From positions 434,001 to 498,000 of the forward strand of contig NZ_JAMFKN010000001.1 of assembly GCF_023487995.1 (NCBI RefSeq): DNA of 64,000 nt. The letters run 5' to 3'. This DNA is from Thermohalobaculum sediminis (lineage in GTDB: Bacteria; Pseudomonadota; Alphaproteobacteria; Rhodobacterales; Rhodobacteraceae). Made by a program: the position numbers and the translations under genes. The notes beneath the pieces were generated by a model. The model worked only from the letters and a program-made list of their open reading frames with translations, did no database searches and was not told the DNA's origin. Positions 1 to 64,000 of the stretch are shown piece by piece (position 1 is the first letter of the stretch; every line of letters starts with the position of its first letter).

Positions 1-91
1 CGAGCATCCGCTGGCCTTCTGGTGCTTTGCAGGCGTGCTCGTCGTCGTGACCGCGCTCGCGGTCTGGCTCGCGCGCCACCTCCTGCGCTGA
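1..91 (+). CDS. C-terminal end of a membrane protein (partial)
   Basis: The last 29 codons of a gene that begins before the window, in the frame starting at base 2 and stopping with TGA at 89-91. The visible tail is one hydrophobic stretch of about 20 residues (valine, leucine, alanine, tryptophan) followed by a short basic end, so it is a C-terminal transmembrane helix with a short tail. A CorA/ZntB-type metal transporter is one possibility because those end in a similar helix, but the characteristic GMN motif is outside the window and the identity is not established. Confidence 0.5.
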
Positions 92-92
92 G

Positions 93-110
93 GCCCGCCG
101 CCGCGCGGGC
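93..110 (+). terminator. Possible terminator hairpin after the partial membrane gene
   Basis: A 6-bp perfect stem (GCCCGC/GCGGGC, loop 6 nt) begins one base after the stop codon and is followed only by TTGCC, so the U-tract is poor. It may be a weak intrinsic terminator or an mRNA end stabiliser. Confidence 0.25.
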
Positions 111-212
111 TTGCCCCCGGAGCCGATTTGCGCCACATGAGCGCCAACTCTCCGGAACATCGCGCGCGGGCCGCAGGCAGCCCCGGCGCGCCGCATCAAG
201 GACGCGCCCCCA

Positions 213-2030
213 ATGGATCTGCGCAACATCGCGATCATCGCCCATGTCGACCATGGCAAGACCACGCTGGTCGACCAGCTTCTGAAACAGTCCGGCGCCT
301 TCCGCGAGAACCAGGCGGTGGCCGAGCGGGCGATGGACAGCAACGACCTCGAGCGCGAGCGGGGCATCACCATCCTTGCGAAATGCACCTCGGTCGAGTG
401 GAAGGGGGTGCGGGTCAACATCGTCGACACGCCCGGCCACGCCGATTTCGGCGGCGAGGTCGAGCGCATCCTGTCGATGGTCGATGGCGTGGTGCTGCTG
501 GTCGATGCCGCCGAGGGGCCGATGCCGCAGACCAAGTTCGTGACCTCGAAGGCGCTGCGCCTCGGCCTGCGCCCGATCGTGGTGCTGAACAAGGTCGACC
601 GCCCCGACGCCGAGCCCGACCGCGCGCACGAGGAGGTGTTCGACCTCTTCGCGGCGCTGGGCGCGACCGAGGAGCAGCTCGACTTCCCCCTGCTCTACGC
701 CTCGGGCCGGTCGGGTTGGGCGGCCGATCACCTCGACGACCCGCGCGAGGGACTGGGGCCGCTGTTCGACCGGATCGTGGCGCATGTGCCCGCGCCGGCG
801 CAGGTGGTTCGCGCAGACGAACCCTTCGCGATGCTAGCCACCACGCTCGAGGCCGACCCGTTCCTGGGCCGGCTGCTCACGGGCCGCATCGAGTCGGGCC
901 GCGTCCGGCAGGGCCAGACCATCAAGGCGCTGTCGCGCGAGGGGGCCGAGGTCGAGCGCTTCCGCGTCTCGAAGGTGCTGGCCTTCCGCGGCCTCTCGCG
1001 CACCGGCGTCGAGGAGGCCGGGGCGGGCGACATCGTCGCGCTCGCGGGCATGACGAAGGCGACCGTCGCCGACACGCTGTGCGACACCGGGGTGAGCGCG
1101 GCGATCCCGGCGCAGCCGATCGACCCGCCCACCATCACGGTGACCTTCGGCATCAACGACAGCCCGCTCGCCGGCCGCGAGGGCTCGAAGGTGCAGAGCC
1201 GCGTGATCCGCGAGCGGTTGATGCGCGAGGCGGAATCGAACGTCGCGATCCGCGTGGCCGACACGCCGGGCGGCGAGGCCTTCGAGGTCTCTGGCCGGGG
1301 CGAGCTGCAGATGGGCGTGCTGATCGAGAACATGCGCCGCGAGGGCTTCGAGCTGTCGGTCTCGCGCCCGCGCGTCATCATCCGCGAGGACGGCGGCCAG
1401 CGGCTCGAACCCATCGAGGAGGTGACAGTCGACGTGGACGACGCCTATTCGGGCGTGGTGGTCGACAAGCTGGCGCAGCGCAAGGGCGAGCTGGCCGAGA
1501 TGCGCGCCGCGGGCGAGGGCAAGACCCGGATCGTCGCCCATGTGCCCAGCCGCGGCCTGATCGGCTATCACGGCGAGTTCCTGACCGACACCCGCGGCAC
1601 CGGCGTGCTGAACCGCGTGTTCCACGACTGGGCGCCATGGCGCGGCCCGATCCCCGGCCGGCGGCAGGGCGTGCTGATCTCGATGGAGGGCGGCGACTCG
1701 GTCGCCTATGCGCTGTGGAACCTCGAGGAGCGCGGGCGGCTGTTCATCGGCCCCGGCGAGAAGGTTTACGAGGGCATGATCATCGGCGAGCACAGCCGCG
1801 ACAACGACCTCGAGGTCAACCCGCTCAAGGGCAAGCAGCTCACCAACATCCGCGCCGCTGGCAAGGACGAGGCGGTGAAGCTCACGCCGCCCGTGCGGCT
1901 GACCCTGGAGCAGGCGATCGCCTATATCGACGACGACGAGCTGGTCGAGGTGACGCCCGGATCGATTCGCCTGCGCAAGCGCCTGCTGGACCCGCATGAG
2001 CGCAAGCGCGCCGCCCGCCAGGCCGGGTGA
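213..2030 (+). CDS. typA: Ribosome-associated GTPase TypA/BipA
   Basis: Translational GTPase of the EF-G/LepA superfamily that binds the 70S ribosome and assists 50S assembly and growth under stress or cold. The 605-residue length matches the family (about 607 in E. coli). Seen in the sequence: G1 loop AHVDHGKT at residues 10-17, DTPGH at 72-76 and NKVD at 126-129, then the beta-barrel domain 2, the EF-G-like domains III and V, and the TypA-specific C-terminal domain. The start at 213 has AAGGA about nine bases upstream. It stands alone: the preceding gene ends at 91, and a 271-base AT-richer gap follows. No convincing terminator is visible directly after the stop. Confidence 0.97.
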
Positions 2031-2193
2031 CGAAACAGTGTATTGAAATCGGAGATGCAATCTGCAATTGTGTAAGCGTTGAGGAGGCCACAAAAGCACC
2101 CAGCTAGAGGTTGCAGGCGATCACAGTGTCTTGAGAACGGCATTGTGGAAGAATCGAGCGGTCCATGTCCGGTTTACAATCCAAGATGGAACG

Positions 2194-2212
2194 ATTCCCG
2201 CGTCACGGGAAT
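2194..2212. promoter_or_regulatory. Perfect inverted repeat upstream of the XRE regulator
   Basis: ATTCCCG, five spacer bases, CGGGAAT: a perfect 7-bp dyad (arms 2194-2200 and 2206-2212) about 90 bases before the start of the XRE gene, in the only noncoding stretch of more than 100 bases here. Its size and symmetry fit the operator of a dimeric helix-turn-helix protein, so autoregulation by the neighbouring gene is a reasonable guess. The rest of 2031-2301 is AT-richer than its surroundings, and I see no gene in it. Confidence 0.35.
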
Positions 2213-2301
2213 TGTGACGAATGGGTTCGCGTTCCGGGCAAAAAATCGCCCAGATTGCCGAGCACAACCATAAGCACAGTGGAAGATCGGAGAGGCGAGG
2301 A

Positions 2302-2664
2302 ATGAAACACCCAGTAGATGTGCATGTCGGGCAGCGCGTGCGCCAGCGTCGCTGGATGATCGGGATGACGCAGCAGCAGCTCGCGAACAAGGTCGGGATC
2401 AAGTTCCAGCAGATCCAGAAATACGAGACCGGCGCCAACCGCGTCTCGGCATCGCGGCTTTGGGACATCGCGGATGCCCTGGACGTGCCGGTGGCATTCT
2501 TCTTCGAAGGCATCGACGAGGCCGTCGGCGAGGACGCGAAGGTCGCGGGCGACATGCTGATGGACAAGGAGGCGCTCGAACTGGTCCGGGCCTACTACTC
2601 GATGCCCGAGACGCAGCGCCGCCGGCTGTTCGATCTTGCGCGCGTGATGGGCGACGTCGCCTGA
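2302..2664 (+). CDS. XRE-family helix-turn-helix transcriptional regulator
   Basis: A 120-residue DNA-binding protein with a Cro/CI-type HTH at about residues 11-68 (MTQQQLANKVG helix, IQKYETGANRVS recognition region) and a C-terminal helical segment of about 50 residues. This build is typical of a regulator found widely in Rhodobacterales, whose targets are not established. The ATG at 2302 is preferred over an in-frame ATG at 2221: it has GGCGAGGA immediately upstream and begins where family homology begins. A perfect inverted repeat at 2194-2212 may be its operator. A hairpin at 2690-2719 follows the gene and separates it from the histidinol-phosphatase gene. I cannot name its targets from this sequence. 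Confidence 0.93.
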   Translation: MKHPVDVHVGQRVRQRRWMIGMTQQQLANKVGIKFQQIQKYETGANRVSASRLWDIADALDVPVAFFFEGIDEAVGEDAKVAGDMLMDKEALELVRAYYSMPETQRRRLFDLARVMGDVA

Positions 2665-2689
2665 CGCGCCCCAGGAACTGTTCCCTGAC

Positions 2690-2719
2690 ACGGACCCACT
2701 GCCACCGGCGCGGGTCCGT
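2690..2719 (+). terminator. Hairpin between XRE regulator and histidinol-phosphatase gene
   Basis: Perfect 8-bp stem ACGGACCC/GGGTCCGT with a 14-base loop, 25 bases after the XRE stop. It is followed by CTCACC rather than a T-run, so it may attenuate or be factor-dependent rather than a strong intrinsic terminator. Confidence 0.35.
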
Positions 2720-2755
2720 CTCACCTGCTCGATCCGCCCTTCGGGCCCTTCGGAC

Positions 2756-3577
2756 ATGACCGACGATCCCACTCTCGACGAGCTCGCGCGGCTCGCGCGC
2801 AGGCTTGCGGATGCCGCTGCGGCGGTGACGCTGCCGCGTTTCCGTGCGGCTGACCTCGCCGCAGAGGACAAGGGCGCGGCGGGCCTGTTCGATCCGGTCA
2901 CCGCCGCCGACCGCGAGGCCGAGGCGGCGATCCGAGAGATCCTGGCGCGCGAGCGGCCCGAGGATGCGATCCTCGGCGAGGAACATGTCGCGCAGGCGGG
3001 GCGCAGCGGCCTCACCTGGGTGGTTGACCCGATCGACGGCACGCGGGCCTTCATCTCGGGCCTGCCGGTCTGGGGCACGCTGATCGCGCTCGACGACGGG
3101 GCGCGGGGGATCATCGGCATCGTCGACCAGCCCTTCACCGGCGAGCGCTTCGTCGGTCTCAACCGCGCCGATGGCGGGCGGGCGGTGCTGGAGCACCGCG
3201 GCATTGCGCGGCCGATCGCGACGCGGGCGGGGCGCGATCTTGCCGAGGCCACGCTGTTCACCACGGCGCCCGAGCTTTTCACGGCCCCCGAGCGCGCGGG
3301 CTTCGAAGCGATGCGCGGCGCCGCGCGGCTCACCCGCTACGGGACCGACTGCTACGCCTATGCGCTGCTGGCGATGGGACATGTGGACCTGGTCATCGAG
3401 GCCGGCCTCAAGGCCTATGACATCGCCGCGCCCAAGGCGCTGATCGAGGCCGCCGGCGGTATCGTCACCGGCTGGCGCGGCGAGGACTGCCGCTGCGGCG
3501 GGCGGGTGGTCGCGGCAGCGCATCCCGCGCTTCACGCGCAGGCCCTCGCGATCCTCGGTCAGGTCGAGCCCGGCTGA
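2756..3577 (+). CDS. hisN: Inositol-monophosphatase-family enzyme, probable histidinol-phosphatase
   Basis: Mg-dependent phosphatase of the IMPase fold, 273 residues. The three metal-site signatures are present: EE in GEEHV (74-78), DPIDGT at 91-96, and a C-terminal aspartate in the AYDIAAPKALIEAAGG region. In alphaproteobacteria this subgroup dephosphorylates histidinol phosphate, the penultimate step of histidine synthesis; inositol-1-phosphatase or 3'-phosphoadenosine phosphatase activity cannot be excluded from sequence alone. ATG 2756 follows a GC-rich spacer without a strong Shine-Dalgarno. The gene converges on the hydrolase gene at 3592 with only 14 bases between the stops. No other his gene is in the window. 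Confidence 0.88.
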   Translation: MTDDPTLDELARLARRLADAAAAVTLPRFRAADLAAEDKGAAGLFDPVTAADREAEAAIREILARERPEDAILGEEHVAQAGRSGLTWVVDPIDGTRAFISGLPVWGTLIALDDGARGIIGIVDQPFTGERFVGLNRADGGRAVLEHRGIARPIATRAGRDLAEATLFTTAPELFTAPERAGFEAMRGAARLTRYGTDCYAYALLAMGHVDLVIEAGLKAYDIAAPKALIEAAGGIVTGWRGEDCRCGGRVVAAAHPALHAQALAILGQVEPG

Positions 3578-3591
3578 GAGGCGCGCCGCGC

Positions 3592-4533
3592 TCAGATGCC
3601 GTGACGGTCGAGGAAGGCGTCGATCGCCTGCCACGCGGCGGCGCGGACCGGGGCGGCCTCGAGGAAGATCTCGTGCCGGGCGCCCGCGATCTCGCCGATG
3701 TCGAGGCCAAGCCGCGGCGCGGTGCGGCGCAGCGCGGCAGGGTCGACGACCCGCTCCTCGCTGCCGATCAGTGCCAGCGCCGGCAGGCCGAGCGGGCGCG
3801 CGGCGCGCGCGATCCAGCGCATCTCGGCGGACGCGGCGTCGAGCCAGCCCAGCGTCGGCGCCTGTCCCAGCCGCAGCGCGGGCTCGCGCCGCAGCACCTC
3901 GACGATCCAGTCGAACAGGGCGCGGTCGCCCGTCAGCACGTTGCCGTCGAAGCCCTGCAGCACATAGGGCCTCGCGGGTTCGGGCAGCGGCGCCCATAGA
4001 TGGTGCTGACCCAACCGCATCCCCAGCGTCACAACCACCGCGCTCGCCGCCCGAAGCGCGGGATTGAGCGAGATCCCCAGCATCGGCGCCGAGAGGATCG
4101 CGGCATCGGCCGCAAGCTCGCCCCTCAGCAGCGCGCCCAGCGCGATGCAGCCCCCCATCGAATGCGCGACGAGCACGCGCGGCCGCGGCAGGTCCGCGAC
4201 TTCGGGCTGCGCGAGCAGGGCGGCGAGGTCTGCGCGATACTCGGCGAAATCGCCGACGTGGCCCTTCAGCGCGTCCGGCAGAACGCGGTCGCTGAGCCCT
4301 TGTCCTCGCCAGTCGAGTCCGGCCACCGCGAAGCCGCGCGCCGCCAGCGCGGCGGCGGGGATAGACAGCTTCTCGAGGAACTCGGTCCGGCCGGGCAGCA
4401 GGACCACGTGGCCGCGCCCGCCCGACGGGTTCCAAACCCCGCCGCGCAGGCCCACGCCGTCCGCCGCCGCGAACCGCAGCGGCCGGTCCCAGGCCGCGCC
4501 GCCCGGGGGCACGGCGGCGCCCGGGCCGTCCAT
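3592..4533 (-). CDS. Alpha/beta hydrolase, lysophospholipase (PldB/monoacylglycerol lipase) type
   Basis: A 313-residue serine hydrolase. The nucleophile elbow is AHSMGG with Ser125; an acid residue follows in the EERVVD segment (about 255) and the catalytic His lies in GARHEI near the C-terminus, giving the usual order Ser-Asp-His. The fold and the WRGQGLSDR oxyanion region match the PldB/monoglyceride lipase group (COG2267); the natural substrate is unknown. No signal peptide is visible, so it is probably cytoplasmic or membrane-peripheral. Its ATG lies two bases after the SCP-2 gene stop, so the two are very likely co-transcribed and translationally coupled. A longer reading frame runs upstream but overlaps SCP-2 and is not real. 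Confidence 0.9.
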   Translation of the reverse strand: MDGPGAAVPPGGAAWDRPLRFAAADGVGLRGGVWNPSGGRGHVVLLPGRTEFLEKLSIPAAALAARGFAVAGLDWRGQGLSDRVLPDALKGHVGDFAEYRADLAALLAQPEVADLPRPRVLVAHSMGGCIALGALLRGELAADAAILSAPMLGISLNPALRAASAVVVTLGMRLGQHHLWAPLPEPARPYVLQGFDGNVLTGDRALFDWIVEVLRREPALRLGQAPTLGWLDAASAEMRWIARAARPLGLPALALIGSEERVVDPAALRRTAPRLGLDIGEIAGARHEIFLEAAPVRAAAWQAIDAFLDRHGI

Positions 4534-4535
4534 CG

Positions 4536-4823
4536 TCAGAGGATTTGGCTCAGCTTCATCGCGGCGCCCATGTCGCCGTCGATGCGGATCCTGCCGGTCA
4601 TGTAGGCGGCGGTGGGCGAGAGATCGCCCTCGAACATGGCGCGGAAGGTGTCGAGGCTGGCCGCGATGGTCACGTCGGCCTCGCCGTCGCCGGTGCTGAC
4701 CTCGCCGTCGCGCACCAGGATGACGCCTTCGCCCTCGACGTCGAATTTCACCGAGCCCGCGAAGCCGGACCCCGCAAACTTCTCGCGGAGGGCGGCTGCG
4801 GCGGCATCGAGGTCCTTGCTCAT
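4536..4823 (-). CDS. SCP-2 sterol-binding-domain protein
   Basis: A 95-residue protein made only of an SCP-2-like lipid-binding domain: an N-terminal helix, the FDVEGEG strand, and the DVTIAASLDTFRAMFEGDLSP and GRIRIDGDMGAAMKLSQIL segments typical of bacterial single-domain SCP-2 proteins. Such proteins carry fatty acyl or other hydrophobic ligands. ATG 4823 is chosen because GGGGAGAGAG precedes it; an upstream in-frame ATG (4901) would overlap the divergent TPR gene start. It sits immediately before a lipase-type hydrolase, suggesting the pair handles lipid substrate together. This is inference from context. Confidence 0.9.
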   Translation of the reverse strand: MSKDLDAAAAALREKFAGSGFAGSVKFDVEGEGVILVRDGEVSTGDGEADVTIAASLDTFRAMFEGDLSPTAAYMTGRIRIDGDMGAAMKLSQIL

Positions 4824-4899
4824 CTCTCTCCCCTTCGTGATCCGGCGGCCGGTGCCGCGCCGCTTGCACAGGTAAGCTGCGAGGCTATCATTGGCAATC

Positions 4900-5562
4900 A
4901 TGAGAGCGGTCCCGAGAGTTCCTGTCGTCGCGTCACTCGCGCTTGCGGTCGCGCTCGCCGCCCCGTGGCCGGCGCAGGCGCAGACGGAACTGCCCGAAGG
5001 CGGCGCCGATGCCGCGCTGCCAGAAGCCCCCGCCCTGCCCGAGGGCCTGATGCCCGCCCTGCCCGAGGCGCGCGAGGCGGCGCGGCAGGCCCAGCTCGAT
5101 GCGCTGTTCGATCAACTGGCGGACGAGACGAACCCGAACTGGGAGCTGGTGCAGGCGCAGATCTTCCGGCAGTGGCGCCAGTCCGGCTCGGCCTCGATGG
5201 ACCTCCTGATGAACCGCGCGCTCGCGGCCATCGAGGAGGACGACTATGACACCGCGCTGGTGTTCCTGAACGACCTCGTCCGGCTCGCGCCCGATTTCGC
5301 CGAAGCCTGGAACCAGCGCGCAACGGTGCATTTCCTGCGCCGCGACTACGGCCGCTCGGTCGCCGACATCGAGCGGGTGCTGAGCCTCGAGCCTAGGCAT
5401 TTCGGGGCATTGTCGGGCCTCGGCATAATCATGGACCGGCTGGGCAACGAGGCGGCCGCGCTCAAGGCGTTCCGTCGGGTGCTCGAGATCAACCCGCAGA
5501 TGCCCGGCGCGCGCGAGGGCGTGAAGCGCCTCGCGCCCGAGGTCGAGGGCCGCCCGATCTGA
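4900..5562 (+). CDS. Secreted/periplasmic TPR-repeat protein
   Basis: A 220-residue protein with an N-terminal signal peptide (basic MRAVPR, hydrophobic leucine/alanine core, AQA cleavage-like site near residue 27) and tetratricopeptide repeats in the C-terminal half: the NDLVRLAPDFAEAWNQRATV, YGRSVADIERVLSLEPRHFG and LKAFRRVLEINPQMPGA segments show the A20-P27-like TPR spacing. Probably a periplasmic scaffold; partner unknown. The ATG at 4900 is used because the longer frame would need TTG. It is transcribed divergently from SCP-2, with a 76-base shared upstream region. Nothing in it indicates enzymatic activity. Confidence 0.88.
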   Translation: MRAVPRVPVVASLALAVALAAPWPAQAQTELPEGGADAALPEAPALPEGLMPALPEAREAARQAQLDALFDQLADETNPNWELVQAQIFRQWRQSGSASMDLLMNRALAAIEEDDYDTALVFLNDLVRLAPDFAEAWNQRATVHFLRRDYGRSVADIERVLSLEPRHFGALSGLGIIMDRLGNEAAALKAFRRVLEINPQMPGAREGVKRLAPEVEGRPI

Positions 5563-5644
5563 CGGCGCCCTTGTGGCCGCGCCCGGCCCGGACTAGGTAG
5601 CCGCTGCGGCACGCGGCAGTCCCGCGCGTGCGAGGAGCGGGCGG

Positions 5645-8600
5645 ATGAACCAGATCGGGCGCGAGCCGGAGGGCCGGACGGTCACGGCCATCCTCGGCCC
5701 CACCAACACCGGCAAGACCCATTACGCCATCGAGCGGATGCTCGGGCGCACCGATGGCGTGATCGGCCTGCCGCTGCGCCTCCTGGCGCGCGAGGTCTAC
5801 GACCGGATCGTCGCGCTGCGCGGGCCCGGCGCCGTGGCCCTGCTGACCGGCGAGGAGAAGATCGTCCCGCCGAACGCGCGTTATCACGTCTGCACGGTCG
5901 AGGCGATGCCGCTCGATCTCGGCACCGATTTCGTGGCGGTGGACGAGATCCAGCTCTGCGCCGACCCCGACCGCGGCCATGTCTTCACCGACCGGCTGAT
6001 GCGCGCCCGCGGGCGCTACGAGACGCTGTTCCTTGGGTCCGAGACGATGCGGGCGCGCATTGCCGGGCTGGTGCCGGGCGTGCGCTTCATGGGGCGCGAG
6101 CGCTTCTCGACGCTGAGCTATGCGGGGCCGCGCAAGATCTCGCGCCTCAGGCCGCGCACGGCGGTGGTCGCGTTCTCGGCCGACCAGGTCTATGCGATCG
6201 CGGAACTGATCCGGCGCCAGCGCGGCGGTGCCGCGGTGGTGCTGGGAGCGCTGAGCCCGCGCACCAGGAACGCGCAGGTCGCGCTCTACCAGAACGGCGA
6301 TGTCGACTACCTGGTCGCGACGGACGCGATCGGGATGGGGCTCAACATGGATGTCGACCATGTGGCCTTCGCGGGCCTCGCGAAGTTCGACGGCCACCGC
6401 CACCGCTCGCTCGCGCCGGACGAGCTTGCCCAGATCGCCGGCCGCGCCGGGCGGCACATGGCGGACGGCACCTTCGGCGTCACCGGAGAGGCGCATGGCC
6501 TCGACGCCGAGACGGTCGAGGCGATCGAGAACCACGCCTTCCGCCCCGTGACGCGGCTGATGTGGCGCAACCACGCGCCCGATTTCGGCTCGGTCGCGCG
6601 GCTGATCGCGAGCCTCGAGGCGAACCCCGGCCGGCCCGACCTGATGCGCGCGCGGGAGGCGGACGACCTCGCCGCCCTGAAGGCGATCGACACCGACCCC
6701 GAGCTCGCCCGCCTGGCCGACCGGCCCGACCGGGTGCGGCTGTTGTGGGACGCCTGCCAGATCCCCGACTTCCGCAAGACGGGCGCGGGCGACCATGCCG
6801 GGCTGATCGGGCGGATTTACCGGTTCCTGCTGTCCGAGAGAGGCGTTATACCCTCGGACTGGATTTCGGGTCAGGTGCGGCGCATCGACCGGGTGGACGG
6901 GGATATCGACGCGCTCTCCAAGAGACTGGCGTTCATCCGCACCTGGACGTATGTGGCGAACCGTGGCCGCTGGCTCGATGATCCGGCCGAATGGCGCGAG
7001 GCGACGCGCGAGGTGGAGGACCGCCTCTCGGACGCCCTGCACCAGCGGCTGACGCAGCGATTCGTGGACCGGCGCACCTCGGTGCTGATGCGCCGGCTGA
7101 AGCAGAAGGAGCGGCTCGTGGCCGAGGTGAACGACAAGGGCGAAGTCACGGTCGAGGGCGAGTTCATCGGCCGCCTCGACGGGTTCCGCTTCACCGTGGA
7201 TCAAACGGCCACGGGGGACGAGCTCAAGACCCTGCAATCGACCTCGGTCGCGGCGCTGCAGAGCGAGTTCGCCCGCCGCGCCGACAAGCTCTATCTGAGC
7301 CCCGACACCGAGATCGATGTGACCGAGCAGGGCGGCCTGATGTGGGGCGACCAGGCGATCGGCCGCGTCGAGAAGGGCGACACGATCCTCGCGCCCAGGG
7401 TGCGGGTGTTCATCGACGACATCGTCGAGCCCACGGTGGCCGAGAAGATCGAGCGGCGGCTGACCCACTGGCTGGCCCGCCGGATCGCCGCGCTGTTCGA
7501 GCCGCTGGTGGCGATGCAGGCGGACGAGGCGGTGACGGGCCTCGCGCGCGGCGTGGCCTTCCGGCTGGGCGAGGGCCTCGGCATCCAGCCGCGCCGCGCG
7601 ATGGCCGACGACATCCGCGCGCTGGGCCAGGAGGAGCGCGCGAGCCTGCGCAAGCATGGCGTGCGCTTCGGCCAGCACAACGTGTTCATGCCGGCGCTGC
7701 TGAAGCCCGCACCGACACGGATGCGGCTGATCCTTTGGAGCCTGTGGGAAGGGCTCGAGGACTTCCCCTCGGCGCCGCCGGCTGGCCATGTCACGGTGCC
7801 GGTCGCGCCGGGAATGCCGCAGGGCTACTACGAGAAGGCGGGCTATCGTGTCTGCGGACCCCGCGCCGTGCGCATCGATATGCTCGAGCGGCTCGCCGAC
7901 ATGATCCGCCCGCTGGACGTCCGCGGCGGCTTCGAGGCGACCGCTGACATGCTGTCGATCACCGGCTGCACGCTCGACCAGTTCGCCGAGATCATGAAGG
8001 GCCTGGGCTTCATGGCCGAGCGGGGCGAGCGGCCCAAGGCGGCGCGTCCGGCGGCGGAGCCGGCGGCGCCAGCGCGAAGCGCGCCGGACGAAGTGGACGG
8101 CGCCGGGGCGGTGGCCGAGGCCGCTGCGGCCCCGGAGGCTGCCGGGCAGGCCGAAGCCCTCGTTGCAGAAGCCGCGGTGGCGCCCGAGGAAACCGCTGGC
8201 GGGACAGCAGACGCCGAGGCCGCGACCGCCCTGGCGGCGGAGCCCGCGCCGGAGACTGAGGCCAAGCCCGCGCCGGTAGCCGAGCCAGCGCCGGCGGCAG
8301 AGGCCGAGCCGGTGGCAGAGGCCAAGCCGGTAGCCGAGCCCGCGCAGATGGCCGAGGCCGCGCCGGCGGCCGAGGTACAGCCGGAGGCGCCGGGTGAAGC
8401 TCCCCTGCCCGTTGAGGGCGCGGCGCCCGCCGAGCCCCCGGCAGGCAGCGAGAGCGCGGTCGAGATCGAGGCCTTCTTCACCTTCACCCTGCGTCCGCGC
8501 CCGCGTCCAGGCCGCGGGCAGGCGCGCGAGCAGGAGCGCTCCGGGCAGGAGCGCGCCGGGCACGGGCATCGCGAGCGGCGCGGTGGCGCCAAGAAGGATG

Positions 8601-8824
8601 CCGATGGGGCCGGGGGCGGCGATGGCGAGCGTCCCGGCAAGCCGCGCGGCACCGGACCCGGAAAGGGCCGCAAGGGCAAGCCCGGCTTCGAGCACGGCGG
8701 CAAGCGCCCGCCGCGCGGCGACGAGGTTCGCGCCAGCGCCGCCCCGCCGCGACCCCGGCGCGAGGACAAGCCGGTCGATCCCGACAGCCCCTTCGCCATC
8801 CTCCAGCAGCTCAAGAAGCCCTGA
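5645..8824 (+). CDS. SUV3-like DExH RNA helicase with long disordered C-terminal tail
   Basis: A 1059-residue superfamily 2 helicase of the alphaproteobacterial group related to mitochondrial SUV3, which in mitochondria works with a 3'-exoribonuclease in RNA decay. Motifs seen: Walker A GPTNTGKT (18-25), DEIQ (100-103), SETMR, motif V with DAIGMGLN, and motif VI QIAGRAGRH. The helicase and SUV3-type C-terminal region run to about residue 790. After that comes about 140 residues rich in Ala, Glu and Pro with imperfect AEPAP/AEAKP repeats, then about 120 basic Arg/Gly/Lys residues, a likely RNA-binding tail. The gene is followed three bases after its stop by hslR, so the two are one transcriptional unit. 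The function in bacteria is not well defined; RNA turnover or ribosome maintenance is inferred. Confidence 0.93.
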   Translation: MNQIGREPEGRTVTAILGPTNTGKTHYAIERMLGRTDGVIGLPLRLLAREVYDRIVALRGPGAVALLTGEEKIVPPNARYHVCTVEAMPLDLGTDFVAVDEIQLCADPDRGHVFTDRLMRARGRYETLFLGSETMRARIAGLVPGVRFMGRERFSTLSYAGPRKISRLRPRTAVVAFSADQVYAIAELIRRQRGGAAVVLGALSPRTRNAQVALYQNGDVDYLVATDAIGMGLNMDVDHVAFAGLAKFDGHRHRSLAPDELAQIAGRAGRHMADGTFGVTGEAHGLDAETVEAIENHAFRPVTRLMWRNHAPDFGSVARLIASLEANPGRPDLMRAREADDLAALKAIDTDPELARLADRPDRVRLLWDACQIPDFRKTGAGDHAGLIGRIYRFLLSERGVIPSDWISGQVRRIDRVDGDIDALSKRLAFIRTWTYVANRGRWLDDPAEWREATREVEDRLSDALHQRLTQRFVDRRTSVLMRRLKQKERLVAEVNDKGEVTVEGEFIGRLDGFRFTVDQTATGDELKTLQSTSVAALQSEFARRADKLYLSPDTEIDVTEQGGLMWGDQAIGRVEKGDTILAPRVRVFIDDIVEPTVAEKIERRLTHWLARRIAALFEPLVAMQADEAVTGLARGVAFRLGEGLGIQPRRAMADDIRALGQEERASLRKHGVRFGQHNVFMPALLKPAPTRMRLILWSLWEGLEDFPSAPPAGHVTVPVAPGMPQGYYEKAGYRVCGPRAVRIDMLERLADMIRPLDVRGGFEATADMLSITGCTLDQFAEIMKGLGFMAERGERPKAARPAAEPAAPARSAPDEVDGAGAVAEAAAAPEAAGQAEALVAEAAVAPEETAGGTADAEAATALAAEPAPETEAKPAPVAEPAPAAEAEPVAEAKPVAEPAQMAEAAPAAEVQPEAPGEAPLPVEGAAPAEPPAGSESAVEIEAFFTFTLRPRPRPGRGQAREQERSGQERAGHGHRERRGGAKKDADGAGGGDGERPGKPRGTGPGKGRKGKPGFEHGGKRPPRGDEVRASAAPPRPRREDKPVDPDSPFAILQQLKKP

Positions 8825-8827
8825 GGG

Positions 8828-9241
8828 ATGGCTGCGCCCGCCACGCCGGATGAAGGCGCGGCCCGCCTACGTGTGGACAAGTGGCTGTGGCAGGCGCGCT
8901 TCGTCCGCTCGCGCGGCCTCGCGGCGGAACTCGCGGGATCGGGGCGGCTCAGGGTCAATGGCATGCATTGCACGAAGCCGGCGCAGCCGATCCGCCCCGG
9001 CGACGTGCTGACCTTTCCGCAGGGCGGGCGGATCCGCGTGATCCGGATCGAAGCCCTGGGCACCCGGCGCGGTCCGGCGACCGAGGCGGCGACGCTCTAC
9101 ACCGATCTCGACCCGCCCGCCGCCAGCCCGGCGGGCGACGAGGCGACAGACGCCGCGCAGGGGCAGCGCGACCGCGGCGCCGGCCGTCCGAGCAAGCGCG
9201 AGCGTCGGGAAATCGACATGCTGCGACGCGACAGACCTTGA
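8828..9241 (+). CDS. hslR: S4-domain RNA-binding protein, Hsp15 family
   Basis: A 137-residue protein with an S4 RNA-binding domain at about residues 13-70 (RVDKWLWQARFVRSRGLA, then RLRVNGMHCTKPAQPIRPGD) and a lysine/arginine-rich C-terminus. Hsp15 binds 50S subunits carrying a nascent peptidyl-tRNA after translation abortion and helps recycle them. The ATG is three bases downstream of the helicase stop, so it is co-transcribed with it. This coupling of an RNA helicase and a ribosome-rescue factor suggests a shared role in ribosome or RNA quality control. The -35 of a possible fdxA promoter overlaps its stop codon. Confidence 0.9.
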   Translation: MAAPATPDEGAARLRVDKWLWQARFVRSRGLAAELAGSGRLRVNGMHCTKPAQPIRPGDVLTFPQGGRIRVIRIEALGTRRGPATEAATLYTDLDPPAASPAGDEATDAAQGQRDRGAGRPSKRERREIDMLRRDRP

Positions 9242-9266
9242 AGCCCATGCGGCGCGGGCCTAGAAC
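9238..9266 (+). promoter_or_regulatory. Candidate promoter for fdxA
   Basis: TTGAAG (9238-9243), 17 bases, TAGAAC (9261-9266), about 80 bases before the fdxA start; the -35 overlaps the hslR stop codon. The CTTGAA core also resembles a heat-shock sigma (RpoH) -35. A second TATAAC is present near 9285 without a good -35. Confidence 0.35.
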
Positions 9267-9343
9267 GCAAGCGAAAGACTCGGACATATAACGGCCGCCT
9301 GACGGTCTCGCGAGTCAACCGAGCCACACAGGAGCCGACCTCG

Positions 9344-9682
9344 ATGACGTATGTGGTCACCGACAACTGCATCAAGTGCAAGTATACCGACTGCGTCGAG
9401 GTCTGCCCGGTCGACTGCTTCTACGAAGGCGAGAACATGCTCGTCATCCATCCCGACGAGTGCATCGACTGCGGCGTCTGCGAACCGGAATGCCCCGCCG
9501 ACGCGATCCGCCCCGATACCGAGTCGGGTCTCGAGAAATGGCTCGAGGTCAACAAGAAGTACGCCGATGCGTGGCCCAACATCACCCAGAAGAAGGACCC
9601 GCTTCCCGAGGCCGAGGAGTTCGACGGCGAATCGGGCAAGTTCGAGAAGTTCTTCTCCGAGGCTCCCGGCAGCGGCGATTGA
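9344..9682 (+). CDS. fdxA: Seven-iron ferredoxin FdxA
   Basis: A 112-residue [3Fe-4S][4Fe-4S] ferredoxin. The cysteine pattern matches the Azotobacter FdI type: Cys9, Cys17 and Cys50 for the three-iron cluster, and Cys21, Cys40, Cys43 and Cys46 for the four-iron cluster, plus Cys12 and Cys25 at the two extra conserved positions. The acidic C-terminal extension (about residues 60-112) is usual in this family. It is a cytoplasmic low-potential electron carrier whose partners are not known from sequence. AGGAG lies ten bases before the ATG. A small hairpin at 9691-9706 follows, then the structured gap before carD. Confidence 0.96.
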
Positions 9683-9690
9683 CATCGACT

Positions 9691-9706
9691 CGGCCCCATC
9701 GGGCCG
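9691..9706 (+). terminator. Candidate fdxA terminator
   Basis: Perfect 6-bp stem CGGCCC/GGGCCG with a 4-base loop, eight bases after the fdxA stop, followed by GATTTCGTGT. It is a short stem with a weak T-tract. Confidence 0.4.
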
Positions 9707-9782
9707 GATTTCGTGTCAAATGATGAATTGTGACTCGCCCCTCGCACGGAGTTGATAGCTGATTCATGGCTTGTTCTGGGTC

Positions 9783-9982
9783 GTTGCATGATTTGCAGGG
9801 CCGCCATGCAACTGGGGGCTGGAAAATCCCAGCCTTTCGTGTTACATAATTGTCGCAGAGGCAAGGGTGCACCTGCTGTCGATGAGATCGTCGGTGCCAT
9901 TGCCTCTTTGACTTTTCGCACCACCCTGGGGAGTGACCTGGTGGCGCCCTTCTTTTGCCCTGATGCGTCCCCCCCCCGCATC
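9783..9982 (+). ncRNA. Candidate structured RNA or carD leader (tandem hairpins)
   Basis: The 326-base gap between fdxA and carD contains no gene but several inverted repeats in a row: GTTGCATG/CATGCAAC (9783-9790 with 9805-9812, perfect 8 bp), GGCTGG/CCAGCC (9817-9822 with 9829-9834, loop 6, followed by TTT), AGAGGCAA/TTGCCTCT (9857-9864 with 9900-9907, perfect 8 bp, enclosing GCACC/GGTGC and followed by TTTGACTTTT), GCACCACC/GGTGGCGC (9918-9925 with 9940-9947, one mismatch) and GATGCG/CGCATC (9962-9967 with 9977-9982). Such density suggests a small RNA or a structured 5' leader of carD. I could not fit it to 6S, SRP or tmRNA consensus features that I know. No clear promoter pair was found. 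Confidence 0.35.
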
Positions 9983-10008
9983 TCGGCTCCATGAAGACCG
10001 GAGATCCC

Positions 10009-10527
10009 ATGTCCAAGAAGTCCAGCGACACCGCGAACGTCTTTCGCGCGAACGACTACGTCGTCTACCCCGCGCATGGCGTCGGCAGGATCCTGTCCAT
10101 CGAGGAGCAGGAAATCGCAGGGATGCGGCTCGAGCTCTTCGTCATCTCGTTCGAGAAGGACAAGATGACCCTGCGGGTGCCGACGGCCAAGGCCGCTTCG
10201 ATCGGCATGCGTTCGCTCTCGAGCCCTAATCTCGTGGCGAAGGCGCTCGCGACCCTCAAGGGCCGCGCCAAGATCAAGCGCGCGATGTGGTCGCGCCGGG
10301 CGCAGGAATACGAGCAGAAGATCAACTCGGGCGATCTCATCTCGATCGCCGAGGTGGTCCGCGACCTCTATCGCGCGGGCGACCAGCCCGAGCAGTCCTA
10401 CTCCGAGCGCCAGCTCTACGAGGCCGCGCTCGAGCGGCTCACGCGCGAGGTCGCGGCGGTAGAGCGGCTCGACCATGCGAACGCCGCCGCCAGGGTCGAC
10501 GCGATGCTCGAGGCCAAGGCCGCCTGA
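10009..10527 (+). CDS. carD: CarD-family transcriptional regulator
   Basis: A 172-residue RNA-polymerase-binding regulator. The N-terminal Tudor-like RNAP interaction domain spans about residues 12-70 (DYVVYPAHGVGRI, then LFVISFEKDKMTLRVP), and a helical C-terminal domain that contacts promoter DNA follows. In other bacteria CarD stabilises the open complex at rRNA and many housekeeping promoters; in Rhodobacter it affects a large share of promoters lacking T at -7. ATG 10009 is preferred over an in-frame ATG at 9991 because GGAG lies upstream of 10009 and homology begins there. It ends in a very strong terminator at 10551-10582. Confidence 0.95.
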   Translation: MSKKSSDTANVFRANDYVVYPAHGVGRILSIEEQEIAGMRLELFVISFEKDKMTLRVPTAKAASIGMRSLSSPNLVAKALATLKGRAKIKRAMWSRRAQEYEQKINSGDLISIAEVVRDLYRAGDQPEQSYSERQLYEAALERLTREVAAVERLDHANAAARVDAMLEAKAA

Positions 10528-10550
10528 CGCGCGCCACCCCCCGAAATCCG

Positions 10551-10582
10551 CGCCGCCGGTCGTCCGCGACCGGCGGCGTTTT
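10551..10582 (+). terminator. Strong intrinsic terminator after carD
   Basis: Perfect 12-bp GC-rich stem (10551-10562 with 10567-10578), TCCG loop, followed directly by TTTT. It lies between the convergent carD and dapE genes and may also stop dapE transcripts, although the T-run is only on the carD side. Confidence 0.9.
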
Positions 10583-10607
10583 CATGCCGAGGTGCGGGAT
10601 CCGCCAC

Positions 10608-11756
10608 TCAGCCCTTGTCGAAGAAGCGGCGCAGGATCTCGAGATAGAGGTCCGAGAGCCGCGAGATGTCCGCCACCGAAACGCGCTCGTCGACCTGGTG
10701 CATGGTGTCGCCGACGAGGCCGAACTCCATCACCGGGCAGATCGCCTTGATAAAGCGCGCATCCGAGGTGCCGCCGCCGGTGGTCAGCGCCGGGCGCTCG
10801 AGCGTCGCGCGGGTGATGACCTCGGTCACGAGATCGACCGCGCCGCCGGGCTCGGTCAGGAAGCTCTCGCCCGACACCTTCCACTCGATCTCGGCCTCGG
10901 TGCCGGTGCCTCGGATCTCGTCGTTCACGATCTCCTCGACCCAGACCTTCACGCTGTCGCTGCTGTGGAGGTCGTTGAAGCGGATGTTGAACACCGCCCG
11001 CCCCTCGGCCGGGATCACGTTGCTGGCGGGGTTGCCCACGTCGATCGAGGCGAGCGCGAGCGTCGATTGCTGGAAATGCGCCGAGCCGAAATCGAGCGGC
11101 GTGTCCGCGAGCCGGGCGCAGACCCGGGCCAGAACCGGCAGGGGGTTGAGCGCGCGCTCGGGATAGGCGGTGTGCCCCTGTCTGCCGGAAATGCGGAGGT
11201 TGCCGGTCATGGATCCCCGCCGGCCGATCTTGACCACATCTCCGAGACGCGCGACCGAGGTGGGCTCGCCGACGATGCAGAAATCGGCGCCCTCGCCCGC
11301 CCCGGCCATCCAGTCGAGGATCGCGACCGTCCCGTCGGTGGCGTCGCCCTCCTCGTCCCCGGCAATCAGGAGCGCGATGGAGCCATCCGGCGGGGTCTCG
11401 ATCACCATGCGCGCCGCGGCGGCGACGAAGGCGGCGACGCCCGATTTCATGTCGACGGCACCGCGGCCGTAGAGCACGCCGCCGCGGATCTCGGCGCCGA
11501 AGGGCTCCGCGCTCCATGCGGCGCGATCGCCGACGGGCACGACATCGGTATGCCCCGCGAAGGCGAAGACCGGCGCGGCACGGCCCCAGCGGGCGTGGAG
11601 GTTCTCGACCCCGCCGCGGCTGATCCGGGTGCAGACGAAGCCGAGCGGCGCGAGGGTGCGCTCGATCAGCGCGATCGCCCCGCCCTCGGCCGGCGTAACG
11701 GATGGGCAGCGGACCAGCGCCGAGGTCAGCTCGACCGGGTCGGGAAGTGATTTCAT
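10608..11756 (-). CDS. dapE: Succinyl-diaminopimelate desuccinylase
   Basis: Zinc aminopeptidase-like M20 enzyme (382 residues) that hydrolyses N-succinyl-LL-2,6-diaminopimelate to LL-DAP and succinate in the succinylase branch of lysine and peptidoglycan precursor synthesis. Metal ligands and catalytic residues are seen as His69 and Asp71 (AGHTDVV), Asp102 (GAVDMK) and the Glu pair at 135-136 in GDEEG, with the lid dimerisation domain in between and the C-terminal MHQVDE histidine. ATG 11756 is supported by AGGAGAG upstream; a longer in-frame start at 11837 lacks this. The partner enzyme DapD is at 13348-14193. Confidence 0.96.
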   Translation of the reverse strand: MKSLPDPVELTSALVRCPSVTPAEGGAIALIERTLAPLGFVCTRISRGGVENLHARWGRAAPVFAFAGHTDVVPVGDRAAWSAEPFGAEIRGGVLYGRGAVDMKSGVAAFVAAAARMVIETPPDGSIALLIAGDEEGDATDGTVAILDWMAGAGEGADFCIVGEPTSVARLGDVVKIGRRGSMTGNLRISGRQGHTAYPERALNPLPVLARVCARLADTPLDFGSAHFQQSTLALASIDVGNPASNVIPAEGRAVFNIRFNDLHSSDSVKVWVEEIVNDEIRGTGTEAEIEWKVSGESFLTEPGGAVDLVTEVITRATLERPALTTGGGTSDARFIKAICPVMEFGLVGDTMHQVDERVSVADISRLSDLYLEILRRFFDKG

Positions 11757-11889
11757 CTGCTCGCTCTCCTGCCCCGCCACGGCATCGGCCGGCGGGCTGG
11801 GCACCGGGACGGCCGTCGCGTCATGGTTTTGCCTCACTGATCGCTTTTAAGTAAGGCGCCGGCAGGTGAAAAGTGTCAGGCAGCACGAT

Positions 11890-12987
11890 ATGGCCGAGCA
11901 GCTCACACGCAGGATGACGGACAGCCCCCTCCGAGAGCGCTACCGGATCGAGGCCGGCGGCTTGGCCGTGATCCGTGCCATGGCGCTGCCGGGGCTGATC
12001 GTGCTCGTCTACGGCATCATCGCGCATGTCGGGCTCGGCAAGGTGGTGGGCGAGCTTGGCGTGCGCAGCGGCAGCCTCGTCACCATCGTTCAGGTGATGA
12101 TCCCGCTGTTTCTGGTCGCCGCCTCGATCTACGGCACGATCTACCTTGCACTGACGGACACGGGCGAACGCCCGTTCCGGCGCATCATGTCCTGGGCAAG
12201 CTCGACCCCCTTCGGCGAGATCATCATTTGGCGCTTCCTGCCGGCGATGGGGCTGTTCGTTATGTTCCAGCCGCTGTTCCTGGCGGTGAAGCAGAGCATC
12301 CCCGAGATCGCGCCCTTCACCTGGGACCCGCTGCTGGCCGAGATCGACCGGCTCCTTTTCCTCGGCACCGATCCATGGGTGATCAGCCACGGCCTGTTGC
12401 CCGGCGCCATCGCCACGCGGACGTTCGACATCTTCTATGCCGCCTGGTTCTTCATCATGCTGATCAGCTACATCACCGCGAGCGTGATGCGGCTTTCCAG
12501 CACGACGCGGCTGACCTTCCTGACCGCGTTCTACCTCAACTGGATCCTCGCCGGCTCGCTCGCCGCGCTGGTCTTCGCCTCGGCGGGACCGGTCTACATG
12601 GAGCGGCTGTTCGGGATCACCGACTTCGCGCCGCTGATGGAGCGTCTCTCGGCGCAGAGCGAGGTGCTGACCATCGCGGCCCTCGACGTCCAGGAAAAGC
12701 TCTGGCGCGGCTATGCCGATCCCGATTATCCGGCGACGGGGATCTCGGCCTTCCCGTCGATGCATCTGTGCATCTCGATGACGGTGACGCTGTTCTGCTT
12801 CGCGCTCGCCCGCTGGCTCGGCGTCGCCATGGCACTGTTCACGACGGTGATGCTGGTGGCCTCGGTGCACCTGGGATGGCACTACCTCGTGGACGGGCTC
12901 GCCGGGATCGCGCTGTCGGTCGCCATCTGGCGCATGAGCGCGACGCTGGCGCGCCGCTGGCTCGCGCGCTGGCCCGAGACCGCGTGA
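11890..12987 (+). CDS. PAP2-type membrane phosphatase (Aur1/Ipt1-like)
   Basis: An integral membrane protein of 365 residues with about six to seven hydrophobic helices. The PAP2 signature is in the C-terminal half: SAFPSMH (motif 2, with the phosphate-binding histidine) and HLGWHYLVDGLAG (motif 3, with the catalytic histidine and aspartate); the classical N-terminal KxxxxxxRP motif is not evident, as in the PAP2_3/inositol-phosphotransferase-like subgroup. It likely acts on a lipid or polyprenyl phosphate or transfers a polar head group; the substrate is unknown. ATG 11890 is used; an in-frame GTG at 11866 with TAAGG upstream would add eight residues. It is divergent from dapE and converges on the small gene at 13011. 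Confidence 0.85.
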   Translation: MAEQLTRRMTDSPLRERYRIEAGGLAVIRAMALPGLIVLVYGIIAHVGLGKVVGELGVRSGSLVTIVQVMIPLFLVAASIYGTIYLALTDTGERPFRRIMSWASSTPFGEIIIWRFLPAMGLFVMFQPLFLAVKQSIPEIAPFTWDPLLAEIDRLLFLGTDPWVISHGLLPGAIATRTFDIFYAAWFFIMLISYITASVMRLSSTTRLTFLTAFYLNWILAGSLAALVFASAGPVYMERLFGITDFAPLMERLSAQSEVLTIAALDVQEKLWRGYADPDYPATGISAFPSMHLCISMTVTLFCFALARWLGVAMALFTTVMLVASVHLGWHYLVDGLAGIALSVAIWRMSATLARRWLARWPETA

Positions 12988-13010
12988 GGCGGCCGGGGGG
13001 GGGCGTCCTC

Positions 13011-13355
13011 TCAGTCGCTGAAGGTCGTGACCTGCGCCACGATCACGGCGTTCTCGGCCAGCGCGCGGTCCATCAGCGCCAATTCCTCCGGCCCCGGCGC
13101 GACGCCTTCGGGGGCGTCGCGGGTGCCGTAGCCTTCGACCTCGAGCGGCGCGAGACCCGCCTCCTTCAGCACGCGCACCGTCTCGTCGACGGCGTGCTTC
13201 TCGGTGCGGCCCGAGGCGTAGCACATCAGCGCCGCGCCGGTCGCGCCGTCCGGGAGCCCGTCGCCGGGCAGGCGACCCACCTCGACCACGAGGATGAAGA
13301 CCTGCTCGGCCGCGCGAGGCTTCGCCGGCTTCGCAGGGCCGCTCCCCTCAGTCAC
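13011..13355 (-). CDS. Small conserved-looking protein of unknown function, coupled to dapD
   Basis: A 114-residue soluble protein that I do not recognise beyond its position. It has a basic N-terminus, then an alternating strand/helix core ([46 protein letters not shown]), which suggests one small alpha/beta domain. No signal peptide or membrane segment is seen. The start is GTG at 13355, overlapping the end of dapD by eight bases, so it is probably co-translated with dapD. A run of nine G at 12995-13003 lies just beyond its stop. A role near DAP/lysine metabolism is only a context guess. Confidence 0.7.
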
Positions 13356-14193
13356 GCAGAAGCTCGTTGATCGAGGTCTTGGAGCGCGTGCGCTCGTCGA
13401 CCCGCTTCACGATCACGGCGCAGTAGAGGCCGGGTCCGGGCGTCCCGTCGGGCATCGGCTTGCCGGGCATCGTGCCGGGGACGACCACCGAATAGGGCGG
13501 CACCTCGCCGATGAATGTCTCGCCCGTTGCGCGGTCGATGATCTTGGTCGAGGCGCCGAGGAACACGCCCATCGAGAGCACCGAACCCTCGCGGACGATC
13601 ACGCCCTCTGCGACCTCGGATCGCGCGCCGACGAAGCAGTTGTCCTCGATGATCACCGGGCCGGCCTGCAGGGGCTCGAGCACGCCGCCGATGCCGGCGC
13701 CGCCCGAGATGTGGCAATGCTTGCCGATCTGCGCGCAGGACCCCACGGTCGCCCAGGTGTCGACCATCGTGCCCTCGTCCACATAGGCGCCGACATTGAC
13801 GAAGGACGGCATCAGCACCACCCCCGGCGCGATGTAGGCCGAGCGCCGCACCACGCAGTTCGGCACGGCGCGGAAGCCCGCGGCCCGCCACTGGTTGTCG
13901 CCCCAGCCGGCGAATTTCGAGGGCACCTTGTCCCACCAGGTGGCCCCGCCGGGACCGCCCTCGATCGGCGTCATGTCGTTGAGGCGGAAGCTGAGGAGCA
14001 CCGCCTTCTTGGCCCACTGGTTGACCTCCCAGTGGCCGCGGGCATGGCGCTGGGCGACGCGCAGCGCGCCGCGGTCCATCAGGTCCAGCGCGCTCTCGAC
14101 CGCGTCGCGCACCGGCCCCGTCGTGGCTGGCGTCACCTCGGCGCGCGCCTCCCAGGCGGCGTCGATGGTGGCTTCGAGGTCGGCATGGCTCAT
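13348..14193 (-). CDS. dapD: Tetrahydrodipicolinate N-succinyltransferase
   Basis: Succinyl-CoA:2,3,4,5-tetrahydropyridine-2,6-dicarboxylate N-succinyltransferase (281 residues), the committed step of the succinylase lysine/DAP route. It has an N-terminal helical domain and a left-handed parallel beta-helix of hexapeptide repeats in the middle ([47 protein letters not shown]), with a C-terminal substrate-binding end. ATG 14193 has AAGGAGA upstream. A good promoter (TTGCCC, 17 bases, TATAGC) lies 40-68 bases upstream. Together with dapE it supplies meso-DAP precursor. Confidence 0.97.
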
Positions 14194-14232
14194 TGTCGTC
14201 TCCTTTATGGCGGCGGGCGCGGTCCGGGAGAG

Positions 14233-14261
14233 GCTATAGGCAAGACACCGGGCCCGGGCAA
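14233..14261 (-). promoter_or_regulatory. Promoter for dapD
   Basis: On the minus strand TTGCCC (14256-14261), a 17-base spacer and TATAGC (14233-14238), with the dapD ATG about 40 bases further. This is a good sigma-70-type match in an intergenic, divergent region. Confidence 0.6.
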
Positions 14262-14285
14262 TGGCATTCCGGCGCCGCCCTGCGC

Positions 14286-14319
14286 CGTGCCGCCACCGGA
14301 AGGGGATGCGGGCGGCACG
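14286..14319. repeat. Inverted repeat between dapD and the LOG gene
   Basis: Perfect 9-bp arms CGTGCCGCC (14286-14294) and GGCGGCACG (14311-14319) with a 16-base loop, in the divergent dapD/LOG intergenic region upstream of both start codons. It could be a regulator site or a leader hairpin for the LOG-family gene. Confidence 0.3.
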
Positions 14320-14395
14320 GGAAGCGTCTAGAAGTGGGCGAACCGGCCACGCGCTCATGGCGGCCGGACCAGCGAGGCAAGGCAGGCATCGAGAC

Positions 14396-15214
14396 ATGAC
14401 GACCAGGTCCAATCCCCCGCGCGTCTTTCCGTCGGCCGACGAGGACAAGAGCCGCGCCGGCCATGTCGCCGAGACGCCGCAGGCACTATCCCCGGCGTTC
14501 CGCCTGGCCTTCGCGGACCCCGACTTCCTGGGGCGCGACGAACTGCGCCCCGTGCGGCTGCAGCTCGAGCTTCTCAAGCCCGAACTGGCAATGGGCGATC
14601 TCGGCATCACCTCGACCGTCGTGCTGTTCGGCGGCGCGCGGGTGCCGCGGCCGGGCGATGCCGTCCCGCCGCAGCGCGAATGGCTCAAGCATTTCTACCA
14701 GGAAGCCCGCGAGTTCGCGCGGCTGGTGGGCCATGAATGCGTCCGCCGCGGTGGCGGCGAGCTGGTGGTGGTGACCGGTGGCGGGCCGGGCGTGATGGAG
14801 GCGGGAAACCGCGGCGCGCACGAGGCCGGCGCCCCCAGCATGGGCTTCAACATCGTCCTGCCCCACGAACAGGCGCCGAACCATTACGTCACGCCGGAGC
14901 TGAGCTTCAACTTCCACTATTTCGGCATCCGCAAGATGCATTTCCTGATGCGCGCGCGCGCCATCGCGGTGTTCCCGGGCGGCTTCGGGACACTGGACGA
15001 GCTGTTCGAGACGCTCACGCTGATCCAGACCGAGCGGATGCGCCCATTGCCGGTCCTGCTGTTCGGCTCGAACTTCTGGCGCGATATCGTGAATTGGCAT
15101 GCGCTGGTCGAGGCGGGAACGATCGCGCCCGAGGACCTCGACCTGTTCCATTTCGTCGACACCGCCGAGGAAGGCTGGGCGCATGTCCGCGCGGCGCTGG
15201 GGATCGATGCCTGA
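14396..15214 (+). CDS. LOG-family (TIGR00730) protein, nucleotide 5'-monophosphate phosphoribohydrolase-like
   Basis: A 272-residue Rossmann-fold protein with both LOG signatures: [18 protein letters not shown] (binding the ribose phosphate) and [12 protein letters not shown] (catalytic glutamate region). LOG enzymes release a base from nucleoside 5'-monophosphates, either cytokinin precursors or ordinary AMP/IMP; bacterial members often act in nucleotide salvage (as in PpnN). ATG 14396 is selected at the start of the homologous region; an upstream in-frame ATG at 14261 would cover the dapD promoter. The first 70 residues precede the core and are typical of the longer Rhodobacterales form. 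It converges on the esterase gene. Confidence 0.85.
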
Positions 15215-15231
15215 GGGGGCGCACTGCCCCC
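15215..15231. terminator. Possible bidirectional terminator between convergent genes
   Basis: GGGGGC/GCCCCC stem with a 5-base loop directly after the LOG-gene stop and 17 bases before the end of the convergent esterase gene. There is no T-run on either side, so strength is uncertain. Confidence 0.3.
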
Positions 15232-15247
15232 GCATGCCGGTCCCGCG

Positions 15248-16222
15248 TCAGGGCGTCACTTCGAAATCCAGGAGCAGGGTGCGCTGAAGCGGGTTGAAGT
15301 TGTCGTCCGACATCAGCCACAGCCGCAGGCGTCCCTGCGCGTCGCGCCACAGGGCGATGGCCTCCATGTTGTCGATGCCGCTGGAATGCGCGAAGGCCGC
15401 GAGCGTCTCGCCCGGCCCCTCGACGGGGAGGGGCGGACTGCCCGCAAGCGCGTGGCGGCGCACGCGGATGCTGACGCCGCGCAGAATCGAGAAGTCCCGC
15501 AGGACCACGTAGAGCCGGCCATCCGGTCCGACCGCCGCATCGGTGACGACATGCGGGGCTGGCGTCGCGAGCCGACCGGTCCCGAGCAGTTCGCCGTCGG
15601 GAGAGAGGGCGAGCGCCGCCGTCTTGTCGTCCTGCGGCGTCTCGGGGAAGGCGAGAAGCACGCGGCCCGCACCGGCAAGCCCCTCGATCCCGCCATTCGA
15701 GGGCAGGCTCTCGAAGGCGCGCTGCGTGACGCTTGGCCCGAGGGTCCCGTCGCGCCCGAGCGGGGCAATGCGGTGGTCACGCTCGAAGGCCACGAACAGC
15801 TGGCTATCGAGGCGGGTCAGCGCCTCGGCGTCGCCCCCTTCGCCGCGGAGGCGGCTGCCATCGGTCTCAATCAGTCGGCGGAGCGTTGCGTCGGAGAAGG
15901 TGAGAGCTCCGGCCGTCTCGGCGAATTGCGCGCTCAGCAGCAGCCCCCGGTCGCTCACCGCGGTCAGGCGGCCACCCTCGACGACCATCCCCGAGAAGCC
16001 GCCGAACCGGCCCGCCTCGCTCGAAAGCTCCCATGCGCCCAGCTGCCTCAGGCCGCTCAGGGTGTCGGCGACGACGCGGACCGGCTCGGCGCGGATCTCG
16101 ACCGGCCCGGCGGCGGCCGCGGGCGCGAGCGGCAGGTTCAGCCCTGCAAGGGCGGCGGCGAGCAGCATGGCGCGCAGGCATCTGCGCGATTGCGCGAGTC
16201 TTGCCGCGTTCGGATTGGTCAT
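15248..16222 (-). CDS. Secreted phytase-family esterase-like protein
   Basis: A 324-residue exported protein: a basic N-terminus, then a hydrophobic alanine/leucine core ending near APAAAAG (about residue 39), and a beta-propeller-like body with GRFGGFSGMVVEGGRLTAVSDRG and IEGLAGAGRVLLAFPE blades typical of the esterase-like activity of phytase family (PF13449). The substrate is unknown; the family name comes from one activity report and is not proof of phytase function. The ATG at 16222 is chosen because the signal peptide begins there. It follows mepA by 67 bases on the same strand and is probably co-transcribed. Confidence 0.82.
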   Translation of the reverse strand: MTNPNAARLAQSRRCLRAMLLAAALAGLNLPLAPAAAAGPVEIRAEPVRVVADTLSGLRQLGAWELSSEAGRFGGFSGMVVEGGRLTAVSDRGLLLSAQFAETAGALTFSDATLRRLIETDGSRLRGEGGDAEALTRLDSQLFVAFERDHRIAPLGRDGTLGPSVTQRAFESLPSNGGIEGLAGAGRVLLAFPETPQDDKTAALALSPDGELLGTGRLATPAPHVVTDAAVGPDGRLYVVLRDFSILRGVSIRVRRHALAGSPPLPVEGPGETLAAFAHSSGIDNMEAIALWRDAQGRLRLWLMSDDNFNPLQRTLLLDFEVTP

Positions 16223-16289
16223 GGCCGCCCGTCGCCTCGCCGCGGCCTCCGATCGGTGGCGGGCAGGCTCAAGGCGCGACGCACCGGCA

Positions 16290-17168
16290 TCACCGCGACA
16301 GCACGGCGCGGCACGCCGCCGGCAGATCGGCAAGCGTGATCTCGCGCGGCCGCGTGGGCTTCCCGGATGGTTTGGGGTTCAGCGCCTCGTCCGAGAACCA
16401 CCAGTCGAGATCGGCGCCGCAACCATCGCCCGCCGGGATCGGCTCTTGCGGCTGGCAGTCCCCGGCCCCCGCGGGACAGGAGAGGCGCACATGGAAATGC
16501 GCGTCATGCCCCCACCACGGACGGATACGCGCCAGCCACGCGCGATCGGCGCCCTGCGGCTCGGCCTCGCAGAGCGCGCGCTTGATCGCGGCATTGACGA
16601 AGATGCGGGCGATTGCGGGATCGCTGGCGGCCGCGCGCAGGATGGCGTGATGCGCTGGCGTCCAGTCGGCGGTGACGCCGCGCCGGTCGGCGCGCACCAC
16701 GCTGACGGACGAGACGCTCTCGCGATCCGCCCGGCTGAGGTCGAGCGATGACGGCGGCCGCAGCCAGATGTCGATGTCGAGCCCGATCTGGTGCGAACGA
16801 TGCCCGGTCCGCATCGGCCCGCCGCGCGGCTGGCTGATGTCGCCGATGTTGAGGCCCTGCCAGCCCGCCTCCCGGGCCGCGCCGGCAAGCCGTTCGATGA
16901 AGGCGATCGCGTCGGGGTGGCCCCAGTTGCGGTTGCGGCTGAGCCGCATCGCCTGCCAGCCGGGGCCGGTCTCGGGCAGTTCGACCGCGCCGCCGATGCA
17001 GCCTGCCGCATAGCCTCCGATGGGTGCCGGCGGCTCGGCGCTTGGCCGGGACATGGCGCCGAAGAGTTCCTTGGCGGGTTCGGCCATGGAAGGGGTTGCG
17101 ACCAGGGCCGAGCACAGGATCAGCACCGCGCCCATGGCCGCCGCACCGCGCCGTCCGATCCCCGCCAT
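16290..17168 (-). CDS. mepA: Penicillin-insensitive murein endopeptidase MepA
   Basis: A 292-residue periplasmic LAS-family zinc endopeptidase that cleaves DD and LD cross-links of peptidoglycan. It has a signal peptide (cleavage near SMA/E, residue 29). The zinc site is seen as His126 and Asp133 in the H-x6-D pattern and a C-terminal HDAHFH motif with the second-site histidine; the conserved NIGDISQPRGGPM segment precedes it. Six cysteines may give disulphides as in the E. coli enzyme. It starts 93 bases after the fliM stop on the same strand. Confidence 0.95.
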   Translation of the reverse strand: MAGIGRRGAAAMGAVLILCSALVATPSMAEPAKELFGAMSRPSAEPPAPIGGYAAGCIGGAVELPETGPGWQAMRLSRNRNWGHPDAIAFIERLAGAAREAGWQGLNIGDISQPRGGPMRTGHRSHQIGLDIDIWLRPPSSLDLSRADRESVSSVSVVRADRRGVTADWTPAHHAILRAAASDPAIARIFVNAAIKRALCEAEPQGADRAWLARIRPWWGHDAHFHVRLSCPAGAGDCQPQEPIPAGDGCGADLDWWFSDEALNPKPSGKPTRPREITLADLPAACRAVLSR

Positions 17169-17261
17169 GATCCTCGCCCCGCCCGAAGCCTCTCGCCCGC
17201 CTCAGTATGCCCGTGGCGCCAATGTCCGGGAAGGCCCGTCCTGCGCGCGGCGGTTACCGCG

Positions 17262-18239
17262 TCACTCCGCCGCCCGCGAGGCCGAGATGGCGCGCTGCAA
17301 CGGGGCCATGAAGCGCGGGTCGGGGGGATCGGCGAGGCGGATCGCCTTCTGCCGCTCACGCGCGCCCAGCTTGCCCGTGCTCAGCGTCACCGGCCCCTCG
17401 TTCGTCATCACCCGCAGTTCGACCCGGTCGAGCGCGTTGGGCGGAAGCTCGAGCAGCATCCCCTGCCGGAAGCGGTTGATCTCGGCCACCGAGAGGCGCC
17501 CGAGCCCGATCGTCCCCGACACCTTCAGCGGCATCTCAAGCACCTGCGCGAGCATGTGGCCGGCCCAGAGCCCATGGTTCGAATCGCCGCCGCGCTGCGC
17601 CGAGATCAGCTGGCGCTTGAGCGGCTCGAGCGTCGAAACGGGCACGACGAAATCCAGACCGGCGCCGCGCTTGTCGTCGCCGACATGGTAATTGAGCTTG
17701 ATGACGAAGATTTCCGACGCGTCCGGGGCGATCCGCACCATCCCCGGCAACTGCTCGAAGCGCGTCCGGCGCGCGAGCCCGATGGCCGAGGCGCCGCACA
17801 GCTCGTGCAGCGCCTCGTCGAAGCAGCGGGCGACGAGATCGACGAACCGGCCGTAGATCGCCAGATCGATCGAGGTCAGGCCGCGGGCGAAGTTCGATTC
17901 CTCGAAGCTGCCGTCGCCGCCTAAATAGATGTCGAGCACCTTCCCCAGCAGCCGCGGATGCGCCTTGATGAGCCCCGTGCCCTGCGTCGTGGGAAATGAC
18001 AGGAGGTAGATCGCCGAAGGCGCCCGCAGGCTGCGCAGGTAGTCGCCGTGGCGCAGCACCTCGTAGCCATAGACGGTGACGTCGATGCCAGGCCGCAGTT
18101 CCGCCCGCGTCCGGGTCGCCGCGATCGAGGCGAAGGTGTAGCAGAGCGGGTCCATCGGCGGAAATCCGCTGAGCCGCATCTTCGGCCCGCGCAGCTTGCG
18201 GGCCAGAACGCTTGCCTCGTCCTCGCTTCGTCCCGTCAT
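17262..18239 (-). CDS. fliM: Flagellar motor switch protein FliM
   Basis: A 325-residue C-ring protein with a middle CheC/FliM domain that contacts FliG and a C-terminal SpoA domain (GTIGLGRLSVAEINRFRQGM through the VELRVMTNEGPV region) homologous to FliN. The N-terminal CheY-binding motif of enteric FliM (LSQ-EIDALL) is not visible; the start reads TGRSEDEASVLARKLRG instead, so response-regulator contact may differ. ATG 18239 is preferred; an in-frame ATG at 18272 would add 11 residues. It is divergent from motB, with the two starts 145 bases apart. Confidence 0.88.
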   Translation of the reverse strand: MTGRSEDEASVLARKLRGPKMRLSGFPPMDPLCYTFASIAATRTRAELRPGIDVTVYGYEVLRHGDYLRSLRAPSAIYLLSFPTTQGTGLIKAHPRLLGKVLDIYLGGDGSFEESNFARGLTSIDLAIYGRFVDLVARCFDEALHELCGASAIGLARRTRFEQLPGMVRIAPDASEIFVIKLNYHVGDDKRGAGLDFVVPVSTLEPLKRQLISAQRGGDSNHGLWAGHMLAQVLEMPLKVSGTIGLGRLSVAEINRFRQGMLLELPPNALDRVELRVMTNEGPVTLSTGKLGARERQKAIRLADPPDPRFMAPLQRAISASRAAE

Positions 18240-18314
18240 TCTCGGTCCATGCTCCCGGTCCGCCTCAACCATCCCGCGCGCCCCGGGTCTTGCATGGCGA
18301 TGCTTGCGAGCCGG

Positions 18315-18334
18315 TTAACCCTGCGGGCTAACCC
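18315..18334. promoter_or_regulatory. TTAACC/CTAACC direct repeat upstream of motB
   Basis: TTAACC and CTAACC, 13 bases apart from start to start, in the fliM-motB divergent region. CtrA sites in alphaproteobacteria use TTAA half-sites with seven bases between them; the spacing here is nine, so this is only a loose match. The segment GCGGGCTAA within it recurs exactly at 19304-19312, before flgE. Confidence 0.25.
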
Positions 18335-18383
18335 GACGCTAAGGGAGCGCGCCCAGACTCGGCTTCGGGCGGTCGGAGAGGAC

Positions 18384-19286
18384 ATGATGGCAAATCGCGA
18401 CGCGGCGGCGCCGCTCATCATCCGCAGGGTGACGAAGGTCGAGGGCGGCCACCATGGCGGCGCCTGGAAGGTGGCCTATGCCGACTTCGTCACGGCGATG
18501 ATGGCCTTCTTCCTGCTGATGTGGCTTCTCAACGCGACCTCGGAGGAACAGCGCAAGGGCATCGCCGACTATTTCGACCCCGCGCTGCCGGTCAGCCGAA
18601 CCTCGGCGGGCGGGACAGGGATGCTTTCGGGCGAGAGCATCTTCAGTCGCGACCGCCTCGCCGCGATGCACGATTCGGGACACAAGCGGCGCGTCGACGA
18701 CCCGCCACCCGACGAGACGGCGACGTCGGACGAAAGGCGCGCGCCGAGCGACCCGCCGACCGGCACCGCCGACACGCCTGCACCCGATGCGGAGGCGGAC
18801 GCGGCTCGCGCGGCCGCGCAGGCCGAAGCCGACCTCGAGCGGCGGATCGCCGCCGCGCTGTCGGCAATGGACGACGCGACCGTCCGTCGGCACTTCCGGC
18901 TGCGCGTGACGCCCGAAGGGCTGGTGATCGAGATTGTCGACCTCTCCGAGCGACCGCTTTTCGACGCGGGCTCGGCCGAGCCGAGCGCCGTCCTGCATAC
19001 GCTTCTGGGCATTCTGGTCCCGCTGATCGCAGACACCGCGAATGACATCGCGCTGGTGGGGCATACCGATGCCCTGCCCTTCGGCAGCGGCGCGCCCTTC
19101 ACCAACTGGGAGCTGAGCGCCGATCGTGCCAACGCGGCGCGGCGGCTCGTCACCGCGCAGGGGCTTCCCGCCGCGCGGATCGTGCGCGTGAGCGGCCTCG
19201 CCGACACCGACCCGTTCGACGCCGACCCCAAGGCACCGCAGAACCGGCGGATCGCGGTCGTCATGCTGCGCGAGGGCCGGCGTTAG
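18384..19286 (+). CDS. motB: Flagellar stator protein MotB (peptidoglycan-anchored)
   Basis: A 300-residue protein with a short cytoplasmic N-terminus, a single transmembrane helix (about residues 30-50) carrying the proton-path aspartate Asp34 in YADFVTAM, a plug/linker, a long Asp/Ala/Pro-rich charged region (about 90-160), and a C-terminal OmpA/MotB peptidoglycan-binding domain with GHTDALP and NWELSADRA. The tandem ATG at 18384 has GGAGAGG upstream. MotA is not in the window. It lies upstream of flgE, probably in one operon with the hook genes. Confidence 0.93.
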   Translation: MMANRDAAAPLIIRRVTKVEGGHHGGAWKVAYADFVTAMMAFFLLMWLLNATSEEQRKGIADYFDPALPVSRTSAGGTGMLSGESIFSRDRLAAMHDSGHKRRVDDPPPDETATSDERRAPSDPPTGTADTPAPDAEADAARAAAQAEADLERRIAAALSAMDDATVRRHFRLRVTPEGLVIEIVDLSERPLFDAGSAEPSAVLHTLLGILVPLIADTANDIALVGHTDALPFGSGAPFTNWELSADRANAARRLVTAQGLPAARIVRVSGLADTDPFDADPKAPQNRRIAVVMLREGRR

Positions 19287-19358
19287 GGCGTTCTCAACCC
19301 TCGGCGGGCTAAGGGCAAGGCAAGACGACCCGATCAGAACGACCTGCGAGGTAGAATC

Positions 19359-20666
19359 ATGAGCCTTTCGTCCTCCCTCGGTGCCGCCGTCGCCGGGCTA
19401 CAGGCAAACTCGACGCGGCTGGCGGTGATCTCCGACAATATCGCGAATTCCTCGACACCCGGATTTCGCCGCGCCGATGTTGACTTTGCCTCGCTGGTCG
19501 TTCCGGGCTCGCGCAGCGCCTTCTCGGCAGGCGGCGTGCAGGCGGCGGCCTACCGGGACGTCGCGACCGCGGGCGCGCCGATCGGCACCAGCAGCGCGAC
19601 GGACATCGCGATCACTGGGCGCGGCATGCTCCCGGTCACACTGGCGGCCACGGCCGACCAGCCGGCCGGCCAGCGCCCGTTCCAGCTCACCGGTACCGGC
19701 TCGTTCTCGCTGAACGCGAACGGTGTGCTGGTGACGCGCTCGGGCCTCGCCCTGCTCGGCCTCCCGACGGACAGCTCGGGCCAGATCGCGGCCGGCGTGG
19801 TGCGCGACGGCCCCACAAGCCTCGAGCCCATCCGAGTCGACGGCGCGCAGATCGCGGCCGAGCCCACCACGCGGATCGAGCTTGGCGCCAACCTGCCGGC
19901 CACCGCCACCGACGCCACCGCGAGCGGTGCCCCCTTCACCTCGACCATCGCCTATTTCGATGGCATCGGGCGCGAGAACCGGCTCACCGTGACCTTCACG
20001 CCCACGGTTCCCGCCACCGGCAGCAGCAACACCTGGACCGTCACCTTCGACGACAGCGCCCCGGGCGCGACGAACCCGATCGCCGAACTCGAGGTCGCCT
20101 TCGACGACTCGGTCGCCGGGCGCGGCACTATCAGCACAGTCACGGCCACCAGCGGGGCGACCTACTCGGCGACCGACGGGGTCGCGACGATCACGGCCGG
20201 CAGCGGCCCGATCGATGCGATGATCGGCGGCGCCGGGCTCGCGGGCGGCCTCACGCAGCTCGCCGCGGGCTTCACGCCCACCGGCATCAACGCGAACGGC
20301 GCGCGGGCAGGCAACTTCACGGGCCTCGAGCTCGAAGCGGACGGCACGCTTCTCGGCGTCTACGACACCGGACAGCGGCTCGCGCTCTACCGCATCCCGG
20401 TGGTGGACGTGCCGAACCCGAACGGGCTGACGGCCGTTGACAACCAGGCCTTCGCGATCTCGTCGGCCTCGGGGCAGCCGTTCCTTTGGGACGCCAACAC
20501 GGGTCCGGTGGGCGGCATCAATGGGTTCTCGGTCCAGCAGAGCAGCGTCGACATCGCCAGGGAGCTGACCAGCCTGATCCAGACGCAGCGCGCCTATTCG
20601 TCGAACGCCACCACGATCCGGACGGTCGACGAGATGCTGCAGGAAACCACCAACCTCAAGCGCTGA
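19359..20666 (+). CDS. flgE: Flagellar hook protein FlgE
   Basis: A 435-residue hook subunit. The N-terminal rod/hook signature SDNIANSSTPGFRRAD (about 27-42) and the C-terminal coiled segment SLIQTQRAYSSNATTIRTVDEM are both present; the central part is a Thr/Gly/Ala-rich variable D1/D2 region. It is exported by the flagellar type III system without a signal peptide. It follows motB by 72 bases and precedes flgK by 25, consistent with a motB-flgE-flgK-flgL-flgI operon. The nine-base GCGGGCTAA sequence 47 bases upstream also occurs before motB. Confidence 0.95.
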   Translation: MSLSSSLGAAVAGLQANSTRLAVISDNIANSSTPGFRRADVDFASLVVPGSRSAFSAGGVQAAAYRDVATAGAPIGTSSATDIAITGRGMLPVTLAATADQPAGQRPFQLTGTGSFSLNANGVLVTRSGLALLGLPTDSSGQIAAGVVRDGPTSLEPIRVDGAQIAAEPTTRIELGANLPATATDATASGAPFTSTIAYFDGIGRENRLTVTFTPTVPATGSSNTWTVTFDDSAPGATNPIAELEVAFDDSVAGRGTISTVTATSGATYSATDGVATITAGSGPIDAMIGGAGLAGGLTQLAAGFTPTGINANGARAGNFTGLELEADGTLLGVYDTGQRLALYRIPVVDVPNPNGLTAVDNQAFAISSASGQPFLWDANTGPVGGINGFSVQQSSVDIARELTSLIQTQRAYSSNATTIRTVDEMLQETTNLKR

Positions 20667-20691
20667 GGCGCTGACCGGTGCGAGGGAAGCC

Positions 20692-22158
20692 ATGTCGATC
20701 TCGTCCGCATTGCAGAGCGCCGTCAGCGGCCTCGGTGCGAACTCCCGAATGCTCGAGGTGGTCTCCGGAAACCTCGCGAACCAGCTCACGGAGGGCTACG
20801 CCGCGCGCTCGGTTTCGCTCGGCTCGATGGCCGGCGGGCTGGGCGGTGGCGTGCGGGTGCTGTCGGTCGACCGCGCGGTCGACACCGAGCTGACCGCGCT
20901 CCGCCGCCGCGCCGACGCCGAGGCCGCGCGGGGCGGCATCATGTCCGACGCCGCCACGGCGATTGCCTCGGCCCTTGGCGAGACCGGCGAGCCCGGCAGC
21001 CTGATCGACCGGCTGCGCCGCTTCGAGACCGCCCTCGGCGCGCTGGCGGACACACCTGAATCTGCGCCGCGGCAGGAGGCCGCGGTCGCCGCCGCCATCG
21101 ACCTTGCTGCGGGCTTCGTCGCGATGTCGGAGGAAACCGTCCGCCTGCGCGAGGGCGCCGACGGGGCCATCGCGCGCGAGGTCGAGGCGATCAACACGGC
21201 GCCCGGCGAGGTTGCGCGGCTGAACCGGCAGATCCAGGTCTTCACGGCGACCGGCCGCGATACCAGCGCGCTCGAGGACGCGCGCGAGCGGCATGTCGAC
21301 CGGATCGCGGCGGCGATCCCGCTGCGAGAGACCCGCACCGACGACGGGCGGATCGAGCTGCGGACCGAGCAGGGGCTCACCCTTGTCGACAGCAGCGTGC
21401 GGCGGCTCGACTTCACGCCGACGCCGGTGATCACGGCGCCGATGTCCTATGCCGGCGGCACCGGCGCGCTTTCGGGCCTGCGGCTCGGCGATGTCGACAT
21501 CGCGCCAGGCAGTGGCAGGGCGCAAGCGCTCACCGACGGCGCGCTTGCGGGCCTGTTCGAGATCCGAGACGAGACGCTCCCCCGGTTCCAGGCGCAGATC
21601 GACGCGCTCGCCGCCGACCTGATCGCCCGCGGCGATCCGGGCACTGCGGACCCATCCCTTGGCGCCGGGGATCCGGGGCTCTTCACCGACGCGGGCGCGG
21701 CCCTCGACCCCGCCACGCTGGTTGGCCTCGCGGGCCGCATCGCGGTCAACCCTTCCATCGATCCGGCGGCCGGCGGCTTCCCTTCCCGATTGCGGGACGG
21801 GCTCGCGGCCGCCACGCCCGGCCCGGTGGGGCGCGATACACTGCTTCGCGTGCTGGGCGACGCCTTTGCCGCGCGTACGGACGCCACCTCGGTCCCGGGA
21901 CTTTCGGGCGAGCTCAGCCTCGACGGACGCATCGCCGGCGTCATGGAGCTGGTCGCCACCGCGCGCGTGGCGCGCGAGGTGGATCTGGGCGTGCTGACCG
22001 GGGCACGCGCGGTGCTCGCCGGAGAAGAGGGGCGGCTTCGCGCGGTCGATGAGGATGCCGAGCTCGCCAAGTTGATCCGCCTCGAACAGGCCTTCGCGGC
22101 GAACACGCAGGTCATCCAGGCCGCGGCCCGGATGCTGGACGAACTGACGGGGATCTGA
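20692..22158 (+). CDS. flgK: Flagellar hook-associated protein 1 FlgK
   Basis: A 488-residue hook-filament junction protein. The N-terminus has the conserved LGANSRMLEVVSGNLANQLTEGY helix and the C-terminus ends in the LIRLEQAFAANTQVIQAAARMLDELTGI coiled coil, both characteristic of FlgK. The middle holds a long helical region (residues 60-150) and beta domains. It is exported by the flagellar export apparatus. It is followed three bases later by flgL, showing tight coupling. Confidence 0.92.
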   Translation: MSISSALQSAVSGLGANSRMLEVVSGNLANQLTEGYAARSVSLGSMAGGLGGGVRVLSVDRAVDTELTALRRRADAEAARGGIMSDAATAIASALGETGEPGSLIDRLRRFETALGALADTPESAPRQEAAVAAAIDLAAGFVAMSEETVRLREGADGAIAREVEAINTAPGEVARLNRQIQVFTATGRDTSALEDARERHVDRIAAAIPLRETRTDDGRIELRTEQGLTLVDSSVRRLDFTPTPVITAPMSYAGGTGALSGLRLGDVDIAPGSGRAQALTDGALAGLFEIRDETLPRFQAQIDALAADLIARGDPGTADPSLGAGDPGLFTDAGAALDPATLVGLAGRIAVNPSIDPAAGGFPSRLRDGLAAATPGPVGRDTLLRVLGDAFAARTDATSVPGLSGELSLDGRIAGVMELVATARVAREVDLGVLTGARAVLAGEEGRLRAVDEDAELAKLIRLEQAFAANTQVIQAAARMLDELTGI

Positions 22159-22161
22159 GCG

Positions 22162-23178
22162 ATGAATCGACTCGAGACGGGCTTTACCCTCCAGCCCCGC
22201 ATGGCAACGCTGACGCGCATGGCGGCCGAGCTGCGCGCGCGTGGCGACGCCGCCCAGACCGAGGCGGTGACCGGCCGACCCGCCGACCTCGCCGAACGCC
22301 TTTCGGGCCGCGTGGCGGAAACCGTGCGCCTCGGCGGCGCGCTCGACCGCCTAGCGGGGCATGCCGAGGCAATCGTCCTGGCCGAGACGCGCGTGAATGT
22401 CGTCGCCAGCGGCCTCGGCGAGCTTCGGCAGCTCGCGAGCGACCTGGCCAACGACGCCGATATCGCCATCGCCGGCAACCTGCCCCAGGGGCGTTCGGCC
22501 ATCGCGGCGTCTGCACGCGCTGCGCTCGAACGCGCGGTCGCGGTGCTGAATCTCTCGGTCGGCGGACGCAGCCTGTTCGCAGGCGACGCGACCGATGGCC
22601 CGGCCCTCACCGGAGCGGCCGCGGTGCTTGGCGCGGGCGACGCACTGATCGCGACCGGAACATCGGGCGCGAGCGCCCACGACGCGCTGGTCGCGGGCTT
22701 TGCCGACACCGCGGGGGTCTTCGGAGGCACGATCTACATCGGAGGGGCGGGCCCGGCGCCGCGTGCCGAAATCGCACCGGGCGAGACAGTCGCACTTGGA
22801 GTTCGCGCCGACGACCCGGAAGCTCGGGCATTGCTGGCGCAGCTTGTCGTGCTCACCCGCGCCTTCGACGGCAGTACGGCACTCGATTCCCAAGAAAGCG
22901 ATCGCCTCGCCCGACGCGCCGTTGCAGGCCTGCGCGAGAGCGCCGACGAGCTCGCGGGCACGATGGGCCGCGTCGGCGTCGTGCAGGAACGCATCTCACT
23001 TGTGAAAGCACGCAACATGGCCGAACAGGCGGGTCTCGCGATCGCCGTCAACGAGCTTTCGGGCGGCGATCAGACCGCGGCCGCGCTGCGCTTCAATGCG
23101 ATCGAGGGGCAGATCGGAACGCTCTTTGCGACGACCGCGCGGCTGTCGGGCCTGTCGCTCGGTGCCTTCCTGCGCTGA
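22162..23178 (+). CDS. flgL: Flagellar hook-associated protein 3 FlgL
   Basis: A 338-residue flagellin-like junction protein. N- and C-terminal helical regions resemble flagellin/FlgL ends (RMATLTRMAAELRARGDAAQ and LARLVVL/ELAGTMGRVGVVQERI-like segments), and the sequence ends in ARLSGLSLGAFLR. The central domain is Ala/Gly-rich. The start is three bases after the flgK stop. The fold is more divergent than FlgK or FlgI, but the position is diagnostic. Confidence 0.88.
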   Translation: MNRLETGFTLQPRMATLTRMAAELRARGDAAQTEAVTGRPADLAERLSGRVAETVRLGGALDRLAGHAEAIVLAETRVNVVASGLGELRQLASDLANDADIAIAGNLPQGRSAIAASARAALERAVAVLNLSVGGRSLFAGDATDGPALTGAAAVLGAGDALIATGTSGASAHDALVAGFADTAGVFGGTIYIGGAGPAPRAEIAPGETVALGVRADDPEARALLAQLVVLTRAFDGSTALDSQESDRLARRAVAGLRESADELAGTMGRVGVVQERISLVKARNMAEQAGLAIAVNELSGGDQTAAALRFNAIEGQIGTLFATTARLSGLSLGAFLR

Positions 23179-23194
23179 CCGGGGGAGGAGCCCG

Positions 23195-24292
23195 ATGCGT
23201 CTTGGTCTTCTGGTGATGCTTGCGGCCGCACTGGTACCGCTGGTGGCCGTTGCCGGTCCACGCATCAAGGATCTCGTCGAGATCGAGGGTGTCCGGGGCA
23301 ACGACCTGGTGGGCTATGGCTTGATCGTCGGCCTCAACGGCACGGGCGACAGCATCCGCAACGCCCCCTTCACCGAGGAGGCCCTGCAGAACCTGCTGGA
23401 ACGCCTCGGGGTGAATGTCAGCGGCGAGGACTTCCGCTCGCGCAACGTCGCCGCGGTGATCGCGACCGCCACCCTGCCCGCCTTCGCCCGCGCCGGCGCC
23501 CGCATCGACGTCGCGGTCTCGGCCATCGGGGATGCCAAGAGCCTGCTTGGCGGCACGCTGGTGATGACCCCTCTCAACGCCGCGGACGGCGAGATCTACG
23601 CGGTGGCACAGGGACCGATCCTTGCGGGCGGCGTCTCGGCCGAGGGTCAGGGGGCCTCGGCGCAGATCGGCGTTCCGACGGCGGGCTCGCTGCCGGGCGG
23701 CGCCCGGGTGGAGCGCGAGGTGGATTTCGTGTTCGGCGCGATGCAGCGGGGGCGCCTCGCGCTCCGCGAGCCCGATTTCACCACGGCCAGTCGGATCGAA
23801 GCCGCCATCAACGGTCGATTGCGGGGCAACATCGCGCGGATGAGCGACAGCGGCACCGTCGACGTGGACGTGGTCGCAGCAGGTGTTCCGCCGGCGCAAC
23901 TGATGAGCATGATCGAGGGCTTGCCCATCAGCCCGTCGCGCAAGGCCCGGGTCGTGATCGATCAGCGCTCGGGAACCATCGTGCTCGGCGCGGACGTTCG
24001 CATAAGCCAGGTGGCCGTGGCCCAGGGCAACCTCACGATCCGCGTCACCGAGTCGCCGGTCGCCCTTCAACCCAATCCGTTCGCGGCGGGCGAAACCGTG
24101 GTGCTGCCCCGCACCGACCTCGAGATCGACGAGGAGGCAGGCAACCGGCTGGGCGTGGTGGACGAGAACGTGACGCTGGCCGATCTGGTCGATGGCCTGA
24201 ATGCGCTCGGCGTGGGGCCGCGCGATATGATCGATATCCTCAAGTCGATCCACGCCGCCGGAGCGCTCCATGCCGAGCTGGTGATCCACTGA
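23195..24292 (+). CDS. flgI: Flagellar P-ring protein FlgI
   Basis: A 365-residue periplasmic P-ring subunit with a cleavable signal peptide (MRLGLLVMLAAALVPLVAVAG) and the FlgI hallmark RIKDLVEIEGVRGNDLVGYG just after it. The C-terminus ends in VDGLNALGVGPRDMIDILKSIHAAGALHAEL, the usual FlgI end. GGAGGAG lies upstream of the ATG. It is the last recognisable flagellar gene of this block; the following 293 bases hold no convincing gene before rluC on the other strand. The matching rod and L-ring genes (flgF, flgG, flgH) are not in the window. Confidence 0.96.
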   Translation: MRLGLLVMLAAALVPLVAVAGPRIKDLVEIEGVRGNDLVGYGLIVGLNGTGDSIRNAPFTEEALQNLLERLGVNVSGEDFRSRNVAAVIATATLPAFARAGARIDVAVSAIGDAKSLLGGTLVMTPLNAADGEIYAVAQGPILAGGVSAEGQGASAQIGVPTAGSLPGGARVEREVDFVFGAMQRGRLALREPDFTTASRIEAAINGRLRGNIARMSDSGTVDVDVVAAGVPPAQLMSMIEGLPISPSRKARVVIDQRSGTIVLGADVRISQVAVAQGNLTIRVTESPVALQPNPFAAGETVVLPRTDLEIDEEAGNRLGVVDENVTLADLVDGLNALGVGPRDMIDILKSIHAAGALHAELVIH

Positions 24293-24585
24293 TGGCACGC
24301 GCGGGGTCTGGGGCCCGCGAGAATATCCCGGGCCGACAGGTGCTCGTCGGGCCGGTGTCGCAGCGCGCCGGGCGCTAGGCCACGGCCCCAGCGCCGCCCG
24401 GCCGATCATGCCGTCCGCGCTGGCACTGGCGTCGCTGCGCGCCGCCCGGCGCCATCACATGCCGCCCGACACCTCGATGCCACCAGGGCTTCTCGCCGCT
24501 CCGTGAGCCCGCCTCGGACACTCGTCCATCATCTGGGCCCGTCATATGGCGCCCGCGCGCCAGGCCGGCACCGCAGGCGCGGCGC
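24293..24585. other. Gap at the end of the flagellar block, no convincing gene
   Basis: A 293-base GC-rich stretch between flgI and the convergent rluC. Two tiny frames can be read: one of 28 codons whose ATG overlaps the flgI stop (24292-24378), and one of 32 codons at 24408-24506. Neither shows recognisable motifs or composition beyond chance. There is no hairpin with a T-run. It may be a degraded flagellar gene or just spacer. Confidence 0.4.
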
Positions 24586-25623
24586 TCAATCGGGGAAGAT
24601 GGGCTCCGGCAGGTCATCGGGATTCCAGCCGAAGAAATCCCAGCTGCGCGCCATGTGCTCCGGCAGCGGCGCGCTAAACTCGATCCGCTTCCCGCTGATC
24701 GGATGGGGCAGAACCAGCCGCGCCGCGTGAAGATGGAGCTTGCGGCTGAGAGCGCCCCCGAGGCCAGCACCCCATCCCTCGCCGCGATTCTCCTGCCGGC
24801 TGCCGCCATATTTGCCGTCGCCCGCGATCGGGTGCCCGATCGCCGCCATGTGCGCGCGAAGCTGGTGTGTGCGCCCAGTGACGGGGCGCAGCGCCACCCA
24901 GGCCGCGCGGCTTCCGGCGTGGTCGATCACGCGATAGTCGGTGACGGCGTGGCGCGCGCCCTCGACCTCCTCGGCGTCATCGGGATGCAGGGTCTGCATC
25001 CGCGACGCCGTCCCGCCCGACGCGGACTTCGCCAGCGCCAACCGGATCGTGCCCATCCGGGGCGACGGCACGCCGGCGACCAACGCCACGTAGATCTTCT
25101 CGACCGCGCGCGAGCGGAATGCGCGCGCGAGGGCAACGGCCGCCTGCCCCGTCCGCGCCAGAACAAGGAGCCCCGACGTGTCGCGATCGAGCCGATGCAC
25201 CAGCCGCGGATCATCCTCGCGGCCGAAGCGAAGGGCATCCAGCATCGCGCCGAGATGCAGCCGCTGCCCCGTGCCGCCCTGGACGGCAAGGCCGGCCGGC
25301 TTGTTCAGCACGATCATGTGGTCGTCGCGAAAGACCACCGCGCGGCGGATCGCGTCGCGCTCGGCCTCGCCGATCTGCGGCACGGCCATCGGGACCTCGG
25401 CCGGCGCGGTTGCGGGATCGGGCAGCGGCGGCACGCGCACCACCTGCCCCGGCGCCACGCGGCTCGACGGCTTCGCCCGTGCGCCGTCGATGCGCAGCTC
25501 GCCCTTGCGGCACATCTTCTCGATGCGTCCCTGCGCAAGCTGCGGAAACTGCCGGCGCAACCAGCGGTCGAGCCGCTGCTCCGCCTCGTCCGGTCCGACC
25601 GTCATGTGCTGCACGCCGCTCAT
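24586..25623 (-). CDS. rluC: Ribosomal large subunit pseudouridine synthase, RluC/RluD family
   Basis: A 345-residue RNA pseudouridine synthase with an N-terminal S4 domain (about 15-65) and the catalytic signature HRLDRDTSG at 143-151, in which Asp146 is the nucleophile. RluC modifies three 23S rRNA uridines around 955-2580; discriminating RluC from RluD is not certain from sequence alone. The last 60 residues (PHPISGKRIEFSAPLPEHM) carry the C-terminal signature of the family. It lies ten bases after the crcB stop, in the deg-rarA-crcB-rluC group. Confidence 0.92.
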   Translation of the reverse strand: MSGVQHMTVGPDEAEQRLDRWLRRQFPQLAQGRIEKMCRKGELRIDGARAKPSSRVAPGQVVRVPPLPDPATAPAEVPMAVPQIGEAERDAIRRAVVFRDDHMIVLNKPAGLAVQGGTGQRLHLGAMLDALRFGREDDPRLVHRLDRDTSGLLVLARTGQAAVALARAFRSRAVEKIYVALVAGVPSPRMGTIRLALAKSASGGTASRMQTLHPDDAEEVEGARHAVTDYRVIDHAGSRAAWVALRPVTGRTHQLRAHMAAIGHPIAGDGKYGGSRQENRGEGWGAGLGGALSRKLHLHAARLVLPHPISGKRIEFSAPLPEHMARSWDFFGWNPDDLPEPIFPD

Positions 25624-25633
25624 CGCACTCCCC

Positions 25634-26020
25634 TCAGGCTATCAGCGCGCGGGCGATCGCAAGACCCAGCGCGAGTCCGAGGATGGACAGGATCACCGAC
25701 GACGACACGTATCCGGCCGCCGCAAGCCAGCGCCCGCGCTCGACGAGCTGAATCGCGTCGAGCGAGAAGGCCGAAAAGGTCGTGAAACCGCCCAGCACGC
25801 CGGTCATCAGCAGCGGTGCGAGACGGGCCCCGCCCCCGGGCAGCCGCTCGATCAGAAGGACCACCAGCACCCCCATCGCGATCGAGCCCGCCACGTTCAC
25901 GATCACCGTGCCCCAGGGAAAGCCCGGGCCGAGCAGGCGGATCGCGCCCGTCACGGCCAGGAAGCGCGCACTTGCCCCGACGGCGCCGCCGAGCGCGACC
26001 AGCATCAGCTTTTCGATCAC
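25634..26020 (-). CDS. crcB: Fluoride exporter CrcB/Fluc
   Basis: A 128-residue dimeric fluoride channel with four transmembrane helices. Family signatures seen: GGAVGASARF at the N-terminus, GTVIVNVAGS and GGFTTFSAFSLD, which hold the conserved fluoride-path asparagine and the Thr/Phe motif. The start is GTG 26020, overlapping the rarA stop (GTGA); an upstream ATG at 26056 would sit inside rarA and lacks homology. No fluoride riboswitch is possible here because the gene is embedded in the operon. Confidence 0.93.
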   Translation of the reverse strand: MIEKLMLVALGGAVGASARFLAVTGAIRLLGPGFPWGTVIVNVAGSIAMGVLVVLLIERLPGGGARLAPLLMTGVLGGFTTFSAFSLDAIQLVERGRWLAAAGYVSSSVILSILGLALGLAIARALIA

Positions 26021-27348
26021 GCGCCACCCCTTTCCCGCCTCAGCCGCGCAAACCAATCGATGCGCTTCATCATCTCGCGCTCGAAGCCTCGCTCGACGGG
26101 GTGGTAGAACTCGGGCCGCGCCATGCCGGCGGGGAAGTAGTTCTGCCCCGAGAACGCGTCCGGCGCGTCGTGGTCATAGGCGTAATCGCGGCCGAAGCCC
26201 ATCTCCTTCATCATCCGCGTGGGCGCGTTCAGGATATGGTCGGGCGGCGGAGCGGCGCCGCTTTCGGCCGCTGCGCGGCGCGCGGCCTTGTAGGCCATGT
26301 AGGCCGCGTTCGACTTGGGCGCGAGCGCGAGGTAGATCACCGCCTGCGCCAGCGCAAGCTCGCCCTCGGGCGAGCCGAGCCGCTCGTAGATGTCCCACGC
26401 CGCGAGGCAGTGATGCGCCGCATCGGGATCGGCAAGGCCGATGTCCTCGATCGCCATCCGCGTGAGGCGCCGGGCGAGGAAGCGGGGATCCTCGCCGGCC
26501 TCGAGCATCCGCGCGAGCCAGTAGAGCGAGGCGTCGGGGTCCGACCCGCGCACCGATTTGTGCAGGGCCGAGATCAGGCCATAATGCCCGTCGCCAGTCT
26601 TGTCGTAGAGCGCGGCGCGCCGGTTGAGGCGCCGGGCAACGGCCGCCGCGTCATGCGGGCCGCCCGCCAGCCGGTAGGCCTGCTCGGCGAGGTTGAGGAG
26701 CGCGCGCCCGTCCCCCTCAGCCATGCCGATCAGGGCCGCGCGTGCCTCGGGCGTCAGGGGCAGCGGACCCTCGGCGGCCTCGGCACGGTCGAGGAGCGCG
26801 CCAAGCGCCCGGTCGTCGAGCGCGGCAAGGCGGAGCACCTGCGCGCGCGACAGCAGGGCCGCATTGAGCTCGAAGGACGGGTTCTCGGTCGTCGCGCCGA
26901 CCAGCGTGATGATGCCCGCCTCCATCAACGGCAGGAAGGCATCCTGCTGGGCCTTGTTGAAGCGGTGGATCTCGTCGACGAACAGCACCGTGCCCTGCCC
27001 CGCCGCATGCCGCGTGCGGGCCGTGTCGAACACCTTTCGCAGGTCGGCGACCCCGGCGAAGATCGCGCTGATCTGCACGAAGGCGAGCCGCGTCTCGGCC
27101 GCCAGCAGGCACGCGATCGTCGTCTTGCCCACCCCCGGCGGCCCCCAGAGGATCAGCGAGCCCAGCTCGCCCGCCGCCAGCATCGCCCCGAGCGGCCCCT
27201 CGGGCCCCAACAGGTGATCCTGACCGATGACATCCTCCAGCCGCGCCGGCCGCAACCGGTCGGCCAACGGGCGCGGCCCGTCGCCCACCGGCGCGGACGC
27301 CGCGGCCGGCGCCTCGTCGCCGCCGAAGAGGTCGAGCGAGCCGCTCAC
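26017..27348 (-). CDS. rarA: Replication-associated recombination protein RarA (MgsA)
   Basis: A 443-residue AAA+ ATPase of the clamp-loader-like group that acts at stalled replication forks. Walker A GPPGVGKTT and Walker B VLFVDEIHR are followed by sensor 1 LVGATTENPSFELN, then the C-terminal MgsA tetramerisation domain with DPDASLYWLARMLEAGEDP and LIYLAL/YKAARRA segments. The GTG start (27348) overlaps the stop of the Deg protease gene (GTGA), and its own TGA overlaps the GTG of crcB. The longer reading frame in the same register runs through the protease gene and is not real. Confidence 0.95.
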   Translation of the reverse strand: MSGSLDLFGGDEAPAAASAPVGDGPRPLADRLRPARLEDVIGQDHLLGPEGPLGAMLAAGELGSLILWGPPGVGKTTIACLLAAETRLAFVQISAIFAGVADLRKVFDTARTRHAAGQGTVLFVDEIHRFNKAQQDAFLPLMEAGIITLVGATTENPSFELNAALLSRAQVLRLAALDDRALGALLDRAEAAEGPLPLTPEARAALIGMAEGDGRALLNLAEQAYRLAGGPHDAAAVARRLNRRAALYDKTGDGHYGLISALHKSVRGSDPDASLYWLARMLEAGEDPRFLARRLTRMAIEDIGLADPDAAHHCLAAWDIYERLGSPEGELALAQAVIYLALAPKSNAAYMAYKAARRAAAESGAAPPPDHILNAPTRMMKEMGFGRDYAYDHDAPDAFSGQNYFPAGMARPEFYHPVERGFEREMMKRIDWFARLRRERGGA

Positions 27349-28772
27349 CCCCGCACCGTGATGTTGCCGCGGCGGCCGCCGCGAAGCACCTCCAGCACGA
27401 TCTCGCCCCGCGCATTGCCGAGCGCCGCGCCGAGGTCCGCTGTGCCGGCGATCTCGCGCCCATTGACGGCGCGGATGACATCGCCGCGCCGCAACCCGGC
27501 GCGGCCGGACGGGCCGGCGGCGTCCATGACCAGCACGCCCGACGCCATGAGGGGCAGGCGGGCCTCGGCGATGACGCCGGGGTTGACGGTGACGACATCG
27601 AGCCCGGTGAGCCGCCCGGCGCGCTCGAGGACCATCCGTTCGCGCGGCGGCGTCTCCGGCGCGGCCGCAAGGCGCAGGCGCGCCTCCCGCTCGACGCCGC
27701 GGCTGAGATAGCTGATCGTGACGCTCTGCCCGATGCCCAGCGTCGCGGTCCGGAAATCGAGCTCGCCCGGCGAGTTGACCGCGACGCCGTCGATACCGAG
27801 GATCACGTCGCCCGGGATCAGCCCAAGTTCCGCGAGCGGGCTTTCCGGGTGGATCTGCTCGACCAGGACGCCCGATGGCACGCCGAGCCCGAGCGCCTCG
27901 GCGAGGTCGCCGGTCACCTCGCGCCCGGCGATGCCGAGCCACGGCCGGGCCAGGCCCTCGGCCCCGCTCAGCGCCGCGTCGATCACCCGGGCCACCAGGT
28001 TCGCCGGCACCGCGAAGCCGATGCCGATCGACCCGCCGGTGCGGCTGAGAATGGCCGTGTTGACCCCGACCAGGCGCCCCTTCATGTCGACGAGCGCCCC
28101 GCCCGAGTTCCCCGGGTTGATCGCCGCATCGGTCTGAATGAAATATCCCTGCCGCGTCGCCGCCCTGCCCGCCGAGCGGGCGAGGCCCGAGATGATGCCG
28201 CTGGTCACCGTCTGCCCGACACCGAAGGGGTTGCCGATGGCGAGCACGAGGTCGCCTACCTCCAGCGTGTCGGAATCGCGCAGCTCGAGCGTCGGCAGAT
28301 CCTCAGCGCCGTCGAGCTCGAGCACGGCGAGATCGGCCGCCTCGTCCGTGAAGATCACCCGCGCCTCGAATTCCCGCCGGTCATGCAGGATCACCGTGAT
28401 CTCGTCGGCGTCGCCCACGACATGGTGATTGGAAACGACGATCCCTTCCGCATCGACGATGACACCCGAGCCCAGCGAGTTCTCGATCCGCCGCCGTTCG
28501 GGCACCTGCTGACCGAAGAAATCCCCGAAGAATCGCTCGAAGAACGGATCGCCCGCAAAACGGCCGGGCCGCTGGGTGACCACCTTGCGCGTGTAGATGT
28601 TGACGACGGCGGGCGCCGCCTTGCGCACGACCGGCGCGAAGGACAGCGTGATCTCCTCGCGCGTCTGGGGCACCTGCTGGGCGGCCGCGGGCGGGACGAG
28701 CGCGGTAAGCGAGGCCGCAAGCACAATCGCCTTTCCGATTTCCCGGGCACGCATGATCCGCCTCATCAGCAT
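27345..28772 (-). CDS. Periplasmic serine endoprotease of the DegP/HtrA (Deg) family
   Basis: A 475-residue periplasmic protease/chaperone. It has a signal peptide ending near AAAQQ, the catalytic triad as His in SNHHVVGDA, Asp in TDEAADLAVLEL and Ser in GNSGGALVD, and two PDZ domains (about 260-350 and 390-475), the second ending in ITVRG. DegP, DegQ and DegS-like roles cannot be separated from the sequence; the two PDZ domains rule out DegS. It starts at ATG 28772 with AGGA upstream. It is the first gene of a four-gene group whose next two starts overlap stops, and it follows the rplQ terminator. Confidence 0.93.
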   Translation of the reverse strand: MLMRRIMRAREIGKAIVLAASLTALVPPAAAQQVPQTREEITLSFAPVVRKAAPAVVNIYTRKVVTQRPGRFAGDPFFERFFGDFFGQQVPERRRIENSLGSGVIVDAEGIVVSNHHVVGDADEITVILHDRREFEARVIFTDEAADLAVLELDGAEDLPTLELRDSDTLEVGDLVLAIGNPFGVGQTVTSGIISGLARSAGRAATRQGYFIQTDAAINPGNSGGALVDMKGRLVGVNTAILSRTGGSIGIGFAVPANLVARVIDAALSGAEGLARPWLGIAGREVTGDLAEALGLGVPSGVLVEQIHPESPLAELGLIPGDVILGIDGVAVNSPGELDFRTATLGIGQSVTISYLSRGVEREARLRLAAAPETPPRERMVLERAGRLTGLDVVTVNPGVIAEARLPLMASGVLVMDAAGPSGRAGLRRGDVIRAVNGREIAGTADLGAALGNARGEIVLEVLRGGRRGNITVRG

Positions 28773-28872
28773 CGAGGTCCTGTCCCGGCAATCTATGGGG
28801 GGCCGACGGTCGCGCCAAGGGGTGGCTCGCCGCCGCCCGGCCGCAGGCTGCGCCGGCCGCCGAAACGCGAAA

Positions 28873-28893
28873 GGCGGCCCCGCGGGGGCCGCC
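28873..28893 (-). terminator. Terminator after rplQ
   Basis: Perfect 9-bp stem GGCGGCCCC/GGGGCCGCC with a 3-base loop, 47 bases after the rplQ stop on the minus strand and followed by TTTCG. It ends the long ribosomal-protein block. Confidence 0.75.
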
Positions 28894-28939
28894 CTGATGC
28901 AGCGCGCTGCAAGCCGCCGGGGCCGCGTGGCCCCCCGCC

Positions 28940-29362
28940 TCACTCCTCGGCCGCGGCCTCCTCGGCCGCCACGCGGGCGCGGTCGCCCGCACCCTTGGCG
29001 TCGGCGTCGCGGTCCACGAGTTCGATGATCGCCATCGGCGCCATGTCGCCATAGCGGAAGCCCGCCTTCAGCACGCGCGCATAGCCGCCATTGCGGTCCT
29101 TGTAGCGCGCGCCCAGGACGTCGAACAGCTTCTTCACCGCCTCGTCCTGCTTGATCTTCGACGCCGCGAGACGGCGCGCATGAAGGTCGCCGCGCTTGGC
29201 CAGCGTGATCAGCTTCTCGACGATCGGGCGCAGTTCCTTGGCCTTGGGAAGCGTGGTCTTGATCTGCTCATGCTCGATCAGCGAGCAGGCCATGTTGGCG
29301 AACATCGCCTTGCGATGCTCGGCCGTGCGATTGAGCTTGCGGTGTCCGCTACCGTGACGCAT
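28940..29362 (-). CDS. rplQ: Ribosomal protein L17
   Basis: A 140-residue 50S protein at the exit-tunnel rim. The N-terminus [20 protein letters not shown] is the L17 signature; the last 20 residues are an acidic/Ala-rich extension (EEAAAEE end) beyond the core, as often in alphaproteobacteria. It is the last gene of the rpsM-rpsK-rpoA-rplQ group and is followed by a strong hairpin at 28873. Confidence 0.98.
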
Positions 29363-29445
29363 GTCGTCTCTCCTTGGTCCTTATGCTTTGTCCGGCCGCC
29401 GTTGCGTGGAAGCGGCCTCCTTGGGGCACCATGCCCGGGTCGTGA

Positions 29446-29469
29446 CGCGGGGGCGCTGACGCCCCCGCG
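29446..29469 (-). other. Intercistronic hairpin between rpoA and rplQ
   Basis: A 10-bp GC-rich stem (CGCGGGGGCG/CGCCCCCGCG, loop CTGA) begins 10 bases after the rpoA stop. No T-run follows, so it probably stabilises or separates the rpoA transcript end rather than terminating. Confidence 0.5.
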
Positions 29470-29479
29470 GGTCGCAGGA

Positions 29480-30499
29480 TCAGAACTGATCCTCGAACTT
29501 CTTGGCCATGTCCTCGATATTTTCCGGCGGCCAGTCGGGCACGTCCATGCCGAGGTGCAGGCCCATCGTCGAGAGCACTTCCTTGATCTCGTTCAGAGAC
29601 TTGCGGCCGAAGTTCGGGGTGCGCAGCATCTCGGCTTCGGTCTTCTGGATCAGGTCGCCGATATAGACGATGTTGTCGTTCTTGAGGCAGTTGGCCGAAC
29701 GAACCGAGAGTTCCAGCTCGTCCACCTTCTTGAGGAGGAGCGGGTTGAACTCGAGCGACTCCTCGCCCTCCTCGCGGCCCGCTTCCTTCGGCTCCTCGAA
29801 GTTGATGAAGATCTGGAGCTGGTCCTGCAGGATGCGCGCCGCATAGGCGATCGCATCCTCGGGGCTCAGCGAGCCGTCGGTCTCCACCGTGATCGAGAGC
29901 TTGTCATAGTCGAGCACCTGGCCCTCGCGGGTCGGGTCTACCTTGTAGCTCACGCGCTTGACGGGCGAGTAGATCGCATCGACCGGGATCAGGCCGATCG
30001 GCGCGTCCTCGGGCCGGTTCTTGTCTGCCGAGACATAGCCCTTGCCGGTCCCGACCGTCAGCTCCATGTGCAGAGACGCGCCATCGTCGAGATGGCAGAT
30101 CACGTGCCCCTTGTTGATGATGTCGACGCCCGCGACCTCGGTGATGTCGCCGGCGGTCACGACGCCCGGGCCCGTCGCCGTGAGCTGCAGGCGCTTGTTG
30201 CCCTCGGCGTCCATGCGCACCGCGATACCCTTCACGTTGAGCACGACGTCGGTGACGTCCTCGCGCACGCCGGGGATCGAGGAGAACTCGTGCAGCACGC
30301 CGTCGATCTGCACCGACGTGACCGCCGCGCCCTGCAGCGACGACAGGAGCACGCGGCGAAGGGCGTTGCCCAGCGTCAGACCGAAGCCCCGCTCGAGCGG
30401 CTCGGCCACCGCGGTGGCGACGCGCTCGCTGTCGGCACCCGGGGTAATCACCAGGCCATGCGGCTTGATCAGCTCAAGCCAGTTCTTGTGGATCGTCAT
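29480..30499 (-). CDS. rpoA: RNA polymerase alpha subunit
   Basis: A 339-residue subunit. The N-terminal assembly domain begins [16 protein letters not shown] and contains the [15 protein letters not shown] segment; the flexible acidic linker (about 235-250, [13 protein letters not shown]) leads to the C-terminal DNA-binding domain with [16 protein letters not shown] and [17 protein letters not shown] lies upstream of the ATG. It is in the standard position between rpsK and rplQ. Confidence 0.99.
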
Positions 30500-30616
30500 G
30501 GTGTCTCCTCCATTCTCGCGCGCGGACCGACCCTGAGTCCGTGCACACTCGAGGAAAAGCCTGCGGACCTGCCCCAGATCGGGAAGCAGGCCCGCCTGCT
30601 CGACAAATTCCGGCGG

Positions 30617-31009
30617 TCAGACCCGGCGGCGCTTGGGCGGGCGGCAGCCGTTGTGCGCGATCGGCGTCACGTCGCGAATGGCGGTCACCTGGAAACCGAT
30701 CGACTGCAGCGCACGCAGCGCCGACTCGCGGCCCGAGCCCGGCCCCTGCACCTCGACCTCGAGGGTGCGTACGCCATGCTCCTGGGCCTTCTTGCCGGCA
30801 TCCTCGGCGGCGACCTGCGCCGCGTAGGGGGTCGACTTGCGCGAGCCCTTGAAGCCCATCGACCCGGCCGACGACCAGGAGATGGTGTTCCCCTGCGCGT
30901 CGGCGATGGTGATGAGGGTGTTGTTGAACGAGGCGTTCACATGCGCGACGCCAGCCGAGATGTTCTTGCGCTCCTTGCGCTTGGGCGCAACGCGACGATC
31001 ACGAGCCAT
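30617..31009 (-). CDS. rpsK: Ribosomal protein S11
   Basis: A 130-residue 30S platform protein with a basic lysine/arginine-rich N-terminus ([14 protein letters not shown]), the [13 protein letters not shown] loop and the conserved C-terminal [11 protein letters not shown]. It starts 12 bases after rpsM and precedes rpoA by 117 bases, where a 10-bp hairpin with one mismatch (GCGG-CCTGC type) lies. Confidence 0.99.
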
Positions 31010-31021
31010 CTGCCCTGCTCC

Positions 31022-31390
31022 TTACTTCTTCTTGCCGGCGATCGGCTTCGCGGGGCCCTTGCGGGTGCGCGCGTTGGTGTGCGTGCGCTGGCCGCGCACG
31101 GGCAGGCCGCGGCGGTGACGCAGGCCGCGGTAGCAGCCGAGGTCCATCAGCCGCTTGATGTTCACGGCAACCTCGCGCCGCAGGTCGCCCTCGACCTGGT
31201 GGTTCGCGTCGATGTGCTCGCGGATCGCCAGCACCTCGGCATCCGAGAGCTCGTTCACCCGGCGTGCGTCAGCGATGCCGACGGCCTCGCAGATCTGGCG
31301 CGCCGCGGCCTGGCCGATGCCATGGATATAGGTGAGTGCGATATGCACCCGCTTGTTCGTCGGAATGTTAACGCCAGCGATGCGCGCCAC
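31022..31390 (-). CDS. rpsM: Ribosomal protein S13
   Basis: A 122-residue 30S head protein contacting the P-site tRNA and 50S subunit. [25 protein letters not shown] is the family start, and [19 protein letters not shown] with its basic tail is the C-terminal signature. It is the first gene after the promoter at 31555-31582 and has an unusually long leader of roughly 160 bases. Confidence 0.99.
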
Positions 31391-31498
31391 TTCTCCAGCT
31401 CCGTCCTTCGCCCCCCGCGTCCGGGCGGCCCAAAATCCAAGGGACCAGTCCTCGCGACCGGCCCCGTCTCATCCCGAGAGTTTTCCGCCACATCCCGT

Positions 31499-31523
31499 GC
31501 CGTCGAGAGGTGAAGTCGACGGC
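31499..31523 (-). promoter_or_regulatory. Leader hairpin of the rpsM (alpha) operon
   Basis: Perfect 8-bp stem GCCGTCGA/TCGACGGC with a 9-base loop, about 25 bases into the predicted transcript. In enteric bacteria the alpha-operon leader is a target of S4; here rpsD is not in the operon, so if this hairpin is regulatory the ligand is unknown. Confidence 0.35.
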
Positions 31524-31554
31524 GGCGACTCTCATTCCGTGAATGGAAGCGCGA

Positions 31555-31582
31555 ACTATAAGCACGCGCCCCGATGCGTCAA
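31555..31582 (-). promoter_or_regulatory. Promoter of the rpsM-rpsK-rpoA-rplQ operon
   Basis: On the minus strand TTGACG (31577-31582), 16 bases, TATAGT (31555-31560), a near-consensus pair. It lies just after the adk stop and about 165 bases before rpsM. It makes the alpha operon separately expressed from the spc/adk group. Confidence 0.75.
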
Positions 31583-31618
31583 CCCCGATTTCGGGGCCAG
31601 CCCGGCTTGCCAGGCACT

Positions 31619-32263
31619 TCAGGCCAGCGCCGCACCGATCTGCGCCGTGACCTCGTCGATCTCGGCCATCCCGTCCACCGTCCGCAGCTTGCCCTGCGCG
31701 CGGTAGAAATCGATCAGCGGGGCGGTCTCGGCATGGTAGGCGTTGAGCCGCTCGCGCACCGTCTCGGCGTTGTCGTCGGCGCGGCGCTTGAACTCGGTCC
31801 CGCCGCACTTGTCGCAGACGCCTTCGACGGCCGGCCGCTTGTGCGTGTCGTGGTAGCCCTCGCCGCACCCTGCACAAGTGAAGCGGCCCGATACCCGGTC
31901 CACCAGCGCCTCGTCATCGACCTCCATGCTGACGACCGCGTCGAGGCTCATCCCCTTGTCGGCCAGCAGGGCATCGAGCGCCTCGGCCTGCGCGACGGTG
32001 CGCGGGAAGCCGTCGAAGATCACGCCCTGCCGGACGTCGGGCGCGTCGAGCCGCTCGGAGACCACGCCGATCACGATCTCGTCCGAGACCAGCTGCCCGG
32101 CCTCCATCACCGCCCTGGCCTTGCGCCCGACCTCGCTACCTGCCGCCACGGCGGCGCGCAGCATGTCGCCGGTCGAGAGCTGCACCATGCCCTTGCGCTC
32201 CATCAGGATGCGCGCCTGGGTGCCCTTGCCGGCCCCCGGCGGGCCCAAGAGGATGATGTTCAC
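31619..32263 (-). CDS. adk: Adenylate kinase with zinc-finger-type lid
   Basis: A 214-residue nucleotide kinase that converts ATP + AMP to 2 ADP. The P-loop GPPGAGKGTQ (7-16) and the DGFPRT loop are present. The LID carries four cysteines at 130, 133, 150 and 153 (C-x2-C, C-x2-C), the arrangement that binds structural zinc in Gram-positive and some alphaproteobacterial enzymes; E. coli Adk lacks it. The start is GTG 32263 with a GGGGAA upstream. It sits between secY and rpsM, as in many spc operons, and is followed by the alpha promoter. Confidence 0.97.
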   Translation of the reverse strand: MNIILLGPPGAGKGTQARILMERKGMVQLSTGDMLRAAVAAGSEVGRKARAVMEAGQLVSDEIVIGVVSERLDAPDVRQGVIFDGFPRTVAQAEALDALLADKGMSLDAVVSMEVDDEALVDRVSGRFTCAGCGEGYHDTHKRPAVEGVCDKCGGTEFKRRADDNAETVRERLNAYHAETAPLIDFYRAQGKLRTVDGMAEIDEVTAQIGAALA

Positions 32264-32311
32264 GTCCGCGTTCCCCTTCCGGTTCTTCAGTCTGGCAGGA
32301 GGGGGCACCTG

Positions 32312-33643
32312 TTACCGGCGCCGCCCCCGGATCTTCGATTTCTCGATCAGACCCTGATACTGATGCGCAAGCAGATGGCTCTGCACCTGCGTCATGGTGT
32401 CCATCGTCACCGAGACGACAATCAGGAGCGACGTGCCGCCGAAGTAGAAGGGCACCGCCAGCTCGGCGATCATGATCTCGGGCAAAAGGCAGACGACCAC
32501 GAGGTAGATCGCCCCCACCACGCTGAGCCGCGTCAGCACGTAGTCGAGATACTCCGCCGTCTTCTTGCCCGGCCGGATCCCGAGCACGAAGCCGCCATGC
32601 TTCTTGAGATTGTCGGCCACGTCGTCCGGGTTAAACACCACGGCCGTATAGAAGAACACGAAGAACACGATCAGCGCGGCATAGAAAACCAGGAACAGCG
32701 GCTGCCCGTGCCCCAGCATCGCGGCGACCGAGCCCAGCCAGCCCACATCGCCGCTCTGCGCGCCGAAGCTTGCGATCGTGGTCGGAAGCAGCAGCAGCGA
32801 CGAGGCGAAGATCGGAGGGATGACGCCCGCGGTGTTGAGCTTGAGCGGCAGGTGCGAACTCTCGCCGCCATACATCTTGTTGCCGACCTGGCGTTTCGGA
32901 TACTGGATCAGGATCCGGCGCTGGGCACGCTCGACGAAGACCACGGCATAGATCACGCCGCCCGCGAGGATCATGATCCCGAGGATCGCGATCGTCGAAA
33001 GCTGCCCGGTGCGGCCCAGCTCGAAGAACTGCGCCAGCGCGCCGGGAAGCTCGGCGACGATGCCCACGAAGATGATCAGCGAGATTCCGTTGCCGATGCC
33101 GCGCGCCGTGATCTGCTCGCCGAGCCACATCAGGAACATCGTGCCGCCCACCAGCGTGATCACCGCCGAGGCGCGGAAGAAGGCGCCGGGCTCGAGCGCG
33201 AGGCCCTGCCCCTCGAGGCCGACCGCGATGCCATAGGCCTGCACGGTCGCGAGCAGCACGGTGCCGTAGCGGGTGTATTGGTTGATCTTCTTGCGCCCGC
33301 TCTCGCCCTCCTTCTTGAGCTGCTCGAGCGAGGGGACCATCGAGGTCATCAGCTGCATGATGATCGAGGCCGAGATATAGGGCATGATGCCCAGCGCAAA
33401 GATCGCCATGCGCCCGACGGCACCGCCCGCAAACATGTTGAAGACGCCGATAATCCCGCCGCGCGTCTGCTCCATGAACTGGGCAAGCTGCACCGTGTCG
33501 ATCCCGGGCATCGGGATGAAGGTGCCGAGGCGGTAGACGATCAGGAGCCCGATGGCGAAGAGGATGCGGCTCTGCAGGTCCTTGGCCTTGCCGAAGGACC
33601 TCCAACTCATGTTCGCGGCCAGCTGCTCGGCGGTGGAAGCCAT
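32312..33643 (-). CDS. secY: Preprotein translocase subunit SecY
   Basis: A 443-residue SecYEG channel protein with about ten transmembrane helices. The N-terminal LGTFIPMPGID, the plug-region GAVGRMAIFALGIMPYISASIIMQL and the C-terminal GTSLLIVVSVTMDTMTQVQSHL segments match the family. It ends in the basic IRGRRR tail. The start codon follows an AGAGAG sequence. A hairpin lies 24 bases upstream, between rplO and secY. Its partner secE is at 60649. Confidence 0.98.
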   Translation of the reverse strand: MASTAEQLAANMSWRSFGKAKDLQSRILFAIGLLIVYRLGTFIPMPGIDTVQLAQFMEQTRGGIIGVFNMFAGGAVGRMAIFALGIMPYISASIIMQLMTSMVPSLEQLKKEGESGRKKINQYTRYGTVLLATVQAYGIAVGLEGQGLALEPGAFFRASAVITLVGGTMFLMWLGEQITARGIGNGISLIIFVGIVAELPGALAQFFELGRTGQLSTIAILGIMILAGGVIYAVVFVERAQRRILIQYPKRQVGNKMYGGESSHLPLKLNTAGVIPPIFASSLLLLPTTIASFGAQSGDVGWLGSVAAMLGHGQPLFLVFYAALIVFFVFFYTAVVFNPDDVADNLKKHGGFVLGIRPGKKTAEYLDYVLTRLSVVGAIYLVVVCLLPEIMIAELAVPFYFGGTSLLIVVSVTMDTMTQVQSHLLAHQYQGLIEKSKIRGRRR

Positions 33644-33666
33644 GATGCCTCTCTTGTCAGGTCAAA

Positions 33667-33696
33667 GGCCGCCACGGGGAAAGCCCCGCGGCGGCC
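33667..33696 (-). other. Hairpin between rplO and secY
   Basis: GGCCGCC/GGCGGCC then CGGGG/CCCCG with one A-C mismatch between the two stems and an AAAG loop, a 13-position near-perfect stem followed on the minus strand by TTTGACC and 23 bases before the secY ATG. It may be a partial terminator that lowers secY expression relative to the ribosomal proteins. Confidence 0.45.
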
Positions 33697-33745
33697 GTTC
33701 ATCCGTTCCGGTGCGCGCCTCGGCCAGGGGCGCGCGCGCGTGCCG

Positions 33746-34234
33746 TCACTCGGCGCCGGCCTCGGCGGCCGCGGCCTTCACGCTGAGGCTCCCGCCCGCC
33801 GCCTCGACCGCCGCGACGGCCGCCTTCGAGGCGCCGGTCACGTCGATCTTCAGGCCCTTCGAGGTCAGCGCGCCCTTGGCCAGCACCCGGATGCCGTCGA
33901 GCTTGCGCCGCACCAGGCCCGAATTGACCAGCACCGCCTCGTCGATCACCGCGCCGGCGTCGATCTTCTCGTCGTCGATGAAGCGCTGGATGGCGCACAG
34001 GTTCACCACGGCGAAGTTCTTCGTGAACATCTTGTTGGTGAAGCCGCGCTTCGGCAGGCGGCGGTGGAGCGGCATCTGGCCACCCTCGAAGCCCTTGATC
34101 GCCACGCCCGAGCGCGACTTCTGGCCCTTGATGCCGCGGCCCGCGGTCTTGCCCTTGCCCGAGCCCGGGCCGCGCGCCACGCGCTTCTTGGTCTTCGCCG
34201 CGCCGGGATTGTCGCGCAGTTCGTGCAGTTTCAT
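33746..34234 (-). CDS. rplO: Ribosomal protein L15
   Basis: A 162-residue 50S protein with the basic glycine-rich N-terminus ([17 protein letters not shown]) and the [18 protein letters not shown] signature, ending in an Ala/Glu extension. It precedes secY by 102 bases and follows rpmD by 172, the larger gap holding only a partial hairpin. Confidence 0.99.
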
Positions 34235-34406
34235 GACGCATCTCCTCTCTCACCGGACCGCACGGGGCAATGCGTCAGTCCCCGCCGCCACGGTTTCAAT
34301 GAAGCGCCGGCCTCGGGACGAACCAAGGATGGGACCGGCGCCGGCGCGGCCCCTGTGGAAGGGGCGCGGAAGGGGGACGCGCCTGGCGCCCCCCGGGGAA
34401 CGGGCC

Positions 34407-34595
34407 TCAGCCCTTCTCCTCGACGATGACCGCAAGATGCGGGATCGAGTTCACCATCCCTCGCACCGCGGGCGTGTCCTCGAGCTCGCGGGTGCGATGC
34501 ATCTTGTTCAGCCCCAGCCCCTTCAGCGTCTCGCGCTGCTTGGCCGGGCGGCGGATCGGGCTGCCGATCTGCTTGACGACGATGGTCTTGGCCAT
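34407..34595 (-). CDS. rpmD: Ribosomal protein L30
   Basis: A 62-residue 50S protein. [17 protein letters not shown] and [22 protein letters not shown] are the L30 signatures. It follows rpsE by 13 bases. The gap to rplO (34235-34406) shows an imperfect inverted repeat (GCCCCT/AGGGGC) near 34350 and nothing else. Confidence 0.98.
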
Positions 34596-34608
34596 GGGTC
34601 AGACCTCC

Positions 34609-35181
34609 TCAGGCGTCCGCGGTCTCGGCCGGCTGGCCCTCGCGGGCCGGCAGGATGTCCGAAACCTTCTTGCCGCGGCGCGCCGCGACCTGGCGGGGCG
34701 AGAACTCGTTCCGCAGGCCGTCGAAGGTCGCGCGGACCATGTTGTAGGGGTTCTGGCTGCCGGTCGACTTGGCGACAACGTCCTGGACGCCCAGCATCTC
34801 GAACACGGCGCGGCAGGGGCCGCCCGCGATGATGCCGGTGCCCGCGGGCGCCGAGCGCATGACGATCTTGCCCGCGCCCCAGCGGCCCAGAACGTCGTGA
34901 TGCAGCGTCCGGCCCTCGCGGAGCGGAACGCGGATCATCGAGCGCTTGGCCTCCTCGGTGGCCTTGCGGATGGCCTCGGGGACCTCCTTGGCCTTGCCGC
35001 TGCCGAAGCCGACGCGACCCTTCTGGTCGCCGACCACGACGAGCGCCGCGAAGCCGAAGCGCTTGCCGCCCTTCACCGTCTTCGAGACGCGGTTGATCGC
35101 GACGAGACGATCGGCGAATTCCGGCTCGCGATCCTCCTCGCGGCGGTCGCGGCGCTCGCGGCGCCCTTCACGTTCTGCCAT
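34609..35181 (-). CDS. rpsE: Ribosomal protein S5
   Basis: A 190-residue 30S protein with a charged Arg/Glu N-terminal extension ([17 protein letters not shown]), the double-stranded-RNA-binding-like domain with [30 protein letters not shown], and the C-terminal [15 protein letters not shown] segment. It forms the mRNA entry site with S3 and S4 and lies between rplR and rpmD. Confidence 0.99.
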
Positions 35182-35194
35182 CTCTCTCGCCTCC

Positions 35195-35554
35195 TCAGAA
35201 CTTCAACCCGCCCTCGCGGGCGGCATCGGCCAGGGCCTTGATCTTGCCGTGGAACAGGAACCCGCCCCGGTCGAAATAAACGTCCTCGACGCCGGCCGCC
35301 CTGGCACGCTCGGCGACGGTCGCGCCGATCTTCTTAGCGGCCTCGACGTTGTTCTTGCCGACGACGCCCAGCGCGGGCTCGAGCGACGAGGCCGATGCGA
35401 CCGTGCGCCCCGCCACGTCGTCGATGATCTGCACCGAGATGTTCTTCGAGGACCGGTGCACGCTCATGCGCAGCCTGTCGCCCGCCATCTTCCGAAGCTT
35501 GTTGCGGACGCGCAGGCGGCGCCGCAGGAAAAGCTCACGCTTGCTGTTGGCCAT
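35195..35554 (-). CDS. rplR: Ribosomal protein L18
   Basis: A 119-residue 5S rRNA-binding protein. The basic N-terminus ([18 protein letters not shown]) and the [28 protein letters not shown] ending are diagnostic. It follows rplF by 12 bases and precedes rpsE by 13. Confidence 0.99.
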
Positions 35555-35566
35555 GTCCTTGCGTCC

Positions 35567-36100
35567 TTACTTCTTCTTGCCTTCCTTGCGGAAGATGAAC
35601 TCGCCCTTGTAGCGGATGCCCTTGCCCTTGTAGGGCTCGGGCCGGCGCCAATCGCGGATCTTGGCGGCGGTCTCGCCGACAAGCTGCTGGTCGATGCCGC
35701 TCACCACGATCTCGGTGGGCTTGGGGCAGACCACGTCGATCCCCTCGGGGATCGCGAAGTCGACGTCGTGGCTGTAGCCCAGCGCCAGCTTCAGGGTCCG
35801 GCCCTGCACCTGGGCGCGATAGCCGACGCCCTGGATCTCGAGCTGCTTGGTAAAGCCCTCGGTCACGCCCTGCGCGAGGTTAGCGATCTGCGTGCGGGCC
35901 ATGCCCCACTGCTGACGCGCGCGCTTCGAGGTGCCACGCGGCTTCACGGTGACGACATTGCCCTCGACCACGATGTCGACATCGTCGGTGGCGGTGAAGC
36001 TGCGGACGCCCTTGGGCCCCTTGCACTCCACGGTCTGGCCGGCGACCTTGAACTCGGCGCCCTTGGGGGCCTGGACCGGTTTCTTTCCGATACGCGACAT
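35567..36100 (-). CDS. rplF: Ribosomal protein L6
   Basis: A 177-residue 50S protein near the factor-binding site. It has the [20 protein letters not shown] start, two repeated L6 domains, and the [20 protein letters not shown]-terminus containing the signature Pro-Tyr-Lys-Gly-Lys-Gly (EPYKGKG). Confidence 0.99.
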
Positions 36101-36110
36101 GATCGCCTCC

Positions 36111-36509
36111 TCAGAAAACGGTGCAGAGCACTTCGCCGCCCACGTTCTCCGCCCGCGCGCGTGCGTCGGTCATGACGCCGCGGCTGGTCGAGACGATGGC
36201 GACGCCGAGCCCGTTGCGGACATGCGGCAGCCCCTTCGAGGCCGAGTAGGCGCGCCGACCGGGGGTCGAGATGCGCCTGAGCTCGCGGATCGCGGGCTGG
36301 CCGTCGAAATACTTGAGACTGATCTCGAATTCGGGATGGCCGCCCTGGCCGTCCACCTTCTCGTAGCCGCGGATGAAGCCCTCGTCCTTCAGGACGTCGA
36401 GCACCCAGCCGCGCAGCTTGGACGCAGGCGTGCGGACCGTCGAGCGGTTGCGCAGGCTCGCGTTGCGGATGCGGGCGAGCATATCGCCGAGAGGATCGTT
36501 CATCGACAT
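36111..36509 (-). CDS. rpsH: Ribosomal protein S8
   Basis: A 132-residue 16S rRNA-binding protein. [13 protein letters not shown] at the N-terminus and [19 protein letters not shown] near the C-terminus are the family marks. Start ATG 36509 with GAGGGGACAGG upstream; a second ATG six bases later is possible. In E. coli S8 represses the spc operon at rplE; no similar structure was identified here. Confidence 0.98.
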
Positions 36510-36522
36510 ACCTGTCCCCTCC

Positions 36523-36828
36523 TCACCAGCTCGACTTGACCATGCCCGGGATCTCGCCACGCGAGGCGAGGTCACGGAGCGCGATGCGGCTCATCTTGAG
36601 CTTGCGGTAGTAGGCGCGCGGACGGCCCGACACCTCGCAGCGGTTGCGGATGCGGCTCGGGGCCGAGTTCCGCGGCAGCTTCGCGAGTTTCAGACGCGCC
36701 TTGAAGCGCTCTTCCATCGACTTCGACTCGTCGCTCGCAATCGCCTTCAGCGCGGCGCGCTTCTCGGCATACTGCGCGGCAAGGCGGATGCGCTTCTTGT
36801 CGCGCTCGACCATGCTCTTCTTTGCCAT
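36523..36828 (-). CDS. rpsN: Ribosomal protein S14 (zinc-independent form)
   Basis: A 101-residue S14 with [19 protein letters not shown]. Only one cysteine is present, so it is the long C-minus form that does not bind zinc; the zinc-binding short form has two CxxC pairs. The start at 36828 is chosen because the longer frame overlaps rplE. Confidence 0.97.
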
Positions 36829-36847
36829 GTCTCTCTTCCTCCCGCGC

Positions 36848-37408
36848 TCAGGTCCGGAACGGCATGTTGAAGGCCGCAAGAAGCGCCTTCGCCTCGGCAT
36901 CCGTGCCTGCCGTGGTGCTGATCACGATCTCCAGGCCCTTGACCGCGTCGACCTTGTCGTAGTCGATCTCGGGGAACACGATGTGCTCCTTCACGCCCAT
37001 CGCGAAGTTCCCGCGGCCGTCGAAGCTCTTGCCCGGCACGCCGCGGAAGTCGCGGATGCGCGGCATCGCCACGGTGATCAGGCGGTCGAGGAAGTCGTAC
37101 ATCCGGTCGCGGCGCAGCGTGACCTTGACGCCGATCGGCATGCCCTCGCGCAGCTTGAAGCCGGCGATCGACTTCTTGGCCTTGGTGACGACCGGCCTCT
37201 GGGCGGCGATCTTCATCAGCTCGTCCTGAGCCGACTTGATCTTCTTCGAGTCGCTCACCGCCTCGCCGACGCCCATGTTCAGGACGATCTTGTCGAGGCG
37301 CGGGATCATCATGTCGTTCTTGTAGCCGAACTGCTCCTTCAGAGCCTGGCGGATCTGGCTCTGGTAGAGAGCGCGGAGACGGGGCACATATGCGGAGCCG
37401 TCAGCCAT
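36848..37408 (-). CDS. rplE: Ribosomal protein L5
   Basis: A 186-residue 5S-associated 50S protein. [21 protein letters not shown] is the family signature, and the sequence ends [19 protein letters not shown]. The ATG at 37408 overlaps the end of rplX by eight bases, indicating coupling. Confidence 0.98.
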
Positions 37409-37718
37409 CGATGACCTCCCCCGACTTCTTTGCAAAGCGGACCTTGGTGCCGTCCTCGAGGATGCGGAAGCCGACACGGGTCGGGCCGCCCTCCTTCGGG
37501 TCGACGAGCGCGATGTTCGACAGGTCGATCGCCGCTTCCTTCTGGATGCGGCCGCCCTGGCTGGTCTGGGTCTGGCGCTGGTGACGGGTCACCATGTTGA
37601 CGCCCGCGACGACCGCGCGGCCGTCCTTGGGGATCACCCGGAGGATCTCCCCCTCCTTGCCCTTGTCGCGGCCGGTCAGGACCACGACCTTGTCGCCCTT
37701 CTTGAGCTTCGCGGCCAT
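37401..37718 (-). CDS. rplX: Ribosomal protein L24
   Basis: A 105-residue assembly-initiating 50S protein with a KOW motif ([23 protein letters not shown]) at the N-terminus. The ATG at 37718 shares its bases with the rplN stop (ATGA), so it is translationally coupled; a GTG three bases earlier is possible but less likely. Confidence 0.98.
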
Positions 37719-38086
37719 CACAGCACCTCCGGCGCGAGCGAAATGATCTTCATGAAGTTCTTGGCGCGCAGCTCGCGCACGACCGGCCCGAAGATGCGGG
37801 TGCCGACCGGCTCGAGGTTGTTGTTGAGGATGACCGCGGCGTTGCGGTCGAACCGGATGGTGGTGCCATCCTCGCGCCGGACTTCCTTGGCGGTGCGAAC
37901 GACGACGGCCTTGCGCACGTCGCCCTTCTTCACGCGGCCGCGGGGGATCGCCTCCTTCACCGAGACGACGATGATGTCGCCGACGCCCGCGTATTTACGC
38001 TTCGCGCCGCCAAGCACCTTGATGCACTGCACCCGACGCGCGCCGGAGTTGTCGGCGACGTCCAGATTGGTCTGCATCTGGATCAT
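37718..38086 (-). CDS. rplN: Ribosomal protein L14
   Basis: A 122-residue 50S protein. [27 protein letters not shown] is diagnostic, and it ends [22 protein letters not shown]. It follows rpsQ by 72 bases. The start at 38086 matches the conserved N-terminus exactly. Confidence 0.99.
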
Positions 38087-38158
38087 GCTTTGCTCTCCCG
38101 ACCTGCGGGGACCCCTTCATGGCCCCGCGGTTTCGATCAGCTGGGATGTCGGACCGGA

Positions 38159-38392
38159 TCAGACCCGGCCGACGACCTCCCAGCGCTTGCTTTTCGAGAT
38201 CGGCGCGCATTCCTGAATGCGCACGGTCTCGCCGACCTTGAACTCGTTGGCCGCGTCATGGGCGCGGTACTTCTTCGAGCTGCGGACGGTCTTCTTCAGA
38301 ACCGGGTGCGTGAAGCGCCGCTCGACCAGGACCGTGACGGTCTGCTCGTTCTTGTCGCTCACGACGGTGCCCTGCAGGATTCGCTTCGGCAT
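38159..38392 (-). CDS. rpsQ: Ribosomal protein S17
   Basis: A 77-residue primary 16S-binding protein with an OB fold ([30 protein letters not shown]) and the [17 protein letters not shown] end. ATG 38392 is chosen over an in-frame GTG at 38401 that overlaps rpmC; GAGAG precedes it. Confidence 0.98.
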
Positions 38393-38397
38393 CTCTC

Positions 38398-38604
38398 TCA
38401 CTCCGCCCCGGCCGCGGCGCGGGCCTTCTCGATCAGGATGGTGTTCACCCGCGCGATGTCGCGGCGGACGGCGCGCTTTCTCGCCGTGTTCTCAAGCTGG
38501 CCGGTCGCGGCCTGGAAGCGGAGGTTGAAGGCCTCCTTCTTCAGGACCTCGAGATCCTGGCGCAGCTGATCCGGCGTCTTGTCGCGCAGCTCAGTGGCCT
38601 TCAT
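38398..38604 (-). CDS. rpmC: Ribosomal protein L29
   Basis: A 68-residue exit-tunnel 50S protein with [30 protein letters not shown], two long helices. Its start is preceded by AAGGAGA. It lies 75 bases after the predicted terminator at 38675-38710, so expression may depend on read-through. Confidence 0.98.
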
Positions 38605-38674
38605 GGCACGTCTCCTTTGACAGATATGCGGGGGCGCAGCCGCAGGGCCCGCGCCACCGCATCATTCATCAAAA

Positions 38675-38710
38675 ATCGATCCGCCCCCTCGCCCGCAAGG
38701 CGGGGGCGGA
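38675..38710 (-). terminator. Terminator-like hairpin inside the S10 operon, between rplP and rpmC
   Basis: A 9-bp stem TCCGCCCCC/GGGGGCGGA, a 2-base bulge and a further 3 bp, then TCGATTTTTG on the minus strand. This is a good intrinsic terminator, beginning 12 bases after the rplP stop within the ribosomal block. It probably gives partial termination that sets the downstream spc gene level. Confidence 0.65.
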
Positions 38711-38721
38711 CCCGAAATTTC

Positions 38722-39135
38722 TCACCAGTCCTCGCGGACGACGACCCGGCTCTTGATCGGCAGCTTCATGGCCGCGAGACGGAGGGCCTCCCTTGCCACA
38801 GGTTCGGGCACGCCGTCAATCTCGAACATGATACGGCCGGGCTTGACCTTGGCCGCCCAGTACTCGACCGAACCCTTGCCCTTGCCCATGCGGACCTCGG
38901 TCGGCTTCTGCGTGACCGGGACATCGGGGAAGATGCGGATCCAGATGCGGCCCTGACGCTTCATCTGGCGGGTCATCGCGCGGCGTGCCGCCTCGATCTG
39001 ACGCGCCGTGATGCGCTCGGGCTCGACCGCCTTGAGCCCGAAGGTGCCGAAGTTCAGGTCGAAGCCGCCCTTGGCCTCGCCGTGGATCCGGCCCTTGTGC
39101 TGCTTGCGGAACTTGGTTCGTTTCGGCGAAAGCAT
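38722..39135 (-). CDS. rplP: Ribosomal protein L16
   Basis: A 137-residue 50S protein at the A-site side of the peptidyl transferase centre. It begins [23 protein letters not shown] and contains [27 protein letters not shown]; the basic loop with arginines is intact. Directly followed by the internal terminator-like hairpin. Confidence 0.99.
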
Positions 39136-39156
39136 TGCTCGTCTCCCTGCCCTGCG

Positions 39157-39885
39157 TCAGCGGTCGCGGTCGCCGCGATGGTCGCGGTCGCGGCCGGGGC
39201 GCCCGGCGCCGCCTTCCTGCATTTCCTGCTGGCGGCGGTCACGGGCCGAGGGATCGTGCTCCATCACCTCGCCCTTGAAGATCCAGACCTTGATCCCGAT
39301 GATGCCGTATGCGGTCTTCGCCTCGGCCAGCGCGTAGTCGATGTCCGCACGCAGCGTGTGCAGCGGCACGCGGCCCTCGCGATACCACTCGGTGCGCGCG
39401 ATCTCGGCGCCGCCAAGGCGGCCCGCGCAGTTGATGCGGATGCCCAGCGCGCCCATGCGCATGGCGTTCTGCACCGCCCGCTTCATCGCCCGGCGGAACG
39501 AGACGCGGCGCTCGAGCTGCTGGGCGATGTTCTCGGCCACCAGCTGCGCGTCGAGCTCGGGGCGGCGGATCTCGACGATGTTGAGATGCAGCTCGCTCGC
39601 CGTGAGCGCGGCCAGCTTCGAGCGCAGCTTCTCGATGTCCGCGCCCTTCTTGCCGATGATCACGCCCGGACGCGCGGTGTGGACCGTCACCCGGCACTTC
39701 TTGTGCGGGCGCTCGATCACGACGCGGCTGACGCCGGCCTGCGCGGCCTCCTTGCGGATGAAGTCGCGGATCCGCAGGTCCTCGTGCAGCAGCTGGCCGT
39801 ATTCCTTGCGGTCGGCGTACCAGCGGCTGTCCCAGGTACGGTTGATGCCGACACGAAGGCCGATCGGATTAACCTTGTGACCCAT
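39157..39885 (-). CDS. rpsC: Ribosomal protein S3
   Basis: A 242-residue 30S protein with a KH domain ([20 protein letters not shown]) and the C-terminal S3 domain, ending in an arginine/aspartate-rich tail ([11 protein letters not shown]). The ATG at 39885 overlaps the rplV stop by one base, so it is coupled to rplV. Confidence 0.99.
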
Positions 39886-40265
39886 CAGGCCTGCTCCTCT
39901 ACCTGCCGGACCTTGATCGTGAGCTGGCTGAACGGCTTCATGATCCGCCCATAGCGGCCACGCGCACGCGGGCGGCCACGCTTCAACACAAGGTTCTTGC
40001 CGACGAAGGCCTCGGACACGACCAGCGCGTCGACGTCGAGGCCGTGGTTGTTCTCGGCGTTCGCGATCGCCGACTGCAGCGTCTTCTTCACGTCCTCGGC
40101 GATGCGCTTCTTCGAGAAGGTCAGCATCGCCAGCGCCTGGTCGGCGGACTTGCCGCGGATCATCTGCGCCACGAGGTTGAGCTTCTGCGGGCTGACCCGC
40201 AGCATCCGGTTCACGGCCATCGCCTCGTTGTCGGCGACGCGGCGGGGGTTCTTTTCCTGACCCAT
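39885..40265 (-). CDS. rplV: Ribosomal protein L22
   Basis: A 126-residue protein lining the exit tunnel with an extended loop. It has [16 protein letters not shown] and the loop [16 protein letters not shown]. The family-typical [19 protein letters not shown] region follows a short charged N-terminus. It lies four bases after rpsS. Confidence 0.99.
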
Positions 40266-40269
40266 GGTC

Positions 40270-40548
40270 TTACCTCCGCTTCGCTTTCTTGTCGGCCGCG
40301 TGGCCGTAATAGGTGCGGGTCGGCGAGAACTCGCCGAACTTGTGGCCGATCATCTCCTCGGTGACGCTCACCGGGATGTGCTTCTGGCCGTTATAGACAC
40401 CGAAGGTCAGCCCGACGAACTGCGGCAGGATGGTCGAGCGGCGCGACCAGATCTTGATGACCTCGTTGCGACCCGACTCGCGCGACTTCGCGGCCTTCTT
40501 CAGCACGTAGGAGTCGACGAACGGACCCTTCCAGACGGAACGTGGCAT
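40270..40548 (-). CDS. rpsS: Ribosomal protein S19
   Basis: A 92-residue 30S head protein. [18 protein letters not shown] at the N-terminus and [21 protein letters not shown] at the C-terminus are diagnostic. It follows rplB by 12 bases. Confidence 0.99.
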
Positions 40549-40560
40549 GTTCTCGCCTCC

Positions 40561-41397
40561 TTACTTCGACTTGCGCGCGTGGCGCGAGCGCAGGATGTAC
40601 TTCGCGGTCGCCTTGTTGGAGCGCGTCTTGCGCCCCTTCGTGGGCTTGCCCCAGGGGGTGACCGGGTGACGGCCGCCCGAGGTGCGGCCCTCGCCGCCGC
40701 CATGCGGGTGGTCGATCGGGTTCATCGCGACGCCGCGGACGGCGGGGCGCTTGCCCTGGTGGCGGGTGCGGCCGGCCTTGCCGAAGTTCTGGTTCGAGTT
40801 GTCGGGGTTCGACACCGCGCCGACCGTCGCCATGCACTCCTGCCGAACGATGCGCAGCTCGCCCGAGCTGAGACGCAGCTGGGCATAACCGCCGTCACGG
40901 CCGACGAACTGGGCATAGGTGCCCGCCGCCCGCGCGATCTGGCCGCCCTTGCCGGGCTTCATCTCGACATTGTGGACGATCGTGCCGATCGGCATGCCGG
41001 TGAACGGCATCGCGTTGCCGGGCTTCACGTCGACCTTGCGGCCCGAGACGACCTTGTCGCCGACGCCCAGGCGCTGCGGCGCCAGGATGTAGGCAAGCTC
41101 GCCGTCCTCGTACCGGATGAGCGCGATGAACGCCGTGCGGTTCGGGTCATACTCGATCCGCTCGACGGTCGCCGGCACATCGGCCTTGGTCCGCTTGAAG
41201 TCCACGATGCGGTAGAGCCGCTTCGCGCCGCCGCCGCGCCGACGCGCGGTGATCCGTCCGGTATTGTTCCGGCCGCCGTTGCCCGTGAGCCCCTCGATGA
41301 GGGTCTTCTCGGGACGGCCCTTCCAGAGCCCGGAACGGTCGATCAGAACCAGCCCGCGCTGGCCCGGCGTCGTCGGCTTATAGGTTTTCAACGCCAT
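40561..41397 (-). CDS. rplB: Ribosomal protein L2
   Basis: A 278-residue 50S protein essential for subunit association and peptidyl transfer. It contains the conserved [15 protein letters not shown] and the C-terminal [12 protein letters not shown], including the histidine implicated in peptidyl transfer. It follows rplW by 42 bases. Confidence 0.99.
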
Positions 41398-41439
41398 CTT
41401 GCTGTCTTCCGTTTGCTCGTTTCAGTCCGTGCCCAGATC

Positions 41440-41736
41440 TCAGAGACCGGTGGTCACGTCGATCGCGTTCCCCTCCTCGAGGGTCACATAGGCCTTCTTG
41501 ACATCGCTGCGCCGCCCCGGCTTGCCGCGGAAGCGCTTCACCTTGCCCTTGGTGACGGTCGTGTTGACGGCCTTCACCTTCACGTTGAACAGGGCCTCGA
41601 CCGCCTCCTTGATCAGGGGCTTGGTCGAGTCCATCGCGACCTCGAACACCACCGCGTTCGACTCCGAGACCATCGTCGCCTTCTCGGTGATGATGGGACG
41701 GCGGATCACGTCGTAGAGGGCTGCCTTGTCGGTCAT
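41440..41736 (-). CDS. rplW: Ribosomal protein L23
   Basis: A 98-residue exit-tunnel protein that docks SRP and trigger factor. [19 protein letters not shown] and [22 protein letters not shown] are diagnostic. It starts two bases after the rplD stop. A much longer frame through rplD in the same register is not real. Confidence 0.98.
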
Positions 41737-41738
41737 CG

Positions 41739-42371
41739 TCACGCCTCCTTCGCCGCGAGCCGCGCTTCCAGCGCCGCGAGACCCGCCTTCGTCACCACCA
41801 GGGTGTCCTTGCGCAGGATGTCGTAGACATTCGCGCCCTGGCCCGGCAGCACGTGCACCGCGTCGAGGTTCTGGGCGGCGCGCGCGAAGTTCGCGTCGAG
41901 CTCGGCTCCGTCGATCACCAGCGCCTTGCTCCAGCCCAGCTTCGCGACCTTGTCGGCCAGCGCCTTGGTCTTGGGCGCATCCAGCCGCGCCTCGTCGACG
42001 ACGATGAGCTGGCCGTCCTTCGCCTTGGCCGAGAGCGCCATCTTCAGGCCCAGCGCACGGACCTTCTTGGGCAGGTCGTGCGCGTGGCTGCGGACCACCG
42101 GGCCCTTGGCGTTGCCGCCGTGCCGGAACTGCGTGACGCCCTTGTCGCCGTGACGGGCACCGCCGGTGCCCTTCTGGCGGTAGATCTTCTTGGTCGAGTA
42201 GCTCACCTCGCCACGCGACTTGGTCTTGTGGGTGCCGGCCTGGCGCTTGGCCAGCTGCCAGCGTACCACGCGCTGCAGGATGTCGGCGCGCGGCTCGACG
42301 CCGAAGATCTCGTCCGAGACCTCGACCTCGCCCGCCGCGGCGGCATCGAGATTGATCACTGCGAGTTTCAT
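41739..42371 (-). CDS. rplD: Ribosomal protein L4
   Basis: A 210-residue 50S protein with a tunnel-lining loop ([25 protein letters not shown]). In enteric bacteria L4 also represses the S10 operon; a corresponding leader target was not recognised here. The ATG overlaps the rplC stop in ATGA. Confidence 0.98.
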
Positions 42372-43090
42372 TCCTCACCCCCTTCGGCCGAGGCCTCGGC
42401 AACCGCCGCAGCCTCCGCCGCGCGGATCGCGGCCGGCATCGGCACGCCGTCATGCGCCGGGCGCTTCACCGCGTCGCGGACCGTGACCCAACCGCCGCGC
42501 GAGCCGGGAACCGCGCCCTTGATCATGAGCAGGCCGCGCTCGGCATCGGTGCGCACCACCTCGAGGTTCTGCACGGTCACCCGTGCGTCGCCCATGTGGC
42601 CCGCCATCTTCTTGCCCTTGAACACCTTGCCGGGGTCCTGGCACTGGCCGGTCGAGCCGTGGCTGCGGTGGCTGATCGACACGCCGTGCGAGGCGCGCAG
42701 GCCACCAAAGTTGTGCCGCTTCATCGCACCCGCGAAGCCCTTGCCGATCGACGTGCCGGCAACGTCCACGAGCTGGCCGCTCACGAAGTGGTCGGCGGTG
42801 ATCTCCGCCCCCACGTCGATCAGGTTCTCGGGCGCCACGCGGAACTCGACGAGGCGGCGCTTCGGCGCGACATTCGCCTTGGCGAAATGGCCGCGCATCG
42901 GCTGCGTGGTGTTCTTGGCCTTGGCCTCGCCCGCGCCGAGCTGGACGGCCGTATAGCCGTCGCGGTCGGCCGTGCGCTGGGCGACGACCTGGACATTCTC
43001 CATCTGGAGCACGGTGACCGGCACCTGCCGTCCGTCCTCCATGAACAGCCGGGTCATGCCCAGCTTCTTTGCGATCACGCCGGAGCGCAT
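42368..43090 (-). CDS. rplC: Ribosomal protein L3
   Basis: A 240-residue 50S protein that helps form the peptidyl-transferase centre. [19 protein letters not shown] and the [23 protein letters not shown] segment are present, and it ends in an Ala/Glu extension. The start at 43090 replaces a longer in-frame start that overlaps rpsJ. Confidence 0.98.
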
Positions 43091-43103
43091 GGACGTCGCC
43101 TCC

Positions 43104-43412
<309 letters not shown>

Positions 43413-43436
43413 CTTCGCCTCGCAGGGAAATCGGAC

Positions 43437-43459
43437 GGCCGGGGGTCAGGCCCCCGGCC
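43437..43459 (-). terminator. Hairpin between tuf and rpsJ
   Basis: Perfect 9-bp stem GGCCGGGGG/CCCCCGGCC with a 5-base loop, 18 bases after the tuf stop, followed on the minus strand by GTCCGATTTCC. Either a terminator for tuf or an attenuator for the S10 group. Confidence 0.5.
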
Positions 43460-43477
43460 GGGTCCTCAAGCCTTCAT

Positions 43478-44653
<1,176 letters not shown>

Positions 44654-44707
44654 TGTTCTTTCCTCCTGGTGGGGCGTCAGATGCTGCGGCTGCTTCGGGC
44701 AGCCGGA

Positions 44708-46849
<2,142 letters not shown>

Positions 46850-46866
46850 AGTTCAAATTCCTCGGG

Positions 46867-47349
<483 letters not shown>

Positions 47350-47721
47350 TTACTTCGGACGCTTGGCGCCGTATTTCGAGCGGCGCTGCTTGCGGTCCTT
47401 CACGCCCTGCGTGTCGAGCACGCCGCGCAGGATGTGGTAGCGCACGCCCGGAAGGTCCTTGACGCGGCCGCCGCGGATCAGGACCACCGAATGCTCCTGA
47501 AGGTTGTGGCCCTCGCCGGGGATGTAGCTGATCACCTCGAAGCCGTTGGTGAGCCGGACCTTCGCCACCTTGCGGAGCGCCGAGTTCGGCTTCTTCGGCG
47601 TCGTGGTGTAGACGCGCGTGCAGACGCCGCGCTTCTGAGGGCAGGCCTGCAGGTGCTGGGCCTTCTGTCGCTTGACTCTGGGCTGCCGGGGCTTCCGGAT
47701 CAGCTGCTGGATCGTCGGCAT
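47350..47721 (-). CDS. rpsL: Ribosomal protein S12
   Basis: A 123-residue decoding-centre protein. [13 protein letters not shown] is the start; the two streptomycin-related lysines are intact at 43 (PKKPNSAL) and 88 ([11 protein letters not shown]), so no resistance change is seen here. It is the first gene of the str operon, after a long structured leader. Confidence 0.99.
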
Positions 47722-47928
47722 GGGTCGCGTTGCCCTTCTCGTTCTTCCATCCGTTCCCTGCGGTCCCCCGTCTGGCCACACGGGCCGTGCGGGAACGCAC
47801 GAAAAGCCGCAAACGATGCGAGGATCGCATCCCTGCGGCAGAATTTCAGAGGACCGGGCCGAAGCCGGGTCATGCATGCCATTCTTTAGGCAGTTCTGAA
47901 CCTCGCGCGAGAGTCCCCGCGCGAAAGT
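47722..47928 (-). promoter_or_regulatory. Structured leader of the str operon (rpsL mRNA)
   Basis: A predicted 207-base untranslated leader carrying several perfect hairpins: TCGCGCG/CGCGCGA (47903-47909 with 47918-47924) at the very 5' end, a double stem GCCGCA/TGCGGC enclosing GATGCG/CGCATC (47806-47839), and CGTGCG/CGCACG with a 4-base loop (47786-47801). No gene is present. These may bind S7 or S12 or act as an attenuator; which is not known. Confidence 0.45.
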
Positions 47929-47934
47929 CCGCGG

Positions 47935-47963
47935 AACATACTCGTGCCCCCCGGGGCGGTCAA
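47935..47963 (-). promoter_or_regulatory. Promoter of the str operon
   Basis: On the minus strand TTGACC (47958-47963), exactly 17 bases, TATGTT (47935-47940). It lies between the YbjN-type gene and rpsL and gives the operon its own start, with a leader of about 207 bases. Confidence 0.75.
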
Positions 47964-48001
47964 GGGCGATTTTTCACCCCCGGCCCCGGGACGAAGGCCC
48001 G

Positions 48002-48565
48002 CTAAAGCTCGGTGAAATCGCGAAATTCCGCCAGTGCCACGCGCCACCAGTCGAACAGCGCGTCGAGGTTTTGCCGGGTCACCCCGCCGGCGAGAGTCGC
48101 GTTCAGCTCGAGGATCAGCTCGCCCCGCGCCTCGCCCGCGCTCGCCTTGCCGAAGCGGTGCTCCAGATTCCACCGGTTAGCCTTCCAGACCAGCGCCTGG
48201 CGCGAGGCCGGGCGGTCGGGCGCCTCGGCGTCCATCACCGTCGCCCGCGTCACGAACCGCAGGTCGGTGCAGCCGCGGCCCACGTCGCAGCCATAGAACT
48301 CGATCGCGTAGGCGAGGCCACCCATCTCGGCCTCGATCCGCGGGTCTCCCACCGCATCGGTCTTCCACGGCGCCGGCCCATAGCGCCAGGCGACTTCCGA
48401 GATCGGCTGCGGATCGGTCGCGTCCACCAGCCCCTCGGGCGTCGGCAGCGGCTGCTCAGGGCGCTCGAAGCCCGCGGGGGCCGTCGTGCACGCTGCGAGC
48501 GCGCCGGCAAGGGCGATCGCGGCGTGCGGTCGTGGGCAGCAGGTGGGACGGCGGCGGGGCTCCAT
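48002..48565 (-). CDS. YbjN-domain lipoprotein
   Basis: A 187-residue protein with a short basic N-terminus, a hydrophobic stretch and a lipobox LAAC near residue 26, then a YbjN-like domain (EAEMGGLAYAIEFYGCDVGRGCTDLRF, WNLEHRFGKASAGEARGELILELNA, and the ALFDWWRVALAEF end). YbjN proteins affect motility and stress phenotypes by an unknown mechanism; here lipidation suggests an envelope location. It is inserted between rpoC and rpsL, on the same strand but with a terminator before it and a separate promoter after it, so it is its own unit. Confidence 0.8.
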   Translation of the reverse strand: MEPRRRPTCCPRPHAAIALAGALAACTTAPAGFERPEQPLPTPEGLVDATDPQPISEVAWRYGPAPWKTDAVGDPRIEAEMGGLAYAIEFYGCDVGRGCTDLRFVTRATVMDAEAPDRPASRQALVWKANRWNLEHRFGKASAGEARGELILELNATLAGGVTRQNLDALFDWWRVALAEFRDFTEL

Positions 48566-48642
48566 GGCGCCGGACCCTGCCGTGCTCCCGCCGCGCGCGC
48601 AATGGGGAAACGCAGGCGATCACGCGGGTCTGAGAAAATGGA

Positions 48643-48667
48643 AAGCCCGGCCGCGGGGGCCGGGCTT
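48643..48667 (-). terminator. Terminator after rpoC
   Basis: Perfect 10-bp stem AAGCCCGGCC/GGCCGGGCTT with a 5-base loop, 33 bases after the rpoC stop, followed on the minus strand by TCCATTTTC. A convincing intrinsic terminator for the rplKAJL-rpoBC transcript. Confidence 0.85.
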
Positions 48668-48700
48668 CCGTCGTTGTCGCGAGGGGCGCGCGCGCGCCGG

Positions 48701-52942
<4,242 letters not shown>

Positions 52943-53034
52943 CTCAAACTCTCCGTCATCTCCCCCATCAACGATGGGAGCCCCCTGAGGCGCCGCGCGG
53001 GGGATGCTGCGCGACGCCCTTGGGGCAATTCCGG

Positions 53035-57138
<4,104 letters not shown>

Positions 57139-57259
57139 CTGTACCTCGGGTCCTGCATCCGCGCGCGTCGGCTCAGGGGCGGCCGCCGCGCGCTGGTTCT
57201 GGTGCGGTCTGGGGTCCCATCCATCCGGCCGGCGCCCCCGCCGACCGTTCCCGGACCCC

Positions 57260-57324
57260 GTCCGCGCCGTCTCAGGGCCTGCGCCGGGATACCCCCGCAC
57301 CTCAGGCCCTGAGACGACGCGGGC
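57260..57324 (-). promoter_or_regulatory. Large hairpin between rplL and rpoB
   Basis: A near-perfect stem of 22 positions with one mismatch (57260-57281 with 57303-57324), a 21-base loop, 68 bases after rplL and 122 bases before rpoB. No T-run follows. In E. coli this junction carries an attenuator and an RNase III site; the long stem here fits an RNase III substrate or attenuator, but this is not demonstrated. Confidence 0.6.
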
Positions 57325-57363
57325 CGGACCCGCCAAGCCGGCGGATCCAGCCGTTTTCCCTCA

Positions 57364-57393
57364 ATCCCGCGTGGCGCGTGCCACGCGCGGGAT
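57364..57393 (-). other. Hairpin at the rplL stop codon
   Basis: ATCCC-GCGTGGC/GCCACGC-GGGAT with a GC bulge and a 4-base loop, starting at the last base of the rplL stop. No T-run. Probably stabilises the L7/L12 message end. Confidence 0.4.
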
Positions 57394-57773
57394 CACTTGA
57401 GCTCGACCTTGGCGCCAGCCTCTTCGAGCTTCTTCTTGATCTCCTCGGCCTCGGCCTTCGGAGCCTGCTCCTTCACGGCCTTGCCGCCGGCCTCGACCAG
57501 ATCCTTCGCCTCCTTGAGGCCCAGGCCGGTGATGGCGCGGACTTCCTTGATGACGTTGATCTTCTTGTCGCCGGCATCGACCAGGATGACGTCGAACTCG
57601 GTCTTCTCTTCCTCGACCGGGGCGGCCGCGGCGGCACCCGGCATCGCGGCGACGGCCACGGCGCCGGCCGCGGGCTCGATGCCGTACTTGTCCTTGAGGA
57701 TGTTCTTGAGCTCCGCCGCTTCCAGCAGCGTGAGGCCGACGAGCTCCTCGGCCAGTTTCGCGAGATCAGCCAT
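57393..57773 (-). CDS. rplL: Ribosomal protein L7/L12
   Basis: A 126-residue stalk protein. The N-terminal dimerisation region is followed by an Ala/Gly hinge (about 40-55) and the C-terminal factor-binding domain with [33 protein letters not shown]. Present in multiple copies per ribosome, so it needs higher expression than its neighbours; the strong hairpins just downstream fit that. Confidence 0.99.
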
Positions 57774-57856
57774 GTCTCTCTTCCATTCCGTTCATGTCAT
57801 GTGTGGGTCTGGGGCGCAGTTTCGCGTGTTCCCCGGTCCACGGTTTCGCGTCGATG

Positions 57857-58372
57857 TCAGGCCGCTTCCCTCGACTCGAGGGTTTCGCAGATCGCTGCGA
57901 GCTGGCTGCCAGGCGCGGTGATCGCCGCCACGAGGTTTCCGGCCGGCGACATCAGCATCCCGACGATCGAGGAGATGAGCTCCTCGCGCGAAGGCATGCC
58001 GGCCACCGCCTTGACCCCCTCGGGGTCGAGAACCTCGCCGCCCATCGCGCCGCCAACGATCAGGAACTTGTCCTTCTTTTTGGCGAACGCATCCGCGATC
58101 TTTGCCGCGGCGACGGGGTCCTCGGAATAGGCGAGCACCGTCTGCCCCTTCAGGAACTGGCCCATGCCTTCGCAGGGCTTGCCTTCCAGGGCGATCTTGG
58201 CGAGCCGATTCTTGGCGACCCGGACCCCGCCACCCACTTCACGCATCTGGGCACGGAAATCCGACATCTCGGCGACCGTGAGACCGGCGTAGTGCGCAAC
58301 CACCACGACGCCAGAGTCCGCAAAGATCCGGCCGAGTTCCTCGACCGCCTGTGCTTTTTGGGCTCTATCCAC
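57857..58372 (-). CDS. rplJ: Ribosomal protein L10
   Basis: A 171-residue stalk-base protein binding L7/L12 dimers through its C-terminal helix ([33 protein letters not shown]). The start is GTG at 58372 with GGAG seven bases upstream; a TTG four codons earlier is unlikely. L10-L12 complexes regulate their own mRNA leader in other bacteria; see the leader entry at 58373. Confidence 0.97.
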
Positions 58373-58652
58373 AGTCGTCTCCAAGTTTGGCAGGGGCGAC
58401 GCCCCCGCCGGCTCAGTTCCGCCGGGGCGGGGATGCCGCCACGGCTCTCAGGCTCCCGTCCGGGGTCCCGACCAAGATCGCCGGCGCCGCGCTGCGGCTA
58501 TGGCTGATCCGTTCGTTCCCCGTCTATGGCAGGACTTCCGCCCCCGAAGGGGCCGCCCGCCGTCTCGGACAGGTGGGGGCGCCGCCGCCCCCTTCACTCC
58601 CGGCCAGGGCCGGGAATTCCGTCACGCGGCGCGAACCCCGCGCCGCAATTCT
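58373..58652 (-). promoter_or_regulatory. Candidate L10 leader between rplA and rplJ
   Basis: A 280-base gene-free leader on the minus strand. Hairpins seen: GCGGCGCG/CGCGCCGC just after the rplA stop (58626-58646), a GC-rich stem CCCGGCC/GGCCGGG beside it (around 58600), and a GCCCC/GGGGC stem with a UUCG-type loop (58540-58553). By position it matches the L10 leader of other proteobacteria that binds the L10-L12 complex, but I could not check the conserved kinked motif. Confidence 0.45.
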
Positions 58653-59348
58653 TCACGCGCTCAGGCTGTCGAGCGCGACCGACACGCCCGCGCCCATGGT
58701 CGAGCTGACCGAGAGCTTCTTCAGATACGTGCCCTTGGCGCCCGTCGGCTTCGCCCGGTTGACCGCATCCACCAGCGCGCGGATGTTCTCGGCCAGCTTG
58801 GCGTCGTCGAAGCTCACCTTGCCCACGCCCGCGTGGATGATGCCGGCCTTCTCGACGCGGAACTGCACCTGGCCACCCTTGGCGTCGGTCACCGCCTGCG
58901 CCACGTCCATCGTCACCGTGCCGACCTTTGGGTTCGGCATCAGGCCGCGCGGCCCGAGGATCTTCCCCAGACGGCCGACGATCGGCATCATGTCCGGGGT
59001 CGCGATGCAGCGGTCGAACTCGATCTTGCCCGACTGCACGGTCTCCATCAGGTCCTCGGCGCCGACCACGTCCGCACCCGCCTTGCGGGCCTCGTCCGCC
59101 TTGGCGCCGCGGGCGAACACGCCCACACGCACCGACTTGCCGGTGCCGTTCGGCAGGTTGACCGAGCCGCGGACCATCTGGTCGGCGTGCCGCGGATCTA
59201 CGCCCAGGTTCAGCGCGATCTCGACGGTCTCGTCGAACTTGGCCTTGGCGTTCTCCTTGATCAGCGCGATCGCCTGCGCGAGCGGCAGGTTGGCCTTGCC
59301 CTCGGTGGCGGCGCGGATCGCCTTCATGCGCTTGCCGGTGTTCGCCAT
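58653..59348 (-). CDS. rplA: Ribosomal protein L1
   Basis: A 231-residue mobile-stalk protein. The signature [19 protein letters not shown] and the two-domain layout are intact; it ends [22 protein letters not shown]. The ATG at 59348 overlaps the rplK stop by one base. In other bacteria L1 represses the L11 operon. Confidence 0.99.
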
Positions 59349-59773
59349 CACTTCACCTCGATGCCCATGGACTTCGCCGAACCGACGATGATCTGCATCG
59401 CGGCCTCGATGGTGTTCGCGTTGAGGTCCTTCATCTTGACCTCGGCGATCTCGCGCACCTGCTTGAGCGTGATCGAGCCCTTGACCTCGCGGCCCGGCTT
59501 GGACGAGCCGCCCGGGACCTTGGCCGCCTTCTTGATCAGGAAGGACGCCGGCGGCGTCTTGATCTCGAAAGTGAAGGACTTGTCCTGGTAGTAGGTGATC
59601 ACGGTCGGGCACGGCGCGCCCGGCTCGATGTCCTGCGTCTTGGCGTTGAACTCCTTGCAGAACGCCATGATGTTGATGCCACGCTGGCCAAGCGCCGGGC
59701 CGATGGGGGGCGAGGGGTTCGCCTTGCCCGCCGCAACCTGCAGCTTGAGCGTGCCGATGACCTTCTTTGCCAT
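59348..59773 (-). CDS. rplK: Ribosomal protein L11
   Basis: A 141-residue protein of the GTPase-associated centre. [34 protein letters not shown] is diagnostic, including the proline pair of the thiostrepton region. It follows nusG by 106 bases, a gap holding only a small GCCCCG/CGGGGC hairpin. Confidence 0.99.
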
Positions 59774-59879
59774 CGCTCTTCCTCTTCTCTCCGGCCCCGC
59801 GACGCGTCACGGGGCGCCATTGAAAGCGTGGTGCGGTCCGGACGGCGCGCCGCCCTCGCCTCCCACGGGGTGCAACCCG

Positions 59880-60413
59880 TCAGGCCGGTTTCGAGACCTG
59901 CGAGTATTCCAGATCGACCGGAGTGGCCCGGCCGAAGATCGAGACGCTGACCTTCAGGCGCGCATTCGACTCGTCCACATCCTCGACGAGCCCGGTAAAG
60001 CCCTCGAAGGGCCCGTCGGTGACATTGACCTGCTCGCCGATCTCGAAGGTGATCGAGGGACGCGGCCGCTCCAGCCCTTCCTCGACCTGGTTCAGGATGC
60101 GCGCGACCTCCGAGTCGCGCAGCGGCGTCGGGCGGCCCTGGGGGCCGAGGAAGCCGGTGACGCGCGGGATGTCGTTGATCGCGTGGTAGGCGCGGTCGGT
60201 CATCTCCATCTTGACTAGCACGTAGCCCGGCATGAAGCGCCGCTCGACATTCACCTTCTGGCCGCGGCGGACCTCGACGACCTCCTCGGTCGGCACCATC
60301 ACGTCCTCGATCTCGTCATCGAGGCCCTGCTGACGCACCGCGTCGCGGATCGCTTCGGCGACCTTCTTCTCGAAGTTCGAGAGGACATGGACCGAATACC
60401 AGCGCTTCGCCAT
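59880..60413 (-). CDS. nusG: Transcription factor NusG
   Basis: A 177-residue elongation/termination factor. The NGN domain (AKRWYSVHVLSNFEKKVAEAIRDAV, GYVLVKMEMTD) and the C-terminal KOW domain (VNVTDGPFEGFTGLVEDVDE) are both present. ATG 60413 is chosen; the longer frame upstream lacks homology. It follows secE by 235 bases with no strong terminator. Confidence 0.98.
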   Translation of the reverse strand: MAKRWYSVHVLSNFEKKVAEAIRDAVRQQGLDDEIEDVMVPTEEVVEVRRGQKVNVERRFMPGYVLVKMEMTDRAYHAINDIPRVTGFLGPQGRPTPLRDSEVARILNQVEEGLERPRPSITFEIGEQVNVTDGPFEGFTGLVEDVDESNARLKVSVSIFGRATPVDLEYSQVSKPA

Positions 60414-60648
60414 CGTGTCGTGCCGCCTTTTTTCGTTCGGGCCGGGGCGTTGCCTGCCCGCCCGCGACCGCCTGCCCGTTGCCGCACCGGAATGCTCCGG
60501 CCGGCGAAAACCCTGCCTGTTCAAGCCCTTGCGGTGCTTGCTTCAACCGCAAAGGCGCGCGAACGCGAATCGCCGCGCGCCGGGACGGTTTATGAAGCCT
60601 GCCGGGACTATCCCTCTACCCCGCCGAAATCAAGCCCCGAATGGGGGT

Positions 60649-60834
60649 TCAGAGCGAAAGCAGCAGGCCGACGCCAAGGCTCAGAAGCTGATCGACGGTG
60701 AAGAAGAAGATCGCCACCAGCGTGGCCATGACGAACACCATCACCGTGGTGAGCCCCGCCTCCTTGCGCGACGGCCAGACGACCTTCGCCGCTTCCGAGC
60801 GGACCTGCGCGACGAATTGCGCGGGGTTCATCAT
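60649..60834 (-). CDS. secE: Preprotein translocase subunit SecE
   Basis: A 61-residue single-pass SecE of the short type: a cytoplasmic amphipathic helix with EAAKVVWPSRKEA, then one transmembrane segment (about 30-58). Enteric SecE has three helices, so this is the minimal form. GGAGAGGA precedes the tandem ATG. It lies just downstream of tRNA-Trp. Confidence 0.95.
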   Translation of the reverse strand: MMNPAQFVAQVRSEAAKVVWPSRKEAGLTTVMVFVMATLVAIFFFTVDQLLSLGVGLLLSL

Positions 60835-60854
60835 GTTCCTCTCCCTCCGAAGGC

Positions 60855-60885
60855 CCCGCCGGCGCGCATGGCGCCACCCGGCGGG
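60855..60885 (-). other. Processing hairpin between tRNA-Trp and secE
   Basis: CCCGCCGG/CCGGCGGG 8-bp stem enclosing an inner GGCGC/GCGCC stem, five bases after the tRNA 3' CCA and 21 bases before the secE start. It probably separates the tRNA from the secE message during processing. Confidence 0.45.
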
Positions 60886-60889
60886 ATGG

Positions 60890-60965
60890 TGGCAGGGGCA
60901 GCAGGACTCGAACCCGCGACCCTCGGTTTTGGAGACCGATGCTCTACCAGCTGAGCTATACCCCT
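60890..60965 (-). tRNA. tRNA-Trp (CCA anticodon)
   Basis: A 76-base tRNA read on the minus strand with a complete cloverleaf: acceptor AGGGGTA/TGCCCCT, D arm GCTC...GAGC, anticodon stem with CCA in CTCCAAA, and TTCGAGTC T arm. The discriminator is G and the CCA end is encoded. It lies directly before secE, the common tRNA-Trp-secE-nusG order. Confidence 0.97.
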
Positions 60966-60977
60966 AGGCCGAGGCTG

Positions 60978-61006
60978 CATTTACGGGCAAACGTCCGGCT
61001 ATGCAA
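60978..61006 (-). promoter_or_regulatory. Promoter of tRNA-Trp and downstream secE-nusG
   Basis: Minus strand TTGCAT (61001-61006), 17 bases, TAAATG (60978-60983), 12 bases before the tRNA 5' end. This is a plausible sigma-70-type site, since the tRNA must be transcribed from nearby. Confidence 0.6.
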
Positions 61007-61018
61007 GGGGGCGCGGCG

Positions 61019-61759
61019 CTACTCGCCGGCCTCGACCGGACCCAGCCGCCAGGCCCGCATCTGCTCGTAATAAGGCAAGCAGGCCTCGACGATCGGCTCG
61101 AGCTCGGCCGGCACCGGTCCCGGCTCGCGATAGGGCGCGAATCCGGTCGACGCCTCGACCCGGCGGTACCAGTGCGCGGCCCAGACCCCGTCGCTTGGGC
61201 GGCGCCCGGCGGGCCAGCTCAGCATCGCCGGGTCGAAGCCCACGCCCAGCGCGCCGCACAGCGCCGGCAGCATCGCCTCGGGCCGCTCCAGCACGTCGCG
61301 CGCCTCGACGACCGGGGGCGCCATCCCGGTGATCTGGCAGACATGGTCGAACAGCTCGGCCTGCTGGCGATAGCCGAGGTCCTCGGCCCCCATGCCCTCC
61401 CAGCCGCGCTTGAACGAGGACGCCACCGCCTGCGGCGGCCGGATCAGGAAGGCGTGCCGCACCGCGCGCATCCAGCCCCGCGGCGAGCCGGGGATCATGT
61501 GCTGGCACATGTGCTTCTGATAGACGATCGGCGCCCCGGCCGCGGTCGCGCAGGTCTCGGCGATCTCGTCCCAGTCGACCGCATGGTGGGCGAGCACCTC
61601 GGCTCGCATCGGGTGATCGAGCCCGGTGTCCTTCAGGTATGCGCCGTAGAAAGGTTCGTCCATCACGGACGTGTCTGCCCGGTTCTCCCAGGCGCGCATC
61701 ATCGCGGTCGAGATGTTGCGCGGGCCGGACCACATCGCGATCCGAATGGTGCAGGGCAT
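61019..61759 (-). CDS. Sulfotransferase-like P-loop protein
   Basis: A 246-residue cytoplasmic protein. The N-terminus has a sulfotransferase-type 5'-phosphosulfate-binding loop (WSGPRNISTAMMRAWENR, about residues 9-26) instead of a Walker A; later parts include QKHMCQHM, FLIRPPQAVASS, which fits the PAPS-binding serine/arginine region. The acceptor is unknown. Start ATG 61759 is chosen because homology begins there; the longer frame upstream is GC-biased noise. It is divergent from the phosphatase gene with 312 bases between. Confidence 0.75.
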   Translation of the reverse strand: MPCTIRIAMWSGPRNISTAMMRAWENRADTSVMDEPFYGAYLKDTGLDHPMRAEVLAHHAVDWDEIAETCATAAGAPIVYQKHMCQHMIPGSPRGWMRAVRHAFLIRPPQAVASSFKRGWEGMGAEDLGYRQQAELFDHVCQITGMAPPVVEARDVLERPEAMLPALCGALGVGFDPAMLSWPAGRRPSDGVWAAHWYRRVEASTGFAPYREPGPVPAELEPIVEACLPYYEQMRAWRLGPVEAGE

Positions 61760-62033
61760 CTGCCTCACGTCCTTGCCTGTTACGCCTACCGTGGCCTCCC
61801 CGCCCGGTCCGCCGCGCCTTCTCCCCGCAGCGCGGGAGGGCCCGGTCATCGCGTCTGGCCTGCCTCGGCGCCGGGCAGCTCTCGCCAGCCGCCGCCTCGC
61901 ATCCGGTCTCAAGCCTGCCCGAGGAAAGTGGGGATGTTGAGGCACGATTTATCACCGATTCGTCACAAATGTCACAGGCTGCGGCAGATTTTCGACACGA
62001 CCCCGATGTCGCGCCGCGCAGCTCCCCGCGCGC
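61760..62033. other. Divergent intergenic region
   Basis: The 312-base gap (to 62071) between the sulfotransferase-like gene and the phosphatase has a mixed composition; its right half contains an AT-richer island (61950-61990, TTTATCACC and CACAAATGTCACAG). No gene is seen. A promoter for the phosphatase is at 62034-62063; for the divergent gene none was identified with confidence. Confidence 0.4.
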
Positions 62034-62063
62034 TTGTGAGCCGCCGCGGCCCGGTGCTATAGC
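62034..62063 (+). promoter_or_regulatory. Promoter directly before the phosphatase gene (probably leaderless)
   Basis: TTGTGA (62034-62039), 18 bases, TATAGC (62058-62063). The ATG is only nine bases after the -10, so a start point six to eight bases downstream would fall at the ATG or one or two bases before it. No Shine-Dalgarno is visible (GCCGCCCC upstream). Confidence 0.5.
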
Positions 62064-62071
62064 GCCGCCCC

Positions 62072-62863
62072 ATGCGTAAACCCGGACCCGCCCCCGATGC
62101 CAGCCCCCCCTCGGCCGCCAACGCGCCCGAGCCCGGCCCCGCGACGGCGCCCGAGGCCGAGCCGGACTGCTGGTATCTCAAGCACCGCGCGCGGATCGAG
62201 CGATGGCAGCGCCCGCTGGCGACGCCCTGGGACCGGCTGCGCGCCTGGACCAACATGCTGCTGGTCGACCACGGCATCCTGCGGCTGGTCTGGTCGAACA
62301 CCTGGCGGGTCACGCCCGCGCTCTGGCGCTCGGCCCAGCCTGCGCCGCACAACCTGCGCCGCTTCCGCGCGGCGGGCGGGCGCACGGTGGTGACGCTGCG
62401 CGGCGGCCTCACCTTCGGCTCGCTGCCCATCGAGCGCGAGGCCTGCGCCCGCCTCGGTCTCGATTTCCGCAGCTTCACCTTGCGCTCGCGCGGGCTGCCC
62501 GGCCGCGATGAGCTGGCAGCCCTCGACCGCTTCTTCCACGACATCGAGCGCCCGGTGCTGCTGCACTGCAAGTCCGGCGCCGACCGGGCCGGGTTTGCCG
62601 CGGCGCTGTGGCTGATGCTGGTCGAGGGCGCGCCGGTCGCGGTCGCGCGGCGCCAGCTCTCGCTGCGCTTCGGCCATGTCCGTCAGTCGAAGACCGGGGT
62701 GCTCGACGCCTTCTTCGACGCCTATGCCCGCGAGGGCGAGGCGCGGGGCATGTCGCTGCGCGACTGGATCGTGACCGCCTATGACCCCGATTGCATCACC
62801 CGCGCGTTCCACGCCCGCGGCTGGGCCAGCCTGCTGATCGACGACATCCTGAAGCGCGAGTGA
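62072..62863 (+). CDS. Tyrosine/dual-specificity protein phosphatase family protein
   Basis: A 263-residue protein with a disordered Pro/Ala N-terminus (1-30) and a cysteine-based phosphatase domain: the P-loop HCKSGADR gives nucleophile Cys166 and Arg172 (CX5R), with WRSAQP upstream and a general-acid segment around residues 139-145. The fold resembles DSP/tyrosine phosphatase family members related to eukaryotic-like phosphatases; the substrate could be a phosphotyrosine or a small phosphate ester. No membrane segment. It seems leaderless, with the -10 nine bases upstream. Confidence 0.82.
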   Translation: MRKPGPAPDASPPSAANAPEPGPATAPEAEPDCWYLKHRARIERWQRPLATPWDRLRAWTNMLLVDHGILRLVWSNTWRVTPALWRSAQPAPHNLRRFRAAGGRTVVTLRGGLTFGSLPIEREACARLGLDFRSFTLRSRGLPGRDELAALDRFFHDIERPVLLHCKSGADRAGFAAALWLMLVEGAPVAVARRQLSLRFGHVRQSKTGVLDAFFDAYAREGEARGMSLRDWIVTAYDPDCITRAFHARGWASLLIDDILKRE

Positions 62864-62870
62864 CGCGCTC

Positions 62871-62889
62871 CGATCACGCGGCGTGATCG
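62871..62889. repeat. Perfect 9-bp inverted repeat between phosphatase and aminotransferase genes
   Basis: CGATCACGC, one centre base, GCGTGATCG, starting 7 bases after the phosphatase stop. It can act as an operator or, as RNA, as a hairpin with a small loop. A second repeat CCGCCCGG/CCGGGCGG (62947-62954 with 62964-62971) lies closer to the aminotransferase start. No T-run. Confidence 0.4.
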
Positions 62890-62990
62890 ACCGCATCAAG
62901 ATTTGCGCCTTGCCTTGCGCCGGGCGCAGCCTAGCCTTGACGCACTCCGCCCGGCGACCTCGACCGGGCGGCCCCATCCATGAGGACCGC

Positions 62991-64000
62991 ATGACCCTCG
63001 CCGACACCCGCCTCGCCACCCGCACGCACGCGGCGACACCGCCCAGCCTGCGCCACGGGATCCATTTCCTTTCGATCCCCGGCCCCTCGGTGACGCCGCA
63101 GCGGGTGCTTGCGGCGATGGCTCGCGCGATGCCCAACATCTACGAGGGCGACCTCGTCGCGCGCTCCGAGGGGATCCTCGCCGAACTCCCCTCGATCGCG
63201 CGGACCAGCGGCATCCCCTTCATAGCGGTCGCCAACGGCCACGGGGCGTGGGAGATGGCGCTGACCAACACGCTCTCGCGCGGCGACAAGGTGCTGGTGC
63301 TGGAAAGCGGCCGCTTCGCCGTGGGCTGGGGTGAGATGGCCAAGGTTCTCGGCATCGAGGTCGAGATCCTCAACGCCCGCCCCCGCCGCGCCGTCGACCC
63401 CGCGGCCGTCGAAGCCCGCCTGCGCGCCGACCGGGCACACGAGATCAAGGCGGTGATGGTCGTGCAGATCGACACGGCCTCGTCGGTCTGGAACGACATC
63501 GCGGCGATCCGCAAGGCGATCGATGCGGCTGGCCACCCGGCGCTCTACATGGTCGACTGCATCGCGTCGCTGGGCTGCGTGCCCTACGAGATGGACGCCT
63601 GGGGCGTCGATGTCACCGTGGCGGGCAGCCAGAAGGGCCTGATGGTGCCGCCCGGCCTCGGCTTCTGCTGGGCGGGCCCGCGGGCGATGGAGGCGTGCCG
63701 CCGCGCCGATCTTCGCACCGGCTACTGGGACTGGCTCGCCCGCTCGACCGAGGGCATGCACTACCTGCGCTATTGCGGCACGCCGCCGGTGTCGCACCTC
63801 TTCGCGCTGCGCGAGGCGCTCGACATGATCGCCGAGGAAGGGCTCGAGAATGTCTGGGCCCGCCACACGGCCCTTGCCCGCGCCGTGCGGGCGGCGGTGG
63901 CGGTCTGGTCTACGCCGGGCGGGCTCGAGTTCAACGTCGAGGAGGCCGCCGAACGCTCCAACGCCGTCACCACGGTGCTGACCGGGGGCATCGACGCCGC
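62991..64000 (+). CDS. Class V aminotransferase, serine-glyoxylate/alanine-glyoxylate type (partial)
   Basis: The first 336 codons of a pyridoxal-phosphate enzyme cut by the window end. The cofactor lysine is Lys215 in GSQKGLMVPP and Asp189 in MVDCIASLG stacks on the ring; the N-terminal FLSIPGPSVTPQRV segment and the GHGAWEMA loop are typical. The family transfers amino groups between serine, alanine, glycine or aspartate and glyoxylate or related keto acids; the exact substrate is open. The start ATG 62991 has GAGGACC upstream. Full class V enzymes are about 390-420 residues, so roughly 60-80 residues are missing. Confidence 0.85.
   Translation, partial: MTLADTRLATRTHAATPPSLRHGIHFLSIPGPSVTPQRVLAAMARAMPNIYEGDLVARSEGILAELPSIARTSGIPFIAVANGHGAWEMALTNTLSRGDKVLVLESGRFAVGWGEMAKVLGIEVEILNARPRRAVDPAAVEARLRADRAHEIKAVMVVQIDTASSVWNDIAAIRKAIDAAGHPALYMVDCIASLGCVPYEMDAWGVDVTVAGSQKGLMVPPGLGFCWAGPRAMEACRRADLRTGYWDWLARSTEGMHYLRYCGTPPVSHLFALREALDMIAEEGLENVWARHTALARAVRAAVAVWSTPGGLEFNVEEAAERSNAVTTVLTGGIDA

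Follow-up and report, generated by a model that had tools for sequence, protein, structure and literature searches.

The fdxA–carD intergenic region of Rhodobacteraceae: promoter and folded 5' leader of carD, a candidate cis-acting attenuator

CarD activates many alphaproteobacterial promoters, so that the amount of CarD affects much of transcription; what, then, is the function of the gene-free, hairpin-rich DNA that lies directly upstream of carD? In the 64,000-nt stretch of Thermohalobaculum sediminis DNA that was analyzed here (the window), this region covers positions 9683–10008, and a previous reading of the sequence alone had described it as a set of five inverted repeats between fdxA and carD that might belong to a folded leader or to a small RNA next to carD. 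The identity of both flanking genes was confirmed by their Pfam domains, which are Fer4 and DUF3470 in fdxA and CarD_TRCF_RID and CarD_C in carD. In nearly all Rhodobacteraceae examined, the two genes share a strand and are 235–450 nt apart, and the fdxA–carD gene order reaches many other alphaproteobacterial families.

All five inverted repeats were recovered. The first is a perfect 8-bp stem (GTTGCATG/CATGCAAC, 9783–9790/9805–9812), the second is a 6-bp stem (GGCTGG/CCAGCC, 9817–9834), and the third has a perfect 8-bp core (AGAGGCAA/TTGCCTCT, 9857–9864/9900–9907), whereas the fourth (GCaCCACC/GGTGGcGC, 9918–9947) and the fifth (GATGCG/CGCATC, 9962–9982) complete the series; the earlier description of two perfect 8-bp stems, and of further pairing within the third repeat, which extends with inner pairs to the hairpin 1 listed in Table 1, was thus accurate. 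The region contains seven exact stems that reach 6 bp, compared with 2.7 in dinucleotide shuffles (P = 0.02), and two that reach 8 bp, compared with 0.19 (P = 0.009). Among equal-sized tiles of the GC-rich window, 35% equal the region in 6-bp stems and 10% in 8-bp stems. The density of inverted repeats is therefore moderately above chance and unexceptional for this window, and because the folding energy of the single leader sequence is also only mildly low (z about −2), the case for a functional RNA rests on comparison with other genomes.

The comparison begins with the carD promoter. Its −35 element is TGGAAA (9820–9825), separated by a 17-nt spacer from the extended −10 element TGTTACATA (9840–9848, TG-T-TACATA, with TG at 9840–9841 and TACATA at 9843–9848). 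This promoter was missed by a generic sigma-70 scan alone; a scan taking the best-scoring site per gap, in which a few low-scoring assignments are doubtful (e.g., L080 and L092), placed a similar promoter in 102 Rhodobacteraceae fdxA–carD gaps, with a TTGAAA-like −35 element, a spacer of 15–18 nt, and usually TGnTATAnT. In several other alphaproteobacterial families (L147–L174), the fdxA–carD order is likewise accompanied by an extended −10-like site in front of carD. Counting from the −10 element, we predict that carD transcription starts near 9855 (±2 nt), which makes the start at 9750–9790 proposed from the sequence alone about 65–105 nt too early. The five repeats consequently do not all belong to one RNA: the last three lie in the predicted leader and the first two lie upstream of its start. 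Real as they are, the hairpins thus fall into two kinds, promoter-side DNA and leader RNA. Of the two promoter-side repeats, the first is only partly kept in a sister genome (G001) at 73% identity, as a stem with G–U pairs and one mismatch, and the second, which overlaps the −35 region, is not kept there.

Table 1. Features of the fdxA–carD region, in coordinates of the window
Feature	Position	Strand	Basis
Hairpin with weak T-rich tail just 3' of the fdxA stop, possible fdxA terminator	9690–9717	+	sole terminator-like match of the region in the scan
Inverted repeat with 8-bp stem, 5' of the promoter and outside the predicted leader RNA	9783–9812	unassigned	sequence
carD promoter	9820–9848	+	counterpart in 102 compared fdxA–carD gaps
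Hairpin 1, 5'-terminal in the leader, with TTTGACTTTT after it	9852–9912	+	folding; pairs kept in G001
Predicted carD 5' leader, ~154 nt	9855–10008	+	length fits family; identity to G001
Hairpin 2 (9918–9947) with T-rich tail TTCTTTT (9950–9956), weak terminator-like element	9918–9956	+	folding; terminator-like hairpin test
Hairpin 3, with nine-C loop	9957–9987	+	repeats; comparison with G001
Shine-Dalgarno sequence GGAG of carD	10000–10003	+	read from sequence
carD coding sequence, 172 aa, ATG at 10009	10009–10527	+	Pfam PF02559, PF21095

Leaders counted from the predicted start, with the start codon picked by Shine-Dalgarno score, are uniform in length across the compared gaps (interquartile range about 146–155 nt, mostly 140–165 nt), and the window leader falls inside this range. 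When all 94 leaders were aligned by sequence alone, gaps prevented a consensus fold; alignments of subgroups revealed a shared architecture of three helices in the relatives. P1 is a long-range closing helix; its 3' strand is adjacent to the Shine-Dalgarno sequence, with a median distance of 17 nt from the end of the strand to the ATG. P2 is a hairpin with the tip CAG-N-GC-UGCUC-GC-CUG in many relatives, and P3 is a hairpin with the arms GCGACAA...UUUUGUCGC and a U-tract. Covarying pairs across relatives, for which the sequence-only reading had proposed a search, were found. In a MAFFT alignment of 16 sequences made without fitting to structure, 16 of the 24 P2/P3 pairs have double-sided changes, 80.9% of cells are paired compared with 35–47% when partners are slid, and the covariation score is 0.388 compared with 0.232 after shuffling; a model-fitted alignment of 35 sequences agrees, although such an alignment leans towards structure. 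An alignment-free partner-swap test, applied to 95 leaders after correction for row and column effects, gave z values of −4.35 for P1, −10.5 for P2, and −8.3 for P3, against −1.97 to +1.6 for six control combinations. Covariance models of P2 and P3 (R1 and R2) were built from seeds picked by eye, and in a search of 149 genomes R2 had 20 matches at E ≤ 0.01, 17 of which lie directly upstream of carD, about 13 of these in genomes outside model building. The other three matches (L142, L144, and L145; E 0.003–0.009) lie away from carD and are probably due to chance. P1, P2, and P3 are maintained by selection in the relatives, and a folded leader is kept at the fdxA–carD site across Rhodobacteraceae.

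The window has the setting of this family leader: its fdxA and carD share a strand, an extended −10 promoter precedes the leader, and what lies between them is probably a diverged version of the family form. R1 and R2 match relatives but not the window leader, their search of the window's genome found no other copy (best match E = 0.45), and no P1 could be discerned in the window, where its strands pair no better than swapped partners. Homology of the window leader to the family structure is accordingly argued from position, length, and overall design, and position, promoter, and length make its derivation from the P1–P2–P3 form likely. Within its own lineage the evidence is more direct. Comparison of the leader with that of G001 yields 46 pairs, of which 38 are the same, seven have one-sided changes, one has a double-sided change (the compensatory U9964–A9980 to C–G in hairpin 3), and none is broken; six of the changed pairs are in hairpin 1, where own-partner pairing is unusually strong in the window and its sister (row P2w). 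Identity between the two genomes is 82% in the leader, 48% in the fdxA-to-promoter gap, and 65% at third codon positions of carD, and the block containing hairpin 2 (9913–9960) reaches 94%, exceeding the carD coding sequence. Because the three hairpins have no broken pairs and the leader is this well kept, the carD leader in the window is, to judge from this comparison, structured and under constraint in its own lineage. The Shine-Dalgarno sequence could in addition pair with CUCC at 9987–9990. The run of nine C residues in the loop of hairpin 3 (9969–9977; seven in the sister genome) is a slippage-prone tract inside the leader.

Taken together, we consider it fairly probable that the region consists of the promoter and the structured, cis-acting 5' leader of carD, which most likely serves as a partial-termination attenuator and probably helps to set the amount of CarD. 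Of the two forms suggested earlier, the leader is the one upheld by the conserved promoter, the leader length, the covariation, and the partner-swap test. A free-standing small RNA is the one that found no support: the stretch from the last hairpin to carD offers little space for a second promoter, the simplest view is that carD depends on read-through from the leader's promoter and shares its transcript, and an autonomous small RNA gene is less likely. Transcription would start near 9855 at the extended −10 promoter, the leader RNA would fold into successive hairpins ahead of the carD ATG, a hairpin with a U-tract would halt some RNA polymerases early, leaving only a fraction of the transcripts to extend into carD, and a helix beside the Shine-Dalgarno sequence may tune translation. 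Terminator-like hairpins are present in 54% of leaders compared with 10% of shuffles and cluster about 45–60 and 90–120 nt after the −10 element, and in the fdxA-to-promoter gap the corresponding values are 14% and 10%. The U-tracts are weak in the window leader, and since 46% of leaders lack such a hairpin by the test used here, attenuation may not be universal. One antiterminator pairing and a conserved upstream ORF were rejected. Pairing of the 3' side of HP1 with the 5' arm of HP2 is worse for real than for swapped partners (z = +2.3), the nine-codon ATG frame at 9882–9911 in hairpin 1, a candidate for ribosome-mediated attenuation, has no ATG in G001, and short ATG frames are inconsistently kept in the relatives.

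Partial termination at U-tract hairpins would be the most economical function by analogy with the dcw leader of Rhodobacter sphaeroides, from which the small RNA UpsM is made (PMC5089854) and which is likewise a long 5' UTR limited to Rhodobacteraceae, in which a terminator-like structure precedes an important gene. The carD leader differs in its gene and in its length (about 154 vs. 268 nt), and for the carD leader a released RNA or an involvement of Hfq, StsR, or RNase E would be hypothetical. As described in papers citing Henry, Ross and Gourse (2021, JB e00210-21), CarD is reported to repress its own promoter in R. sphaeroides, a finding on carD itself, and presumably on the promoter treated here, at the level of promoter repression; in connection with that work, as represented in the citing papers, we found no description of leader RNA structure. 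Leader effects and this repression would together set the CarD level. The order-restricted, covarying leader or terminator-like motifs HRC-8-4 and uORFC-8-2 of Rhodobacterales sit at other genes (the cco region and cysS), and the main text of PMC8632094, which describes them, does not mention a carD motif. Our literature search found no paper describing the carD leader, and the carD autoregulation that it did find is at the promoter level only. The sequence-only reading had recognized no 6S, SRP, tmRNA, or riboswitch features, and a search of Rfam with the window and ten relatives likewise found none at gathering score or at a plausible E value. 6S RNA (RF00013), also tied to RNA polymerase control and also a long hairpin, does not match at fdxA–carD; the likely 6S RNA of the window's genome is encoded elsewhere (G000:C11:12723–12880, L037; 31.8 bits against an Rfam cut-off of 46.4).

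Control of translation based on P1 would be the main rival to partial termination. A more far-reaching reading, which we hold to be rather unlikely, is that the carD leader contains a three-way-junction RNA common to the family that responds to a cellular signal (growth state, nucleotides, or a protein) and governs how much CarD is made through termination, Shine-Dalgarno access, or both. We think it somewhat less probable still that the leader works chiefly at the level of translation, or as a switch that binds a ligand or a protein. In such a switch P1 would close a three-way junction with its 3' strand abutting the Shine-Dalgarno sequence, and a metabolite or protein bound to P2/P3 would alter ribosome access. 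The reality of P1 in relatives, its distance from the ATG, and the common apical motif of P2 are consistent with a switch, but the conserved nucleotides are few and limited to some lineages, no ligand is suggested, and the window itself shows no evident P1.

A comparably unlikely alternative is that a trans-acting small RNA arises from the carD leader by termination or processing, as with UpsM. The match in family and layout, the terminator-like hairpins, and the further 5'-UTR-derived small RNAs of R. sphaeroides (UdsE, UdsF, and UdsG; PMC8625941) would fit such an RNA; across lineages, however, we found no conserved unpaired seed region, and the strong divergence of the sequence with retention of the structure fits action in cis better. 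It is quite improbable that the structured 5' UTR merely protects or destabilizes the mRNA, for example through a 5'-terminal hairpin acting against RNase E, without regulation: hairpin 1 does begin at the predicted 5' end of the window leader, but P1 and the stereotyped leader length would be left unexplained. Chance hairpins in GC-rich intergenic DNA, an explanation that suits the many tiles with as many 6-bp stems and the mildly low folding energy and holds for the repeat at the −35 region, which G001 does not keep, are refuted for the relatives by covariation, swap tests, and genome-wide localization and are very improbable as an account of the whole, given also the unbroken pairs in the sister genome.

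The reading that we favor, a cis-acting leader that most likely works by partial termination, would have consequences for the regulation of CarD. A conserved folded leader would add control at the RNA level, which is testable in R. sphaeroides or R. capsulatus, and if the three-way junction does sense a signal, an RNA-level input would be added to a global RNA polymerase regulator. As a potential new family for Rfam, the carD leader is a clear candidate.
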